Positions 1-64,000 of a stretch of DNA of 64,000 bases are shown piece by piece (position 1 is the first letter of the stretch; each line of letters begins with the position of its first letter). The DNA is from Candidatus Frackibacter sp. WG13 (GTDB lineage Bacteria; Bacillota; Halanaerobiia; Halobacteroidales; Acetohalobiaceae), in assembly GCF_900114655.1 (NCBI RefSeq), contig NZ_FOTT01000001.1, positions 130,973-194,972 of the forward strand, written 5' to 3'. A program made the translations under genes and the position numbers. Under the pieces are notes generated by a model. It saw only the letters and a list, made by a program, of their open reading frames with translations. It was not told where the DNA came from and did no database searches.

Positions 1-1376
1 TCTTCAGATTCTAAACCTTTCTTGAAATTAATTAATCTATTAAAGAAATTATTAGTTCGATCGGTTACTTTTAATACTAATGGTTGTAATATATTATCAA
101 TCAGTCTTTGTAACTCTAATCTACGATCTTTATTAATCTCACTCCGTGCTTGGTTAACTCTAAATCTAACCTCCATTAAGAAACCTTGAATTCCTTTCTT
201 CGCCTCTTTAGTGTGTAAATCATATAAATACTTAAGTAGTTGCTGCTTGCTAATTCGCTTTCCTAAATAGTTAGTAGCTACTTCTTCTACATTATGTGCT
301 TCATCTAATACAATATGCTTATACTTCGGTAAGACAGCTACCTCAAGGTCCATACCTTCTTCTTTACGTACAGCAATATCAGCAAACAACAAATGATGGT
401 TCACAATCAAAAGGTCGGCATTAATACTCTTCATCCTTGCTTTAGTAAAGAAGCATTCACCATGATAGGAACAATTACTCCGCAAGCAAGTATCGCTCTC
501 TGAAGCAACTTTCTCCCATACAGAGTATTCTGGCTGAAAGACAAGTTCTGAACGACATCCAGTTTGAGCATCTTGAACCCAATCTAGCAGTTGAATATAT
601 GAATCGCGTTCCTTATTTTCGAATACCTGATCAGCTATCTCCTGTAAGCTATAGACCTTTCTTAGACAGACATAATTCCTTCTCCCCTTAACTAAGACCG
701 CTTTAAAGTCTAAATCTAATGTCTTCTTTAAAAAAGGAATATCTTTATTAATTAATTGCTCTTGTAAATTAATAGTATTAGTAGAGACCACAACTTTTTG
801 ATCATTCTGTGTTGCCCAATAGATACTAGGAATTAAATAAGCTAAAGACTTACCGGTACCTGTTCCGGCTTCTACTAAGAGATGGGTCTGTCGGTTAAAG
901 GCTTTACTTATTACCTCAGCCATAGTCTGTTGTTGATAGCGATACTCATAATTAGGTAGAGCATTATCTAAAAGGTTGCCAGTAGCAAAGATATCACTAA
1001 TCTCTGATACTGGGACCTCCTTCACTTCAGGTTCTAATCCTGGCTCAACTACTACATAAAGTTCATCAACTAAATTATTAACAATAATAAAACCAATACT
1101 TTGAGCTCCAAATTTAGCCGCAAGGTTAAGATCAGGTTGAGAAGGGCTTAAATTACCACTAGGGTGATTGTGAATTACTACTTCTCCTGGTTTCAACTTG
1201 GCAGCTGGTACTGGAACAGCCGTCTTATTACCTCTAGCTACTACTTCTATTTCATCAATAACCTCTTTTTCACCTGTCAAACGTCCAATGCAGTAAACTT
1301 CCTGCCCTTTAGCCGTCTTTATCACTTCTTTTAATTCATTTTTCACTTCTGAAGTAAAGTAATCTAAAACTTCCAT
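1..1376 (-). CDS. JAB-domain/DinG-family DNA helicase fusion (5' part, runs off the window)
   Basis: Only the first 458 codons are inside the window, with no in-frame stop. The N-terminal ~115 residues form a RadC-like JAB/MPN domain: the JAMM signature HNHPSG at residues 69-74 is followed by PSQPD ending at Asp82. From about residue 145 there is a superfamily 2 XPD/DinG helicase: Walker A EAGTGTGKS (Lys176), four cysteines at 274, 297, 302 and 308 placed like the 4Fe-4S ligands of DinG/XPD, and the DEAH box at 358-361. DinG-type enzymes are 5'-3' DNA helicases acting on D-loops, R-loops and forked DNA; the C-terminal helicase motifs lie beyond position 1. Start ATG at 1376 follows GGGGTG. 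It is 14 bases downstream of nfo, so both are probably co-transcribed as a DNA-repair pair. Helicase assignment is firm; the role of the JAB domain is unknown. Confidence 0.85.
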   Translation of the reverse strand, partial: MEVLDYFTSEVKNELKEVIKTAKGQEVYCIGRLTGEKEVIDEIEVVARGNKTAVPVPAAKLKPGEVVIHNHPSGNLSPSQPDLNLAAKFGAQSIGFIIVNNLVDELYVVVEPGLEPEVKEVPVSEISDIFATGNLLDNALPNYEYRYQQQTMAEVISKAFNRQTHLLVEAGTGTGKSLAYLIPSIYWATQNDQKVVVSTNTINLQEQLINKDIPFLKKTLDLDFKAVLVKGRRNYVCLRKVYSLQEIADQVFENKERDSYIQLLDWVQDAQTGCRSELVFQPEYSVWEKVASESDTCLRSNCSYHGECFFTKARMKSINADLLIVNHHLLFADIAVRKEEGMDLEVAVLPKYKHIVLDEAHNVEEVATNYLGKRISKQQLLKYLYDLHTKEAKKGIQGFLMEVRFRVNQARSEINKDRRLELQRLIDNILQPLVLKVTDRTNNFFNRLINFKKGLESE

Positions 1377-1390
1377 CAAATCACCCCAAA

Positions 1391-2227
1391 TTATTCTCTT
1401 AGATCACTAATTTGCTTTAGATTTATCTCATCATTACCAAATTCATCAACCGGTGTTTCAATAATAAAGGCTTTATCTCTCAATTGTGGATGATTAACTA
1501 AATTATCGAATCCATCTAAACCAATCTTACCTTGACCAATATGATAATGACGGTCTTTATTATTTCCTAATTCTCCTTTAGAATCATTAGTGTGGATTAC
1601 CGATAGGTTTTCTACACCAAATGTCTCTTCAATCTCATTTATAAGATCTTCCAAACCTTCTTCTGTACTTAAGTCATAACCAGCAGCAAAAGCATGACAG
1701 GTATCTAAACAGATACCTACTCGTCCTAAAGAAATACCATCTGCCATCTTTGCTAATTCATCAAAGTTAGCCCCTACTTCTGTTCCGGCTCCTGCTACAT
1801 TCTCTAATAATAATTTTACTTCTGGTTCAGTCTCAGCAATCACTTCTTTTAAAGCTTGATTGACTCGCTTAATCCCTGCCCCAACTCCTGATCCAGTATG
1901 ATTTCCAGGATGTAGAACTAAGTAATCAGCATTCAAAAGGTCAGCCCGCTGAATATCATCTTTAAGTGCTGTTTTAGACTTCTCATGTAACTCGTCTTTA
2001 GGAGTAGCTAAATTAATCAAATAATTCACATGAACTACTACAGATAATATCTCCCCTGTTTTAACCTTCTTCTTAAAACATTTAACTTGGTCTTGACTTA
2101 ACTCTTTTCCTTTCCACCCCCGTGGATTTTTAGAAAAGATCTGAAAAGTATTTATCCCTAATTCTTTTGCTCTATCTACTGCTTTATCAACTCCACCAGC
2201 AATTGACATATGGGCTCCTAATTTCAT
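1391..2227 (-). CDS. nfo: Endonuclease IV (AP endonuclease)
   Basis: 278-residue TIM-barrel AP endonuclease that cleaves the backbone 5' to abasic sites in base excision repair, using a three-metal zinc centre. Ligands typical of the family are visible in order: His66, His106, Glu142, Asp175, His178, His212, Asp225, His227 and Glu257. Length is standard (about 280). ATG follows GAGGTGAAAAG. It lies between the pnp terminator and the JAB-DinG gene, with which it probably forms a two-gene repair transcript. No strong promoter is obvious in the 44 bases between the terminator and the start. Confidence 0.95.
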   Translation of the reverse strand: MKLGAHMSIAGGVDKAVDRAKELGINTFQIFSKNPRGWKGKELSQDQVKCFKKKVKTGEILSVVVHVNYLINLATPKDELHEKSKTALKDDIQRADLLNADYLVLHPGNHTGSGVGAGIKRVNQALKEVIAETEPEVKLLLENVAGAGTEVGANFDELAKMADGISLGRVGICLDTCHAFAAGYDLSTEEGLEDLINEIEETFGVENLSVIHTNDSKGELGNNKDRHYHIGQGKIGLDGFDNLVNHPQLRDKAFIIETPVDEFGNDEINLKQISDLRE

Positions 2228-2270
2228 CTTTTCACCTCACCTATTAGAATGAATGTTCGATTGCAAAGCA

Positions 2271-2305
2271 TAAAAAACATAAACTAGAATAACTCCAGTT
2301 TATGT
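2271..2305 (-). terminator. Rho-independent terminator after pnp
   Basis: A perfect 9-bp inverted repeat (ACATAAACT, 2277-2285; AGTTTATGT, 2297-2305) with an 11-nt loop. On the minus strand it is followed directly by a run of T (2271-2276). It lies just after the pnp stop codon and separates rpsO-pnp from nfo. Confidence 0.72.
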
Positions 2306-2336
2306 CTAAGGAGAAAGATAGATAAAATTAGAAAAC

Positions 2337-4454
2337 TTATCTATCTTCTTCTTGTTCTTGCTGCTTAATAGCTTCAATTCGTGATAAATTAATACGGTCT
2401 CTATCATCAATACCAATTACTTTTACTAACACTTCATCACCTAGTTCTAAGATATCCTCTACTTTCTTAACATGATAATCTGCTAACTCAGAAATGTGAA
2501 CTAAACCTTCTTTTCCAGGTAAGACTTCAACAAAAGCACCAAAGTTAGTAACTTTCTTTACTTCTCCTAAATAAAGCTTACCAACCTCCACATCTTCTGT
2601 TATCTTCTCTATTATCCTTTTAGCATTCTGCCCACCTTCTTGATTTTCAGCAGAAATAAAGACTGTTCCGTCATCCTCGATATCTATATTAACATCATTC
2701 TCATCAACAATCTTCTTAATCGTCTTACCTCCAGGTCCAATTACATCTCTAATCTTCTCAGGATCAATCTCAATAGTTATGATACTTGGTGCATATGGAG
2801 ATAAGTCTTCTCTTGATTCAGAAATGACTTTTAACATCTCATTAAGGATATGAAGTCGTCCTTTACGAGCCTGTTCTAAAGCCTTAACTAAAATATCTTT
2901 AGGGACTCCTTTAATCTTAATATCCATCTGTAAAGCAGTGATTCCATCTTCAGTTCCTGCTACTTTAAAGTCCATGTCTCCATTAAAGTCTTCAATTCCT
3001 TGGATATCAGATAAAATTTGAACCTTTTCTCCTTCTTTCATAAGACCCATAGCTATACCTGCCACTGGCTTTTTAATTGGCACCCCAGCATCCATTAAAG
3101 CTAAAGTACTACCACAGATACTAGCCTGAGAAGTAGAACCGTTTGATTCTAAGACTTCAGAGACCATACGAATAGTATAAGGAAATTCCTCATGACTTGG
3201 AATCATTGGCCTCAATGCTCTCTCACCTAAAGCACCGTGTCCTATCTCACGACGTCCTGGTCCTCTAATTGGTCCTGTCTCACCAACACTAAAGGATGGG
3301 AAGTTATAATGATGCATATACCGCTTCGATTCAGCATTTTCTAATCCATCTAAAATCTGCTCATCACCAACAGCACCTAAAGTCGCTACTGTCATAGCTT
3401 GAGTTTGTCCTCTAGTAAAGACTCCTGAACCATGAGCCCGTGGTAGGATTCCTACTTCACACCAGATTGGTCGAACTTCATCTACAGCTCGTCCATCTAC
3501 TCTAACTCCTTCATCTAAGACTAAACTACGTATAGCCTCTTTTAGAAGCTTATCTAATGTATTATGAACTACTTGCATCTTATAATCTTTATCTTCTTCT
3601 TCAGCAAATTTTTCTTCAAAATAATCTGTTATTTCTGCCTTGACTTGGTCAACATTATCATTTCTTTCACTCTTCTCTTCTGTCTGAGCAGCATCTTTAA
3701 TTTTATCGCCTACATATTCTCTAACTTCTGCTTCAAGTTCTGGATCATCTGTAGTAACTAATTCTACTTCTGCTTTTTCTTTTCCTACCTCGGCTGCCAT
3801 CTCTTCTTGTAATTTAATTACCTTTTGATTTACTTCTTGTCCAAATTCAATAGCTTCGATCATCTTATCTTCCTTAACCTCATCAGCACCAGCTTCAACC
3901 ATCATTACTCCGTCTTTATTGCCAGCAACAACTAAGTCCAGTGGGCTTTCCTCTTTCTGTTCTAACGTAGGGTTAACTACGAATTCACCATCAATCATAC
4001 CTATATTAACCCCACCAATCGGTCCATCAAACGGAATATCAGAAATAGTCAACGCAGCTGAAGCTCCAATCATAGCAGCTATATCAGGTGCATTATCATT
4101 ATCCACTGATAAAACTGTAGCTACAATCTGTACGTCGTCTCTAAAACCTTTTGGAAATAAAGGTCGCAGTGGTCTATCGATTAATCTTGAAGTCAAAGTA
4201 GCCATTTCACTAGGCCTACCTTCACGCTTAATAAAACCACCTGGTATCTTTCCAGCAGCGTATAGTCTTTCTTCATAGTTAATCATTAGTGGAAAATAAC
4301 TAATTCCTGGCCGAGGGTCTGACATAGTAGCAGTTACTAAGACAACTGTCTCTCCATACTTAACTAAAACAGAACCATTAGCCTGCTTAGCTAATTTGCC
4401 GGTTTCGATAGTTAATTCCCTACCACCGAATTCTACTTGCCATTCTTTCTTCAT
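2337..4454 (-). CDS. pnp: Polyribonucleotide nucleotidyltransferase (PNPase)
   Basis: 705-residue 3'-5' phosphorolytic exoribonuclease of mRNA turnover. Two RNase PH domains are separated by an all-helical acidic linker (about residues 215-310). They are followed by a KH domain ([11 protein letters not shown], about 575) and a C-terminal S1 domain ([20 protein letters not shown], about 630-650). Length is typical of the family. ATG follows AGGAGCG. The gene follows rpsO, the order seen in most bacteria. PNPase levels are usually autoregulated through RNase III, but I see no conserved hairpin here beyond the rpsO terminator. Confidence 0.98.
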
Positions 4455-4531
4455 TTATCAACGCTCCTTTTTACTTAGTATTTTATGTATTTTTAAACAT
4501 TTTATTTATAGCAAAAAATACTTATACAAAT

Positions 4532-4554
4532 AAGAGCGGGAAATCCCCGCTCTT
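4532..4554 (-). terminator. Hairpin between rpsO and pnp
   Basis: Perfect 9-bp GC-rich stem AAGAGCGGG (4532-4540) / CCCGCTCTT (4546-4554) with a 5-nt loop, ten bases past the rpsO stop. The minus-strand tail is ATTTGTAT, only moderately T-rich, so this could be a partial terminator or an mRNA-processing stem that leaves pnp with less transcript than rpsO. Confidence 0.6.
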
Positions 4555-4563
4555 AATTATTTA

Positions 4564-4830
4564 TTAACCTCTAATACCTAACTCATCAATTAAAGCTCGG
4601 TATCTCTCAATAGCATTCTCTCTTAAATACTTAAGCAATCGCTTACGTCTCCCAACCATCTTTAATAGACCACGTCTTGAACTGTGATCTTTATTATGCT
4701 CTTTTAAATGCTCAGTTAATTCTTCAATACGAGCTGTTAAAAGTGCAACCTGTACCTCTGGAGATCCAGTATCGCCTTCATGACGACTGAACTTTTCAAT
4801 AATTTCCTCTTTCTTTGCTTCAATTAGCAT
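4564..4830 (-). CDS. rpsO: 30S ribosomal protein S15
   Basis: 88-residue S15, which binds the 16S rRNA three-way junction early in assembly of the 30S platform. The family core is plain: [17 protein letters not shown] (about residues 15-31), the [11 protein letters not shown]-type segment ([11 protein letters not shown]) and the LLKYL region. ATG follows AAGGAGGTGAAG. Upstream lie its own promoter (4922-4950) and a structured leader (4859-4905), so it is separately transcribed and probably autoregulated. Confidence 0.98.
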
Positions 4831-4858
4831 TAAACTTCACCTCCTTAAATTATGATCC

Positions 4859-4905
4859 CCATTAACCAAGAACGACGTTGGTGAATCGTTATCCCTAGTC
4901 AATGG
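4859..4905 (-). promoter_or_regulatory. Structured rpsO leader, candidate S15 autoregulatory RNA
   Basis: Between the promoter and the rpsO ribosome binding site the transcript can form an outer 8-bp helix (CCATTGAC with GTTAATGG, one G-U; plus-strand 4898-4905 and 4859-4866) and an inner 5-bp helix (AACGA/TCGTT; 4886-4890 and 4871-4875) joined by internal loops. S15 leaders in Firmicutes are known autoregulatory RNAs that mimic the 16S site. The pairing is visible; regulation by S15 is inference, and I cannot match it to a specific published class. Confidence 0.45.
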
Positions 4906-4921
4906 TTCAAACTCCTATATA

Positions 4922-4950
4922 ATTTTAACATAAAGTACTTCACTTGTAAA
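4922..4950 (-). promoter_or_regulatory. SigmaA-type promoter of rpsO
   Basis: Minus-strand TTTACA (4945-4950), a 17-bp spacer, then TAAAAT (4922-4927): five of six matches in each hexamer with ideal spacing. The predicted start site lies about 80 bases upstream of the rpsO ATG and immediately ahead of the structured leader. Confidence 0.65.
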
Positions 4951-4957
4951 CTGCTTT

Positions 4958-5878
4958 CTAAATTAAGATCTGCTTAGCTGTAGCTATATCATCTTTAATC
5001 TGTTTAATTAAACCTTGTTGATCATTAAAATTTAATTCTCCCCTTATCCTCTCTATAAACTCTACTTCAATCTCCCGTTGATAAAGATCATCATTAAAAT
5101 TTAAAATATGAACCTCAATTGTAAAGTCATCGTTATCAAAGGTTGGCCGTGGTCCTAGATGAGCTACTCCAGCTAACTTCTTACCTACTATATGAACATA
5201 AACTGCATACACACCGGAAGCAGGGGTTATATAGTCAGTTACCGGTTTTAAATTTGCAGTAGGAAAGCCTAACTCTCTACCACGCTGGTCTCCATTAATG
5301 ACTTTCCCAATTAGTGAGTAATTACGAGTTAAGTAAGTTTTGACTTTCTCTACTTGTCCTGTTGCAATTAAACCACGAATATAAGTACTACTAACAATCT
5401 CTTCCTCTACAGTTACTTGTCCTAGCACCTTGACTTTAAATCCTAATTCTAAACCTAGTTCTTTTAATCGTTCGACATTCCCTAAACCTTTATACCCGAA
5501 TCTAAAGTCTTGACCTACAACTACTTTTTTAGCATTAACTCCTTTTACTAAGTAATCCTCAACAAAAGTTCGAAAGTTTAATTTAGCAAAATCAGAATTA
5601 AATTCTTTAAGATAGATTTTATCTAATCCCAAATCGCTTAATATTCTACTCTTTTGTTCCCAATTAGTGATTAAACCTGGAGCCGCTTTAGAACTTAAAA
5701 TACTTAAAGGGTGGGGAGCAAAAGTAAATAAAGCACTTTTACAGTTTGATTTCTTTGCATCAGTTATTGTTTCATTAATGATCTGTTGATGGCCGTAATG
5801 GACTCCATCAAAAGTTCCTAAAGCCACCACTACGTCTTCTATTTCATTCTTAATACTTCCATCTCTAATGACTTCCAT
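4958..5878 (-). CDS. ribF: Bifunctional riboflavin kinase / FAD synthetase
   Basis: 306 residues from the chosen start. It phosphorylates riboflavin to FMN and adenylates FMN to FAD. The N-terminal nucleotidyltransferase domain has GTFDGVHYGH (a GxFDGxHxGH nucleotide-binding motif) and VVGQDFRFGYKG. The C-terminal kinase domain has GRELGFPTANL, SGVYAVYVH and the FDNDDFTIEVHIL segment. I start at ATG 5878 because AGGGGAG lies seven bases upstream. The in-frame ATG at 5911 would overlap nrnA and has no good ribosome binding site. No FMN riboswitch is present. truB, usually just upstream, is missing. Confidence 0.95.
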   Translation of the reverse strand: MEVIRDGSIKNEIEDVVVALGTFDGVHYGHQQIINETITDAKKSNCKSALFTFAPHPLSILSSKAAPGLITNWEQKSRILSDLGLDKIYLKEFNSDFAKLNFRTFVEDYLVKGVNAKKVVVGQDFRFGYKGLGNVERLKELGLELGFKVKVLGQVTVEEEIVSSTYIRGLIATGQVEKVKTYLTRNYSLIGKVINGDQRGRELGFPTANLKPVTDYITPASGVYAVYVHIVGKKLAGVAHLGPRPTFDNDDFTIEVHILNFNDDLYQREIEVEFIERIRGELNFNDQQGLIKQIKDDIATAKQILI

Positions 5879-5903
5879 CTTAGTCTCCCCTTTAAAGAAC
5901 AAA

Positions 5904-6896
5904 TTAATCATCTTTTATCTGCTTAAGTTTCATTTGTAGCTTTTCTAACAAAGTGTCTTTAGCCTCTGCTAATGGAGCTTGAATGGTACAACCAGCAGCC
6001 CGGGGATGACCTCCACCCCCAAATTGATGGGCAAACTCATTGACCGGAAAATAATTGTTTGACCTAAGACTAACTCTAGTCTTTTCTGGCTCTACCCCTT
6101 TGAATAGAACTCCTACCTCAACTCCCTTCAGACTCCGCGGATAATTAACTAACCCTTCTGTATCCTCCCAAGCAGCTCCTAATTTAGCTAACATTGGTTC
6201 ATCTACCACTGTCCAAGCTACCTGTCCATTGGCAGTTACTTCAAGATTAGTTAATACTTTGCCTTTCAGTTTCATACTACTATAGCTTTCGGTCTCATAG
6301 ACATTCTTAATTATCTCTTGGGTATCCACCCCTAACTCTAACATATCAGCAATAATACGATGTGTCTCTGGAGAAGTATTAGAATATCTAAAATTACCAG
6401 TATCGGTAATAATAGCAGTAGCAATTGCCATTCCAAAATCAAATTGAAAATTACTCCCTAACTCTACTGCTAAATTATAAATTAACTCTCCAGTAGCTGA
6501 AACCGTAGCATCAACATAATTATAAGCACCATAATTACTATTGTCACTATGATGGTCAATATTAATCTTCCTTACTTCTGGAACAAAGAAATCTTTAACT
6601 TGACCAATTCTATCTAAAGCACTACAATCTAGTATGAAATACAGGTCATAATCTTCCGCTTTAATCTCATCTGGTAAATCATTAACTAAATAGATATCGT
6701 TAGCTCCATTTAAGAATCTTAAATATTGTGGTACTGGATCAGCTAAAAGAATATCTATCTTTTGAGCATAGGGTTCTAATAGATATTGTAATCCTAAGAG
6801 AGAACCAATACTATCTCCATCTGGATTAACGTGAGCAGTTAACAAAAAATTATCATGCTTCTCTATTAAATTAATTAAATGTTGATACTTTTTCAT
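5904..6896 (-). CDS. nrnA: Bifunctional oligoribonuclease / pAp phosphatase (DHH family)
   Basis: 330-residue DHH-DHHA1 phosphoesterase that degrades nanoRNAs and dephosphorylates 3'-phosphoadenosine 5'-phosphate. The metal centre shows TAHVNPDGDSIGS near residue 21, an Asp near residue 110 (ILDCSALDRIG) and the DHH motif (IDHHSDN, about 136). The C-terminal DHHA1 domain carries the substrate loop GGGGHPRAAG at about 293. It sits between rbfA and ribF as in Bacilli and Clostridia. Confidence 0.95.
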   Translation of the reverse strand: MKKYQHLINLIEKHDNFLLTAHVNPDGDSIGSLLGLQYLLEPYAQKIDILLADPVPQYLRFLNGANDIYLVNDLPDEIKAEDYDLYFILDCSALDRIGQVKDFFVPEVRKINIDHHSDNSNYGAYNYVDATVSATGELIYNLAVELGSNFQFDFGMAIATAIITDTGNFRYSNTSPETHRIIADMLELGVDTQEIIKNVYETESYSSMKLKGKVLTNLEVTANGQVAWTVVDEPMLAKLGAAWEDTEGLVNYPRSLKGVEVGVLFKGVEPEKTRVSLRSNNYFPVNEFAHQFGGGGHPRAAGCTIQAPLAEAKDTLLEKLQMKLKQIKDD

Positions 6897-6911
6897 TAAA
6901 AATCAAGTCCT

Positions 6912-7271
6912 TTATTCTTCATTTTCCTGATCTAAATCCTCTAATATTTTGAAGATTCTAGTTCCTCTCTTAATAGAATCATCATACCTAAATAATATCT
7001 CCGGTGTGTGACGAAGACGAATCCGCTGTCCTAACTCCCGCCGAACATAGCCAACGGCATTCTCTAATCCTTCCATCGTATCTTCTTTCACCTTCGGGTC
7101 CTTATCATAAACACTGACAAATACTTTAGCATGACGAAGGTCTCCAGAAACTTCAACATCAGTAATGGTTACAAAACCAATACGTGGGTCTTTAATCTCA
7201 TCATGTAATAACATTTGACTAATTTCTTTTTTGATTAGTTCTGCTACTCTTCGGGGACGGTGATTAGCCAT
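6912..7271 (-). CDS. rbfA: Ribosome-binding factor A
   Basis: 119-residue KH-fold cold-shock factor that binds the free 30S subunit and helps mature the 5' end of 16S rRNA. Typical segments are RPRRVAELIKKEIS at the N-terminus, DPRIGFVTITDVEVSGDLRHA's family core (first half DPRIGFVTITDVEVS, about 30-44) and RIRLRHTPEILFRYD near the C-terminus. ATG 7271 is chosen because GAGGAG is nine bases upstream; an in-frame TTG at 7280 would abut the ribosome binding site. Confidence 0.96.
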   Translation of the reverse strand: MANHRPRRVAELIKKEISQMLLHDEIKDPRIGFVTITDVEVSGDLRHAKVFVSVYDKDPKVKEDTMEGLENAVGYVRRELGQRIRLRHTPEILFRYDDSIKRGTRIFKILEDLDQENEE

Positions 7272-7290
7272 AGAAATCAACTCCTCTAAA

Positions 7291-9297
7291 TTAAAGGGTA
7301 CGTTTCACTTCTTCATAGTCATAAACTTCAATAACATCTCCAATTTTAATATCATTAAAGTTCTCTAAACCAATCCCACATTCATATCCTTCAGCTACCT
7401 CTTTGGCATCATCTTTAAATCGCTTTAACGAAGCAATATCTCCTTCAAAGATAACGACGCCATCTCTTAATAATCTAGCTTTAGCATTACGACTTACTTT
7501 ACCATTGGTTACATAAGAACCAGCAATAGTACCAACTTTCGGTACACTAAATGTATCTCTAACTTCTACTCTTCCTAATATTACTTCCTTATAATCCGGA
7601 TCTAATAGCCCTTCCATAGCAGCTCTAATATCCTCTAAAGCTTTATAAATAACTCGATAAGTTCTTACATCAACTTGTTCCTTCTCTGCTACATGTCGTG
7701 CATTATTGTCCGGTCTAACATTAAACCCAATTACAATTGCATTAGATGCTGTAGCTAACATAATATCGGCCTCGCGTATCGCACCAACACCGCTATGTAC
7801 GATATTAACCTGTACTTCATCAGTACTAAGCTGTAATAAAGCTTCTTTGATTGCCTCTACTGAACCTTGCACATCACCTTTAACAATGATATTTAAATCC
7901 TTGATTTCTCCTTGCTGAATCTGATCAAAGAGATCATCTAACGTAACTGTCTTATTCTTACCTAAATCTTGCTGTCGCTTAATATCCTGACGGTCTTCAG
8001 CTAATGTTCTAACTACTTTTTCATTTTCTAAGACCTGTAAAAGATCACCAGCTTGTGGTACAGAATTAAATCCTAAAACTTCTACTGGAGTCGCAGGTGT
8101 AGCCTCTTCTACCCTTGCCCCTTGGTCATTAATCATTGCCCTGACTCGCCCATAAGCCAATCCAGCTACTAGTGGATCTCCTACTTTTAAAGTTCCATTT
8201 TGAACTAAGACTGTAGCTACTGCACCTCTGCCTTTATCTAATTCTGCTTCTACAATTACTCCGTTAGCTAAGCGGTCTGGATTAGCTTTTAACTCTTCCA
8301 TTTCTGATACTAAGGTTACCATCTCTAATAATTCATCAAGATTCTGTTTCTTAAGCGCAGAGATTGGAACGCATATAGTATTTCCACCCCACTCTTCAGG
8401 CACTAATCCATGTTCAGTCAACTCTTGTTTAACTCTATCCGGCTGAGCATTAGGTTTATCAATCTTATTAATAGCAACAATAATTGGTACTTCAGCCGCC
8501 TGGGCGTGATTAATAGCTTCTACTGTTTGCGGCATAATTCCATCATCAGCAGCTACAATTAAAATTGTAATGTCAGTTGCTTGTGCTCCTCTGGCTCGCA
8601 TAGATGTAAAAGCCTCATGGCCCGGAGTATCTAAAAACGTAACCTTATCCCCACTTATTTCTACCTGATAAGCACCAATATGCTGAGTAATACCTCCGGC
8701 TTCACTTTCAGTTACATTTGTTTCTCTAATCGCATCTAAAAGTGTTGTCTTTCCATGGTCTACGTGTCCCATTACTGTAACTACTGGTGGTCTTGCTTGT
8801 AAATCTTCCGGCTTATCTTCTATATCCTGCACTAATTCATTAAGAGAAATTTCTTCTTCCTCTTCACTTTCTACACCAAATTTTGCTGTGTATCCATAAT
8901 CATCAAGAATAATTTCAATCGTATCTTGGTCTAGTTCTTGATTAATTGTAGCCATAATACCTAAACCAATTAAATTCTGAATTAAAGAATTAGGCTCTAT
9001 ATCTAATTTTTCGGCTAACTCTTTAACCGTTAAAGTCCCTTCAATTTCAATTATATTCTCTTCTTCTATATCTTGCTCTACGCTATTATCTATTTCTCCT
9101 GTTTCATTCCCTTCTTGAGCTGCTGCTTCTGATTGACTTTCATCAGAGACCATCTCTGTTAGCAAGTCAGCTGTTTCATCATCTACTGTACTCATATGAC
9201 TACTCGCATCTACACCTAATTCACTTAATAAATCTAATATTTCTGAGCTAGATAGTCCCAAATCTTGGGCTAACTTATAAACTCGAATCTTCCCCAT
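7291..9297 (-). CDS. infB: Translation initiation factor IF-2
   Basis: 668-residue GTPase that places fMet-tRNA on the 30S subunit. N-terminal IF2_N segments ([15 protein letters not shown] and [15 protein letters not shown], about residue 88) flank an acidic, low-complexity stretch that is shorter than in B. subtilis. The G domain has [10 protein letters not shown] (about 176), DTPGHEAF and NKID. It is followed by domains II, III and the C2 fMet-tRNA-binding domain. ATG follows GGAGGTG. The usual ylxR and ylxQ genes between nusA and infB are absent. Confidence 0.98.
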
Positions 9298-9374
9298 AAC
9301 TTACGCACCTCCAACTAATTTAGACAAACACACCACAATCTACATCAAAAAATCTATATTAAAGCGTCTTCCCC

Positions 9375-10505
9375 TTAATCAAGGTATTCGCTTAAATCGA
9401 TTTCAGTAAAATCAAATCCTTCAACTTCATCCTCAATCTGCTCATCCTTCTTTAATTCCTCTAGTGATTCTTCACCAACCTGTGACTCACTCTTAATATC
9501 GATCTTCCAACCAGTTAACTTCGCAGCTAATCTAGCATTTTGACCTTCTTTACCAATTGCTAATGATAATTGATAATCAGGTACAACTACTTGTGCTACT
9601 TGTTCCTCTTCATCAGTAGCAACTCCAATTACCTCAGCCGGACTTAACGCATTAGCAATCAATTCTTTAGGTTCTTCATTCCACTCAATAATATCTATCT
9701 TTTCACCATTTAGTTCCTCAACTACAGCCTGCACTCGCATTCCGTTAGGACCTACACAAGCCCCAATAGCATCAACCTCTGGGTCATTAGAGTAAACAGC
9801 GATTTTAGATCTAAAACCTGCTTCTCTAGCTACCCCTTTAATCTCTACAATCCCATCATGAATTTCTGGCACTTCTAATTCAAATAATCGCTTTAAAAGC
9901 CCAGGGTGAGTTCGTGATACTAAAATCTTTGGTCCTTTATTACCCTGCTCTACTTCTACAATATAAATCTTAATTCTTTCGTTTGACTCATAAGTTTCAT
10001 TAGGAATCTGTTCCGGTGGAATTAAGAGTGCCTCAGTCCTTCCTAAATCAACAATCACATTACTATTATGGTGTCTCTGTATGATACCAGTCAGAATATC
10101 ACCTTCTAGATTAGCAAACTCTTCATAAACAATCTCTCGTTCTGCTTCACGAATTCGCTGAATAACTACCTGTTTTGCAGTCTGAGCAGCAATACGACCA
10201 AAATTACTTGGTGTTACCTCTATTCCAACTACGTCTTCTAATTCATAATCAGGATTAATCTTCTGTGCTTCAGTTAAAGAGATTTCTAAATTAGGATCAG
10301 TTACCTCCTCTACGACTTGCTTATTGGAGTAAACATTTACTTCCCCAGTATTTTCTTCAATCTCGATTTCAACATTCTGTTTTGAACCAAAATTCTTCTT
10401 ATAAGCTGATTCAAGCGCTGCTCTAATCGCTTGTAACAGCCTTTCTTTTGGAATCCCCTTATCTTTCTCAATATCCTCTAGTGCTCGAATTAATTCTACG
10501 TTCAT
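9375..10505 (-). CDS. nusA: Transcription elongation/termination factor NusA
   Basis: 376 residues. It binds RNA polymerase and modulates pausing, termination and antitermination. Order: N-terminal polymerase-binding domain (1-125), S1 domain (LEGDILTGIIQRHHNSNVIV, about 134), KH1 with CVGPNGMRVQAV and KH2 with AIGKEGQNARLAAKLTGWK, then a short acidic tail (about 350-376). No C-terminal acidic repeats, as expected for a Firmicute. It is 24 bases downstream of rimP and 77 bases upstream of infB, inside one operon. Confidence 0.97.
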   Translation of the reverse strand: MNVELIRALEDIEKDKGIPKERLLQAIRAALESAYKKNFGSKQNVEIEIEENTGEVNVYSNKQVVEEVTDPNLEISLTEAQKINPDYELEDVVGIEVTPSNFGRIAAQTAKQVVIQRIREAEREIVYEEFANLEGDILTGIIQRHHNSNVIVDLGRTEALLIPPEQIPNETYESNERIKIYIVEVEQGNKGPKILVSRTHPGLLKRLFELEVPEIHDGIVEIKGVAREAGFRSKIAVYSNDPEVDAIGACVGPNGMRVQAVVEELNGEKIDIIEWNEEPKELIANALSPAEVIGVATDEEEQVAQVVVPDYQLSLAIGKEGQNARLAAKLTGWKIDIKSESQVGEESLEELKKDEQIEDEVEGFDFTEIDLSEYLD

Positions 10506-10529
10506 GCTAACGCCTCCCTTAATAAAGCC

Positions 10530-10994
10530 CTAAAATTCCAAAGCTAAATTAGCTTTTGCAATCTTAGCCTTAGGAATTTCAATAATATCACTGCCATCAT
10601 CCATCTTTAACTTAACCATACTATCATCTAAACCTAATAATTCACCAGTAAAGTCTCGTTCACCATTAATTGGAGCATATGTAGAAACATCAACCAAATG
10701 TCCAGCAAATCTATCAAAATCTTCATCCTTTCGTAATGGGCGGTCTAACCCTGGGGATGAAACCTCTAATATGTATGACTCATTAATTGGATCTTCAATA
10801 TCTAATTGGGCACTCAACTCTTTACTTACATCCTGGCAATGGTCTAAAGTAATCCCATCTTCATCATCAATAAATACTCTTAAAACCCAATTTTGTCCTT
10901 CTTTTTGGTATTCAACAGCTACTAATTCTAAATTATACTCTTCAACAACTGGCTTAGCCAAATCAAAAACGTAATTTTCCATCTTCCTTCCCAT
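10530..10994 (-). CDS. rimP: Ribosome maturation factor RimP
   Basis: 154-residue two-domain protein needed for 30S subunit maturation. The N-terminal alpha/beta domain carries VFIDDEDGITLDHC and the family signature LEVSSPGLDRPLRK. The C-terminal Sm-like domain has FTGELLGLDDSMVKLKM. ATG follows GGAGGG with nine bases spacing. It is first in the rimP-nusA-infB-rbfA-nrnA-ribF run. The 239-bp gap upstream holds the polC terminator and a possible weak promoter (TTATAC-17-TAATAT on the minus strand) that I do not list separately. Confidence 0.95.
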   Translation of the reverse strand: MGRKMENYVFDLAKPVVEEYNLELVAVEYQKEGQNWVLRVFIDDEDGITLDHCQDVSKELSAQLDIEDPINESYILEVSSPGLDRPLRKDEDFDRFAGHLVDVSTYAPINGERDFTGELLGLDDSMVKLKMDDGSDIIEIPKAKIAKANLALEF

Positions 10995-11121
10995 TTGACT
11001 ACTCCCTCCTTTGCTATTTATTCTTTCCTAAACCCTTTACATTATTCTGGTATACGTCTACTGGCTCTAACAAGCATATTATCAATGATATGTACAAGGT
11101 ATAATTCTTATATAACAAGGA

Positions 11122-11150
11122 AAGAGTGGGTTGACCTACCTCCCACTCTT
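11122..11150 (-). terminator. Terminator after polC
   Basis: Inverted repeat AAGAGTGGG (11122-11130) / CCCACTCTT (11142-11150) with an 11-nt loop. On the minus strand it is followed by TTCCTTGTTAT, a fair U-rich tail. It separates polC from the rimP operon. Confidence 0.65.
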
Positions 11151-11233
11151 ACCCTAAACTACTGAAAATATATACATTATGTCCACATAACATTTTAGCA
11201 TATTCTATAAATCTTTGCAAGTCAAAATGCAAA

Positions 11234-14200
11234 TTAACCAAATAATGACAATTGATTAGTTTCTGGTAGACCCTCTAAACAGCCATGCTCTTTCATTACT
11301 TCAATAACTGTCTTGCTAACACTAGCCCGATTACTTAAATCTTCAATAGAAGTAAACTTTTCTTCATTCCTAGCTTGAATAATACTTTCTGCTGCACTAG
11401 ACCCTAAACCTTGTAAAGTAATTAGCGGAGGTCGTAATCCTTCATCAGTAATTTTAAACTCATTTATTTTAGAATCATAAAGATGGACATTAGTAAATTC
11501 AATACCCCTTTGCATCGCTTCAATTACTATCTCTAATACCGTTAATGTATTCTTATCCTTTTGGGTAGCATCATTACCTTTACTTCTAATCTCTGTAATC
11601 TTCTTTTTGATAAATTCTTCTCCTTGGATTACTATCTGTGCATCAAAATCATCAGCCTTAATCGTAAAGTAAGTATTATAAAAGGCTTCTGGATGATGCA
11701 CTTTAAAGTAAGCAATTCTAAAAGCCATCATAACATAAGCAACAGCGTGAGCTTTAGGGAACATATATTTAATCGTTTTACAGGACTTAATATACCATTG
11801 TGGTACATCTTGCTCTATCATTGCCGCTTCCTCTTCTTCAGTTAAACCTTTCCCTTTACGAACATGTTCCATAATCCAGAAAGCTTGATTAGGTTCTACC
11901 CCTTTCTGGATTAAATAGTTCATGATGTCATCTCTAACGGAGATTACTTCTGCTAATTCAGCAGTACCTTCTTTAATTAAATCTTGAGCATTATTTAACC
12001 ATACGTCAGTACCATGAGAAAGACCACTAATTCTTACTAATTCAGCAAAAGTAGTAGGTCTTGTATCCTCTAGCATCTGCCGCACAAAACTAGTCCCAAA
12101 CTCAGGAATTCCTAGAGTTCCAACTGTAGTTCCGATATCATCTTCCGTAACTCCTAATGACTCTAAACCTGAAAAGATCGCCATAGTATCCGGATCATCC
12201 AAAGGAATATCTTGGGGATCAATTCCGGTAATATCCTGTAACATTCTAATACTGGTTGGATCATCATGACCAAGAATATCTAACTTTAAGAGATTATCAT
12301 GAATAGAGTGGAAATCAAAATGAGTTGTCAAAGTATCTGTGCTCATATCATTGGCCGGTTTTTGTACCGGAGTAAAGTCATAAATTTCCTTGTCTTGTGG
12401 TACAACTATCTGCCCACCAGGATGCTGTCCGGTAGTTCTTCTTACTCCTGTACAACCAGAAACTAAACGAGTAGTTTCGGCCTTTCTTAGAATCAAGCCG
12501 TTATCATCAGCATAACCTTTAACAAAACCATAAGCTGTTCGGTTAGCAATAGTAGATATAGTTCCAGCTCTATAGACATAATCTTTGCCAAACAATGTCT
12601 CAGTGTACTTATGCACTTCTGGCTGATATTCACCAGAAAAGTTAAGATCAATATCAGGCACCTTATCTCCTTCAAAACCTAAAAAGACCTCAAACGGAAT
12701 ATCATATCCATCTTTGATAAGCTTAACACCACATTCCGGGCAGTCCTTATCTTCAAGGTCAACCCCTACGCCAATAGAACCATCCGTAATAAATTCAGAG
12801 TGTTTGCACTCGGGACATCTATAATGAGGTGGTAACGGATTAACCTCGGTGATATCTGTCATTGTCGCCGCAAATGAAGAACCTACTGACCCTCGAGAGC
12901 CGACCAAATAACCATCATCTAATGATTTCTTAACTAATTTCTGCGAGGTCAAATAGATAACTGCATAACCGTTCCCAATAATAGAATTAAGCTCTCGCTC
13001 TAATCTCTTTTCCACAAGTTCAGGCAAAGGATCTCCATACCATAATTTGGCCTTTTCATAAGCCATATTTCTAACCTCTTCATCGGCTCCCTCAATCGTT
13101 GGTGTAAATAGTTGATCAGGAATTATTTCGATTTCTTCAGTCATATTCGCTATCTTTTTAGGATTATCGATTACTAATTCTTTAGCCACTTCTTCATCAA
13201 AATATGAAAACTCATCTAACATTTCATCTGTCGTTCTAAAGTATAAGGGTGCTTGGTCTGCTGCATCATCAAAACCTTGACCTTCCATCAATATCTGTCG
13301 ATAAATACTATCCTTTGGATCTAAGAAGTGAACATCTCCAGCAGCAACCACAGGTTTACCTAATTTCTTTCCTAGTTGATAGATCTTCTGATTAATCTCT
13401 TCTAAGTCTTCTAAAGAATCGACCTCTCCTTTTTCTAATAAGAACTTATTATTACCTACCGGCTGTAGCTCTAAATAATCATAAAATTTAGCTAATTTTT
13501 CAAGTTCATTATCCGGTTTTCCATTTAATACAGCTTTATATAGCTGTCCTGCCTCACAAGCTGAACCAATAATTAACCCTTTCCTCTTCTCCAACAAATC
13601 ACTCTTAAGAATTCGTGGTTTTTTATAAAAAGTATCTATATGAGACTTAGAAACTAATTTATAAAGGTTCTTAAGCCCTTTTTGATTCTTAACTAAGATA
13701 GTTGTGTGATGAGGATAGATTCGCTTATGATCAATTTCACTTACTAATTGATTAATCTTTATTAAGTTAGTGATCTCCTCTTCTTCCATTAATGCTATTA
13801 ATTCTAATAAGATTTCTCCTGTGACTTGAGCATCATCACTGGCTCGGTGATGGTTATCTAATGTTTTATTAAATCTATCAGCCAGTTTATTGAGTTTATG
13901 ACTCTTCATTTCTGGCAATAAAGCTCGCGATAAATTTAAAGTATCTAAACCTGGATTAGTTAATTTAGATCTATCTAATCTTCTTAATTTATCTTCAATA
14001 AAACTAAGGTCGAACGAAAGATTATGAGCAACGATCGTATGGTCCCCAATAAATTCTAAAAAGTCATCTATTACCTCTTCCAATTTCGGTGCGTCAACTA
14101 CCATATCATTAGTGATTCCAGTTAATTCAGTAATTTTATCTGGAATCTCTCGTCTCGGATTGATAAATGTCTGGTAAGACTCAACTACTTCTCCCTCTTT

Positions 14201-15541
14201 TAATTTAACAGCCCCAATCTCTATAATTTCATTATTATGAGGATTAAAGCCAGTTGTTTCTAAATCAAAGACAACAAATGTCTCATCCATTATTGATTTA
14301 TCAATTGGATTTAAGATAATTGGCTCACCATCATCCACCAAGTAGGCCTCCAAACCATAAATTACCTTAATATCTTTACCTTGGGAAGCATTATAAGCCT
14401 CAGGAAAAGCCTGCACAACACCGTGGTCTGTGATGGCAATGGCAGAATGTCCCCATTCATCAGCTCGATTAATCACTTCACCTACATCAACTACCGAATC
14501 CATCGCACTCATCTTCGTATGAAGATGTAATTCAATCCTCTTCTTTTGTGCATCATCAGTCTTAACCTCTGGTTTAAATCTATTTATATCTCGAGGCATT
14601 ACTGTTAACTCCTGGGTATATTTATCAATTTGAGCCCTTCCCCTAATTATGAGCCAGTCTCCTTTAGAGACTTCTGCTGCTACTTTACCGTCTTTTTCTT
14701 CAAATACTTTGGCAGTAATTGAATCGGTAGTATCAGTTAAAGCAAAAATGACTAAATTTCTACCGCTCCTCAATTCTCTAACTTCTAAATCTATAACTTG
14801 CCCTTTTAATGTAACACTTCTTTCTTCATTCTGTATTTCTTTAATAATTGTGCTATCACTCTTAATCTTCTTACCCATAACAATCTTCGATTTTGACGCT
14901 TTATTCTTCTTAGAACCACCTGGTGCCTGTGAATCAACCGCAGCCATTAGACTCTTAATATAATCATCATTCTCTTTTTGACGTTCTTTAGCTAATCTTT
15001 CTGTTTCTGCACTAAAATCGCCTAACTCAAATTCAACTTGCAATTTAGAACCTAATTCATCTGCTATTAATTCAGAAATTAATTGATCACATTTCTTATT
15101 CCGCAACTTCTCAATTCCTAATTTATTCTTAATTTCAATCATTAATTTTTGTTTATCAATAATTTGCCATTTAGCATTTAATAACCAGCCGTTAGTCATT
15201 GAAAAATTACTTTTGACTTCCTGCACTAACTCTTCCCAATAATCTTCTAATCTTTCTCTTAAAGTTCTATTAGCCTCAAAGTAATTAAATCGACATTCTA
15301 TCGACTTTAAACCATTAACTCTAGCTTTAATTAGTTTAACTAGTACCTCTTCTAAACCTTTCTTTCTTAAATATTTAGCCGCTTTACCATAGATTTCTAA
15401 TCTTTCATCTTGTAGCTGTAATACTACTTTTTTAAACTTAATTTGTGTAAGTACCTCTTCATCAAATTGGTTAACTAATTCAGTAATTACTTCCCTTAAA
15501 ATCTTACTCTCTTTAGCTGGCTTAATATATATCCGACTCAT
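11234..15541 (-). CDS. polC: DNA polymerase III, PolC-type alpha subunit
   Basis: 1435-residue replicative polymerase of low-GC Gram-positives. Order: N-terminal tau-binding region, OB fold (VTLKGQVIDLEV, about 240), PHP domain (ELHLHTKMSAMDS, about 340) split by a DEDDh proofreading exonuclease (FVVFDLETTGFNP, about 423; VAHNLSFDLSFIE), then palm, fingers and the C-terminal duplex-binding region. The zinc module CPECKHSEF...CPECGVKL and palm segment PDIDLNFSGEYQ are intact. Length equals typical PolC (1430-1445). It ends in a QLSLFG-type clamp-binding motif. ATG start, 12 bases past the MgtC-like gene. Confidence 0.98.
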   Translation of the reverse strand: MSRIYIKPAKESKILREVITELVNQFDEEVLTQIKFKKVVLQLQDERLEIYGKAAKYLRKKGLEEVLVKLIKARVNGLKSIECRFNYFEANRTLRERLEDYWEELVQEVKSNFSMTNGWLLNAKWQIIDKQKLMIEIKNKLGIEKLRNKKCDQLISELIADELGSKLQVEFELGDFSAETERLAKERQKENDDYIKSLMAAVDSQAPGGSKKNKASKSKIVMGKKIKSDSTIIKEIQNEERSVTLKGQVIDLEVRELRSGRNLVIFALTDTTDSITAKVFEEKDGKVAAEVSKGDWLIIRGRAQIDKYTQELTVMPRDINRFKPEVKTDDAQKKRIELHLHTKMSAMDSVVDVGEVINRADEWGHSAIAITDHGVVQAFPEAYNASQGKDIKVIYGLEAYLVDDGEPIILNPIDKSIMDETFVVFDLETTGFNPHNNEIIEIGAVKLKEGEVVESYQTFINPRREIPDKITELTGITNDMVVDAPKLEEVIDDFLEFIGDHTIVAHNLSFDLSFIEDKLRRLDRSKLTNPGLDTLNLSRALLPEMKSHKLNKLADRFNKTLDNHHRASDDAQVTGEILLELIALMEEEEITNLIKINQLVSEIDHKRIYPHHTTILVKNQKGLKNLYKLVSKSHIDTFYKKPRILKSDLLEKRKGLIIGSACEAGQLYKAVLNGKPDNELEKLAKFYDYLELQPVGNNKFLLEKGEVDSLEDLEEINQKIYQLGKKLGKPVVAAGDVHFLDPKDSIYRQILMEGQGFDDAADQAPLYFRTTDEMLDEFSYFDEEVAKELVIDNPKKIANMTEEIEIIPDQLFTPTIEGADEEVRNMAYEKAKLWYGDPLPELVEKRLERELNSIIGNGYAVIYLTSQKLVKKSLDDGYLVGSRGSVGSSFAATMTDITEVNPLPPHYRCPECKHSEFITDGSIGVGVDLEDKDCPECGVKLIKDGYDIPFEVFLGFEGDKVPDIDLNFSGEYQPEVHKYTETLFGKDYVYRAGTISTIANRTAYGFVKGYADDNGLILRKAETTRLVSGCTGVRRTTGQHPGGQIVVPQDKEIYDFTPVQKPANDMSTDTLTTHFDFHSIHDNLLKLDILGHDDPTSIRMLQDITGIDPQDIPLDDPDTMAIFSGLESLGVTEDDIGTTVGTLGIPEFGTSFVRQMLEDTRPTTFAELVRISGLSHGTDVWLNNAQDLIKEGTAELAEVISVRDDIMNYLIQKGVEPNQAFWIMEHVRKGKGLTEEEEAAMIEQDVPQWYIKSCKTIKYMFPKAHAVAYVMMAFRIAYFKVHHPEAFYNTYFTIKADDFDAQIVIQGEEFIKKKITEIRSKGNDATQKDKNTLTVLEIVIEAMQRGIEFTNVHLYDSKINEFKITDEGLRPPLITLQGLGSSAAESIIQARNEEKFTSIEDLSNRASVSKTVIEVMKEHGCLEGLPETNQLSLFG

Positions 15542-15553
15542 TCGAACACTCCT

Positions 15554-16231
15554 TTAGCTTCCGCCCTCTTTCCATTCTACCTGAATAACTCCGGTAGTTT
15601 GAGCTAAATGCTGAATTACTTGATTTTGGTTAAGGTCATCTGGAACTCTCACTTGTAAATTAACATAAATATTTGGTTCATTCCGAATATGATCGATACT
15701 TACATCAACAATATGAACATTATAGTCACCTAAAACCGAACCTATCTTACCTACTTCTCCTGGTTGGTCAAAGACTTTAACTCTTAAATTTCGCAAGCCA
15801 CTTTTTTGAGCAATATTATGCTCAATAGTATTTAGAATACTCAAAGTTAAGAAGATCAAAACAGTTCCACTGATTGCACTAAAGTAAAAACCTGCTCCTA
15901 CTGCTAGTCCAACTCCCGCTACAGCCCATAAGCTAGCAGCAGTAGTCAACCCTTTAACTGAAAAACCCTCTCTAATAATCGTTCCTGCTCCTAAAAAACC
16001 TATTCCACTTACTACTTGAGCAGCAATTCGCGAGGGGTCCGCTGCCCTAGAGGATTGAAAAAGATGATATAACCCAATCGACACCACCATTATTAATGCT
16101 GCGCCAACACAGACCAGTATATTAGTTCTAAATCCTGCCGGTCTTGAATTACTCTCTCTCTCCCAACCAATTAATCCACCTAATAATGTTGCTAATAATA
16201 ATCTCAAAAATATCTCAATTTGGCTTAAAAT
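15554..16231 (-). CDS. MgtC/SapB-family membrane protein, probable ATT start
   Basis: Membrane protein with an MgtC core: LLLATLLGGLIGWERE, FRTNILVCVGAALIM, AAQVVSGIGFLGAGTIIREG and GLTTAASLWAVAGVGLAVG, giving 4-5 membrane segments. A soluble ~75-residue C-terminal domain (ACT-like by length and pattern) follows. MgtC proteins matter for survival at low Mg2+, but the function of distant relatives is uncertain. From TTG 16207 the first helix would be cut short and the site lacks a close ribosome binding site. Starting at ATT 16231 gives ILSQIEIFLR before the helix, as in relatives, with AGGGAG nine bases upstream. An ATT start is inference. The gene lies between a glycosyltransferase and polC. 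Confidence 0.85.
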   Translation of the reverse strand: MLSQIEIFLRLLLATLLGGLIGWERESNSRPAGFRTNILVCVGAALIMVVSIGLYHLFQSSRAADPSRIAAQVVSGIGFLGAGTIIREGFSVKGLTTAASLWAVAGVGLAVGAGFYFSAISGTVLIFLTLSILNTIEHNIAQKSGLRNLRVKVFDQPGEVGKIGSVLGDYNVHIVDVSIDHIRNEPNIYVNLQVRVPDDLNQNQVIQHLAQTTGVIQVEWKEGGS

Positions 16232-16250
16232 TTAGATCACACTCCCTAAA

Positions 16251-16298
16251 ATTAATAGATGTTGTTGCTTGATTAAGCAAGCAACAACATCTATTAAT
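16251..16298 (-). terminator. 21-bp perfect inverted repeat between glycosyltransferase and mgtC-like gene
   Basis: Perfect 21-bp arms (16251-16271 and 16278-16298) around a 6-nt loop. It overlaps the glycosyltransferase stop codon and ends a few bases before the ribosome binding site of the MgtC-like gene. Minus-strand sequence after the stem is TTTAGGG, so the U-tail is short. It probably works as an attenuating terminator or mRNA-stability stem. Confidence 0.55.
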
Positions 16299-16941
16299 CT
16301 ATCTTATTCTTCTTACGATTAGGAATATTTTTTAATACTTCCCAATACATCTTCATTCTAGCTTTAAATCCTTTTAAAAAACCTAACTTTTCTTCTTTCA
16401 TCACATGGGTTAAATCTTCTAAAACTACTTCCTTAATCTGCACTTCATTTTCTTTTACATATTGTGTTAATGCAACCTCAACCCCAAACCTTGTCATATC
16501 CAAATTAGAGATATCCTGTAGTATCTTTCTTTTAACACCACGTTGTCCCGACAAAAATGGCGCAATCTTTTGTGCTAGATCAGTTGCTACTCTTCCTTTG
16601 GCAAAGAGTCCGATAGTCATATCTACATCTTCTTCAATTAATGGTCGTAATAAACTGTTAATATGTTTCTCGGTCAAACCTACTAAATCAGCATCTAAAA
16701 AGAGGATCAATTCAGCTTTAGTACTATCTACTCCTACCTTCATCGCTCCCCCTTTACCAATATTATCCTCCAATTCAATAACTTTAACCTCTTGCTCCCG
16801 GGCAACATTAGCAGTCTCATCGGTTGACCCATCACTAACTACAATCGTTGTATCAATAAGATGATGTTTTTTTACTACATTAACTACTTGGGCGATAGTT
16901 CTCTCTTCATTATAAGCAGGAATAATGGCGGCTATCTCCAT
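16294..16941 (-). CDS. Family 2 glycosyltransferase (soluble)
   Basis: 215-residue GT-A glycosyltransferase. Nucleotide-sugar binding motif AIIPAYNEERTIAQVV at residues 5-20, VVSDGSTDETANVA (about 34-47), and the metal-binding LFLDADLVGL (DxD-type, about 80). No membrane helix, so it is cytosolic or peripheral; it resembles DPM1/GpgS-like short GT2 enzymes. Acceptor and sugar cannot be told from sequence. ATG follows AGGAGGTTG. Next to proS and an MgtC-like gene, with no cell-wall cluster around it. Confidence 0.85.
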   Translation of the reverse strand: MEIAAIIPAYNEERTIAQVVNVVKKHHLIDTTIVVSDGSTDETANVAREQEVKVIELEDNIGKGGAMKVGVDSTKAELILFLDADLVGLTEKHINSLLRPLIEEDVDMTIGLFAKGRVATDLAQKIAPFLSGQRGVKRKILQDISNLDMTRFGVEVALTQYVKENEVQIKEVVLEDLTHVMKEEKLGFLKGFKARMKMYWEVLKNIPNRKKNKID

Positions 16942-16984
16942 TAATCAACCTCCTAAATCAAATTTAAGGCTACTCTATCCCAAT

Positions 16985-18691
16985 CTAACCCAATTTAGAT
17001 AATAATTCCTTAATAGTATCTACAACTTCATCTACTGAAACTTTTAATTCTTCACCAGTGCTTCTAACCTTCAATTCTACATTACCTTCTGCTAAAGAAC
17101 GAGAGCCAATAGTGATTCTAACTGGAGAACCAATTAGGTCTGCATCATTAAACTTAACTCCTGCTCTTTCCTTACGGTCATCAAATAGCACATCTATACC
17201 TTCTTGTTGTAAATCATTATAAATTTGATCTCCTGTCTCTAATACTTCACCATCACCTAAAACTAAAATAGAAACCTCATAAGGAGCAATAGCCACTGGC
17301 CAAATAATCCCATAATCATCATGATTCTGTTCAATAGCCGCAGCCACAGTACGAGTAATACCTATACCATAACAGCCCATTACCATTGGTTGTGCCTTAC
17401 CATTATTATCTAAATATGTTGCTCCCATTGATTCACTATACTTAGTTCCTAACTTAAAGACCTGTCCAACTTCAATTCCTTTAGTTAATGTTAAATCTCC
17501 TCCACATTCAACACAGGCTTCATTTTCTTTAATCTCTCTAATATCAACTACTTCATCGACTGTAAAATCACGCTGAGGGTTGACATTTACATAATGATAG
17601 TCAGCTTCATTAGCACCTGTTACACCATTAACTATCTCCATTACTGAAGGGTCTGCTATCACCTTTACATCATTTGGAATATCTATTGCTCCAGCAAAAC
17701 CAGTTACAATCCTAGTTGCAGAGAACAATTCTTCACCATCAGCCATTTCTAAATTTGGTACTCCTAATACATTTCTTAATTTAACTTCATTTAATTGATA
17801 ATCTCCTCTGACTAAAGCTAATACATAACCTTCATCTGTTTCATAAGCTAAAGTCTTAATCAACTGCTTCGTTGAACATTCTAAGAATTCAGCTAAGGCT
17901 TCAATAGTATCTGCTCCTGGTGTCTCTACCTTATCTAATTCTGCAACCTCTTGGTCACCAATAGCAAATTCAACATCTGATATAGCTAATTCTAAATTGG
18001 CAGCATAATCACAATCATTACAGAATACTACAGTATCTTCACCAGAATCAGCTAAAACCATAAATTCATGTGATTCACTACCACCAATAGCACCATTATC
18101 AGCCGCTACCGGTCTGAATTCTAAACCACATCTAGCAAAAATCCGGCTATATGCATCGTACATCTTTTGATAACTTTCCTCTAACGCCTCTTCATTTATA
18201 TCAAAACTATAAGCATCTTTCATAATAAACTCTCTACCTCTTAAAACACCAAAACGAGGTCTAATCTCATCTCGAAACTTAGTCTGAATCTGATATAAAT
18301 TTAAAGGTAAATCCTTATAAGAACGCACCTCATCACGAACTAAATCAGTTATAACCTCTTCGTGAGTAGGTCCTAAACAGAAATCACGATTGTGTCTATC
18401 ATTTAAACGCATTAATTCCGGACCATAATCCTCCCACCGTTCAGATTCCTTCCACAATTTCGCTGGCTGTAAAGCTGGTAATAGTAACTCTTGAGCTCCC
18501 TCTCTATTCATCTCTTCTCTAACTATCTCTTCAACTTTTTGAATTACCTTTTGTCCTAGCGGTAAATATGTATAAATACCCGAGCTAAGCTTTCTCATCA
18601 TCCCTGCTCTTAACATTAGTTGATGACTAACTACCTCCGCTTCCGCCGGTGTTTCTTTCAAAGTTGGTATATAAGCCTGTGACATCTTCAT
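16985..18691 (-). CDS. proS: Prolyl-tRNA synthetase (bacterial type, with editing domain)
   Basis: 568-residue class II synthetase. Catalytic core motifs: GIYTYLPLGQKV (motif 1 region, about 38-49), FRDEIRPRFGVLRGREFIMK (motif 2, about 140-160) and GCYGIGITRTVAA (motif 3). The INS editing insert (about 225-385) that removes mischarged Ala is present, with KVIADPSVMEIVNG near its end, so this is the bacterial ProS rather than the archaeal form. C-terminal anticodon-binding domain from about 475. ATG follows AGGAGG. It has its own promoter and no T-box leader upstream. Confidence 0.97.
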   Translation of the reverse strand: MKMSQAYIPTLKETPAEAEVVSHQLMLRAGMMRKLSSGIYTYLPLGQKVIQKVEEIVREEMNREGAQELLLPALQPAKLWKESERWEDYGPELMRLNDRHNRDFCLGPTHEEVITDLVRDEVRSYKDLPLNLYQIQTKFRDEIRPRFGVLRGREFIMKDAYSFDINEEALEESYQKMYDAYSRIFARCGLEFRPVAADNGAIGGSESHEFMVLADSGEDTVVFCNDCDYAANLELAISDVEFAIGDQEVAELDKVETPGADTIEALAEFLECSTKQLIKTLAYETDEGYVLALVRGDYQLNEVKLRNVLGVPNLEMADGEELFSATRIVTGFAGAIDIPNDVKVIADPSVMEIVNGVTGANEADYHYVNVNPQRDFTVDEVVDIREIKENEACVECGGDLTLTKGIEVGQVFKLGTKYSESMGATYLDNNGKAQPMVMGCYGIGITRTVAAAIEQNHDDYGIIWPVAIAPYEVSILVLGDGEVLETGDQIYNDLQQEGIDVLFDDRKERAGVKFNDADLIGSPVRITIGSRSLAEGNVELKVRSTGEELKVSVDEVVDTIKELLSKLG

Positions 18692-18781
18692 AAATCAATA
18701 ACCTCCTATAAAACTATCAAATTTATAAACTAAATTCCTAGTTAAATACTATTAATCTAATTATTATAACCTATCATTTCA

Positions 18782-18810
18782 ACTTTATCAGATAAGACAG
18801 TATTTGTCAA
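18782..18810 (-). promoter_or_regulatory. SigmaA-type promoter of proS
   Basis: Minus strand: consensus -35 TTGACA (18805-18810), 17-bp spacer, TAAAGT (18782-18787). It gives a leader of about 80-85 bases before the proS start. A TATAAT lies a little further downstream but lacks a good -35 element. Confidence 0.5.
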
Positions 18811-18835
18811 TATTTTACCATTTCTATTTAATAAT

Positions 18836-18862
18836 CAGTGTCAGTGTCGGTGTCGGTGTCAG
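18836..18862. repeat. Tandem hexanucleotide repeat CAGTGT/CGGTGT
   Basis: Four and a half copies of a 6-bp unit (two CAGTGT, two CGGTGT, then CAG) lie between ispG and proS. The same unit occurs in a palindromic form at 50868-50910, 32 kb away. The ispG 3' end next to it (18884-18926) is also built from hexamers of a different type (GCCTCA/GCCTTA). Confidence 0.85.
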
Positions 18863-18878
18863 TTTAAACAATTAAAAT

Positions 18879-19955
18879 CTATTCCTCAGCCTTAGCCTTA
18901 GCATCAGCCTCAGCCTCAACCTCAACTAATAAAGTATCCACTAACTCCTCACCAGCAACTTTCTTAACTACTTCACCCTCTTTAAAAAGCAATCCTTCTT
19001 TTTTTCCGCCAGCTATCCCTATATCTGCTTCTCTTGCTTCACCTGGTCCATTAACTACACAACCCATTATCGCTACCTTGATATTAGTATCTAAATCTCG
19101 AATCTTACTTTCTACTTCATTGGCCACATCTATTAAATTAATCTCACACCGCCCACATGTAGGACAAGAAATTATTTGCGGTCCTTTTTGACGTAAACCA
19201 AGTGACTTTAGAATCTCATAACCAACCTTAACTTCTTCAACCGGGTCACCTGTTAAAGAGACTCTAATCGTATCTCCTAATCCTCTACTTAAGATACTTC
19301 CTAAACCTACGGCTGATTTAATAGTTCCTGCCCATTCTGTTCCTGCTTCTGTAATTCCTAAATGTAATGGATAGTCAACTTTATCAGCCATTAATTGATA
19401 AGCTCTTAAAGTCATCAACACATCAGAAGATTTAAGTGAAATTATAATATCCGTAAACTCATACTCCTCTAGTAACCTTACATGTCTTAAAGCACTTTCT
19501 ACCATTGCTTCTGCTGTAGGAGCACCATACTTTACTAATAACTCTTTTTCTAATGAACCAGCATTGACACCTATCCTAATTGGTACTCCTTTATCTTTAG
19601 CCAACTTAGCTAATTCTCTAACTTTTTCCTCTGAGCCAATATTTCCGGGATTAATTCGCAAACCATCGATTCCTAATTCTAATACTCTTAATGCTAATTT
19701 ATGGTTAAAATGAATGTCTGCAATTAAAGGGATATTAATCTTGGCTTTAATCTTATCTACTTTATTGGCTGCCACCATATCTGGAACTGCTATTCTGATT
19801 AATTCACAACCTACTTCTTCTAAGGAATGAATCTGCCTTACTGTTGCTTCTACATCCCTAGTATCAGTATTAGTCATAGATTGAACAGAGATAGGGGCAT
19901 CCCCCCCAATCTTAACGCCACCCATGCTGACCTGCTTACTATCTCTTCTTGCCAT
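18879..19955 (-). CDS. ispG: 4-hydroxy-3-methylbut-2-en-1-yl diphosphate synthase
   Basis: 358 residues. It converts MEcPP to HMBPP in the MEP isoprenoid pathway using a 4Fe-4S cluster. TIM barrel N-terminal part ([29 protein letters not shown]) and C-terminal cluster domain with [13 protein letters not shown] and [10 protein letters not shown], which supply the Cys and Glu ligands. The last ~16 residues ([15 protein letters not shown]) are a low-complexity tail encoded by GCCTCA-like hexamers and not part of the fold. It overlaps the HD gene by 17 bases, so they are translationally coupled. dxr, uppS and rseP are nearby. Confidence 0.97.
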
Positions 19956-20523
19956 TACTTAACTCACCTACTCTACCATCACAGTCTTTACACTGTCGAT
20001 TACAGTTTTTTAGTCGTCTATAAATTAACATATCTAATCTACGTACTCGTTCCAAAGCTTCATCAAAATCTATCTCTAAATTATGCCTTACTTCATCTTT
20101 AGCTTCATCCATATCATCAGCATCAAATACCAATTGCTGCATCGGAGTCAGAGCAATATTCTTACTAATCGGACTTGATGCACTATGAAAGAGAATAGCA
20201 AGAGCAATATCTCTAGCTTTCCCCAAATCCTCTTCTTTAAATATCAATAATTCATGAGCCCTTTCAGCCCCTTTAATAGTATGTATATCATAGTAATTAT
20301 AGGATTCATAATCCCATTCACCTTGACTTTCCCAATTAGTATGGCCTATGTCATGTAAAAGGCCAGCCTTTGTGGCTACATCGAGACATAGCCCCCGTTC
20401 ATGGGCTAGTTCAAAGGCATACTCTGCTGTTACTACTGCGTGGCGCAGACCCGCTTTCGGCAAGTGTTTTCTAGCAACACTATCAGTAATTAAAGTCTCT
20501 AATGTTACATGAGATTCTAGCAT
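19939..20523 (-). CDS. HD-domain metal-dependent phosphohydrolase
   Basis: 194 residues with an HD domain: [15 protein letters not shown] (first metal His about 28), [12 protein letters not shown] (HD pair about 57-58) and the later [13 protein letters not shown]. The family hydrolyses phosphate esters of nucleotides; the substrate here is unknown. The C-terminal segment has four closely spaced cysteines ([11 protein letters not shown] plus neighbours) that could bind metal or a cluster, unusual for a plain HD protein. ATG follows GGGGAGGAGGG. Coupled to ispG by overlap and 33 bases downstream of the Cys-rich gene. Confidence 0.75.
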
Positions 20524-20556
20524 TAAACCCTCCTCCCCTTTTGACTAACTAATAGT

Positions 20557-20979
20557 TTATTCTGCACAGTCATCACAATAACCATCATTTCGCTGCACCT
20601 GTGCCTGAGCTTCTTTACCACATTTCCGACAATTAGTCCCTATTAATTCAAAGCATGTTTCACAAAAACCATGCTTCTGTACAAATTCTGGATCAGGCTT
20701 CCCACAAGCACGACAACAACATTCTTTACAATAACCATCATTCTCTTGGACTTGTTTCGGAGCTACTTTACCGCATCCTTTACAAGCATATTCGCCACCT
20801 TGCTTCTCTCTTAATTCTTCTACACAATCCTCACAAATATTTTCATGCTTCAATATTCTTACCTCTTGTACTGTCTGCCCACAGCGTTTACAATACCTAT
20901 TAGAACGTCGTCCATGGCCCTGCCCTTCTTTATTAGGGTCTAACCACTTACTTCCCTTTCGTTTCTTCTGCTTAGCCAT
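20557..20979 (-). CDS. Cys-rich protein with four tandem zinc-knuckle repeats
   Basis: 140 residues: a basic N-terminus (MAKQKKRKGSKW) then four ~27-residue repeats of CxxC-x13-15-CxxC. Cysteines are at 30/33/49/52, 66/69/84/87, 89/92/106/109 and 117/120/135/138. Repeats 2 and 4 share QVQxNDGYC. All pairs are intact, so four zinc sites are likely. I do not recognise a named family. The arrangement suggests RNA, DNA or protein binding. ATG 20979 is preferred because GAGGTG lies six bases upstream. It sits between rseP and the HD/ispG pair in the same operon. Confidence 0.8.
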   Translation of the reverse strand: MAKQKKRKGSKWLDPNKEGQGHGRRSNRYCKRCGQTVQEVRILKHENICEDCVEELREKQGGEYACKGCGKVAPKQVQENDGYCKECCCRACGKPDPEFVQKHGFCETCFELIGTNCRKCGKEAQAQVQRNDGYCDDCAE

Positions 20980-20996
20980 AAATATCACCTCAAAAA

Positions 20997-22067
20997 TTAA
21001 AAGATACTTACTATATCTTTATAAACTACAACTGCAATAAAAGCTAATAAGACTACTAATCCAATAAAATGAACAAAACCTTCTTTTTCTGGGTCGATTG
21101 CTTTACCACGAACAACTTCTACCCCTAAAAAGACCAATCTACCTCCATCTAAAGCAGGGAATGGTAATAAATTTAAAATCCCTAAATTAACACTTAAAAT
21201 TGCCATTAGATTCATCACTCTCAAAACACTAATCTTAGCTGCATCTCCAACCATTTGTGCAATCTTGACTGGACCTGCTACTTCCGGAGACATCTGTCCA
21301 GTAATCATTCCCCAGACGCCACTTATAATTCCAACTGTAACTCTAAAAGTCTGCATTAAACCTAATTTTATAGAATCCAATAATCCTACTTTTTCTCTAA
21401 TTAACTTGGGTACAATACCAATAATACCTACATCTCGGTCAGGATCTTTTACCGGAGTAACCTTAAACTCTTTTATTTCACCTTTTCTTTCGACCGTTAC
21501 TGTAATTTCTTCTCCCGGGTGTTTATTAATTTCATTAGCTAATTCTTGCCAACTATCCACTGGATTGTTATTTATTGCAGTGATTTCATCATTGACTTTA
21601 AGCCCCACCTGCTCAGCTGGCCTTTGTGGAACTATTGACCCAATTACTGTTGAAGATGAACCAGACACCGGTACACCAAAGACCGAAAAACTTAATGCAA
21701 AGACCAAAATAGCTAAGATAAAGTTCATTAATGGACCAGTAAAGATAACTGCTGCTCTTTCCCAGACTGATTTCTGAAAGAGACATCTTCCATTTTGATA
21801 AGCTTTACGGTACTTTTGAATATCTTCTATCTCATCTTCCTCTTCGTCTACTGGAAATTCACCGGTCATCTTACAGTATCCTCCTAAAGGAAGTAAACGA
21901 ATCGAATATAAAGTCTCTCCTTTTTGAGCCCCAATTATCTTTGGCCCCATACCAATAGCAAACTCTTCTACTAAGACTCCCGTCTTTTTAGCTACGATAA
22001 AATGCCCAAACTCATGAACAAAAACCAAAATACTAATTACAATTATAAAGGATATAACTGTTAGCAA
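20997..22067 (-). CDS. rseP: Site-2 (intramembrane) zinc metalloprotease RseP/RasP
   Basis: 356-residue membrane protease that cuts anti-sigma factors and signal-peptide remnants within the bilayer. HEFGH zinc site is at residues 18-22 in the first helix. A PDZ domain follows (QVGLKVNDEITAINNNPV, about 155-172). The second catalytic motif NLLPFPALDGG is at about 299-309. Four membrane segments. TTG start at 22067 lies within the end of dxr (overlap 7 bases), with GGAGG ten bases upstream. Order cdsA-x-dxr-rseP is conserved in Firmicutes. Confidence 0.95.
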   Translation of the reverse strand: MLTVISFIIVISILVFVHEFGHFIVAKKTGVLVEEFAIGMGPKIIGAQKGETLYSIRLLPLGGYCKMTGEFPVDEEEDEIEDIQKYRKAYQNGRCLFQKSVWERAAVIFTGPLMNFILAILVFALSFSVFGVPVSGSSSTVIGSIVPQRPAEQVGLKVNDEITAINNNPVDSWQELANEINKHPGEEITVTVERKGEIKEFKVTPVKDPDRDVGIIGIVPKLIREKVGLLDSIKLGLMQTFRVTVGIISGVWGMITGQMSPEVAGPVKIAQMVGDAAKISVLRVMNLMAILSVNLGILNLLPFPALDGGRLVFLGVEVVRGKAIDPEKEGFVHFIGLVVLLAFIAVVVYKDIVSIF

Positions 22068-23218
22068 AAAGCCTCAACCTCCTTTTGACTCTGCGCTCTA
22101 GCCCACTTATCCGCATTTAATATAGTCTGTAAATCTGGTTGACTGATAACCTGATGAGCATTCATCACTCTCTTAATTAACTTAGGAATCTCTATAAACT
22201 TTAAGTCACCTGCCAAAAAACTAGCCACTGCAATCTCATTAGCAGCATTTAAGACCGCTGGTAAAGTTCCTCCTCGCTTACCTGCTTCATAAGCATAATT
22301 TAAGCAAGGAAATAATTCATAATCTGGTTTTTCAAAATCTAAAGTTGCAACTTCTGCTAAATCTAACCGCTCCCAGTTATTTGCAACTCGTTCAGGATAA
22401 GTTAATACATATTGAATTGGAACCTTCATATCAGGTATGCCTAACTCTGCTAAGATTGAATTATCCCTAAACTGTACTAACGAATGTATGATGCTTTGAG
22501 GATGAACTACAACCTCAATATCATCAAAATCGACTCCAAATAACCATTTAGCTTCGATTACTTCTAGCCCTTTATTCATTAAAGTAGCAGAGTCAATAGT
22601 AATCTTTCCACCCATATCCCAATTTGGATGATTTAATGCCTCTTCTACTGTTACTTCTGCTAAATTTTGGGCTGTACTCCCTCTAAATGGACCTCCCGAC
22701 GCTGTCAAGATTAACTTTTCAACCGCTTTTTCTTTCTCTCCCTTCAAAGCTTGAAAGATGGCATTATGTTCACTATCAATCGGTAAAAGCTGCACCCCAT
22801 ATTCTTCAGCAGCCGACATAACCAGTTCACCAGCAGTTACTAATGTTTCTTTATTAGCTAATCCAATATTTTTCTTGGCTTTTATCGCTTCTAAAGTAGG
22901 GACTAAACCAGCGGCTCCCACTACAGAATTAATAACTAAATCCACCTTCTGATAAGTTGATACTTCAACTAATCCCTCTTGCCCTACTAATACCTCAGTC
23001 TTTAAATCAGACAATTTATATTCTAACTCTTTTGCCGCTTCTTCATTCATCAAGACAGCAAACTGCGGCTCAAATTCTCTTGCCTGCGCTTCCAACTTCT
23101 CTATATTACTATTAGCAGTTAAAGCTATTATTTCACAATCTAATTCTAAATTTCTAATCACCTCTAACGTCTGCGTACCAATAGAACCAGTAGATCCTAA
23201 AATAGCAATTGCTTTCAT
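22061..23218 (-). CDS. dxr: 1-deoxy-D-xylulose 5-phosphate reductoisomerase
   Basis: 385 residues. It makes 2-C-methyl-D-erythritol 4-phosphate, the committed step of the MEP pathway. NADPH-binding AILGSTGSIGTQTLEV at the N-terminus, metal/substrate residues in LLPIDSEHNAIFQ (about 148-160), flexible loop TASGGPFRG, and MNKGLEVIEAKWLF. Length is normal. ATG at 23218 after GGAG. With ispG it shows this organism makes isoprenoids by the MEP route. Confidence 0.97.
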   Translation of the reverse strand: MKAIAILGSTGSIGTQTLEVIRNLELDCEIIALTANSNIEKLEAQAREFEPQFAVLMNEEAAKELEYKLSDLKTEVLVGQEGLVEVSTYQKVDLVINSVVGAAGLVPTLEAIKAKKNIGLANKETLVTAGELVMSAAEEYGVQLLPIDSEHNAIFQALKGEKEKAVEKLILTASGGPFRGSTAQNLAEVTVEEALNHPNWDMGGKITIDSATLMNKGLEVIEAKWLFGVDFDDIEVVVHPQSIIHSLVQFRDNSILAELGIPDMKVPIQYVLTYPERVANNWERLDLAEVATLDFEKPDYELFPCLNYAYEAGKRGGTLPAVLNAANEIAVASFLAGDLKFIEIPKLIKRVMNAHQVISQPDLQTILNADKWARAQSQKEVEAFC

Positions 23219-23235
23219 TCCAACTCCTCCAATTT

Positions 23236-24294
23236 TTATTCAATTAATATTGATATAAATCCCACCCTTATTACTGCTTTAAGAACAATTAAAACTGCTG
23301 GCCCAATGAAGAATCCACTTATTCCTAACAATTGTACTCCTAAATAGATAGAAATTAGCGTAGCTAACGGATGTAAACCAATATTTTCACCAATAATTTT
23401 AGCTTCAGTTAACTGTCTAATCACTACTATTAAAGAATAAAGAATTAATAAAGCAATTCCGAAATTAGAATTTCCTATAAATATAGCATAAAGGGCCCAA
23501 GGAATAAATACTAGACTTGGCCCGATTACTGGAACTAAGTCCAAAACTCCAGCTAAAAGTCCTAAAATAATCGCATAATTACTACCTAAAATTAATAATC
23601 CTCCAATTGAAAGTGAAGTAGTAATTGAAATTAAAATTAACTCTGCTCTTATAAAACCTATAGCAGCATCCATAATTTCATTTTCTAATCTTTTAATCTT
23701 CTTACCCCATGGTTTAGGGGCTACATCCAAAATAGTATCACTAATTAAATCTTTATCACGACTGATAAAGAATGTAGATATTAAACTAATAAATAATATT
23801 GTTATTAACTTAGGTAAACTTTTAATTAAGTTCAAAAACGAAGTAATACCTAATTTAATCATATTTCTTAGCTGTTGATATATATTCTGTAGATTTGTAG
23901 TAATTGCTTCCTTAGCTGCTTTAGGTAATTTTAATTCATTCAATATTCTACTTAAATTCTGATTCTGTTTTACAATCCATTCAACTTGATTACCTAAAGT
24001 TTTAAAATCAGGAAAATTATTAGCTAACTTATCTAATTCAATAAATAATCTCGATAAGAAGAGAGTGATAATTAAAATAATAATTATTAATATGACTCCT
24101 AAACAGATTGTAACAGCAAACCCTCTACTTAAATTAGTCTTATCTTCTAACAACTTAATAATTGGTTCAATTAAAGAAGCAATTATAAACCCAATAACAA
24201 ATGGCAATAAATAGATTAAAACATATTTGAAGAATAAGACACTCAATAAAACAGCAAATATGATTCCTAAGCTTACTTTATAAATTGGCTTCAC
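23236..24294 (-). CDS. AI-2E/PerM-family membrane transporter
   Basis: 352-residue protein with about eight hydrophobic helices in the PerM/YtvI/TqsA pattern: paired N-terminal helices, a soluble segment (about 75-150), then a C-terminal bundle with LDLVPVIGPSLVFIPWALYA near residue 255. Family members include an autoinducer-2 exporter and a Na+/H+ antiporter; the substrate here is open. A Na+-coupled role would suit a salt-adapted cell, but that is inference. GTG start after GGGGG. It lies between cdsA and dxr, where B. subtilis has no such gene. Confidence 0.85.
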   Translation of the reverse strand: MKPIYKVSLGIIFAVLLSVLFFKYVLIYLLPFVIGFIIASLIEPIIKLLEDKTNLSRGFAVTICLGVILIIIILIITLFLSRLFIELDKLANNFPDFKTLGNQVEWIVKQNQNLSRILNELKLPKAAKEAITTNLQNIYQQLRNMIKLGITSFLNLIKSLPKLITILFISLISTFFISRDKDLISDTILDVAPKPWGKKIKRLENEIMDAAIGFIRAELILISITTSLSIGGLLILGSNYAIILGLLAGVLDLVPVIGPSLVFIPWALYAIFIGNSNFGIALLILYSLIVVIRQLTEAKIIGENIGLHPLATLISIYLGVQLLGISGFFIGPAVLIVLKAVIRVGFISILIE

Positions 24295-24316
24295 TAGCCT
24301 TCAACCCCCAAATACT

Positions 24317-25138
24317 TTAACCTAAAAAATACAAATAATAATACATTATTGGCAAAGCAAATAAAAGACTATCAAACCTATCTAAAACCCCACCATGTCC
24401 TGGAATTATATTGCCTGAATCTTTAATCTGAGCATCCCTTTTAAAAGACGATTCTACCAAGTCGCCAACCTGTGCTGATACAGCAAGTAATATCCCCAAA
24501 ATAATTCGATTCCCCAAACCAAAAGGAACCCAAATTCCATAAACTAGTACTACTAATATACTTCCAACCATTCCTCCTAAAGCACCTTCTATAGTCTTAT
24601 TAGGACTAATCTTAGGTGCTAATTTATTGCGACCAAAATTAATCCCTGTAAAGTAGGCAAAAGTATCAGTCGCCCACGTAGATAAAATCGGTAACCAGAT
24701 TAAACGCCTACCTACTGCTAAACCATTCCAATTAAAATGATAAATTAAAATTAAATACAGAAGCAAACCAGAAACATATATTACTCCTAATATAGTTGTT
24801 GCTATACTTAAAATAGATGAAGATTTTCTACCCTTATTTATAAATAAATTAATTATTAATCCAAGAATCAAAATACTAACTATACCCAAATAAGGAGTAA
24901 AATCTAAAATTACTTGCTTACTATTTAAATATGTAAAGAGCAACAAAAGTAGACCACTAAATATCCCCAAAACCTTATTAGGCGTTACCCCTTTAGCCTT
25001 TACTAAATCATAAAACTCATTTAACCCTAGACCTGCTAATAGCATAACTGCTAATAAAAGTAATATTCCACCTTGATATAAAACGAGAATAAGTAATGGA
25101 ATTCCAATTATGGCACTAATAACTCTCTTGCTTAACAA
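24317..25138 (-). CDS. cdsA: Phosphatidate cytidylyltransferase (CDP-diglyceride synthase)
   Basis: 273-residue integral membrane enzyme making CDP-diacylglycerol for phospholipid synthesis. About eight helices. The CDS signature is complete near the C-terminus: SSFKRDAQIKDSG followed by PGHGGVLDRFDS (about 233-262). TTG start at 25138, with AGGTG about eight bases upstream. It directly follows uppS as in most Firmicutes. Confidence 0.95.
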   Translation of the reverse strand: MLSKRVISAIIGIPLLILVLYQGGILLLLAVMLLAGLGLNEFYDLVKAKGVTPNKVLGIFSGLLLLLFTYLNSKQVILDFTPYLGIVSILILGLIINLFINKGRKSSSILSIATTILGVIYVSGLLLYLILIYHFNWNGLAVGRRLIWLPILSTWATDTFAYFTGINFGRNKLAPKISPNKTIEGALGGMVGSILVVLVYGIWVPFGLGNRIILGILLAVSAQVGDLVESSFKRDAQIKDSGNIIPGHGGVLDRFDSLLFALPIMYYYLYFLG

Positions 25139-25172
25139 AGTATATCACCTACTATCTCTTTTCTAATCTGAT

Positions 25173-25949
25173 TTAATCATCTAATCCTCCAAACCTTCTC
25201 TCTCTCTCCTGATATTCTGCTATTGCGAGCAACAATTCTTTTTCATCAAATTCTGGCCAAAATGTATCAGTAAAATAGAATTCTGTATAAGCTAACTGCC
25301 ATAGTAAAAAATTACTAATACGCAATTCACCACTAGACCTAATTAGTAATTCAGGGTCAGGCATTCCCTCAGTATATAATTTATTATTTAATCTCTCCTC
25401 TGTTATTTCTGTTAATTCTATCTCTCCATCACTCACTTCAGAGGCTAAGCTCTTTACAGCATCAATAATTTCTGCTCGCCCTCCATAGTTTAAAGCAATA
25501 TTTAAATTTAAGCCTTGATTATCTTTGGTTAATTCAGTAATTTCTCTAACTTTATCTTTAATATTAGGTGGTAGTCCTTCTCTTCTACCTAATACCCTTA
25601 CTTTTACTCCATTACTATGTAATTCATCGAGTTCATTATTAAAAGCTTGATTAAAAAGTTTCATTAAAAATTTGACCTCTTTTTTAGGTCTCTTCCAATT
25701 CTCTGTGGAAAAAGCAAAAACCGTTAAATATTCTATACCTAATTTATTTATTAACATAATTACTTCTTTTAATTTTTTTACTCCTTTTTTATGGCCAACT
25801 GTCCGTGGTAATCCTTTTTCATTTGCCCACCTGCCATTTCCATCCATAATAACTGCAATATGCTTTGGTAAATTCCCTGCCAAAACTTCTTCCCGTAATC
25901 TTTCTAAATCCTGTTCTTGTTGATTTAACTTATCAAACCATGAGTGCAT
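25173..25949 (-). CDS. uppS: Isoprenyl transferase (undecaprenyl diphosphate synthase)
   Basis: 258 residues. It condenses IPP onto farnesyl diphosphate to make the lipid carrier for cell-wall synthesis. Family motifs: IAVIMDGNGRWANEKGLPR (catalytic Asp), GYLTVFAFSTENW-type segment (YLTVFAFSTENWKRP), and RSSGELRISNFLLWQLAYTE near the C-terminus. I use ATG 25949 because AGGAGG is seven bases upstream. A longer start at 25976 would fall inside the hairpin that follows the ferredoxin gene. Confidence 0.97.
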   Translation of the reverse strand: MHSWFDKLNQQEQDLERLREEVLAGNLPKHIAVIMDGNGRWANEKGLPRTVGHKKGVKKLKEVIMLINKLGIEYLTVFAFSTENWKRPKKEVKFLMKLFNQAFNNELDELHSNGVKVRVLGRREGLPPNIKDKVREITELTKDNQGLNLNIALNYGGRAEIIDAVKSLASEVSDGEIELTEITEERLNNKLYTEGMPDPELLIRSSGELRISNFLLWQLAYTEFYFTDTFWPEFDEKELLLAIAEYQERERRFGGLDD

Positions 25950-25973
25950 CCTCTTACCTCCTATTACTGACAA

Positions 25974-26005
25974 CATAACCCCCTCTATCTTTAGAGGGGG
26001 TTATG
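25974..26005 (-). terminator. Hairpin after ferredoxin gene
   Basis: Perfect 14-bp stem (25974-25987 with 25992-26005) and a 4-nt loop, with five consecutive G-C pairs, 13 bases past the ferredoxin stop. The minus-strand tail TTGTCAG is not U-rich, so termination may be partial and uppS could still be read through. Confidence 0.6.
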
Positions 26006-26017
26006 ATAAACTTAAGT

Positions 26018-26188
26018 CTATTCTTCAACAATAGCTTCTAATGGACACTCTTCAGCACAAACACCACAATCAGTACATTCATCTGCATCTATACTAAAGA
26101 TATCATCGCCTTCTGCAATAGCCTCTACTGGACATTCATCAGCACAGATACCACACGCACTGCATTCATCAGTAATACTAAAAGCCAT
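26018..26188 (-). CDS. Clostridial-type 2[4Fe-4S] ferredoxin
   Basis: 56-residue electron carrier with two complete cluster motifs: Cys 9/12/15/19 (CSACGICADECP) and Cys 38/41/44/48 (CTDCGVCAEECP). It is very acidic. Low-potential ferredoxins of this type serve anaerobic metabolism, and here one could supply electrons to IspG a few genes downstream (inference). ATG 26188 is preferred over an upstream in-frame start at 26227 because GGGGTGGGG lies just upstream and the protein then has the standard length. It is inserted between frr and uppS. Confidence 0.95.
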   Translation of the reverse strand: MAFSITDECSACGICADECPVEAIAEGDDIFSIDADECTDCGVCAEECPLEAIVEE

Positions 26189-26375
26189 TCTAGACCCCAC
26201 CCCCTTTCTTATAATCTTTATCAGCAACTACTAAATAAAATCACTAGCCTGTTACCCATCTAGATTCATTATTTAATCATCTTACTTATTGCTAGGTGGA
26301 GTTCTAACTATAACTTTTAGTATGTAGATTACTTAAATCATTTCATAATACAGTAGTTAATCTCTATAAAACTAA

Positions 26376-26933
26376 TTAAATTTCTAAAATTTCATCTTCC
26401 TTTTTTGCTAATAAATCATCAATCTTTTTAATATATTCATCAGTCAATTCTTGTATGTTTTCTAATCCGCGATGATAATTATCTTCTGAAATTTCTCCAT
26501 TGCTTTCTAACTTTTCTAATTCATCATTAGCTTCCCGTCTTAAGTTGCGAATAGCTATTCTTTTATCTTCTGCTTTTTCTTTTGCTAACTGTACGAATTC
26601 TTTTCTTCTTTCTTCAGTCAACTGAGGAATATTGATTCTAATAACTTCACCATCATTATTAGGATTTAGACCTAAATCTGATTTTAAAATTGCTTTTTCT
26701 ATCTCCTCTAAACCATTAGTATCCCAAGGTTGAATCAGTAACTGCCTAGGCTCAGGAGCAGAAACCTTAGCCATCTGATTAATTGGGGTTGGTGTACCAT
26801 AATAATTAACAGTAATTCCTTCTACTAAAGACGGTTTAGCCCGCCCAGTTCTAATCTGAGCAAAACTATCTTTAGTTTTTTGAATTACTTCATCCATCTG
26901 ATTTTGAGTCTTCTTTAAAACCTGATTAATCAT
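26376..26933 (-). CDS. frr: Ribosome recycling factor
   Basis: 185 residues, standard length. With EF-G it splits the post-termination ribosome. Recognised by SFAQIRTGRAKPSLVEGITV (about 24-43), VSAPEPRQLLIQPWD, and the long C-terminal helical arm NDGEVIRINIPQLTEERRKE. ATG follows GGGAGG. Placed after pyrH in the conserved rpsB-tsf-pyrH-frr order. The 187-bp gap to the ferredoxin gene shows no strong signal. Confidence 0.98.
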   Translation of the reverse strand: MINQVLKKTQNQMDEVIQKTKDSFAQIRTGRAKPSLVEGITVNYYGTPTPINQMAKVSAPEPRQLLIQPWDTNGLEEIEKAILKSDLGLNPNNDGEVIRINIPQLTEERRKEFVQLAKEKAEDKRIAIRNLRREANDELEKLESNGEISEDNYHRGLENIQELTDEYIKKIDDLLAKKEDEILEI

Positions 26934-26963
26934 TTTAATCCTCCCTCGCTAATAACTTTTATC

Positions 26964-27677
26964 TTATCTAACGAATGTTCCAATCTCTTCACCTAAGACT
27001 ACACGCTTTATATTTTCCATCTCTTTTAATCCAAAGACTACTATTGGTATTTTATTATCCATACATAAAGAAACAGCAGTTGAATCCATTACTCCTAAAC
27101 CACGATTGATTACATCAATATAATCTAGTTCTTTAAACTTAATAGCATCTGGATTCTCATCTGGATCAGAATCATAAACCCCATCAACACTTTTAGCCAT
27201 CAAGATGGCATCAGCTCCAATTTCTGCTGCTCTTAAGGCCGCTGTTGTATCGGTAGAAAAGAAAGGATTTCCTGTTCCAGCTGCAAAAATAACTACTCTT
27301 CCTTTCTCTAGGTGGCGCATAGCTCGACGTCGAATATAAGGTTCAGCTACTTGTCGCATGCTAATAGCAGTCTGCACCCGAGTTTCTATCTTTAATTTTT
27401 CTAATGCGTCCTGTAAAGCTAAAGAGTTGATTACTGTAGCTAACATACCCATATAATCAGCAGTACCGCGGTCCATTCCTTTGGCACTACCGGCTACACC
27501 ACGAAAGATATTTCCGCCACCAACTACTATTGCGATCTCTACTCCTGTCTTTAATACCTCTTTAATTTCTTGAGCAATTGAATTAATAAACTGTGGATCA
27601 ATTCCATATTCTTGATTACCACTTAATGCTTCACCACTTAATTTAATAATAACTCGCGAAAATTTCGCTTTGGCCAT
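26964..27677 (-). CDS. pyrH: UMP kinase
   Basis: 237-residue amino-acid-kinase-fold enzyme making UDP from UMP, regulated in bacteria by GTP and UTP. Motifs: [24 protein letters not shown] (about 49-60), [18 protein letters not shown] and [22 protein letters not shown] 27677 follows GGGGG; an in-frame TTG one codon upstream is less likely. The tsf terminator lies in the gap upstream. Confidence 0.98.
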
Positions 27678-27753
27678 CAAAAAACCCCCAGTCTTTCATT
27701 ACATTTCTATATGCATAATGAAATCCCTTTTTTTGTAGTATAATTTTATTTAA

Positions 27754-27781
27754 AAAGAGAACACATTAATGTGTTCTCTTT
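27754..27781 (-). terminator. Terminator after tsf
   Basis: A perfect 28-bp palindrome (14-bp arms centred between 27767 and 27768) whose minus-strand 3' arm runs into TTTTTAAATAAAA. It lies 14 bases past the tsf stop. Confidence 0.72.
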
Positions 27782-27795
27782 ATTAAATTTACTCT

Positions 27796-28446
27796 TTACT
27801 TTTCAACTTCATTCATTACCTCGGCAGCAAAGTCTTCTTCTTCAACTTCAATACCTTCACCTAACTCGTAACGAGTAAACCTTCTAATATTAATATTTTC
27901 ACCTAGCTCTGCAATCTTTTCTGTAATTAATTCTTGAACCGTCTTCTCATCATCACGAATATAAGGCTGCTCTAATAGACAATTTTGAGAATAGAACTTA
28001 TTCAATCTACCCTCCACTATCTGTTCTACAATATGTTCCGGCTTACCATCATTAAGTGCTTGTGTCTTAAGCACCTCTTTTTCTTTAGCAATAACATCTT
28101 CTGAAACATCTTCTCTAGATAAATAAGCTGGATTAGCAGCGGCAATATGCATTGCAATATTATTAACTAATTCTTTGAATGCTTCGTTCTTAGCAACAAA
28201 GTCTGTTTCACAATTTACTTCTAATAATACTCCAATCTTACCGCCCATATGTATATAAGAATCAACTAAACCTTCGGCTGCTGTACGTCCTGCCTTCTTC
28301 TCTGCATCAGCAATTCCTTTTTCTCTTAAGTACTTAACAGCTGCATCCATATCACCGTCAGTTTCAGTCAATGCTTTCTTACAGTCTAAAATTCCAGCGT
28401 TCGTCTTCTCTCTCAATTCCTTAACATCTGCTGCTGAAATTCCCAC
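27796..28446 (-). CDS. tsf: Elongation factor Ts
   Basis: 216-residue nucleotide exchange factor for EF-Tu. The N-terminal UBA-like domain has [19 protein letters not shown], followed by the core with [20 protein letters not shown] and [15 protein letters not shown] (Thr-Asp-Phe-Val exchange motif). It is shorter than the 283-residue E. coli protein, as is usual in Clostridia. GTG start after GGAGGG. Downstream of rpsB. Confidence 0.98.
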
Positions 28447-28478
28447 TTTATACCCTCCTTTAAAATTAGGCTTAAGAA

Positions 28479-28516
28479 AAGGGCGTTATAAGGGTTCCCC
28501 CTCATATAACACCCTT
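28479..28516 (-). terminator. Hairpin between rpsB and tsf
   Basis: Twelve-base arms (28479-28490 and 28505-28516) pair with one mismatch, and the loop can form a small extra CCCT/AGGG pairing. The minus-strand tail TTTTCTT supports partial termination between the two genes. Confidence 0.58.
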
Positions 28517-28533
28517 ATTTATGTTAGATTCAA

Positions 28534-29286
28534 TTATTGATTTTCTACATCTGCTTCTTCGTCATTAGCTTCTACTGCTTCAGTTTGCTCAAGCTCTTCT
28601 TGTACGCCTTGATTCCCTTCTAAAACAGCATCAGCCATAGCTCCAGTTAATAATTTAACAGCTCTAATTGCATCATCGTTCCCTGGAATTATATAATCTA
28701 TCAAATCAGGATCACAATTTGAATCTACAATAGCTACAATTGGAATTCCTAATTTTTTAGCTTCTGCTACAGCAATCTCCTCTTTCCGAGGGTCGACCAC
28801 ATAAATAGCATCTGGCAGTCCATTCATATCTCTAATTCCACCTAAAAATCTAAGTAATTTATCACGTTCCTTTTCTAACTCCATCACTTCTTTCTTAGGT
28901 AGAACCTCAAACAATCCATCTTCTTCCATTTGCTCTAACTCATTTAAGCGATCAATACGCTTACGAATAGTTTGATAGTTAGTTAACATACCACCTAACC
29001 ATCTTTCGCTTACATAAGGCATACCGCATCTTTCAGCTTCACGCTTAATAGTCTCTTTTGCCTGTTTTTTAGTACCTACAAATAAGATTTCTTTTCCTTC
29101 ACTTGCAAGATCACGTACAAAGTTATACGCAACTTCAACTAACTTAACTGTTTGCTGCAAATCAATAATGTAGATACCATTTCTCTCTGTAAAAAGATAA
29201 GGCTTCATTTTTGGATTCCAACGCTTAGTTTGATGACCGAAATGAACTCCTGATTCTAACATCTGTTTCATCGTTACAACAGACAT
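28534..29286 (-). CDS. rpsB: 30S ribosomal protein S2
   Basis: 250 residues. S2 sits at the 30S head-body junction and assembles late. Signature segments: [20 protein letters not shown] at the N-terminus, [22 protein letters not shown], and [12 protein letters not shown]. The C-terminus carries an acidic extension (about 225-250). ATG 29286 is chosen because GAGGAGGTG lies six bases upstream. It has its own promoter (29423-29451) and a structured leader. Confidence 0.98.
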
Positions 29287-29326
29287 TAACAACACCTCCT
29301 CTCCGGTTTTAATCCTCCACTTTCGT

Positions 29327-29384
29327 CACTTTCCTATTAAACCTAATTTATATAACTAGGCACCCTAATAGAAATCAGAAAGTG
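29327..29384 (-). promoter_or_regulatory. Structured rpsB leader, candidate S2 autoregulatory RNA
   Basis: Downstream of the rpsB promoter the transcript can fold into a long interrupted hairpin: CACTTTC/GAAAGTG at the base (29378-29384 with 29327-29333), then CTATTA/TAATAG and CCTA/TAGG nested inside. Leaders that bind S2 are known upstream of rpsB in other bacteria. The pairing is seen; control by S2 is inference. Confidence 0.35.
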
Positions 29385-29422
29385 TGTGTGATTTGGTGCA
29401 TTATTAACATACACCATTAGGT

Positions 29423-29451
29423 AGTATAACACAAAGAAGAGATAATATCAA
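29423..29451 (-). promoter_or_regulatory. SigmaA-type promoter of rpsB
   Basis: Minus-strand TTGATA (29446-29451), 17-bp spacer, TATACT (29423-29428), each five of six to consensus. It lies just past the terminator of the motility block and about 140 bases upstream of the rpsB ATG, leaving a long leader. Confidence 0.7.
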
Positions 29452-29470
29452 TACCATTTTAGAAAAAATA

Positions 29471-29517
29471 ATAATCGACAATTAGCCAACTCTTTGCAAT
29501 GACTAACTGTCGATTAT
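29471..29517 (-). terminator. Terminator at the end of the motility operon
   Basis: ATAATCGACA at 29471-29480 pairs with TGTCGATTAT at 29508-29517; four more pairs follow after one mismatch. The minus-strand tail TATTTTTTC is strongly U-rich. The stem includes the stop codon of the MltG-like gene. It marks the boundary between the fla/che block and rpsB. Confidence 0.72.
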
Positions 29518-29997
29518 AGTTAATAATATATTCTCTAAAGAATCATTTCTTTTAAATCTGTACTCCCCAGCTAAAATTTTATTAGTAACATTCAGACTAT
29601 CAAATAACTTTAATAATGCCGCTTTATCCTTAATAAGATTTATCTGTTGTAATTTACTAGCAACTTGATTAGCCGTTGCTCCTTTCTCAATCTTTAAAGT
29701 AATAAAACCTTCCTGTTCCTTTTCTTCTAAATCGGATCTTAAACTAGAAGGATTTTGTTCAATTTTTATATCTAATCGTTCTAACTGTTTTTTTACTTCA
29801 TCTTTGCTAAGCTGATTAGGGAATTCCATTCCTAACTTCCTAGCTTCTCTGATAATTACTGATCTATTATTAGCTAATAAATCTTTATTAGATTCAGCAT
29901 CCGGATTGTCTTTTAAAAATAATCCTAATGAAAGCAAGACTAAAATAATTCCAACCATTAATAGTGCTCTACGCATTAAGATAACTCTTTGTAACAA
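29503..29997 (-). CDS. Membrane-anchored protein with the MltG/YceG N-terminal (LysM-like) subdomain
   Basis: 164 residues: one N-terminal membrane helix (LLMVGIILVLLSLGLFL), a linker with charged helices, and a C-terminal segment FITLKIEKGATANQVASKL through ILAGEYRFKRNDSLENILLT. This follows the non-catalytic N-terminal subdomain of MltG endolytic transglycosylases. The catalytic domain with its Glu is absent, so it probably binds rather than cuts peptidoglycan. TTG 29997 directly follows the upstream stop, with GAGGTG eight bases before it; ATG 29976 is the alternative start. Last gene of the motility block, ahead of its terminator. Confidence 0.6.
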   Translation of the reverse strand: MLQRVILMRRALLMVGIILVLLSLGLFLKDNPDAESNKDLLANNRSVIIREARKLGMEFPNQLSKDEVKKQLERLDIKIEQNPSSLRSDLEEKEQEGFITLKIEKGATANQVASKLQQINLIKDKAALLKLFDSLNVTNKILAGEYRFKRNDSLENILLTIIDS

Positions 29998-30531
29998 TTA
30001 ACCTTCACCTCGATTATTAAGCTTCCAAATTAACTCAACTTCTCGTTGACCTAAATCTAATCTTTGGGCAATTTGAGCTAAATCAAATCCTTCTTTAAAC
30101 AATTTAGCAATCTGTTGATATTGTTCATTAGACGAATTAATAGCATTCTCCTCTTTTGGTTGCTCATTATCTTGTGCTGCTTTTAATTCTTTTAATCTTT
30201 GTGCTGGACTTTTTGGCTTAGACTGCATATTCATTTTTGATTCTAAAGTATCAGTAAATTTTTCATCTCTATCTCCATTTGCTCTCTTCTCTTGTAGCGA
30301 ACTTTTCAATTCTAACTCTTTACTCTCTATTTTATCTAAAGTATTATCGAACCTATTATCTAAATCTTTTATCAATTCTTCTAACTTTTGTTCCCTCTTT
30401 TTTAACTCTTTATTAAGTTGAATATAGTCAGTTAGTATTTCATCATTAATTAACTTATCTTGGTGATAGGTTAAAAAAAGAGAGACTAAGATAAAGCTAA
30501 TACCTAATATAAAGATTAATACTTCCAACAT
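29998..30531 (-). CDS. SwrB-like membrane-anchored coiled-coil protein (DUF6115 type)
   Basis: About 177 residues: one N-terminal membrane helix (VLIFILGISFILVSLFL), a charged coiled coil (about 30-85), a flexible middle, and a C-terminal helix-turn-helix-like element (IAKLFKEGFDLAQIAQRLDLGQREVELIWKL split at LAQ). In B. subtilis swrB (ylxL) occupies the same place between sigD and rpsB, has the same layout, and promotes FliP assembly in the flagellar export gate. Homology to SwrB is likely by position and layout but not proven. The start is ambiguous (ATG 30531, GTG 30537 or TTG 30528 near GAGGTG). Confidence 0.6.
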   Translation of the reverse strand: MLEVLIFILGISFILVSLFLTYHQDKLINDEILTDYIQLNKELKKREQKLEELIKDLDNRFDNTLDKIESKELELKSSLQEKRANGDRDEKFTDTLESKMNMQSKPKSPAQRLKELKAAQDNEQPKEENAINSSNEQYQQIAKLFKEGFDLAQIAQRLDLGQREVELIWKLNNRGEG

Positions 30532-30553
30532 TTTCACCTCAAATTAATCTAAA

Positions 30554-30856
30554 CTATACTTTGATATCAATATACTTTCCTCTTCTGCTCTTCTTTCTAT
30601 CTTCAGTTCCTTCTTGATCCTCTTTTGAATCTCTTTTTTTCTGCTGCCCTTTACTTTCGTCTCCTTCATCTCTTATCTTCTCTTGACTAGTCTCTTCTGA
30701 CTCATTAACTTTAGTCTGTTTCTGCTCATTATTCTTCGCCATTTGATTAACTAATTCCTGCTGTTGAGCCTGTGGTTGTTGTTGTTTGATTTGCTGTATC
30801 TTACTAGCTTTTAAAGAGCGAGGAATTTGCGTATGAGGATTAATTGACTTTACCAT
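30554..30856 (-). CDS. Small Gln/Lys/Glu-rich protein of the motility operon
   Basis: 100 residues, no membrane segment. The N-terminus (KSINPHTQIPRSLKASKIQ) and the C-terminal RGKYIDIKV look ordered. The middle is low complexity, rich in Q, E, K and S, and probably disordered. I do not recognise a functional family. Small proteins of this layout occur beside fapA and the DUF6115 gene in clostridial motility operons, to my recollection. ATG 30856 has AGGTGG about nine bases upstream. Confidence 0.6.
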   Translation of the reverse strand: MVKSINPHTQIPRSLKASKIQQIKQQQPQAQQQELVNQMAKNNEQKQTKVNESEETSQEKIRDEGDESKGQQKKRDSKEDQEGTEDRKKSRRGKYIDIKV

Positions 30857-30872
30857 ATACAACACCACCTAC

Positions 30873-32717
30873 TTAAGCATAAGATCCTCTTTTAATCTCA
30901 CCATCTTCTACATAGTACTGTACATTAGAAATTTGCTTGCCAATCTTTTTGACTTCGGTACCAATAGTAATTTCTACCCCTGAATAAAGCTTATCTTGTA
31001 CTTTTACTCGCCCATGCCTTCCTTCTTCTAATCGCTTATCTAACCTCTTCTTTTCCTTCTTTAGATCTTCTATATTCTTCGACAACTGAAATCTAATTCT
31101 CGTCTTCTGACTTAATAATTCACGTTCTTTCTCCGATAGTTGACCACCATTCTCTTCCTGGCGCTTTTTAATATAATTAATTGACTTTAAAGCCTCATCT
31201 AGTTCTACTTGGTAATTATCCAATTCCTCCGTCAACTCATGATATTGGTCGCGCAAAGCTGGAGTTACACCAACAAACAGCTTAGTCTTAGTAGCTAAAT
31301 TAGAACCAACTACTTTAGCATCTATCTCCCTTCCTGCTCTGACCATGCCACCTACTATTAATCCTTTGTTCACTACTTTAATCGCTTCAGCAGCATCAAT
31401 GTCACTATGCATAATTGCCTCACTAACTATTAAATTCTGTTCAGTAACTACTTTTCCATTCTCTATAAATTTAGCCTTAACATCTCCATCTGCTTCAATC
31501 TTACCTTTATTCTTACCTATGAAACCGTTTTTAATAGTAACTTCACCACCAGCTTCTAATTGGGCTGCATGCACACTACCTTGTACATGAATATCATGTT
31601 TTGCCTTAACTTTCATACTATCCTTAATATCACCTTTAACAATGACTGTTCCTACAAATTTAACATTTCCTGTAGATAGATCTAGGTCACCATTAACAGT
31701 ATGAACCTCGATAACCTCTATTTTATCTCCTTTATAAAAGACTTGACCTTCAATATCAGAGCGTAAAGTAAGACCATCTTCACTTAAAGTAGTATTCTTT
31801 CCCCCTGGAATCTTAAGATCAGTTGGAGCTTCAGGTTCTACCTCTTCTCCCCTTACATTCATGCCTGGTGTTCCAGGTTTAGGAGGGCTCTTAGTTGCTA
31901 ATACACTTCCAGCTTCTACATTATTAATCCGTCCTAAGTTGCGATAATCAACCGAACCATCTTCTAATTGCTGAACCTTTCGTTCTTGACTTTCTAAATC
32001 AAATTTAAAATCAATCTCTGCATCTTCTCCTGCTATAGGCTCAGTCCCTTCAGCAATTAATACTTCCTCTATTTCCTTATCTATAACACCATCTTCATTA
32101 AAAAGTTCATTTAACCTTTCTTCTCTAAGGCCATATTCAATTCCCGTTTCTTCTAGTACAGTTTCTACTCTATCTAAAGTAGCTTCTTCTCCTCCTAGGG
32201 GAGTAATTACTGATAAATGAGCGGCCATCTGGTCATTACTAATTTCTACTATAATTTCAGCATCTTTATCTAATTCTTGCTTCCGAGGAGCGACCTTAAC
32301 AGTCTTTTCAATTCCTTCTGCCAATATCTCACTAACTTTATCATAATCTACATCTTCAATCTCTTTAGCTTCTAATAATTCTTCTATATCTCTTAAAACA
32401 ACCCGACTTCCATCCCCTACTGGTAGTTTAACTTGAATAAAGATTCCCTCTTCATCCACCTTAAAAGTTAATTTGCCATCTTCTGATTCTATCTCTTCCT
32501 CTTCACCATCATCTTCACTTCCATCTTCACTTCTATTTTCCTTTTCAAGCACATCAATCTCAAATATTTTCTTCTTCCCAATCCCAAGAAAACCACTATT
32601 CTCTTCAACCAACTCTACTACTAAATCATCTTCGACCAAACCTTCTTGCCCGTCACCTTGCAACTTTTTTAACGCCTTCTCTATAGCCTCATCTCGATCT
32701 TTGGCTTCAATCCTCAC
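30873..32717 (-). CDS. fapA: FapA (DUF342) family protein with Jag-N-like N-terminus
   Basis: About 614 residues. The N-terminal ~60 form a Jag_N-like domain (RIEAKDRDEAIEKALKKL, then ENSGFLGIGKKKIFEI). An acidic linker, a FapA N-terminal domain, and a beta-helix (about 330-480: GNVKFVGTVIVKGDIKDSM, GGEVTIKNGFIGKNKGKIEA) follow. A coiled coil lies at about 500-575. DUF342 proteins are polymer-forming, cytosolic or membrane-associated; Vibrio FapA affects flagellar assembly and polarity. I start at GTG 32717, nine bases after GGGGGGTG. A GTG at 32762 has no ribosome binding site. Follows fliA. Confidence 0.8.
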   Translation of the reverse strand: MRIEAKDRDEAIEKALKKLQGDGQEGLVEDDLVVELVEENSGFLGIGKKKIFEIDVLEKENRSEDGSEDDGEEEEIESEDGKLTFKVDEEGIFIQVKLPVGDGSRVVLRDIEELLEAKEIEDVDYDKVSEILAEGIEKTVKVAPRKQELDKDAEIIVEISNDQMAAHLSVITPLGGEEATLDRVETVLEETGIEYGLREERLNELFNEDGVIDKEIEEVLIAEGTEPIAGEDAEIDFKFDLESQERKVQQLEDGSVDYRNLGRINNVEAGSVLATKSPPKPGTPGMNVRGEEVEPEAPTDLKIPGGKNTTLSEDGLTLRSDIEGQVFYKGDKIEVIEVHTVNGDLDLSTGNVKFVGTVIVKGDIKDSMKVKAKHDIHVQGSVHAAQLEAGGEVTIKNGFIGKNKGKIEADGDVKAKFIENGKVVTEQNLIVSEAIMHSDIDAAEAIKVVNKGLIVGGMVRAGREIDAKVVGSNLATKTKLFVGVTPALRDQYHELTEELDNYQVELDEALKSINYIKKRQEENGGQLSEKERELLSQKTRIRFQLSKNIEDLKKEKKRLDKRLEEGRHGRVKVQDKLYSGVEITIGTEVKKIGKQISNVQYYVEDGEIKRGSYA

Positions 32718-32764
32718 TACTTCTATCACCCCCCTAAAAAAGTTTACTAATCTCATCCACACTG

Positions 32765-33544
32765 TTAAATTAACGTTTCTTTCTTTCTACTTAAATATCC
32801 TCTTAACCGATAAATCGCTTTAGTATGTAACTGTGACACCCTTGCCGTCGTCAAGTCTAAAACTTCACCGATTTCTGTTAAATTTAAACCTTCATAGTAG
32901 TATAGAGTTACTACTATTCGTTCCTTATCTTTTAATTTATCGATTGCTGCACCTAAAACTTCTTTTATTTCTTCATAGGTCAAGCTTTTTTCTGGATTAG
33001 CGGTCTCTTCATCTGCTATAACTTCAATTAAAGTGATCCCTTCAGTTTGGTTACTAGTAATAAAACTATCTAGGGATGTTTCCTGGGGAATATTCACTTC
33101 TTTCATTAATTTATTATACTCTTCTACATCTAAATTTAACCTCTTCCTTATCTCCTCATCAGTAGGCATTCTCTTTAGTTCATTAGCTAATTCGGAATGA
33201 ATTCTAGCCACCTTCTTGGCTTTACGCCGAACTGAAGTAGGAACCCAATCTAACCTTCTAACTTGATCAATAATACTCCCCCGAATTCGAGCAATAGCAT
33301 AGGTTGAAAACTTAACTTGTCGACGATAGTCAAATCTTTCAATAGCATCAATTAATCCAATGACTCCATAATTCTCAAGATCTCCGAATTCAAAAGTATC
33401 CGGTAGATTAATTACAACTCGATTAGCAACATATTTTACTAACGGTATAAACCGAAGGATTAGTTGCTCTTTTGCTTTCTGGTTCCCATTATCTTTAAAC
33501 TCAATCCATAATTCTTGCTCTTCCTCAGTTCTTTGGTTGACTAT
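32765..33544 (-). CDS. fliA: Flagellar sigma-28 factor (FliA/SigD), non-standard start
   Basis: 259 residues of continuous open frame. Region 2: EQLILRFIPLVKYVANRV, LIDAIERFDYRRQVKFSTYA, IRGSIIDQVRRLDW. Region 3: RMPTDEEIRKRLNL. Region 4: ERIVVTLYYYEGLNLTEIGE and TTARVSQLHTKAIYRLRGYL. It directs core polymerase to late flagellar and chemotaxis genes. No ATG, GTG or TTG occurs in frame between the stop at 33560 and GTG 33211, which would delete region 2. AAGGAGG lies seven bases before ATA 33544, giving IVNQRTEEEQELWIEF, a normal FliA N-terminus. It is placed at the end of the che genes as sigD is in B. subtilis. Family certain; start inferred. Confidence 0.88.
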   Translation of the reverse strand: MVNQRTEEEQELWIEFKDNGNQKAKEQLILRFIPLVKYVANRVVINLPDTFEFGDLENYGVIGLIDAIERFDYRRQVKFSTYAIARIRGSIIDQVRRLDWVPTSVRRKAKKVARIHSELANELKRMPTDEEIRKRLNLDVEEYNKLMKEVNIPQETSLDSFITSNQTEGITLIEVIADEETANPEKSLTYEEIKEVLGAAIDKLKDKERIVVTLYYYEGLNLTEIGEVLDLTTARVSQLHTKAIYRLRGYLSRKKETLI

Positions 33545-33566
33545 CTTTACCCCTCCTTTTTAGCGA

Positions 33567-34037
33567 CTAAGTATCTTTCATATTCTTAATCATTTGAGCT
33601 AATTGTTCCGGGTCTTGTCCTGTAAGTTCTTCTTCTTCTAATTCATTAACTTCTTCTAACTCTTGATAATCTACCTCTTCTAAGTTTAAAGGTTGAAAAT
33701 TATCTTCTCTTTCTTCGTCTTCAATATCTCGATTCTGTTGATTATACTGTTGAGCAGCTGTCTGCTGGGAAACTGAATTCATCTGTTGCTTAGGTTTAAC
33801 CTCTTGTTGCCCTTGATTTTGATTTGCTATATCTTTATTCTTTAGGTTGTCACTTGTCGTTGATTTCATTACTAAATAACCAATTAAACCTCCAAATACA
33901 CCGAAAAATATAGCAGCTAATATACTTCTTTTAATTATAATTAAGAATAGCAATCTATTTGCAATTGCTACTATCGCAACTAACAAAAAAGCAACTATAG
34001 CAAACATAACCGATAAAAGCTTAATTAAGCCTTTCAA
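33567..34037 (-). CDS. Membrane protein of unknown function between cheD and fliA
   Basis: 156 residues from TTG 34037, or 168 from GTG 34073 which would overlap cheD. The TTG has AGAGGGAG nine bases upstream. Two N-terminal membrane helices (VMFAIVAFLLVAIVAIA and ILAAIFFGVFGGLIGYLV) are followed by a Gln/Asn-rich stretch and a very acidic cytoplasmic C-terminus ending in QLAQMIKNMKDT. I recognise no family. Position in the motility operon suggests a link to flagella, but nothing in the sequence shows a function. Confidence 0.65.
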   Translation of the reverse strand: MKGLIKLLSVMFAIVAFLLVAIVAIANRLLFLIIIKRSILAAIFFGVFGGLIGYLVMKSTTSDNLKNKDIANQNQGQQEVKPKQQMNSVSQQTAAQQYNQQNRDIEDEEREDNFQPLNLEEVDYQELEEVNELEEEELTGQDPEQLAQMIKNMKDT

Positions 34038-34053
34038 CCTTTTCAACTCCCTC

Positions 34054-34536
34054 TTATAAAACCTGGTCTTCACCTTTAACTGTCTTAATTAGTACTTTAT
34101 TATCTTTCAAATGAAATTCCATAGTTCGTCCGTAATCTTTTCCAACGTCTTCTGCTAATAGCTTTATCTTTTCTTTTTTCAATATCTCTTTAACAGCTTC
34201 AGCGTTACGAGCTCCAATCTGCATTTGAGAATTAGCATTATCAAACTTAAACATTTGTGCTCCACCAGCTATCTTAGCAACTAATCTTCTTTTACTTGCT
34301 CTAGCACGCTCTAATTCATCTAATAATAGCCTTATTGCTGTATCTGCATATTTAGCTGGATTATTATTCTTACGATTATTAGGGGCTTTGGGTAACATTA
34401 TATGGGCTAACCCTCCAACTTTAGTCCGCGGGTCATACAAAGCAATTCCAACACAAGAACCTAAACCAGAAGTTATCAAAATATCATCTTCTTTTCCAAC
34501 ATTCAAATCTGCCATCTTTACTCTAATCTTCTTCAT
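34054..34536 (-). CDS. cheD: Chemoreceptor glutamine deamidase CheD
   Basis: 160 residues. It deamidates specific glutamines on chemoreceptors and stimulates CheC. The Cys-His-Thr active site region is present: LITSGLGSCVGIALYDPRTK (catalytic Cys about 28) and GGLAHIMLP (His about 45). Gene order cheC-cheD-(x)-fliA follows B. subtilis. ATG 34536 is three bases after the cheC stop, with GGAG within the end of cheC. Confidence 0.95.
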   Translation of the reverse strand: MKKIRVKMADLNVGKEDDILITSGLGSCVGIALYDPRTKVGGLAHIMLPKAPNNRKNNNPAKYADTAIRLLLDELERARASKRRLVAKIAGGAQMFKFDNANSQMQIGARNAEAVKEILKKEKIKLLAEDVGKDYGRTMEFHLKDNKVLIKTVKGEDQVL

Positions 34537-34538
34537 AT

Positions 34539-35174
34539 TTAGTTAACTCCAAGTTGGGCTAGAATTTTATTCAATGATTCAGGAGTGGGAATAAAGAAGA
34601 AATGTCCTTCTATACTCTCATCTCCATTCCAAAATTCAGTTTCAACTACCAAAGCGTAATCCCCAATATGACCTACCTGTAAGAATGCAACTTCTAAAAT
34701 TGCCCCTGCCATATCAAAAGCTAAAGCTGGTACTGAAGGCAGTAAAGAAAAATCTGTCATTTGACTTAAAGCATTCAAATAAGAATTAGTTAAAATATTT
34801 CCCATCTCTTCTAAAGTAGAATTTTCGATCTTCTCAGTCTTATTTTCACTCTCTAACGCTAATCTTTCATCCAATAACATATTTGTTAAACGATCAGCAC
34901 TCTCTTCCTCTAAAGCAAATAATATCTTCCCAGATGCATCACCTACTACTTTAACTAAGATACCCGCAATTAAAGTATCAGGTCCTCCTAAAATTTCAGG
35001 TACTTCATTTAATGGTAAGATACTGACTTCTGGAACACTCATATCTATCTTCTGCTCTAAAATTTGCGAAAAAGCTGTAGCTGCATTCCCTGCTCCTATA
35101 TTAGCAACTTCTTTTAACGCATCTAACTGGAGTGCTGAAAGCTCTTTAACTTCCGTTTGCTTTTCATTGTCCAT
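34539..35174 (-). CDS. cheC: CheY-P phosphatase CheC
   Basis: 211 residues. It dephosphorylates CheY-P and interacts with CheD in adaptation. Both CheC/FliY/CheX active sites appear: KEVANIGAGNAATAFSQIL with a downstream Pro (about 23-46), and LEEMGNILTNSYLNALSQM (about 122-140). ATG 35174 is chosen because AAGGAGG is ten bases upstream. Confidence 0.93.
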   Translation of the reverse strand: MDNEKQTEVKELSALQLDALKEVANIGAGNAATAFSQILEQKIDMSVPEVSILPLNEVPEILGGPDTLIAGILVKVVGDASGKILFALEEESADRLTNMLLDERLALESENKTEKIENSTLEEMGNILTNSYLNALSQMTDFSLLPSVPALAFDMAGAILEVAFLQVGHIGDYALVVETEFWNGDESIEGHFFFIPTPESLNKILAQLGVN

Positions 35175-35189
35175 TATTAACAAACCTCC

Positions 35190-35651
35190 TTAATTTAACT
35201 TTTCCTTATCTAAGTCAATCTTCTCCATCTCTTTTATCTCTTCTGGATCTAAAATTTTAGTCAAATTTAGTAAGACTAATAACTTATCATCTATTTTGAT
35301 TACACCTTCTAAGTACTTTTTATTAATTCCACCAGCTATCTTTGGAGGAGGCTTAACTGTATCTTTAGAAATACTTAATACCTCTTTTACCTCATCAACA
35401 ATCATCCCTACTTTATTCCCTTCAGTTTCTACAATTATAATCCTTTGTTCTTCTTCATTGCTAATATCCAAATTAAACCTTTTTCTAAGATCGATAATCG
35501 GAATAATCTCACCACGTAGGCTAATTATCCCTTCTACAAAATTGGGAGCATTAGGTATCTTAGTTATTCTCTGCATCTCTATAATCTCTTGTGTCTCTAA
35601 AATTTCAACTCCATACTCCTCATCATTCAATCTAAAAGCAACTAATTGCAT
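35190..35651 (-). CDS. cheW: Chemotaxis coupling protein CheW
   Basis: 153 residues, one CheW domain of two SH3-like beta barrels, linking chemoreceptors to CheA. Typical segments: LVAFRLNDEEYGVEILETQE, ITKIPNAPNFVEGIISLRGE (about 30-50), IPIIDLRKRF and VGMIVDEVKEVLSI. ATG follows AGGAGGGGTAGGG. The 126-bp gap after cheA holds only a small 6-bp hairpin and no clear promoter. Confidence 0.95.
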   Translation of the reverse strand: MQLVAFRLNDEEYGVEILETQEIIEMQRITKIPNAPNFVEGIISLRGEIIPIIDLRKRFNLDISNEEEQRIIIVETEGNKVGMIVDEVKEVLSISKDTVKPPPKIAGGINKKYLEGVIKIDDKLLVLLNLTKILDPEEIKEMEKIDLDKEKLN

Positions 35652-35777
35652 ACCCTACCCCTCCTTTCTAACTCAAGCCCTCGCAAAATTTAATTATAAA
35701 ATTTTATCTCGATTAGGACTATTACATACTTAATTGCTGACGCCAAAAATTCTATGTTAAATATGCTTGAAACTTTT

Positions 35778-37742
35778 TCAACTAGCAATATTCCTGACAT
35801 CTAAGATTAGTACGACTTCACCAGTTCCTAAGATTGTAGCTCCAGAAACATTGGTGAGAATTGCATCTAAAAAACCACCTAAAGGCTTAACTACTATCTT
35901 TTGCTGGCTAATCAGTTCGTCTACTATTATCCCTACTCTTTCTTCGCCATCTGAGACTATAAGCATCGGAAATTCATCTTTTGATCTTAAATCAGATTCT
36001 TTAAAGCCTAATTTATCATGTAAATAAACTACAGGAATCATTTCATCTCTTAGGATGAAGAACTCCTTACCTTGCATGTATTTAATATCTTGTTTAGATA
36101 GATCATAAACTTCATCTATAATACTCAGCGGCAACACATAAGTCTCTTCTTTAACTTTAATCAATAAAGCTTCAACTATAGCTAAAGTTAGTGGTAGCCT
36201 AATAATGAACTCCGTTCCTATTCCTAATTCTGATTTAACTTTAATTTGACCACCTAATGATTCAATAGTATTTTTTACTACATCCATTCCTACACCTCGA
36301 CCAGAAATATCTGTTACTCCTTGAGCCGTACTTAACCCTGGTGCAAAGATTAAATCAACAATTTCATTATCACTCATCTCTGTTAACCTCTCATGGTTAA
36401 CTAATCCATTTTCAATTACTTTCTCTTTGATACTTTCTATGTTTATCCCTGCTCCATCATCTTTGATAACTATTTCTACTGTGTTTCCTTTTTGGGTTGC
36501 TATAATAGAAATAGTACCTATTTCATCTTTCCCTCTTTCTATTCGCTCTTTAGGAGTTTCTATACCATGGTCAATGCAGTTTCTAAGCAAATGTATTAAT
36601 GGATCACTTAACTCTTCGATAATAACCCTATCTAATTCAGTTTCTTGTCCTTCAATTTCCAAATCAATCTTTTTATTCATCTCTTTGGCTAAATCTCGTG
36701 CCATTCTTGGCAATCTATTAGTAACCCTATTTAAAGGAGTCATTCGCAAATCCATGATAATTCTATGTAATTTATCTGTTACTCGGTCTACATTCTCCAT
36801 TGCTTCTCTTTCTTGTAAATGTTTAGAATCATAGTTCAACTCATTAATCTGAGACTTATTAATCATTAATTCTCCTACTAAATTCATCAATTCATCTAAG
36901 CGACCAACATCTACTCTCACTGTAGAAGTTAAGTTAAAGTTATTTGCTCTTTCTTCAGCATTAGTACCAGTTGAACTATCTTGTGCTATATTCAAATCAT
37001 CTATATCTAATTTATTAACTTCTAATTTAGCAAGGTCAGCTTCATCACTAATTACTGATTCTATCTCTGAAGTAGACTTAAGTGTAGATAATAATAATCT
37101 AAAAACTGAACAATCTAATTCTCCGGCTTCAATTAATGCCAATTCTGGATCACTCTTGATAATTCTTCCTCTACTTTGCATCTGATTAATTATCATAAAA
37201 GCCCGTGCTGATTTTAATTGTGTATCTGCATTCAATTCAATATTAATCTCTAAACAATTCTTATTATCTTCTAATTCTTCTTTAATCTTTAATATATCTT
37301 CTTTATCTAAATAAAGCCCATTCTTATTCTGAGGACCCTTTGATTTCGATTTACATTCATGATTATCTAGTTGTGAAATTAATTCTTCAACCTTCATTTG
37401 AAAATTTTCAGGTTTAAACTTGCCATTCTGACTGATTTCTTGAATAATCAACTCTAGTTGATCTAAAGCAGAAAATAAGATATTAATAAGTTCTGAATCA
37501 ATTAAAATCTCTTCTTTACGAATTAAATCAAATATATTCTCTAAAGAATGAGTCAAATCAACTAACAACCCGAAATTCATAGCTCCAGCCATTCCTTTTA
37601 AAGAATGAACAGCTCTAAACAATTCATCAACTTCTTTGAATTTCTCTCCTGCCTCTTCTAATTCTAATAAATATTTATTTAAAATTTGTAAATATTCATT
37701 TGCTTCAACTATAAAATCATCTAAATACTTAGAATTATCCAC
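35778..37742 (-). CDS. cheA: Chemotaxis histidine kinase CheA
   Basis: 654 residues. P1 HPt domain with the phosphorylated His in FRAVHSLKGMAGAMNF (about 43-58), P2 CheY/CheB-binding region (about 150-230), P3 dimerisation, P4 kinase with N-box LIHLLRNCIDHGIETPKERI (about 395), DDGAGI, SGRGVGMDVVKN and GIGTEFIIRLPLT, then a CheW-like P5. GTG start after GGGGAGGTG. A minus-strand TATAAT at 37796-37801 in the 135-bp upstream gap could be a weak internal promoter but has no good -35. No cheB or cheR is linked. Confidence 0.96.
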   Translation of the reverse strand: MDNSKYLDDFIVEANEYLQILNKYLLELEEAGEKFKEVDELFRAVHSLKGMAGAMNFGLLVDLTHSLENIFDLIRKEEILIDSELINILFSALDQLELIIQEISQNGKFKPENFQMKVEELISQLDNHECKSKSKGPQNKNGLYLDKEDILKIKEELEDNKNCLEINIELNADTQLKSARAFMIINQMQSRGRIIKSDPELALIEAGELDCSVFRLLLSTLKSTSEIESVISDEADLAKLEVNKLDIDDLNIAQDSSTGTNAEERANNFNLTSTVRVDVGRLDELMNLVGELMINKSQINELNYDSKHLQEREAMENVDRVTDKLHRIIMDLRMTPLNRVTNRLPRMARDLAKEMNKKIDLEIEGQETELDRVIIEELSDPLIHLLRNCIDHGIETPKERIERGKDEIGTISIIATQKGNTVEIVIKDDGAGINIESIKEKVIENGLVNHERLTEMSDNEIVDLIFAPGLSTAQGVTDISGRGVGMDVVKNTIESLGGQIKVKSELGIGTEFIIRLPLTLAIVEALLIKVKEETYVLPLSIIDEVYDLSKQDIKYMQGKEFFILRDEMIPVVYLHDKLGFKESDLRSKDEFPMLIVSDGEERVGIIVDELISQQKIVVKPLGGFLDAILTNVSGATILGTGEVVLILDVRNIAS

Positions 37743-37877
37743 CGAAATCTCACCTCCCCTTCACCATCTTACTAAACCTCTTGCATAATCAGTTAATTAT
37801 ACTCTAAATGTCTTTTAAGCTGATATTGTTCCATTTCAATATTAAATGAATCTTATTATTATATAATTCGATATAAA

Positions 37878-38579
37878 TTACAAAAGCCCTTTTCTATGTA
37901 ATTCTAATTGTTTCTGTAGACCCCACTGTACTATCTCATCCTGTTTAGAACGATTAAAATTAATAAATTCAATGCCTAAACCTAATCTATCTGAACGATT
38001 AGGCAATTCATCAATCCTTACTACTTTTCCTAATACTTTTTGAAAATTTAATTCTTTTACATCAAATTTCAATTCTATAAATACATCCAGAGGAATATAC
38101 TTATCAACTACTAATAATACTCCTCCCCCACTTATATCTTCAGTTACAGCTTCTTGAAAATCATTCTGTTCCGCTTCATCATAACCTAAGTTTATTAAAT
38201 CATTTATCTGACCATTTATACTATCTACAATTAAGCGCCGATAGTAAACAGTCTCTCTAATAGGGACACGTACAAAATCTCTTCTTTGGATCTTCTCAAC
38301 TTTAGATGGGTATTGTAATTTGCAAGTGCCTATATTCCCTTCCATCTGCCTTGACAGAACTTGCGTGTCGAATTTATACTTAGCAACTTGGTCTGTATAA
38401 ATTACTTCTAATTTGGTTCCTACTGGTAACGGTATTAATGTCTCCTTCTTAATCGGTAATGTAACTTGAATTTCCTGGTTATCTATTCTTGTTACTTGGC
38501 TTAAATACTCTCCATTATACACTCCAGATTTAACATGTAATTCTACCGATTGATTAACCTGCAGTTTTAAATTTGCCAC
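37878..38579 (-). CDS. PilZ-domain flagellar brake protein (YcgR type)
   Basis: 233 residues. N-terminal YcgR-like beta-barrel domain (about 1-95), then a PilZ domain starting at the c-di-GMP-binding RRDFVRVPIRE (RxxxR, about 98-108) with the second motif DISGGGVLLVVDK (DxSxxG, about 160-172). Proteins of this family slow or stop the motor when c-di-GMP is high. GTG start after GGAGG. It takes the place between flhG and cheA where B. subtilis has cheB. Confidence 0.9.
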   Translation of the reverse strand: MANLKLQVNQSVELHVKSGVYNGEYLSQVTRIDNQEIQVTLPIKKETLIPLPVGTKLEVIYTDQVAKYKFDTQVLSRQMEGNIGTCKLQYPSKVEKIQRRDFVRVPIRETVYYRRLIVDSINGQINDLINLGYDEAEQNDFQEAVTEDISGGGVLLVVDKYIPLDVFIELKFDVKELNFQKVLGKVVRIDELPNRSDRLGLGIEFINFNRSKQDEIVQWGLQKQLELHRKGLL

Positions 38580-38611
38580 TACTTATTCCTCCCTGTATTC
38601 ATTAGCTATAT

Positions 38612-39493
38612 CTAAGATAAACCAATCAATTTACTAAAGAAACCTTTAATTCCCCCTGACTTCTCTTCTACTTCAATATCTAACAATTCATTCTTAATCT
38701 CATTAATCGCATTAGCCGCTTTACAGTTAGGAAACTCTAATATAAAAGGTTTCTGTTTCTTTACAGCTTTAACCACATTCTTATCACTAGGAATCATCCC
38801 TAATATACTTAAATTAACCTCTAAAAAGTCTTTGGCCACCTTACTTAAGCGTTTAGAAACATTCTCTCCTTCTTTTGAATTCTCAATTTGATTAATTACT
38901 AAATTAACTCGAGAATTCTTCTGTCGCTTAGCAATAACCTTTATAATACCATAAGCATCAGTTACTGAAGTTGGCTCTGGAGTAGAAATCACAATAATTT
39001 CATCAGCTGCTAAGATAAAATTAACTACACTCTTAGAAACTCCAGCTCCAGTATCTATTAAGATAATATCGTACTTATCCTCTAATATCTGCCAACCCTT
39101 AATAAAATTTTGTAATTGATAATCTGATAGATTAGCTAATTCTTCTACACCTGAAATCCCAGGAATGATGTCTAATCCTTTAGGTCCCTTCATAATAATT
39201 TCTGTTATTTCTTTCTGTCCACTAATCATATGATTTAAATTATACTGAGGAGCTACCCCTAAGACAACATCTATATTCGCCATTCCTAAGTCGGCATCAA
39301 TAATAGCTACTTTCTTTCCTTCTGATTTAAGTGCTAATGATAAGTTAACAGTAAAATTTGTCTTGCCAACTCCACCTTTACCACTAGTAATAGCATAGGT
39401 TTTGGTTAAATTCTCTTGCTGATTCTGTTTTGACTTCTTATTCTCTCTTCCCCTAACCAACTCTCTTAATTTATGAGCCTGGTCTCTCATCAT
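38612..39493 (-). CDS. flhG: Flagellar number regulator FlhG (MinD/ParA-type ATPase)
   Basis: 293 residues. Deviant Walker A SGKGGVGKTNFTVNLSLAL (about 33-51), Walker B region IILIDTGAG and a C-terminal amphipathic tail (IKGFFSKLIGLS) for membrane binding. FlhG sets flagellar number and position and stimulates the FlhF GTPase; the N-terminal DQAHKLRELV matches the FlhF-activating helix of the family. Overlaps the flhF end by four bases. Confidence 0.95.
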   Translation of the reverse strand: MMRDQAHKLRELVRGRENKKSKQNQQENLTKTYAITSGKGGVGKTNFTVNLSLALKSEGKKVAIIDADLGMANIDVVLGVAPQYNLNHMISGQKEITEIIMKGPKGLDIIPGISGVEELANLSDYQLQNFIKGWQILEDKYDIILIDTGAGVSKSVVNFILAADEIIVISTPEPTSVTDAYGIIKVIAKRQKNSRVNLVINQIENSKEGENVSKRLSKVAKDFLEVNLSILGMIPSDKNVVKAVKKQKPFILEFPNCKAANAINEIKNELLDIEVEEKSGGIKGFFSKLIGLS

Positions 39494-40566
39494 AATTGCT
39501 CCTTTAAAAAGTTATCAACTATCTTTTTAGGATCCAGCACTTCTATATCTTCTGGTACATTTTGACCGTTAGTTATATACGATAAAGGCTTATCAAACTC
39601 TTCTACTACATTTAAGAGAATGCCTAAGTTATTAGTTTCATCTAATTTAGTAAAGATAAACTTATCTATACCTATACTCTCAAAATTTAAAATAATATCA
39701 ATAATATCATTAAATTTAGTAGTTGCACTTAATACCAAATATTTTTCATCAATCTTAGCACTATCTATCAATGCATTTAATTCAGACATCTGCATTTGAT
39801 TCTTCTGGCTTCTACCAGCCGTATCAATTAAGACTATATCTTTATCCATAAACTTATCTATCGAACGATTGAGCTCTGAGGGCGTAAAGACTACTTCTAA
39901 AGAAGAACCTATGATTTCACTATAAGTCTTTAACTGTTCTACTGCAGCTACTCGATAAGTATCTGCAGTTATTAATGCTACATTCTTATTCTTAATCAAG
40001 TTAAAATTTGCTGCTAATTTAGCTATTGTTGTTGTCTTTCCTACTCCAGTAGGTCCTATTAAAGCAACCACTTTAGGTGTCTTACTATCAAGTTCTACTG
40101 GAGATACCTTAGCTAGTCTTTTTTCTAATTCTGTGGCTAGAATTTCTTTAGTTTTACTATGATCACCAAAGTCCTGTGGTTCTAATTCATCGGTAATTGA
40201 CCGTAAAATTTCAGTTGCTAATTCTTCTTTAACTCCACAAGTCAATAATTTATCAGTTATCTGTTGTAAGGATTCGGGTAGATGGTTGTAAGAAGCTGTT
40301 AACTGCTTACTTTCTAATTCATTTAAAAAATTATTCATCATCTGCTTCATCTGATTTAATTCTTGTTGTAACTTTTCGTACTTTTGGTTCTCTTCTTGTT
40401 TATCAATAGTAGCTATTACTTCCACTATCTTCTTACCAAAGAAACCGAGAAAACCACCTTTTTTGAACTTGCGAGTATGCAGAATAATAGCATCTGCTCC
40501 TAAATCAGCTTTAACCTTAAACATAGCTTCCTGCATATTCTCACCACGATAACGTTTAACTTCCAT
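39490..40566 (-). CDS. flhF: Flagellar biosynthesis GTPase FlhF
   Basis: 358-residue SRP-type GTPase that places new flagella. N-terminal B domain (VKRYRGENMQEAMFKVKADL and ILHTRKFKKGGFLGFFGKK), N domain (about 100-165), G domain with VALIGPTGVGKTTTIAKLAA (about 171-190), ADTYRVAAVEQLKTY, LIDTAGRSQKN and TKLDE. ATG 40566 directly abuts the flhA stop. Confidence 0.96.
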   Translation of the reverse strand: MEVKRYRGENMQEAMFKVKADLGADAIILHTRKFKKGGFLGFFGKKIVEVIATIDKQEENQKYEKLQQELNQMKQMMNNFLNELESKQLTASYNHLPESLQQITDKLLTCGVKEELATEILRSITDELEPQDFGDHSKTKEILATELEKRLAKVSPVELDSKTPKVVALIGPTGVGKTTTIAKLAANFNLIKNKNVALITADTYRVAAVEQLKTYSEIIGSSLEVVFTPSELNRSIDKFMDKDIVLIDTAGRSQKNQMQMSELNALIDSAKIDEKYLVLSATTKFNDIIDIILNFESIGIDKFIFTKLDETNNLGILLNVVEEFDKPLSYITNGQNVPEDIEVLDPKKIVDNFLKEQL

Positions 40567-42639
40567 TTATAAGCTCACCATCCCTACGGTTTGTACATTT
40601 AAATTTGGTTCTAGTTCATTAAATGATAGTACAGTCAAATCCGACGCAACCTGTTCTGTTAAGTTCTTGAAATGATATCTAATTACCGGCGAAGTAAGAA
40701 CGATCGGATCATAACCTTGTGACATCATCTGTTGAATCTGCTGTGATAAATTATTAAATAATTGTTGTGCTGCATTAGGATCCATAGTTACATATGATCC
40801 CTGTTCAGTATGTTCAATTGAATTAGAAATCTTTTCTTCTAGTTCTGGAGCTAAAGTAAGAACATTAATATTATTGTTTTCATCTTTATATAGTTCGGAG
40901 ATCTGTCTTGATAATGCTTGCCGTACATACTCTGTTAAAATATCAGTATCATTTGTATTACGTGCTTGGTCAGCTAATGTCTCTAAGATTGTTACTAAAT
41001 CCCTAACTGGTACTCCTTCTCGTAATAAGTTCTGTAAAACCTTCTGAATTTCACCGATAGACATTAGATCTGGGATTAATTCATCAACTACTGCCGAATA
41101 ATCTTCTCTTAAATTATCAATTAATTCCTTTACTTCTTGTCTACCTAATAATTCGTGAGCATGTTGCTTAATCAGTTCTGTTAAATGAGTTGCTACTACA
41201 GAAGGGGGGTCTACTACCGTATATCCCGCTAATTCTGCTTTTTCTTTCTGTTCTTCAGTTATCCACATAGCCGGTAAACCAAATGCTGGTTCTGTCGTTT
41301 CAATACCATCTAACTCCTCAGTTACCATTCCAGAATCCATAGCCATATAATGATTAATCATAATTTCATGCTGAGCAATCTTAATCCCCCGTAAATTAAC
41401 TCGATAACGATTCGGTTCTAATTGCATATTATCTCGGATACGAATTGGTGGAATAATAATTCCTAATTCTAATGCACATTGACGTCGAATCATCGATACT
41501 CTATCTAAAAGATCTCCCCCTTGTTCGGGTACTACTAAGGGAATCAGATTATAACCGACTTCTACTTCCATTGGGTCTACCCGTAATAGTTCATCAATAC
41601 TTTCTTGTTCTTGATATTGAGCTATTTCCTCTTCCTCTTCAGTTGCTGCGATTTCTTCAGTTAATTCCTGTTCAGTCTGATATAAAACATAACCTAAACC
41701 ACCTAAGATTACTGCTAATATTAGGAACGGAATGGTTGGTAATCCACCTACAAAGGCTAAAATTACTAATAATCCCGAAACAATTAATAGGCTCTTCGGT
41801 TGAGCAAAGATTTGATTAGATAGATCAGTTCCTAAGTTAGATTCAGAGGCAGCTCTAGTCACTACAATACCGGTCGCCGTTGAAATTAAGAGAGCTGGAA
41901 TCTGACTAACTAATCCATCACCTACCGTCAATAAAGTATAAGTCTGTAATGCCTCTGTAATCGGCATCCCTTGTTGTAAGACACCAATTACTAAACCTCC
42001 AATAACATTTATTAAAGTAATTATAATTCCGGCAATCGCATCACCTTTAACGAACTTACTAGCACCATCCATGGCACCATAAAAGTCAGCTTCATTACGT
42101 ATCTTCTTTCGCTGTTCTCTTGCTTCTGCTTCAGTAATTAAGCCAGCATTCAAATCAGCATCAATACTCATCTGTTTTCCTGGCATAGCATCTAATGTAA
42201 ATCGAGCTGCTACCTCAGCTACTCTTTCCGCACCCTTAGTGATTACTACAAACTGAATAACTACTAGGATAATAAAGATGACAAATCCTACTACATAATT
42301 CCCGCCTACTACAAACTCTCCGAAGCTTGCAACTACCTCGCCAGCATATCCTTCTCCCAAAATAAGTCTTGTTGTCGACACATTAAGTGCTAAACGAAAT
42401 AAGGTTGCTATTAATAATAACGAAGGAAAGACCGAAAATTCTAATGGTTCCTTGGTATACATCGAGACCAAAAGGACCGTTAATCCAAAGGCAATGTTAC
42501 AAGTTAAAAGTAGATCTAATAAAAAAGTAGGAACCGGAATAATGAACATAATTACGATAGTAACAACAGCCAATGCAAAAATAATATCATTATATTGATT
42601 AATGCCACCTTGAGGTAGCCTATCCGCTGGAGTAGACAA
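40567..42639 (-). CDS. flhA: Flagellar export apparatus protein FlhA
   Basis: 690-residue inner-membrane export component. About eight N-terminal helices, the FHIPEP-type loop (ERVAEVAARFTLDAMPGKQM, about 144-163) and FVKGDAIAGIIITLIN. The cytoplasmic C-terminal domain (about 330-690) forms the nonameric docking ring for substrates. TTG start (encoding STPADRLP next) after AGGGGG. It follows flhB by two bases. Confidence 0.97.
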   Translation of the reverse strand: MSTPADRLPQGGINQYNDIIFALAVVTIVIMFIIPVPTFLLDLLLTCNIAFGLTVLLVSMYTKEPLEFSVFPSLLLIATLFRLALNVSTTRLILGEGYAGEVVASFGEFVVGGNYVVGFVIFIILVVIQFVVITKGAERVAEVAARFTLDAMPGKQMSIDADLNAGLITEAEAREQRKKIRNEADFYGAMDGASKFVKGDAIAGIIITLINVIGGLVIGVLQQGMPITEALQTYTLLTVGDGLVSQIPALLISTATGIVVTRAASESNLGTDLSNQIFAQPKSLLIVSGLLVILAFVGGLPTIPFLILAVILGGLGYVLYQTEQELTEEIAATEEEEEIAQYQEQESIDELLRVDPMEVEVGYNLIPLVVPEQGGDLLDRVSMIRRQCALELGIIIPPIRIRDNMQLEPNRYRVNLRGIKIAQHEIMINHYMAMDSGMVTEELDGIETTEPAFGLPAMWITEEQKEKAELAGYTVVDPPSVVATHLTELIKQHAHELLGRQEVKELIDNLREDYSAVVDELIPDLMSIGEIQKVLQNLLREGVPVRDLVTILETLADQARNTNDTDILTEYVRQALSRQISELYKDENNNINVLTLAPELEEKISNSIEHTEQGSYVTMDPNAAQQLFNNLSQQIQQMMSQGYDPIVLTSPVIRYHFKNLTEQVASDLTVLSFNELEPNLNVQTVGMVSL

Positions 42640-42641
42640 AT

Positions 42642-43703
42642 CTAATACCCCCTTTCGTTATTTAATTGGTATACATAAGCTAATATTTCAGCTACTGCCT
42701 GATATAACTCTACCGGAATCTCTTGACCGATTTCAGCTTCTGCATACAATGCTCTTGCTAAAGGCTTCTCTTCTACAATCTCTATATCATGTTCTTTAGC
42801 CTTTTCTTTAATTTTTTGGGCGACTTCCCCTTTACCTTTACCAATTATTACTGGCGCTTCCATTGTATCCATATCAAATTTGATTGCTACTGCAATATGA
42901 GTCGGGTTAGTAATTACTACATCAGCATCAGGAATATCAGACATCATCCTATTCATAGCTAACTTCTGTTGTTCCTCTTTAATTCGTTTCTGTACCTCTG
43001 GACTACCTTCAGTCTGCTTCCTTTCTTCTTTTACTTGCTGCTTTGTCATCTTTAAATCCTGTTCATGCTGCCATTTTTGATATATAAAATCACCGACTCC
43101 TAATATAATTAATATAATACTAATCTTAATTGCCAACGAATAAACTATCCCGCCAATTAACCTAAGTGCTTGGTCTAAACTCATCTTTCCTAATAACAAT
43201 ATATCTGATAATCTGCTCTTAATTGTCAAGTATGCAATTACTCCAACAATGCTTATCTTTAATAATGACTTTAAAAACTCTACAAATGTCTTTTTAGAAA
43301 ACATATTCTTAAAACCAGAAATTGGATTCAACTTACTAATCTTAGGTTGAATTGCTTTTGGTGTAAAAAGAAATCCAGTTTGAAAAATTCCTAAAGCGCT
43401 ACCAATCACCGCAGTTACAACCATAATCGGGGCTATTAATTGAAGAATAAAACGCATTATTTCTAATAATAAAGTATGAAAATTACGAGCAGTTAAGGCT
43501 AAAGTTAAATAATCACTCAAGAACTTAGTCATAAATTCTGATAATTCAACAATCATACTATTCATTAAAAAGAAAAGGACAATAAAACTAAATAATAAGG
43601 TAAATGCCATAGATAAATCTTGACTTTTGGCCACCTGTCCCTCTTCTCGAGCCTCTTGACGCCGTTTGGGGGTCGCCTCTTCGGTCTTTTCTTCAGCTGG
43701 CAT
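42642..43703 (-). CDS. flhB: Flagellar export switch protein FlhB
   Basis: 353 residues. N-terminal KTEEATPKRRQEAREEGQVA, four membrane helices, and a cytoplasmic domain with the self-cleavage motif NPTHIAVAIKF (Asn-Pro-Thr-His, about 266) that sets the switch from hook to filament export. Acts with FliP, FliQ and FliR. ATG follows GGGGGG. It lies 12 bases downstream of the true end of fliR, not of the premature TGA. Confidence 0.97.
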   Translation of the reverse strand: MPAEEKTEEATPKRRQEAREEGQVAKSQDLSMAFTLLFSFIVLFFLMNSMIVELSEFMTKFLSDYLTLALTARNFHTLLLEIMRFILQLIAPIMVVTAVIGSALGIFQTGFLFTPKAIQPKISKLNPISGFKNMFSKKTFVEFLKSLLKISIVGVIAYLTIKSRLSDILLLGKMSLDQALRLIGGIVYSLAIKISIILIILGVGDFIYQKWQHEQDLKMTKQQVKEERKQTEGSPEVQKRIKEEQQKLAMNRMMSDIPDADVVITNPTHIAVAIKFDMDTMEAPVIIGKGKGEVAQKIKEKAKEHDIEIVEEKPLARALYAEAEIGQEIPVELYQAVAEILAYVYQLNNERGY

Positions 43704-43715
43704 ATTAATCCCCCC

Positions 43716-44492
43716 TTAACTACCTAAAATATTAATTATATCATTCATATTAATAAACATATCTCTAAACAACTCTTTCAAGAGTGAAATATAAATCGGC
43801 ATTGTTAAAGATAACAATAAAATTCCTACTAATATTTTAGTAGGGAGACCGACTACAAAGATATTAATCTGAGGTACTGCTCTAGCTACTAAGCCAAAAG
43901 CTATATCAGTTAAAAATCAGACTGCTACTAATGGTAGAGCAATCTTAAAGGCTAGTGGGAATAATTGACCAATAATCTTTAGCAATTTCATAAATAACGC
44001 ATTAGATAACTCTGCTTTAGTTAAAGGAATAATAAGAAAACTTTTATCTAAAGCCTGTAACAAATGATGGTGCCCATTAATTACCAAAAAGAGTAATGTA
44101 GCCAAAATATTTTTAAATTGCCCTGTTAAAGCACTTGGATTTCCATTCTGTGGGTCCATTACATTAGCTAGAGCAAAACCCATTCGCATATCCATAAATT
44201 GACCTGCTAATTGAATACTAACAAATATTAATAGAGCTATAAGTCCTAAAACAAGTCCAATACTAAATTCAGTCAACATATCAAATGTTAGATATATTAA
44301 ATTACTTGGTAGTTCTAAATTATTATTAGAGAGCACATTCCCTAAGATAAAAGTTATTAATAACGCTAATCCGAGTCTAATACGAGTAGGAATAGTTCGA
44401 CTACCATAAAAAGGAGTAATTATAAATAGACCAGTAACCCTCATCAAAATTAAGACTCTTTGATATATGATCTGCATAATCGCTAAATCCAT
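43716..44492 (-). pseudogene. fliR: FliR, flagellar export gate protein, interrupted by an in-frame TGA
   Basis: The frame encodes 258 codons, a normal FliR length, but codon 192 is TGA (43917-43919). Before it: MDLAIMQIIYQRVLILMR, YGSRTIPTRIRLGLALL, FAL.NVMDPQNGN-type segment and ALPLVAV. After it the frame continues with FLTDIAFGLVARAVPQINIF, VVGLPTKILVGILLL and a membrane helix to a TAA at 43716, exactly the conserved FliR C-terminus. Translation stopping at TGA would lose the last ~66 residues and part of the gate. Since all neighbours are intact, a recent nonsense mutation (TTA to TGA would do), a sequence error, or readthrough are all possible. Selenocysteine has no precedent in FliR. 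ATG follows AAGGAG. Confidence 0.8.
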
Positions 44493-44506
44493 AGCTATCT
44501 CCTTTA

Positions 44507-44776
44507 CTACCCAACATAACTAGGTATATTTATAAATAAGTTCCGAACAAAATCTAAAAGCACATTTAACATCCAAGGACCAAATACTATAATTGCTCCT
44601 AAAACCGCAAGAATTTTTGGAATAAAAGCTAAAGTTTGTTCTTGAATTTGAGTAGTAGCCTGAAATATACTGACTAGTAGACCGGTTAAAAGACCTAAGC
44701 CTAACATAGGAGCTGTTACCATTAAGACTTTCATTAATGCAGTTCTACCTAAATCAATTACCAACTGTTCCGTCAT
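44507..44776 (-). CDS. fliQ: Flagellar export gate protein FliQ
   Basis: 89 residues, two membrane helices: the first around VTAPMLGLGLLTGLLVSIFQ, the second ILAVLGAIIVFGPWMLNVLL, with the connecting ATTQIQEQTLAFIPK that is the family hallmark. Four copies join FliP5FliR1 to form the export gate. Located between fliP and fliR. Confidence 0.96.
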   Translation of the reverse strand: MTEQLVIDLGRTALMKVLMVTAPMLGLGLLTGLLVSIFQATTQIQEQTLAFIPKILAVLGAIIVFGPWMLNVLLDFVRNLFINIPSYVG

Positions 44777-44798
44777 CTAATAAGCTCCCCTCTACTAA

Positions 44799-45572
44799 CT
44801 AATTAAACGTCATAACTAATGATTTAATAACTAAATACCAACCATCTACTAATACAAATAGTAGTATCTTAAACGGTAATGAAATCATTACTGGCGGTAA
44901 CATCATCATTCCCATAGACATTAACGTACTGGCTACTATCATATCAATAACTATAAAAGGTAGGTAAATTATGAATCCGATTTGAAAAGCAATCCGTAAT
45001 TCACTAATAATATAAGCCGGTATTAAGACATAAGTTGGAATATCTGCTTGATTTTTGGGTCTAGAGACCTTTGCTATATCTACAAAAAGAGCTAAATCTT
45101 TTTCCCGAGTCTGTTTAAACATAAATCCTCTCAATGGCTTTATCGCTTGTCTATATAATTCTTGTTGATTAATCTCATCAGCTAAGTACGGCTGTATAGC
45201 ATTATCATATACTTGCGTAAAGACTGGAGCCATAATAAATATAGTTAAAAAGATTGCTAACCCAATGATTACTTGGTTAGGAGGCATCCGTTGAGTTGCC
45301 AAAGCCCTTCTAATTAAAGATAGGACCACAATAATACGAGTAAATGAAGTTAACATTATTAAAATAGCAGGTGCTAATGATAGTACTGTTAATAATAAAA
45401 GAATCTGTAACGGTAAGACTAAATCTTGATTATTATTAGCATTATCTATATTTAAACTAATATCTGGCAGTTGAAAAGTTGGAGCTGCCTCTACGACTTC
45501 TTGGTAACCAATGACTAATAATAGTAATAATCCTAATACTACTAAAATAGATCTCTTTCTATTTTTAAACAT
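44799..45572 (-). CDS. fliP: Flagellar export gate protein FliP
   Basis: 257 residues. Cleavable-type signal (ILVVLGLLLLLVIGYQEVVEA), a periplasmic segment, then four helices. Signatures: LTSFTRIIVVLSLIRRALAT (about 78-97), PPNQVIIGLAIFLT, and the C-terminal MGMMMLPPVMISLPFKILLF. ATG 45572 is preferred (ATGTTTAA overlap with the fliO stop); an in-frame ATG at 45584 lies against the ribosome binding site. Confidence 0.96.
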   Translation of the reverse strand: MFKNRKRSILVVLGLLLLLVIGYQEVVEAAPTFQLPDISLNIDNANNNQDLVLPLQILLLLTVLSLAPAILIMLTSFTRIIVVLSLIRRALATQRMPPNQVIIGLAIFLTIFIMAPVFTQVYDNAIQPYLADEINQQELYRQAIKPLRGFMFKQTREKDLALFVDIAKVSRPKNQADIPTYVLIPAYIISELRIAFQIGFIIYLPFIVIDMIVASTLMSMGMMMLPPVMISLPFKILLFVLVDGWYLVIKSLVMTFN

Positions 45573-45918
45573 GATTATCTTCATCCCTATTAAACCAGTT
45601 CATAAATCCTTCTTGCCAATTCATTCCCTTTCCATTAACCACTTTATTAGTTATCTCTTCTACTTCCTCTGGATTATCTATTTTCGCCAACAACTCAATC
45701 TGTCCTTCACTAACTCCTAATATCCAAAGTTCATTAATGACCTTTGTCAGACATAGAAATTGATTAGAATTAAAATGAAGCCTTTCTAAAACTCTTAAGT
45801 TTTGATTAAACCCTTGCAAATTACTCTGGCTTTTAATAAATTTAATAATTATAAAGAATAGAATAATAATGAAGCTCAAGTAAAATAGTGTTTTAAGTAA
45901 TTGCCAGGAAAAATCCAT
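45565..45918 (-). CDS. fliO: Flagellar protein FliO
   Basis: 117 residues: one N-terminal membrane helix (LFYLSFIIILFFIIIKFI) and a small cytoplasmic domain with VLERLHFNSNQFLCLTKVIN and LWILGVSEGQIELLAKI, the pattern of FliO/FliZ-family proteins. FliO scaffolds FliP assembly. It precedes fliP as expected and overlaps it by eight bases. Confidence 0.88.
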   Translation of the reverse strand: MDFSWQLLKTLFYLSFIIILFFIIIKFIKSQSNLQGFNQNLRVLERLHFNSNQFLCLTKVINELWILGVSEGQIELLAKIDNPEEVEEITNKVVNGKGMNWQEGFMNWFNRDEDNHV

Positions 45919-45932
45919 CTTAACACCTCTAT

Positions 45933-46295
45933 CTAATCTAATATTTTCTCAACCGCTCCTAAAACTCTTTCAGCCTGAAAAGGTTTAACAACAAAATCTT
46001 TAGCTCCAGCTTGAATAGCTTCTACTACCATTGCTTGTTGTCCCATAGCACTACAGATCAATATATTAGCAGTTGGATCTTCATTTAAAATTTCTTTAAC
46101 TGCTGTTATTCCGTCTTTATCGGGCATCGTAATATCCATTGTTACCAAGGTAGGTTCATACTTCTTATATAATTCTATAGCTTCTATTCCATTCTCGGCC
46201 TCTCCTACTACTTCGAAACCAGCCTCCACTAGTATATCTTTAAGCATTACCCGCATAAAAGCAGCATCATCAGCTATTAAGACTGTTCTTTTCAT
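45933..46295 (-). CDS. cheY: Chemotaxis response regulator CheY
   Basis: 120-residue single receiver domain. Acidic pocket (IADDAAFMR, Asp-Asp at about 9-10), phosphorylated Asp in LVTMDITMPDKDG (about 54), Thr/Ser position in ILICSAMGQQ, and Lys in FVVKPFQ (about 104). No output domain, so it binds FliM and FliY directly. ATG 46295 follows AGGAGGGG. Sits between fliY and fliO as in B. subtilis. Confidence 0.96.
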   Translation of the reverse strand: MKRTVLIADDAAFMRVMLKDILVEAGFEVVGEAENGIEAIELYKKYEPTLVTMDITMPDKDGITAVKEILNEDPTANILICSAMGQQAMVVEAIQAGAKDFVVKPFQAERVLGAVEKILD

Positions 46296-46305
46296 CAAAC
46301 CCCTC

Positions 46306-47613
46306 CTACAAACTATTAATCCTTTCCATAGGACTAACTATATCAGTAACTCGGAAACCAAAGTTCTCATCAATTACTACTACCTCTCCTTTAGCTACTA
46401 GTTTCCCATTAACTAAAAGGTCAACTGCTTCTCCTGCTAATTTATCTAATTCAATTACTGAACCATTCCCTAACTCTAAAATATCTTTAATTAGCATCTT
46501 AGTCTTTCCTAATCTAACAGTAACCTCTAAAGGTACATCTTGAATCAGATTTATATTATTCTGCATTCCAGTTGCTTGTCCATTACCTAACTGAGAAAAC
46601 TGTACAGATTGGACATCAACATTATCTTGTCTATTAACAGCCCCACTCTTACTTGCCTCCATCTGTTGTTGCATCTGCTGCGCTTGTTGATTCGTCTGCA
46701 TCTGTGGTTGAGGATGTTGATTATTCTGTACAGGTTGTTGGGTATTTGCTGTTTGCTCTTGCTGTTTACTATTTGCAACCTGCTTAGAAACTGGTTCATC
46801 TACATTCTCCTCAACTATAGCATCTGCCTGGGCTGAAGCTGTCTCTTCTTCCTCAGGTGGGTTAACTAAGTATTCCACTAACTCTTTAGCAAAATCGACC
46901 GGCATTAGCTGTACAATTTCACTATCTATTAAATCACCGATATTCAAATCAAAGGCTACTCTAATTATCGGTTCTTCAACATTAAAATCACGGTCTTTAA
47001 TTTCATCACTATTTAAAGTTAATAATTCAGCATTAGGTGGTGATATATTAACCTTATCACCTTGCATGACTGCTGACATAGAAGTAGAAGCAGAACCCAT
47101 CATCTGATTCATGGCTTCACTAACTGCACTTAGATGCAACTCATTTAATTCTTCATCAGGCTCGCTACCATCTCCTCCCATCATCAGGTCAGAAATGATT
47201 GCTGCATCTCTCTCTTGAATTATAAGCATGTTAAGCCCTTCTAACCCTTCTACGTATTCTACATCAACTAAAACACATGGCCTTTCATACTTATTAATTA
47301 ACTCACTTAGAATGCTCAAACTCACTTTAGGAGCAGTAATTTCTACTGTTTTATTTAATAGACTATATAATGCGGTAGCAGCCGACCCCATTGAAATATT
47401 TCCAATCTCACCAATAGCATCTTTCTCAACATCTGTCAATTCTACACCATAATCTCTTCCGTCATTAGATTTGCTTTCAGTATTCTTATCTTCCTCATTA
47501 TTTATATTTTCTTCATCGCGTTCATTATCTTCACTATCTACATCATTTTCATCATCATTATTTGATGCCAATAAAGCATTAATTTCTTCTTGTGATAGAG
47601 TCTCATCACTCAT
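46306..47613 (-). CDS. fliY: Motor switch phosphatase FliY (CheC-like plus FliN)
   Basis: 435 residues. N-terminal CheY-P-binding peptide ([12 protein letters not shown]), an acidic linker, a CheC-like domain with two intact active sites ([20 protein letters not shown] and [18 protein letters not shown]), a Gln/Asn-rich linker (about 280-345) and a C-terminal FliN domain ([20 protein letters not shown] onward). It is both a C-ring structural part and a CheY-P phosphatase. ATG 47613 follows GGAGAGGAGGG and overlaps the fliM stop by eight bases. The Q-rich linker is longer than usual, making the protein larger than B. subtilis FliY (about 378). Confidence 0.95.
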
Positions 47614-48610
47614 CTTGACCCTCCTCTCCTTCATCCAAAACACCACTAATTTCTACAGCTAACTTACTACCTATAACTCCTGGCCTTCCTTTAAACTTAT
47701 CTTTGCTACCAATCTTTATTTTAGCTTCTTGGTCAGCCTTTTCATCTAATTTTATCACATCTCCTACTTGTAAGTCTAATAAATCTGCAACAGTAATCGT
47801 TGTGCTAGCTAAGTTAATTACTACTGGTAATGTTGCCTTATTTAATCTATTCTTTAACTTTCTTACACTCTCTTTATTACTACCTTCCCTAGCAGTTGAA
47901 AACCAATATTGAGCATTCAATTTATCAACTATTGGTTCTAATACAATATAAGGAATACAGACATTAATTAATCCCTCAGCTTCTGCTATTTGAGCATCAA
48001 AGGTAGCCAAAATAACCATATCATTACTAGGTACTATCTGAGTAAACTGTGGGTTTGATTCTAAAGATTTAATTCTAGGTTTTAATTCAACTACATTCTC
48101 CCAAGCCTCTATTAGAGCACCTAAACTATTCTTTATTACTCTCTTTAACACCATCTCTTCAATATCAGTAAAGTCACGAATATCATCAGGAGCTGTACCT
48201 TTTCCACCAAATAATCTCTCAATAATGGCATACCCTACTTTAGGATTGACCTCTAAAATAAATTCCCCAGGTAAAGGATTGAAATCACATACACTCATAA
48301 TCGTCGGTTGAGGAAGAGAACGTATGAATTCATCATAAGATAACTGTTCAATAGAATTTAATTCAATACGCACCATTGTTCTCAACTGAGTAGAAAGTGT
48401 AGTCGTTACTAACCTAGCAAAGTTTTCATAAATCATTCGTAATGTTCTTAACTGATCTTTGGAAAGTTTATCAGGTCGTTTAAAATCATATACCTGTACT
48501 GACTTTTTATTACTTTCTTCCTTAATCTCTTCGGCCTCTACCTTACCTGAATTAAGGTCATTTAACAAGTTATCTATTTCATTTTGAGATAATACCCTAT
48601 CATTGGCCAT
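47606..48610 (-). CDS. fliM: Flagellar motor switch protein FliM
   Basis: 334 residues. N-terminal CheY-P-binding peptide ([14 protein letters not shown]), CheC-like middle domain lacking phosphatase residues (about 45-230) with [20 protein letters not shown]-type start and [17 protein letters not shown], then a FliN-like C-terminal domain ([20 protein letters not shown]). It forms the C-ring wall. ATG start. The stop codon is TGA, evidence that TGA is a normal stop here. Confidence 0.96.
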
Positions 48611-48623
48611 ATAATTTCACCCC

Positions 48624-49067
48624 CTACTGAACAACAAACTCTGTGAAGAAGACATTAGTTACCTCTCCCTTAGGTATAAACTTATTCAAACTCTTTCTAA
48701 TTTCCTCCCTCAAATCACGAGTTCCTGCTTGACTATTTATGTCATCTTGTTCTTTATTACGTAAAATTGAAATTATAGCATCTCTTACCTGTGGCTTACG
48801 CTTCTTAAGTTCACTAATTACTTCTTCATTACTAACTTCTAATGAGAGGTTTAGTCTAACGTATCTACTTCCTCCAGCTAAATTCACTATAAAATCTCCT
48901 ACTTTATGAGTAGGGCCTAATTTAGTAACTGATCTTTTAGCTTCAGTCGTTTTGATTCCTCCCCCTAACTGCTTCAACATAAAGTAAGAAGTTCCTGCTG
49001 CAATAACTAATGATAAGACAACCATTAATACTACCATTAATTTAAAGTTTTGTCCTTCCTCACTCAT
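48624..49067 (-). CDS. fliL: Flagellar basal-body-associated protein FliL
   Basis: 147 residues from ATG 49067, which is eight bases after GGGGG and overlaps the motB stop. One N-terminal membrane helix (LMVVLMVVLSLVIAAGTSYF) and a periplasmic domain with YVRLNLSLEVSNEEVISELK and VRDAIISILRNKEQDDI. FliL stabilises the stator around the motor. Preceded by motB and followed by fliM. Confidence 0.93.
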   Translation of the reverse strand: MSEEGQNFKLMVVLMVVLSLVIAAGTSYFMLKQLGGGIKTTEAKRSVTKLGPTHKVGDFIVNLAGGSRYVRLNLSLEVSNEEVISELKKRKPQVRDAIISILRNKEQDDINSQAGTRDLREEIRKSLNKFIPKGEVTNVFFTEFVVQ

Positions 49068-49809
49068 TGACATTGCCCCCTTTTCCCTTACCTTGCTTAC
49101 CAAATTCCTTTTTTAAAACAATAACATCTACTCTTCTATTTAGAGATCTATTTTTAGCATTAGTATTCGGTTTAATTGGTTTATATTTAGCATAACCTGC
49201 TGCCGATAGTTTGGCCGGGTCAATTCCATTATTTTCAATAAAATGTCTAACTACATTAGTGGCTCGAGCAGTCGATAATTCCCAATTCGAAGGAAACCTT
49301 GAATTATTAATAGGCAAGTCATCAGTATGACCTTCCACCATGATTTGATTAGGTACTTTATCAATAATACCTGCTATCTTATCTAATATATTATATGAAT
49401 TCTTCTTGATTTTAGCTTCACCTAAATCAAATAAGACTTTACCGGTAAATCTAATAGTTAACCCCCGGTCTGTCATTTCTAACTTAATCTCTTCTTGTAA
49501 GTTTTCATCTTTTATATACTGGGCAATCTTTTGGGCAATCTGATTAAAACGTTGTAAGCCTATCTCTTTTCTATCAACCCCGGCAGTAATTAATTTCGCT
49601 GAAGAGATAGTCTTCCCCCCTTCTAAAACACCTAACTTCCCCTTAAGAGCCTCAATAACCATTTGGAATTTTTCTACATTTATCGATGAAAAAGAGTATA
49701 AAAGTACAAAAAATGCTAATAAAAGAGTCATCATATCGCCATATGTAACTAACCAATTATCTCCTCCACCGTTATCTTCCTGTGAACGTTTCTTTTTACG
49801 ACGCGGCAT
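49060..49809 (-). CDS. motB: Flagellar stator protein MotB
   Basis: 249 residues. Basic N-terminus (MPRRKKKRS), one helix with the ion-binding Asp (TYGDMMTLLLAFFVLLYS, Asp about 25), and an OmpA-like peptidoglycan-binding domain (MVEGHTDDLPI, LSTARATNVVRHFIENNGID). Anchors MotA to the wall. H+ or Na+ coupling cannot be decided. ATG 49809 is preferred over 49839 because it gives the canonical N-terminus; it overlaps motA by 14 bases. Stop is TGA. Confidence 0.94.
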   Translation of the reverse strand: MPRRKKKRSQEDNGGGDNWLVTYGDMMTLLLAFFVLLYSFSSINVEKFQMVIEALKGKLGVLEGGKTISSAKLITAGVDRKEIGLQRFNQIAQKIAQYIKDENLQEEIKLEMTDRGLTIRFTGKVLFDLGEAKIKKNSYNILDKIAGIIDKVPNQIMVEGHTDDLPINNSRFPSNWELSTARATNVVRHFIENNGIDPAKLSAAGYAKYKPIKPNTNAKNRSLNRRVDVIVLKKEFGKQGKGKGGNVNE

Positions 49810-50617
49810 TACTTCCCACCGCCATTTCTCCTTCTGCATTCAATTCTTCTTCTTCTAACGTTTCACGAATCGAGCCTGATAAGAAGGCCTTCAACTTCTC
49901 TTCAACGATTCTTGGGTTTTCCCCAGCTTGAATCGATAAAATTCCTTCAATCATTACTTCTTTTACTAAAATCTCTTCTTCACTCTTCATCTTTAATTTT
50001 TTAGATAGAGGTATAAAGATTAAGTTAGCCATAAATGTACCATAAAAAGTAGTAATCAAGGCAGTTGCTAAACCACCGCCTACATTTTGAGGGTCATCTA
50101 AAGTACTTAACATCTGAATTAAACCAATTAACGTTCCCATCATTCCAAAAGCAGGTGCCAGTTCAGCCATAGTACCAAAGATACCACGACTAGTAGCATG
50201 ACGTTCATCTAAAAAAGCTAATTCTGTTTCTAAAATACTTCTTACTAGCTCTGAATCTGTCCCATCCACTACCAATTGAATTCCCTTTTGTAAGAATGGT
50301 TCATCCAAATCTTGAGTCTCATCCTCTAAAGCTAATAACCCTTCTCTTCTTGCCTTTTCAGCAAAACTTACTAAAATGGAGATAACTTCTTGTGGGTCCA
50401 TGCTTTGTTCATAAAAGGCTATCTTCAAGATCTTAATTAAATCTTGAATATGTTTAAAAGAGTAACTTGCTGTAGCTGCTGCTAATGTTCCTCCTACTAC
50501 AATTAATAGCGAACTAAAACTAACAAAGATAATTGGCTGACCACCAAGGATTATTGCTCCGATAATCAAAACTAATCCTACAGCAAAGCCACCTACAGTT
50601 GCTAAATCTAGTTTCAT
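49796..50617 (-). CDS. motA: Flagellar stator protein MotA
   Basis: 273 residues with four membrane helices. MotA/TolQ/ExbB-type core: PAFGMMGTLIGLIQMLSTL (about 153-171) and ALITTFYGTFMANLIFIPL. The cytoplasmic loop (about 60-145) that contacts FliG and the C-terminal EGILSIQAGENPRIVEEKL are typical. motA and motB lie inside the flagellar operon here, between flbD and fliL, whereas B. subtilis keeps them elsewhere. Confidence 0.96.
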   Translation of the reverse strand: MKLDLATVGGFAVGLVLIIGAIILGGQPIIFVSFSSLLIVVGGTLAAATASYSFKHIQDLIKILKIAFYEQSMDPQEVISILVSFAEKARREGLLALEDETQDLDEPFLQKGIQLVVDGTDSELVRSILETELAFLDERHATSRGIFGTMAELAPAFGMMGTLIGLIQMLSTLDDPQNVGGGLATALITTFYGTFMANLIFIPLSKKLKMKSEEEILVKEVMIEGILSIQAGENPRIVEEKLKAFLSGSIRETLEEEELNAEGEMAVGSNAAS

Positions 50618-50835
50618 TATCTCACCTCATTTCTAGAACATATCTCCTTAAATCCTTCATCTATTTCTCTCTTATACCGAATTACTTTATCTATAATTGA
50701 ATCTGCATCTTCTTTAACAACTATCTTACGTCCAGAAGTCAAAGAGATAACAGTATCAGGATTGGCTTCAATCATCTCTATTAAATCCGCATTAACCACT
50801 AATTCAGCACCATTTAACTTAGTCACTTTGATCAA
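50617..50835 (-). CDS. flbD: FlbD/SwrD-family flagellar protein
   Basis: 72 residues from TTG 50835. The family core is clear: IKVTKLNGAELVVNADLIEM, IEANPDTVISLTSGRKIVV. B. subtilis SwrD (YlzI), at the same place after flgE, raises motor torque and is needed for swarming. I choose TTG because GAGGTG lies six bases upstream and family members begin with MIKVT-like sequence; the ATG at 50841 abuts the ribosome binding site. Ends one base into motA's start. Confidence 0.88.
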   Translation of the reverse strand: MIKVTKLNGAELVVNADLIEMIEANPDTVISLTSGRKIVVKEDADSIIDKVIRYKREIDEGFKEICSRNEVR

Positions 50836-50867
50836 AAACATCACCTCTTTTATTTAGTGACAGTAGT

Positions 50868-50910
50868 CAGTGTCGGTGTCAGCCTTAGCCTCACCTTGAC
50901 ACCCACACTG
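50868..50910. repeat. Palindromic CAGTGT/CGGTGT element between flgE and flbD
   Basis: Two 14-base arms (50868-50881 and 50897-50910) pair with one mismatch around a 15-nt loop. The left arm matches the tandem hexamers at 18836-18862, and the loop (GCCTTAGCCTCA) resembles the hexamers of the ispG 3' end. There is no U-tail on either strand, so it is not a typical terminator. Confidence 0.7.
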
Positions 50911-50946
50911 TACTTAAATTTAATTCAACTACTCCCACTTAATCAA

Positions 50947-52593
50947 TTATCTCTTCAAGTTAACCAAAGTCTGCAACATCTGATCTGAAGTACTAATTAT
51001 CTTTGAATTAGATTGGAATCCACGCTGAGCAGTAATCATTTCTGTAAATTGTTGTGCTAAATCGACATTTGACATCTCTAAAGTTCCGGGAGCTACCATT
51101 CCACGACCTCCCGTACCAGCTAAACCAACCTGGGCTTCTCCAGAGTTATTAGAGGTCTTATAAAGAGTATCACCTTCTTTAGACAATCCAGCAGGATTAC
51201 TGAAGTTAGCTATTCCAACCTTAGCTAATGTCTTATTATAACCATTATCATATGAACCGGTTATAGTTCCTGAACCATCGATAGTAAAGCTTTGTAAATC
51301 TCCTTGTGGATAGCCATCTGCAGTATCAAAATCAGCTGTCATATCGCCAGCAAACTGAGTAAACTCTGCAAAATCTAAAGTAACAGCCTGACCATCAGCG
51401 GCACCACCATTAGGATCAAAAGTTAGGTCAACAGTTCCGCCACCTACTACGTTCCCCTCAGCATCAAAAGTAATTGTATGGCTAGAACCACCAAACCATT
51501 GTCCAGTACCTGCATTAGCAGTCGCACCACTTACATTGGCATCACTTTCTTTAATTGTCCAAGTATTATAACTTGTCTTTTTAGCTGTTAGGCTTACTGT
51601 ATGTCTTGTTCCTTGGGAGTCAAACACATCCGTAGTAATCGTTCGCTTAGCGTTTAATGTATATTTACCATCAACAATTTCACCTGAGTTATTAGCTGTA
51701 AATATTGAATTAGAATTAATATCATCATTGGATACTGGTAAATCTAATGATGTATTACCACCACCAGCTACACTCGATATACTAATACCACTTGCTCCTG
51801 TAAATGATGTTCCACCAACACCTTTTGTATCATCAATTTCAACAACTTGTCCTTCTTCATCCAAAGTTATATATCCAGTTAACTTATTAGTACCTGATGA
51901 AGAAAATGTAGTAGTAGCATCATCAGCAGTAAGTGTAAATTTCCATTCATTATAGTTTTCTGTCTTCTTCAAATCTACATTTATATTATCAGTATTTCCA
52001 CCACCATCACTTATTAAAAATTTACCAGGACTAGCAACTAAATCATTTTCTGCCGCAGCATTAAGATTACCATTATAAACAATATTCTTGGTTGCATCAG
52101 CATTCATGGTCTGGTCTAAAGCAATATCTGTCATATTATCAGAACCAGTCTTATTAATATCACCACTCTCATCAGCTACCCAGCCTTGAATTCGATAACC
52201 ATTAGCTGAATTAACTAATTTCCCTTCTTGGTCAAAAGATAATGCCCCGGCTCTAGTATATAGCTCTTGCTGTCCATCATTAACTATAAAAAAGCCTTCA
52301 CCTTGAATAGCAACGTCAGTCATCTTACCTGTTGATTGTAAGTTACCTTGTCCCATATTAGTATCGATACTACCTAACGTAACTCCTAACCCAATCTGCT
52401 GTGCATTAGTACCACCTTTACCATTTTGAGGAGCAGATGCACCTTTTATTGTTTGACTTAACATCTCTTTAAATGTAACGCGACTACCTTTATAGCCAAC
52501 TGTATTTACATTCGAAATATTATTACCGATTACATCCATCTTAGTTTGGTGAACCTTAAGTCCAGACACACCAGCGTACATTGAACGCATCAT
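50947..52593 (-). CDS. flgE: Flagellar hook protein FlgE
   Basis: 548 residues. N-terminal rod/hook helix (MYAGVSGLKVHQTKMDVIGN and NISNVNTVGYKGSRVTF), variable Thr/Gly/Asn-rich middle (about 150-430), and C-terminal helix LAQQFTEMITAQRGFQSNSK. Exported by the flagellar machinery without a cleaved signal. The middle domain is longer than in B. subtilis FlgE (264 residues), as in many Clostridia. ATG after AGGAGG. Confidence 0.96.
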   Translation of the reverse strand: MMRSMYAGVSGLKVHQTKMDVIGNNISNVNTVGYKGSRVTFKEMLSQTIKGASAPQNGKGGTNAQQIGLGVTLGSIDTNMGQGNLQSTGKMTDVAIQGEGFFIVNDGQQELYTRAGALSFDQEGKLVNSANGYRIQGWVADESGDINKTGSDNMTDIALDQTMNADATKNIVYNGNLNAAAENDLVASPGKFLISDGGGNTDNINVDLKKTENYNEWKFTLTADDATTTFSSSGTNKLTGYITLDEEGQVVEIDDTKGVGGTSFTGASGISISSVAGGGNTSLDLPVSNDDINSNSIFTANNSGEIVDGKYTLNAKRTITTDVFDSQGTRHTVSLTAKKTSYNTWTIKESDANVSGATANAGTGQWFGGSSHTITFDAEGNVVGGGTVDLTFDPNGGAADGQAVTLDFAEFTQFAGDMTADFDTADGYPQGDLQSFTIDGSGTITGSYDNGYNKTLAKVGIANFSNPAGLSKEGDTLYKTSNNSGEAQVGLAGTGGRGMVAPGTLEMSNVDLAQQFTEMITAQRGFQSNSKIISTSDQMLQTLVNLKR

Positions 52594-52658
52594 AACTTAA
52601 TCGACCTCCTAAAGTATTTTACTTGTATTTGAGCCGCTTCTATCAGTCCACGACTCTT

Positions 52659-52687
52659 AATGGCTTCCTCTTAGAGGTCCAGCCATT
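52659..52687 (-). other. Intercistronic hairpin upstream of flgE's preceding gene boundary
   Basis: AATGGC/GCCATT (52659-52664 with 52682-52687) encloses a CCTC/GAGG stem with a 3-nt loop. It lies in the 102-bp gap between the TIGR02530-type gene and flgE, with no U-tail. Possibly an mRNA-processing or stability stem; I could not match it to a riboswitch. Confidence 0.4.
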
Positions 52688-52695
52688 ATTCCAAA

Positions 52696-53088
52696 TTAAT
52701 CCATCATCACAGCACTATCAATATTAGTAAAGACATTCTCTTTCATATTACCTTCATCAACCGCAGTAATTACCGTCTTATTCTCAACACTGACTACATA
52801 CGCAACGTTATTGACTAAGATTAAAGACTCCTTAGCGCCTTTACTCTCCGCCTTATTAACTGCTGTTTGTAACTTATTTAAGTCTTGAGCAGTTAAATTA
52901 ATATCACGAGAATTTAGTCGTTTCTTAGCATGACCCGAGAATTTAATCCCACTCTTATGTTTTAGCTTCTGCTGTAATACCTTATTAAATGAATTGCTGC
53001 TATTCTTCTTATCAATCTTCCTATTCTGCTTCTTCTGTGGTTTTTGAATAGGGGCTATCGGTCGATTAGAGTATACTTTATTATTCAT
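52696..53088 (-). CDS. Flagellar operon protein, TIGR02530 type
   Basis: 130 residues. A flexible basic N-terminus, then a conserved domain with IKFSGHAKKRLNSRDINLTA, LNKLQTAVNKAESKGAKESL and NVAYVVSVENKTVITAVD. This matches the small family found between flgD and flgE in many Firmicute and other flagellar operons; its biochemical role is not established, perhaps an export chaperone or hook factor. ATG 53088 follows AAGGGGG with seven bases spacing. Confidence 0.82.
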   Translation of the reverse strand: MNNKVYSNRPIAPIQKPQKKQNRKIDKKNSSNSFNKVLQQKLKHKSGIKFSGHAKKRLNSRDINLTAQDLNKLQTAVNKAESKGAKESLILVNNVAYVVSVENKTVITAVDEGNMKENVFTNIDSAVMMD

Positions 53089-53108
53089 TACTAATCCCCC
53101 TTTCATTC

Positions 53109-53522
53109 TTAACCTAAAATCTCATTAATACTTCCGGAATCATACTCTTTCCCAGCTATCACTAATTTAGGACCTTCATCAGTCATCCTTATCTTCTCTA
53201 TAGTTCCTGTTACTTCTTCACCAGTGTCAGGGTCTAGCACTGTAACTTTCTTATTAACTAATCCACCTACCTGTGATAACTGCTGCATTTCTAAAAATTT
53301 ATTCAAATTTTTATTCATATTATTCATCTGCTCCAATGAAGAAAACTGTGCTGTCTGAGCAATAAATGCTTTATTATCCATCGGCTTTAATGGATCCTGA
53401 TACTTCAACTGAGTAACTAACAACTTCAAGAATTCATCTTTACCCATCTTTGAGCTATCATTCTTAATCTGAGTTCTTTCACCAGCAATATAGTTACCAG
53501 AAACTGCATCTACTCCTGCCAT
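53109..53522 (-). CDS. flgD: Flagellar hook-capping protein FlgD
   Basis: 137 residues, a short FlgD. The N-terminal conserved region is intact: LGKDEFL-type segment MGKDEFLKLLVTQLKYQDPL (about 26-45), KPMDNKAFIAQTAQFSSLEQ (about 47-66). The C-terminus is a small beta domain rather than the larger Ig-like domain of enterics, as in B. subtilis. It caps the growing hook. ATG after AGGAGG. Confidence 0.94.
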   Translation of the reverse strand: MAGVDAVSGNYIAGERTQIKNDSSKMGKDEFLKLLVTQLKYQDPLKPMDNKAFIAQTAQFSSLEQMNNMNKNLNKFLEMQQLSQVGGLVNKKVTVLDPDTGEEVTGTIEKIRMTDEGPKLVIAGKEYDSGSINEILG

Positions 53523-53538
53523 TTAATCACCTCCTAAG

Positions 53539-55104
53539 TTAAATAACATAATCAATAGAATCACTACCTATGCTTCTATTCTCCATTAAATTCTGAATCT
53601 CTTTTGCTTCATTCAATGGTATAGAATCAATATCCAAACTATTAGTATCTTGCCTCTGTCTGCTAAAGCCTTGTTGCTGATTAAACTGTTGTTGTCTTTG
53701 TGAGCTGCTAAAATTATCTTCAGCACCTACATCTACAACTACTTCCCCTAACTCAATATTCTTTTCGGCCAAAGAACTCTTCAGCCTAGGAAGTTGGGCT
53801 TCAATAATCTTCTTAACTTGATTATTTTCTGCCATTAATTTTGCAGTCATTATTCCTTCATTCATTACTAATTTTAAATTCAGTTTACCTAAAAACTCTG
53901 GTTCTAACTTTAGAGTTAATTGGTTCTTGCCAAGCGACTGCATCTGCTCTAATTGTCGATTAATTTGATTAATGATCTTTGTTTGGTCTACCCGATTGAA
54001 GATGCTATTAGTATTAAAAGTAGTTTGGTTCAAAACTCTTTGCTTAAGTCCAACCTGTTCCTCGACATTAACTTTATTCTCTTCTAACATCGTTGACTTC
54101 AATTTTGGATTATCTCTGTTTAACTCCATTTTAATTCCTGTTTTCAAATCCTGATTTTTCCCTTTATTATTTAAGTTCATAAATTTAGCTTTGTTATCCT
54201 TTACTTTGCTCTTGTTTTCAAGTGAATCATTTGTAGATACTGAACGCTTATTGACCTGGTTCTGTTTATTCACTTGTCCTTCTTTCTTATTTTGACTTTT
54301 ACTATTTGAGTGCTTGTTTAGTTCACCACTGTTATTTCCAGTTTTAGAGTTATTAGATTTTAGTTTCTGATTATTACTTGTTTCTTTGTTTTCACTATTA
54401 ATTTGATTACTTTCTTTAGTCAATTCTACCTCTTTACCGGAAATTCCATATTTCTTTAATAGCTTATTTAACTTCCTTTTTGTACTCTTTAGACTGTTAA
54501 AGAACTGTAAAGCTTTTTTAGAGTTTTGATTCTTATTTAACAAATCTTTCAGCGGTTGTTCAACTTTTACTAACTTCTCTAAAATTTGCTGTAACGTTTT
54601 AACCTTAAAGTCTTTAAGATTTTTAAAGTTTGACCCTTCTAAATTATTAATCTGATTACTAAGGTTCATAATTAATTTAGATAAGTCATTCTTTAAGGTT
54701 TTAAAGTCTTTTGGAGAAAATGAATTTTCATATGATAAATGATTCACTTTTAAATTCATTAGTTGTTGATAAAGACTACCAATAGACTCTAATAGGCCTT
54801 TTAACTCCTTTGTTGATAATTCAATGTCATTCTTAGATAATAATTCCTTTAATTCTTCTATTTCTTCTTCATTCAATTTTAGGCCATTTAATTTTGGACC
54901 TAATTCATCATCAAATTCCTCACTCTTTGCTCCTTCTATTCTTTCCTTTTCTAGTTCATCATTTTCATCATTCTGTTTGTTAATATTATTCAAGTGAGTT
55001 AAAAAGCTTTCATCCTTATTTATCTTATTCTTGCTAGATGCGTTTGGTGATTGTTGATTTGTCATATTCGAACTATTCAGTTGTAATAGAGCCATTTTCG
55101 ACAC
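53539..55104 (-). CDS. fliK: Flagellar hook-length control protein FliK
   Basis: 521 residues. A long, low-complexity N-terminal and middle part rich in N, K, S, L and Q (the ruler region) ends in a conserved FliK C-terminal domain (about 380-470) with LTLKLEPEFLGKLNLKLVMN. FliK measures the hook and triggers the FlhB switch. GTG 55104 is nine bases after AGGAGGTG and is preferred to the in-frame GTG at 55116. Downstream flgD supports the call. No sequence similarity is expected in the middle. Confidence 0.85.
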   Translation of the reverse strand: MSKMALLQLNSSNMTNQQSPNASSKNKINKDESFLTHLNNINKQNDENDELEKERIEGAKSEEFDDELGPKLNGLKLNEEEIEELKELLSKNDIELSTKELKGLLESIGSLYQQLMNLKVNHLSYENSFSPKDFKTLKNDLSKLIMNLSNQINNLEGSNFKNLKDFKVKTLQQILEKLVKVEQPLKDLLNKNQNSKKALQFFNSLKSTKRKLNKLLKKYGISGKEVELTKESNQINSENKETSNNQKLKSNNSKTGNNSGELNKHSNSKSQNKKEGQVNKQNQVNKRSVSTNDSLENKSKVKDNKAKFMNLNNKGKNQDLKTGIKMELNRDNPKLKSTMLEENKVNVEEQVGLKQRVLNQTTFNTNSIFNRVDQTKIINQINRQLEQMQSLGKNQLTLKLEPEFLGKLNLKLVMNEGIMTAKLMAENNQVKKIIEAQLPRLKSSLAEKNIELGEVVVDVGAEDNFSSSQRQQQFNQQQGFSRQRQDTNSLDIDSIPLNEAKEIQNLMENRSIGSDSIDYVI

Positions 55105-55148
55105 TTTACTTCTCACCTCCTTTCTAAATATTTAGTTAATTTAATCCA

Positions 55149-55685
55149 TTAGTTTGATAATAACTCTGAATATTTTGCTGCATCCTCAGGTGATAATTGA
55201 TTCAATATTTCTCCTGCTTTTTCAGAGTCTAATCTCTTTAATAATTTAGTTGCTAATTCATCATTCAATTCTACAATTACTTCTCCTGCCTTTTGAGAAC
55301 TCATTGCTTCATAAATGTCGACTAAATTCTTTACCTTATTTGCTTCCTTCTCTTTCTTTACTTGTAGATTATTAAGCTTCTGTTTAAGACTTTTAAGCTC
55401 TTCTAATTTAGCTTTTAACTCTGACTCTTTGCTCTGCAACTTACTTTTAAGACTTTGATTATTCTTTTGAAGTTCTTGTAATTTATCTTTGCTAGCATTA
55501 ATCTTTTTTTGCAAGGCTTTTTGAATATCTTTGCTAGCGATAACCTCTTTAACTACAGGAATAGTTTTGGCCTTCTTAAAAGCCATTCCCTTTAAATCCA
55601 TAACTCCAAACTTTTGCAGACCAAAAGCTATACCACTTGCTAATATAATTAAAATTATTATAGCCAGAGATATCTTCTTTTTCAT
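55149..55685 (-). CDS. MotE/YlxF-like protein with MgtE-N helical domain
   Basis: 178 residues: one N-terminal membrane helix (ISLAIIILIILASGIAFGL), a long coiled coil (about 50-120) and a C-terminal MgtE_N-type helical domain (KAGEVIVELNDELATKLLKR, LSPEDAAKYSELL). This matches YlxF, which follows fliJ in B. subtilis, and the MotE chaperone-like family of other bacteria. Its exact role in Firmicutes is not known; a stator or basal-body chaperone is plausible. Confidence 0.78.
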   Translation of the reverse strand: MKKKISLAIIILIILASGIAFGLQKFGVMDLKGMAFKKAKTIPVVKEVIASKDIQKALQKKINASKDKLQELQKNNQSLKSKLQSKESELKAKLEELKSLKQKLNNLQVKKEKEANKVKNLVDIYEAMSSQKAGEVIVELNDELATKLLKRLDSEKAGEILNQLSPEDAAKYSELLSN

Positions 55686-56156
55686 TTAAATTCCTCCTAC
55701 AGCCTCTATCTCTTCCACATTACGATTAAAGTTATTAGTAGCTAATTCATCAATGTTCTTCTGTTCCTTGCGGAAGAATTCAGTCTGATACTCTGTAAAC
55801 TTCCTTTCTTTTAATTTCTTTAGCATCTCACATTCTTTCTTCTTCTCCAATAGCTTTTGGCGGCATTCTTCTAAAATAGCTTCAATCTCACTAACTACTT
55901 CTTCTTGCTCTTTGATCTTAACCTTCAAAACTTCAATATAATCCCGATAATTTATAGCTTTTTGTAAATCAATCTTGCCTTTTTCTTGTTCTTTTATTTT
56001 AATCTGTAGTTCTTCTTTATTATGCACTAATCTATTTAGGTCATCATTCGCTTCCTTTAATTTAACTTTAATCTGAGCTAACTCTTGTTGGAACATCTCT
56101 TCTTGTTGTTCTTTATAACTTAAAACTTTTTCTAATTTGAAATTAAACTTTTGCAT
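55686..56156 (-). CDS. fliJ: Flagellar export chaperone FliJ
   Basis: 156-residue, almost fully helical protein (FKLEKVLSYKEQQEEMFQQE at the N-terminus) made of two coiled-coil helices, as in FliJ, which fits in the FliI hexamer and links it to FlhA. Located immediately after fliI. ATG 56156 follows AGGGG; the TTG at 56165 would fall in the ribosome binding site. Confidence 0.88.
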   Translation of the reverse strand: MQKFNFKLEKVLSYKEQQEEMFQQELAQIKVKLKEANDDLNRLVHNKEELQIKIKEQEKGKIDLQKAINYRDYIEVLKVKIKEQEEVVSEIEAILEECRQKLLEKKKECEMLKKLKERKFTEYQTEFFRKEQKNIDELATNNFNRNVEEIEAVGGI

Positions 56157-56186
56157 TTTAATCAACCCCTATTTATCAGGTTAATT

Positions 56187-57503
56187 TTATTTAAAGATCG
56201 ACTTCAACTCCTCAATTCCATTCTGATAGCCAGTATCCTCATCAATACCTTGACGTAAAAAGTTATTAATTTCATCCAACTTAGTAAGAGCATAATCTAA
56301 TTTAGGATTAGTGCCTTCTTCATAGGCACCAATACTTACTAAATCTTTCGATTCTTCATAAGTAGCTAAAGTCTCTTTTAACTGTTTTGCAGCTTCTTGA
56401 TGCTCTTTAGTAATGATATCATTCATTACTCGACTTACACTTTCCAAAACATCAATAGCTGGATAATGATTCTGAGATGCCAAATCTCTACTTAGAGCAA
56501 TATGACCATCTAAGATACCTCTTACTGCATCAGCTATTGGTTCATTCATATCGTCTCCTTCTACTAAAACAGTATACAGTCCAGTAATAGTCCCTACTTC
56601 ATTAGTACCAGCTCGTTCTAATAACTTAGGTAAAGTAGCAAAGACCGATGGTGTATAACCACGAGTAGCTGGTGGTTCTCCCACAGCTAGTCCTACTTCT
56701 CGCTGAGCCATTGCAAATCTAGTTACTGAATCCATCATTAACATTACATCTTTACCTTGGTCACGGAAATACTCTGCAATAGCAGTAGCTACTAAAGCTC
56801 CTTTTAATCTTACTAAAGCTGGTTGGTCAGAAGTAGCAGCTACTACTACTGACCTTGCTAATCCTTCTTCTCCTAAGTCTTTTTCAATAAACTCTCTTAC
56901 TTCACGCCCTCGCTCTCCAATCAATCCAATTACATTAATATCAGCTTCTGTATTCCTAGCTATCATCCCTAAAAGAGTACTCTTCCCTACTCCACTTCCA
57001 GCAAAGATACCTAATCTCTGACCACGACCACAAGTTAATAAACCATCAATACTCCTAATACCGACTGGCAGCGGTGTCGTAATTCGCTGTCTAGTTAAAG
57101 GATCAGGAGGAGTATTATGTGCTGAATACTCTGTTGTTAACTCATCTAAATTCAAATCAGTCAATGGCTTCCCTAAACCATCTAGTACATGACCTAATAA
57201 TTCTTCTCCTACTTTAACCTTAAGTGATTTTCCAGTCGCCTCAACCCTACAGCCTGGCCCAATCCCTTCCATCTCACCTAGTGGCATTAATAATACTTTA
57301 TTATCTTTAAAGCCAACTACTTCTGCTTGAACAGGCTCAGAATTAAACTGCGATTTAATTAAACATATCTCACCTAAAGTTACATTTGGACCTTGAGATT
57401 CAATAATCAGCCCGATTACTCGCCTAATCTTACCGAAATTATTAATTGGAGACATAGTCTCCAATTCTGCTGCTAATTTTGTACCATCTAGAAGCTTACC
57501 CAT
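56187..57503 (-). CDS. fliI: Flagellar export ATPase FliI
   Basis: 438-residue hexameric ATPase related to F1-beta. Walker A GIFAGSGVGKSTLLGM (about 167-182), VIGLIGERGREVREFIE, Walker B region VMLMMDSVTRFAMAQRE, and GLYTVLVEGDDMNEPIAD. It energises substrate unfolding at the export gate. Its start overlaps the end of fliH by eight bases. Confidence 0.97.
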   Translation of the reverse strand: MGKLLDGTKLAAELETMSPINNFGKIRRVIGLIIESQGPNVTLGEICLIKSQFNSEPVQAEVVGFKDNKVLLMPLGEMEGIGPGCRVEATGKSLKVKVGEELLGHVLDGLGKPLTDLNLDELTTEYSAHNTPPDPLTRQRITTPLPVGIRSIDGLLTCGRGQRLGIFAGSGVGKSTLLGMIARNTEADINVIGLIGERGREVREFIEKDLGEEGLARSVVVAATSDQPALVRLKGALVATAIAEYFRDQGKDVMLMMDSVTRFAMAQREVGLAVGEPPATRGYTPSVFATLPKLLERAGTNEVGTITGLYTVLVEGDDMNEPIADAVRGILDGHIALSRDLASQNHYPAIDVLESVSRVMNDIITKEHQEAAKQLKETLATYEESKDLVSIGAYEEGTNPKLDYALTKLDEINNFLRQGIDEDTGYQNGIEELKSIFK

Positions 57504-58284
57504 AATTGTTCACTTCCAATAATCTATTAGCTATCTTGTCTAATTGCGAAGTAATAGTAGCGTCTAAACCTCCAAAATCAGTTTCTACTATACAACCTCC
57601 TACTTCAATCTCATTATCAACAACAAATCTCACTTCCTCTAAATTAGAATTAAGGCTTAATAACCTCTCCTTATAACTTTTAATCACATTTAAATCTGCT
57701 AGGTTAACCTTGACAATTACCTCTTTTTCTCCATTTAAAAGACTTAAAGCTTCTTCTACTAAATTGTTAATTATCGTCTGGTCTAGACTTAATTCTTGTT
57801 TAATTACCTTCTTAGTTATAGCAAGTGTTAATTCTAATACTTCATCACTTAATCCATCTAGCTTTTCCTTAGTCTCTGCTTCTAATTCATCTGTAGCATT
57901 TTCCAATCTATTAATTAAACTTTTAATTTCGTCCCATCCTTGCTCCATCACTTCCGCTTTACCTTGCTGCAAACCTGATTGATAAGCTTCATTCTTTATT
58001 TCTTCTGCTTCATGCTGAGCCATTTCTTTTATTCTTTTTGCCTCTTTTTTGGCTTCTTCAATAATCATTTCTGCTTCTCTTTTAGCCTCAGCTGTCATTG
58101 CTGCTTGTCTTTTTTTAAACTTTTCTTCATCTTGTTTAGTCACTTGTTGTTCTTGGTTATGAAGATTTTGCTCCGTTAAATTACTATCTGATTTTGCATC
58201 TTTATTCTGTTTTTCTTCTTTAAATAACTGGACACTTTCTTCTTCTTTCTTATTAATTTGAAAAGACTTAATTACATTAGACAA
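57496..58284 (-). CDS. fliH: Flagellar export ATPase regulator FliH
   Basis: 262 residues. A charged coiled-coil N-terminal half with repeated A/E/K helices (AEAKREAEMIIEEAKKEAKR) and a C-terminal domain similar to the V-ATPase E subunit (about 160-262: LTLAITKKVIKQELSLDQ, VGGCIVETDFGGLDAT). It holds FliI at the C-ring. TTG start with GGAGATGAG upstream, inside the fliG stop region (8-base overlap). Confidence 0.92.
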   Translation of the reverse strand: MSNVIKSFQINKKEEESVQLFKEEKQNKDAKSDSNLTEQNLHNQEQQVTKQDEEKFKKRQAAMTAEAKREAEMIIEEAKKEAKRIKEMAQHEAEEIKNEAYQSGLQQGKAEVMEQGWDEIKSLINRLENATDELEAETKEKLDGLSDEVLELTLAITKKVIKQELSLDQTIINNLVEEALSLLNGEKEVIVKVNLADLNVIKSYKERLLSLNSNLEEVRFVVDNEIEVGGCIVETDFGGLDATITSQLDKIANRLLEVNNYG

Positions 58285-59287
58285 CTAACTCATCTCCTCC
58301 ACCGCGGTCAATGACAATATCGCCGGCTTCTTCTAATCGTCTAATCTCATTAACTATTCGCTGTTGTGCTTCCTCTACATCACGAATTCGAACTGGCCCC
58401 ATGAATTCCATATCTTCCTTAAGCATATTAGCAGCTCTATTAGATAAATTACTAAATATTTTCTCACTAACTTCGTCTCCAACCGTTTTTAATGCTAAAC
58501 CTAAGTCTTCCATATCTATTTCTCTTAATACCATTTGAATAGCTCGGTCTGTTAATAGAACTATATCTTCAAACACAAACATTCTCTGTTTAATATCTTC
58601 AGCTAATTCTGGATCATCCTCATCTAACTCTTCTAAAATTGTCTTTTCTGTTCCACGATCAACTAAGTTTAAGATATCAACTATTGAATCTAATCCCCCG
58701 GCTGTTGAGTATTCATCTGTCATTAAAGAAGATAACTTTTGTTCTAGAACCCTTTCAACTTCTTTAATTACTTCCGGTGAAGTTCTATCCATAACAGCAA
58801 TCCGTTTTGCAACTTCAGTCTGTTGCTCAGAAGAGAGTGCTGATAAGATACTAGATGCTTGATCTGGTGCAAGATAAGCCATAATTAAAGCAATCGTCTG
58901 CGGATGTTCGTTTTGAATGAAGTTCAACAACTGTGCTGGATCAGTCTTTCTCAATTGCTCAAAAGGTCTTACCTGCAAAGAAGCCGTTAATCGATTAATC
59001 ACATTTTCAGCTTTTGACTTGCCTAAAGCCTTTTCTAAAACTTCTTTAGCATAATCGATTCCACCTTGATTTAAGTAATCATAAGCAACACACATTTGAT
59101 GAAACTCATCTAAAACATCATCTTTAACATCTGAAGAAACTTGGTTTAAGTTAGCAATCTCTAAAGTTAATTCTTCAATCTCTTCTTCATTTAAATGCTT
59201 CATTACTTCCGCAGAAAGGTCTGGTCCCATTGAAACCAACAGGATTGCTGCTTTCGATTTTCCAGATAGTCTATCAATATTGGCCAA
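58277..59287 (-). CDS. fliG: Flagellar motor switch protein FliG
   Basis: 336 residues of armadillo-like repeats: KSKAAILLVSMGPDLSAEVM at the N-terminus (FliF binding), EHPQTIALIMAYLAPDQASS in the middle, and the torque helix region DIVLLTDRAIQMVLREIDME near residue 250 with the charged residues that meet MotA. TTG 59287 is chosen because AAGGAG lies nine bases upstream; another TTG two codons earlier is too close. Confidence 0.96.
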   Translation of the reverse strand: MANIDRLSGKSKAAILLVSMGPDLSAEVMKHLNEEEIEELTLEIANLNQVSSDVKDDVLDEFHQMCVAYDYLNQGGIDYAKEVLEKALGKSKAENVINRLTASLQVRPFEQLRKTDPAQLLNFIQNEHPQTIALIMAYLAPDQASSILSALSSEQQTEVAKRIAVMDRTSPEVIKEVERVLEQKLSSLMTDEYSTAGGLDSIVDILNLVDRGTEKTILEELDEDDPELAEDIKQRMFVFEDIVLLTDRAIQMVLREIDMEDLGLALKTVGDEVSEKIFSNLSNRAANMLKEDMEFMGPVRIRDVEEAQQRIVNEIRRLEEAGDIVIDRGGGDELVV

Positions 59288-59310
59288 AACCAATCACTCC
59301 TTCTATTAAA

Positions 59311-60867
59311 TCAATCCTCAGTCAACCAGGTCTTCAATAATCTTGCAACTTCATCTGGTTGCTTTTTCATCAACTGGGAAATCTCATCTTTCATCTCTTT
59401 GCGCATCTTTTCTTCCGGTGATAACTCTTCTTCGGTAGCTGCTGATTCTGTTTCTGGCTCATCACCAACAACTACATCTATTTCAGATTCTTTCTCAACT
59501 TTAGAATTAGTCATCATATTACGAATAATTAACGAAGCAATAATAATTATTATTAATATAATAATACCGATAATAATCCATCTCTTTTGGTCAGCTGCCT
59601 CTGCGGCTTTCATTTCATTTGCAATCTCTTGTTCCAAACTTTTATCAAATTTAAAACTAGTTATAGTTAATTGGTCCCCTCTCGTTTGATTATAGCCTAC
59701 AGTAGCTGCTACCGATTGACGAATAGATTCCTTCTGGGGCGGTGATAAATCTTTATTAACCATGACTGCTACTGATAGTTTTTCTACATCACCAGTAGCC
59801 TGAACATAATTTTCTACTTTTTCATTTATTTCATAATTAATTGTGCTTTCTTTTTGACTATAATTAGTACCTTGTTCTTCACTAGCTTTATACTGAGGAA
59901 CATTCGATTCCATACCAGGGACACCTTGTGGACTAGCATCTTCACCACTATAAGTTACCTGCTTTGATTCTTCACTTCTAACTATTCCCTCACCATCAAC
60001 AACTGGTTCGTAAATCTTGCTTTGCACCTTTCTTTTATCAAAATTCAAATTAGCATTGACTCTAACAACTACATTGTCAGGTCCTAATACTCTTGACAAC
60101 ATTGTCGTTAAAGCTGTCTGTAATTCATTTTCGAACTGTTGCTCTAACTTTAGTCTTTTAGAGCTAAATTCAGAAACGCTAGACGCACCTTCCTGATTTA
60201 ACTTAGCACTTAATAAATTTCCTTTTGTATCTACAACTGTAACATTATTAGTTTTTAAGCCTTCTACTCCGCTAGCAACCAAGTTAGTAATACCTTTAAT
60301 CTGCTTTAAATCTAATTCAGCATAGGGCTTTAATTTAAGTAACACAGAGGCTTTAGCTTTCTTCGCTTCATCTAAATACAAACTCTCCTTAGGAGCGCTA
60401 ATCTGCACCTTAGCAAACTCTACATTATCTAAATGCATAATGCTTCTTGTTAGTTCTCCAGAAAGAGCTCGATAGAAATTTACCTTCTGTTCAAAATCAG
60501 TACTCCCCAATCTTGTCTTATCAAATAATTCAAAACCAACAACTCCACCTGTTGGTAAACCTTCACTAGCCAAATCTAATCTTAATTGGTGTACTTTTTT
60601 AGCTGGAACTAATATGCTAGTCCCATTATTTCCTATTTTATAATTAATCTGTTTTTCTTTCAATTTAGTGGTGATTGCACCAGCATCCTCAACATTTAAA
60701 TTATTAAATAAGGTCACATAACTAGGATTACTAGCCCAATTAGTCAATAATAATAGAGCAATGATCGACACTATAGCTGCAGAGACAATTATAACTTTAG
60801 CTTTAGTGTCTAAGTTATTCCATGTATTTTCACCTTGCTCTTTTAATTGTGTTAGATTTTCAAGCAT
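59311..60867 (-). CDS. fliF: Flagellar MS-ring protein FliF
   Basis: 518 residues. N-terminal membrane helix (VIIVSAAIVSIIALLLL), ring-building motifs (VTLFNNLNVEDAGAITTKLK, then RALSGELTRSIMHLDNVEFA), a beta-collar region, second helix (IIIGIIILIIIIIASLII) and a FliG-binding C-terminal tail (EEVARLL-type QPDEVARLLKTWLTED). Base on which the rotor and export gate assemble. ATG 60867 follows GAGGTG by five bases. Confidence 0.96.
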   Translation of the reverse strand: MLENLTQLKEQGENTWNNLDTKAKVIIVSAAIVSIIALLLLTNWASNPSYVTLFNNLNVEDAGAITTKLKEKQINYKIGNNGTSILVPAKKVHQLRLDLASEGLPTGGVVGFELFDKTRLGSTDFEQKVNFYRALSGELTRSIMHLDNVEFAKVQISAPKESLYLDEAKKAKASVLLKLKPYAELDLKQIKGITNLVASGVEGLKTNNVTVVDTKGNLLSAKLNQEGASSVSEFSSKRLKLEQQFENELQTALTTMLSRVLGPDNVVVRVNANLNFDKRKVQSKIYEPVVDGEGIVRSEESKQVTYSGEDASPQGVPGMESNVPQYKASEEQGTNYSQKESTINYEINEKVENYVQATGDVEKLSVAVMVNKDLSPPQKESIRQSVAATVGYNQTRGDQLTITSFKFDKSLEQEIANEMKAAEAADQKRWIIIGIIILIIIIIASLIIRNMMTNSKVEKESEIDVVVGDEPETESAATEEELSPEEKMRKEMKDEISQLMKKQPDEVARLLKTWLTED

Positions 60868-60895
60868 ATTCACACCTCAATTTCCCAACAAAGTA

Positions 60896-61195
60896 TCAAA
60901 TCTGCATCCGCATAATATCCTTATATGCTTCTACAACCTTATTACGGACCTCTATTGTTAAATCTAATGAAAGCTTAGCTTTGGTAGCAGCAGTCATCAC
61001 TTGATGAACACTATCTACTTCACCAGTTGCTAACTTTTCTGCCATTACATCCGCTTCCTTTTGTAAGTTATTAACTTTATGTAAAGCGTTATTAAATACT
61101 TCTTTAAATGAAGTATCATTACTATTCGATTTATTATTTTGACCTAACTTAGAGTCCATAGCTAGTTTATTTAATTGCAAGTCACTTACTTTCAT
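60896..61195 (-). CDS. fliE: Flagellar rod-MS-ring junction protein FliE
   Basis: 99 residues. The C-terminal two thirds carry the FliE core SFKEVFNNALHKVNNLQKEA (about 29-48), ATGEVDSVHQVMTAATKA-like segment and LTIEVRNKVVEAYKDIMRMQI ending, which is the standard FliE terminus. It links the rod to the MS ring. Order flgB-flgC-fliE is conserved. Confidence 0.95.
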   Translation of the reverse strand: MKVSDLQLNKLAMDSKLGQNNKSNSNDTSFKEVFNNALHKVNNLQKEADVMAEKLATGEVDSVHQVMTAATKAKLSLDLTIEVRNKVVEAYKDIMRMQI

Positions 61196-61211
61196 CTAAA
61201 TATCCCTCCTC

Positions 61212-61655
61212 TTATCTTATCCCCCCAATCTTTAAAGCACTCTTGAACATGTTCTTAGAAGAGTTTAAAGCTGTCACATTTGCTTCATAAGCTCTACTAG
61301 CTGAAATCATATTTACCATCTGTGATGCAAGGTTTATATTCGGCATCTTAACATACCCAGCTTCGTTTGCATCAGGATGATTAGGATTATAGACTAATTT
61401 TGGCGGTTTAGTACTTTCACGAATAGTACTTACTTCTACACCATTACCTACTCCTTTAGCATCAGTATCTAATTCTGGTAAACTAAACTTAGTCTGACCT
61501 TTAGCCTTAAAGACTGGCATCTTTTTCTTATAAGGACCGCCATCTTCAGTGCGCGTCGTATTTATATTAGCAATATTATTAGAAATCAAATCCATTCGTA
61601 ATCTTTGCGCCGTCATTCCTGAAGCACTAATATTAAGACCATTAAAAAGCCCCAT
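61212..61655 (-). CDS. flgC: Flagellar basal-body rod protein FlgC
   Basis: 147 residues. N-terminal LNISASGMTAQRLRMDLIS (about 7-25) with ANINTTRTEDGGPYKKKMP, and C-terminal VNMISASRAYEANVTALNSS. Proximal rod subunit secreted by the flagellar machinery. ATG start 17 bases after flgB. Confidence 0.96.
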   Translation of the reverse strand: MGLFNGLNISASGMTAQRLRMDLISNNIANINTTRTEDGGPYKKKMPVFKAKGQTKFSLPELDTDAKGVGNGVEVSTIRESTKPPKLVYNPNHPDANEAGYVKMPNINLASQMVNMISASRAYEANVTALNSSKNMFKSALKIGGIR

Positions 61656-61671
61656 ATTTTTACCCCCTTAT

Positions 61672-62079
61672 TTATTTAACTTTATTAATTACATTCCCTA
61701 AATTCTTGAACTTCATAGATAATAATTTTGTAACTGCTTGATACTCTAGCGTATTCTTAGCTAAAGCTGCCATTTCATAATCTATGTCAACATTATTTTT
61801 GTCATTACGCATACTTGTATCATTTTCGACCTGCACCTTAGGTTTGAACTGACTTATCTTATTATTAGTTGTCAGATGCATATTGTCTGTCTTATTCAAT
61901 TTTAAATCATCTTGCTCTAATGCTGCTTTTAACTCACTCTTAAAATCCACATCTCTTCTTTTATATTCCGGAGTATCAACATTAGCTAGATTATTGGCAA
62001 TAGCTTGGTGTCGTAACTGAATACCATCTAAAGCCTTGCTTAATATAGTCGTTGTCTGACTACTTAAATAATCATTCAT
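61672..62079 (-). CDS. flgB: Flagellar basal-body rod protein FlgB
   Basis: 135 residues. LSKALDGIQLRHQAIANNLA near the N-terminus, NVDTPEYKRRDVDFKSELK (about 33-51), and MAALAKNTLEYQAVTKLLSM at the C-terminus. Proximal rod subunit and first gene of the motility block. ATG follows GGGGGG. The region upstream holds the operon's control signals. Confidence 0.96.
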   Translation of the reverse strand: MNDYLSSQTTTILSKALDGIQLRHQAIANNLANVDTPEYKRRDVDFKSELKAALEQDDLKLNKTDNMHLTTNNKISQFKPKVQVENDTSMRNDKNNVDIDYEMAALAKNTLEYQAVTKLLSMKFKNLGNVINKVK

Positions 62080-62130
62080 AACTAACCCCCCTCATCTAAA
62101 TCTAGTGAGTGTATTCACATTATTTCCCAA

Positions 62131-62142
62131 TCGACAAAACAT
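62131..62142 (-). repeat. Direct repeat copy 2, Spo0A-box-like
   Basis: Minus strand ATGTTTTGTCGA followed by TT. It contains TGTCGAT, six of seven bases of the Spo0A box TGNCGAA. About 50-60 bases upstream of the flgB ATG. It is identical over 12 bases to the copy at 62276-62287. Confidence 0.5.
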
Positions 62143-62275
62143 TACTTATTCATTTACATACTTCTACCATTTTCAAATTAATTCCTTCTTAATTTATAAG
62201 AAAAATAACAAAATCTCAAATTTATTTCTAAATTCTTATCTCATCTCGTCAATACTATTTCCTTGTTATTATTTT

Positions 62276-62287
62276 TCGACAAAACAT
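62276..62287 (-). repeat. Direct repeat copy 1, Spo0A-box-like
   Basis: Minus strand ATGTTTTGTCGA followed by AAAA, giving a complete TGTCGAA core (plus-strand 62275-62281), the consensus Spo0A box. It lies about 24 bases upstream of the candidate TTGACG -35 element. Confidence 0.5.
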
Positions 62288-62344
62288 ATTAATCTCCTGC
62301 CTAATTACTATTTAAGAACTAATTTTTATCATCAATAACAAATT

Positions 62345-62385
62345 AAGCTCCAACTTCTCAAAATTCACAAGAGAAGTTGGAGCTT
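62345..62385 (-). terminator. Terminator after codY
   Basis: Perfect 15-bp stem (62345-62359 with 62371-62385) around an 11-nt loop, about 40 bases past the codY stop. The minus-strand tail AATTTGTTATT is U-rich. It isolates codY from the motility block. Confidence 0.7.
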
Positions 62386-62423
62386 CTAACGTTTAAATCT
62401 AGTATTAAACTTTAGATAATCAT

Positions 62424-63206
62424 TTAAGGCTTTAACTTTTCTAGTTCTTCTAATAACCGACCATTTAAAACCTTAATGTATGTTCCTTTCATTCCTAAAG
62501 ATCGGGATTCAATTACTCCTGCACTTTCAAACTTTCTCAATGCATTAACAATTACCGAACGAGTAATTCCTACTCGGTCAGCAACTTTACTAGCTACTAA
62601 CAATCCTTCTTCTCCATCTAATTCATCAAAGATATGTTCTACAGCCTCTAATTCTGAATACGATAATGTCTCTAACGCTACATGTACAGCGGCTTTTTTA
62701 CGTGCTTCTTCTTCTATTCTTTCACTTCTAGCTCGCAGAATTTCCATCCCTACTACTGTTGCTCCGTATTCAGCCAATACTAAGTCGTTAGAATCGAACT
62801 CTTCATCAAACCTTGCAATAATTAATGTTCCTAATCTTTCTCCTCCACCATTAATCGGAATAATAGTAGTTAATTTTTGAGTAAACATACATTCAGCATC
62901 CATTGCAAATGCACAATTACCTGATTGTTGTTCGTAATTGGCTTGTGTTTCATGAATATCTAATATCCACTGATTGTAATCTTCTGGGAATTTCCCTTCG
63001 TTAATTACTTCTTCTATCATCAAATCACACTCAAATTCATTAATCAATGCATGACCCAAAATTTTTCCTTTTCGACTGACAACGTATACGTTAGCTTTAA
63101 TAGATTTACTTAATACTTTAGCCATTTCTGCAAAATCTACTGGATGTATTGCTGATTTTTGTAGCAACTTATTAATCTTTCGTGTCTCTTCTAATAATGC
63201 CTCCAT
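62424..63206 (-). CDS. codY: Global transcriptional repressor CodY
   Basis: 260 residues. N-terminal GAF domain that senses branched-chain amino acids (about 1-155), helical linker, and C-terminal winged helix with [20 protein letters not shown] (about 204-223) and the wing [13 protein letters not shown]. It responds to BCAA and GTP and controls metabolism and motility in Firmicutes. ATG follows AGGAGG. A TATAAT (minus strand, 63284-63289) upstream lacks a good -35. The hslU-codY-flgB order is that of B. subtilis. Confidence 0.97.
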
Positions 63207-63373
63207 AGTAACTTCCTCCTTTAAACTTTTAATTAACCCTTTAAAACTTTAATCTTATAAGTTGTAAAATAGCTTGTACATTTATTATAACCAATAGTAG
63301 CTATAACTACTAGTTTAAAGTAAACGATAATCAATGCGAAAAAGTTCACAATAAAATTCTTTTGCTAAATCCT

Positions 63374-64000
63374 TTAAAGAATATATTTACTTAAGTCTTT
63401 ATTTTTAACTATATCCTCTAATTTTTCTTCAACATAAATTTCGTCAATTTTAAAATAGTCTTCATCAACATCAGGTGCTTCAAAAGAAATGTCCTCAAGT
63501 AGCTTTTCTAAGACCGTATGTAGGCGCCGAGCACCAATATTCTCAGTTTCTTCATTAACTTGAAAAGATATTTTTGCTATTTCTTCAATAGCCTTAGTTG
63601 TAAATTCTATCTCTAACCCTTCAGTCCTTAGTAATGCTACATACTGTTTTGTTAGAGCATTTTCGGGTTCAGTCAAAATCTCTTTAAAGTTATCTTCTGT
63701 TAAGCTTTCTAACTCTACCCTAATCGGGAATCTCCCTTGTAATTCAGGAATCAAATCTGTAGGCTTAGAAACATGAAAAGCACCAGCAGCAATAAAGAAG
63801 ATATGATCTGTTTTAACTGGACCATATTTAGTCATAACTGTTGACCCTTCTACAATCGGCAAAATATCTCTCTGAACACCTTCACGAGAGACATCAGGAT
63901 TGGAACCAGCACCATTCCCTGCAATCTTATCAACCTCATCTAAAAAGATAATTCCTGCTTCTTCAACTCGGTCAATCGCTTCTGAAGATACTTCATCCAT
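63374..64000 (-). CDS. hslU: HslU (ClpY) ATPase of the HslUV protease, 3' part
   Basis: Only the last ~208 residues are inside the window; the 5' half lies beyond 64000. Walker [16 protein letters not shown], the sensor/Arg-finger segment [20 protein letters not shown], and the C-terminal [20 protein letters not shown] (which docks into HslV) identify HslU. It unfolds proteins for HslV. Upstream hslV is expected next, outside the window. No strong terminator is visible between it and codY. Confidence 0.93.

Follow-up and report, generated by a model that had tools for sequence, protein, structure and literature searches.

The window analysed here, a stretch of 64,000 nucleotides from the genome of Candidatus Frackibacter sp. 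WG13, carries the flagellar gene fliR on the minus strand together with flhB, fliQ and fliP (Table 1). The gene starts with an ATG at 44492, preceded by a good ribosome-binding site, ends with a TAA at 43716-43718, and is interrupted at codon 192 by an in-frame TGA. An initial annotation of this DNA had reported the TGA, followed by 66 codons reading as a normal FliR C-terminus and by a TAA just ahead of flhB, and the observation as a whole is confirmed: the coordinates and numbers of codons are correct, the 66 codons match the end of the Pfam profile Bac_export_1 (PF01311), and the TAA lies 12 bases from the flhB start. With the stop taken as any residue, the gene matches this profile along nearly its full length (positions 5-229 of 230, 234 bits versus a cut-off of 27.8), which places it in the FliR family. 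Each half also matches on its own, the first up to profile position 176 and the second from position 178, so that the profile runs continuously over the TGA; with family homology on both sides, the in-frame stop is, as judged from the sequence, no chance effect of open reading frames.

Table 1 Features of the fliR locus and of other interrupted or selenocysteine-encoding genes. Positions without a handle are those of the window; the others follow the handle of their stretch.
Feature	Position	Strand	Evidence or remark
fliR, interrupted: 191 codons, TGA, 66 codons, TAA	43716..44492	-	PF01311 across stop, E 1.8e-69
In-frame TGA, codon 192 of fliR	43917..43919	-	direct sequence
5' part of fliR, 191 codons, predicted truncated product	43920..44492	-	PF01311 profile 5-176, E 4.7e-49
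3' part of fliR past the stop, 66 codons and TAA, still conserved	43716..43916	-	PF01311 profile 178-229, E 5.5e-16
flhB, intact	42642..43703	-	TIGR00328, E 1e-128
fliQ, intact	44507..44776	-	TIGR01402
fliP, intact	44799..45584	-	TIGR01103
glnA, one of two copies, in-frame TGA	L123 (G000:C14:100001-120000) 6398-6400		TGG in 12 relatives
Sodium-dependent transporter, TGA	L142 3296		Trp in nearest relative, 92% identical
mfd, in-frame TAA	L141 (G000:C23:20001-40000) 13993-13995		conserved Glu
arcC, TAA	L159 11870		Glu in solved homologue
2-oxoacid:acceptor oxidoreductase alpha subunit, TAA	L081 4312	-	Glu or Asp in relatives
OPT transporter, single in-frame stop	L124 12894
LipS2-type gene, single in-frame stop	L147 2866
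GntR/UTRA regulator, single in-frame stop	L135 5576
TPR-like protein, single in-frame stop	L123 17870
Outer-membrane-like protein, single in-frame stop	L047 11548
Apparent Sec UGA codons in GrdA, GrdB and the DUF2284 (MbdU/ArsM-like) protein	L049 960 and 3920; L133 10952 (minus)

Flagellar gene complement

A profile search of the genome returned this fliR as the sole FliR match, and no backup paralogue was found across the genome. Downstream, flhB is probably translatable independently of fliR, because its start, 12 bases past the fliR TAA, stands behind a ribosome-binding site of its own, a run of G. Elsewhere in the window, the flagellar genes are uninterrupted and each has a match to its family, weak in some cases: a flgB-like gene, flgC, fliE, fliF, fliG, fliH, fliI, fliJ, fliK, flgD, the hook gene, motA, motB, fliL, fliM, fliY, cheY, fliO, fliP, fliQ, flhB, flhA, flhF, a flhG/minD-like gene and the che genes. 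On another contig, two genes of the flagellin family are likewise uninterrupted and match that family, in agreement with the initial annotation, in which every other flagellar gene looked intact. Solved FliR structures, which align over residues 16-254, indicate by homology that the final quarter of FliR is lost to the stop. Given the integral place of FliR in the FliPQR gate and the Campylobacter jejuni case discussed below, truncation at this codon would be expected to abolish export.

fliR in related genomes

The order was sampled with 13 genomes from nine genera, this one included. In all 12 other genomes the profile search gave an uninterrupted FliR match, and the stop at codon 192 is therefore present in this genome only, absent from every relative's orthologue (12/12) as befits a pseudogene or nonsense allele. 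In 33 homologues spanning many phyla, codon 192 aligns with Leu in 23, Val in seven and Ile in three, and never with Trp, Cys or selenocysteine (Sec); the codon sits just ahead of a conserved segment, which reads FLTDIAFGLVARAVPQINIF here. Codons downstream of the TGA are conserved as well as those upstream. Relative to the nearest relative, the part past the stop is 82% identical and the first part 75%, and the former differs by 0.092 at codon positions 1 and 2 and by 0.385 at position 3. This conservation mostly predates the lesion; it shows the lesion to be young, and gives no sign of present synthesis of the complete protein. Since the downstream codons are equally conserved and no other flagellar gene is disrupted, the lesion is either recent or an error.

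The same observations bear on the main rival of a genuine mutation, namely an erroneous TGA from base calling or assembly, in which case the true gene would be intact and the organism possibly motile. A fully conserved region past the stop, a flagellar set free of decay elsewhere and a draft assembly of 48 contigs would fit such an error, and the intactness of all remaining flagellar genes, which leaves a long-standing loss without any sign, is a point against a nonsense allele. On the other hand, assembly completeness is 99.99% with contamination of 0.03%, and few indel-type disruptions were found, though by an insensitive screen. Together with the evidence from other interrupted genes given below, these data lead us to regard an error as unlikely, though as an alternative to be taken seriously.

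UGA decoding in this genome

The initial annotation had also held that TGA is a normal stop in this genome, since fliM and motB end with it, and that recoding was unlikely. Both statements are borne out. Among open reading frames of 200 codons or more, TAA terminates 958, TAG 318 and TGA 140, so that UGA ends 140 of 1416 (about 10%); the residue aligned with the fliR stop is aliphatic in 33/33 homologues, and neither a suppressor nor an altered tRNA was found. The genome encodes two tandem tRNA-Trp genes, both with a CCA anticodon and a five-pair anticodon stem, which rules out an altered tRNA-Trp that reads UGA. A defective release factor 2 (RF2) is ruled out as well by the presence of prfB, which has the SPF and GGQ motifs and, on visual inspection, a programmed frameshift site. 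Among the identified tRNAs (58 matches, a few of them in unreadable stretches), none besides tRNA-Sec carries a UCA anticodon, and a UCA-anticodon pattern run over the whole genome matched about as often as its control. A Leu-type candidate at C8:57587, which seemed at first to read UGA, is called Leu CAA by ARAGORN.

A second reading takes the UGA as a sense codon, either for selenocysteine or through a general reassignment to Trp. The genome does encode a tRNA-Sec and selenoproteins with true Sec sites, namely GrdA and GrdB, both identified from their sequences, and an MbdU/ArsM-type DUF2284 protein; UGA also stands at a Trp position in one glnA and in one transporter. However, the fliR column holds neither Cys nor Sec, which rules out selenocysteine by alignment, and no Trp either; FliR has no redox role; and the use of UGA as a terminator, a CCA tRNA-Trp with a five-pair stem and the presence of RF2 are not those of a genome with UGA reassigned. 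A search for a SECIS-like hairpin past the UGA was non-discriminating, as fliR gave a z of -1.17 and the true Sec controls ranged from -0.09 to -1.85. We find this reading hardly credible.

Low-level readthrough by a near-cognate tRNA might instead provide enough FliR for some gates, with the stop perhaps lowering its dosage. Each FliPQR gate incorporates only one FliR, so little of the protein would be needed, and the conserved downstream part would agree with readthrough. In-frame stops under purifying selection have indeed been reported as widespread in bacteria, but the same work found that they persist only briefly (PMC7918605). Moreover, a near-cognate tRNA reading through UGA usually inserts Trp, whereas the fliR column is Leu, Val or Ile; the downstream conservation records the history before the lesion; and the stop is conserved in none of the relatives, whereas a programmed readthrough site should be shared with them. 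A tRNA-Trp with an anticodon stem of four base pairs has been linked to UGA readthrough and would read UGA as Trp with no anticodon change (PMC13092985). In contrast, both tRNA-Trp genes here have five-pair stems, no suppressor tRNA was found and Trp is absent from the fliR column. Readthrough is thus rather improbable.

Two relatives carry partial second copies of tRNA-Trp comprising the 3' part only (L231 in G003 and L229 in G004, around 1500), at about 17 kb and 2.5 kb from the full gene, respectively; from their sequence, they look like attachment-site duplications left by integrated elements. At L166 18247-18306 (minus) lies a tRNA-like remnant that lacks its T arm and whose anticodon, on visual inspection, is of the Asn type.

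Single in-frame stops elsewhere in the genome

Coding potential was surveyed over about 2.5 Mb of the genome, with parts of contigs C1-C4, C6, C8 and C9 outside the survey, and some ten other genes emerged that are intact apart from a single in-frame stop (Table 1); the count is approximate, as candidates were chosen from a ranked list by visual inspection. The second copy of glnA is intact. The mfd gene of the nearest relative (L214 in G004), a separate assembly, contains an in-frame TAA too, at a different codon, and each of the two mfd stops falls where the other copies have Glu. Only two convincing cases emerged from a frameshift screen of low sensitivity, so that no firm proportion of stops to frameshifts follows: a sugar-transporter ATPase-like gene (L052, about 13876) and a glycosyltransferase-like gene (L111, about 3145) appear to be frameshifted.

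As some ten other intact-looking genes carry one stop each, a meaning specific to fliR, or a regulatory one, becomes less likely; with these genes and the mfd of the nearest relative, fliR belongs to a series of scattered nonsense alleles. The other stops are most simply read as recent nonsense alleles, carried in modest number; the rival reading is scattered base-call errors, which such isolated stops could be. Against errors, the similar lesion in mfd at another site comes from a separate assembly. The affected genes also seem dispensable in culture and random errors should strike essential genes too, an argument that is weak with about 11 cases. A lineage-wide leaky termination has to be weighed here as well, under which this lineage of halophilic anaerobes would tolerate a single UGA or UAA within genes and fliR would be functional despite its TGA. 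In its favor, none of the stops found here or in the nearest relative's mfd is at UAG, the codon read by RF1 only; however, the absence of UAG from about 11 single-stop lesions has a chance of about 0.036 under uniform mutation, too weak to rely on. This possibility is very improbable.

Discussion

The initial annotation left three options for the fliR stop, a nonsense mutation, a sequencing error or readthrough. All three hold as options, and the first is favored. With a probability of about two in three, we interpret the stop as a recent, ordinary nonsense (loss-of-function) allele of the sole fliR, leaving the strain with no functional FliR and a predicted loss of flagella. Translation would stop at codon 192 and release a FliR lacking its last quarter, the FliP-FliQ-FliR export gate would be left incomplete, and the sequenced strain would then be without flagella and non-motile. 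Behind the roughly one dozen scattered single-stop lesions may lie ordinary mutation under relaxed selection, for instance during isolation and maintenance. The interrupted genes are of the sort spared under culture or relaxed selection, and mutation fits lesions that are scattered in genes usually dispensable in culture. The stop, its absence from relatives, its intact flanks, the normal decoding machinery and the other lesions are shown by the data; the reality of the TGA base and the non-motile phenotype we infer.

A nonsense allele is a well-known kind of lesion, and the fliR allele by itself is ordinary. In a laboratory culture of C. jejuni 11168, motility was lost through a reversible one-base deletion in a homopolymer that truncated FliR after 39 residues (PMC7677240). 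As in that case, a cultured strain carries a spontaneous fliR truncation while its other flagellar genes are intact; unlike in C. jejuni, where far more of FliR was removed, the stop at codon 192 is of the substitution type and non-motility is only predicted. The fliR stop also resembles the in-frame stops analyzed by Belinky et al. 2021 (PMC7918605), in that a single stop interrupts a conserved gene with a signature of purifying selection on both sides. It differs from that set, which relied on stops common to at least two genomes, in occurring in one genome only. A literature search joining nonsense, readthrough and motility returned no match, and the wider pattern of single stops across the genome is new here.

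If the TGA is real, it predicts a specific and readily checked phenotype, the absence of flagella despite an otherwise complete flagellar gene set, and it cautions against reading motility off gene presence alone. If the genome stands close to Selenihalanaerobacter, as the ribosomal-protein charges and reductase genes described below tentatively suggest, and if that genus is indeed non-motile as described, the fliR stop would account for such non-motility. Should the strain prove motile with the TGA confirmed, fliR would provide a clean test, set by nature, of whether UGA is read through in an export-gate gene whose product is required in very few copies.

Additional observations

The main formate-dehydrogenase-like molybdopterin gene of this genome, at L192 (G000:C29:14530-15801), has no TGA inside its domain, and the equivalent best match carries a TGA in six other genomes of the order; going by the sequences, its Sec site may have been replaced here. 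The genome, which groups with Acetohalobium-like halophilic anaerobes, further encodes a NapA-like nitrate reductase and, at L066 5495-8569, a catalytic subunit of the DMSO/selenate reductase family with an N-terminally fused TorD-like chaperone domain; a ferredoxin-like gene comes next. About five ribosomal proteins of the S10-spc cluster have a low net charge; six such proteins are described in Selenihalanaerobacter shriftii and twelve in Acetohalobium arabaticum (PMC8672879).
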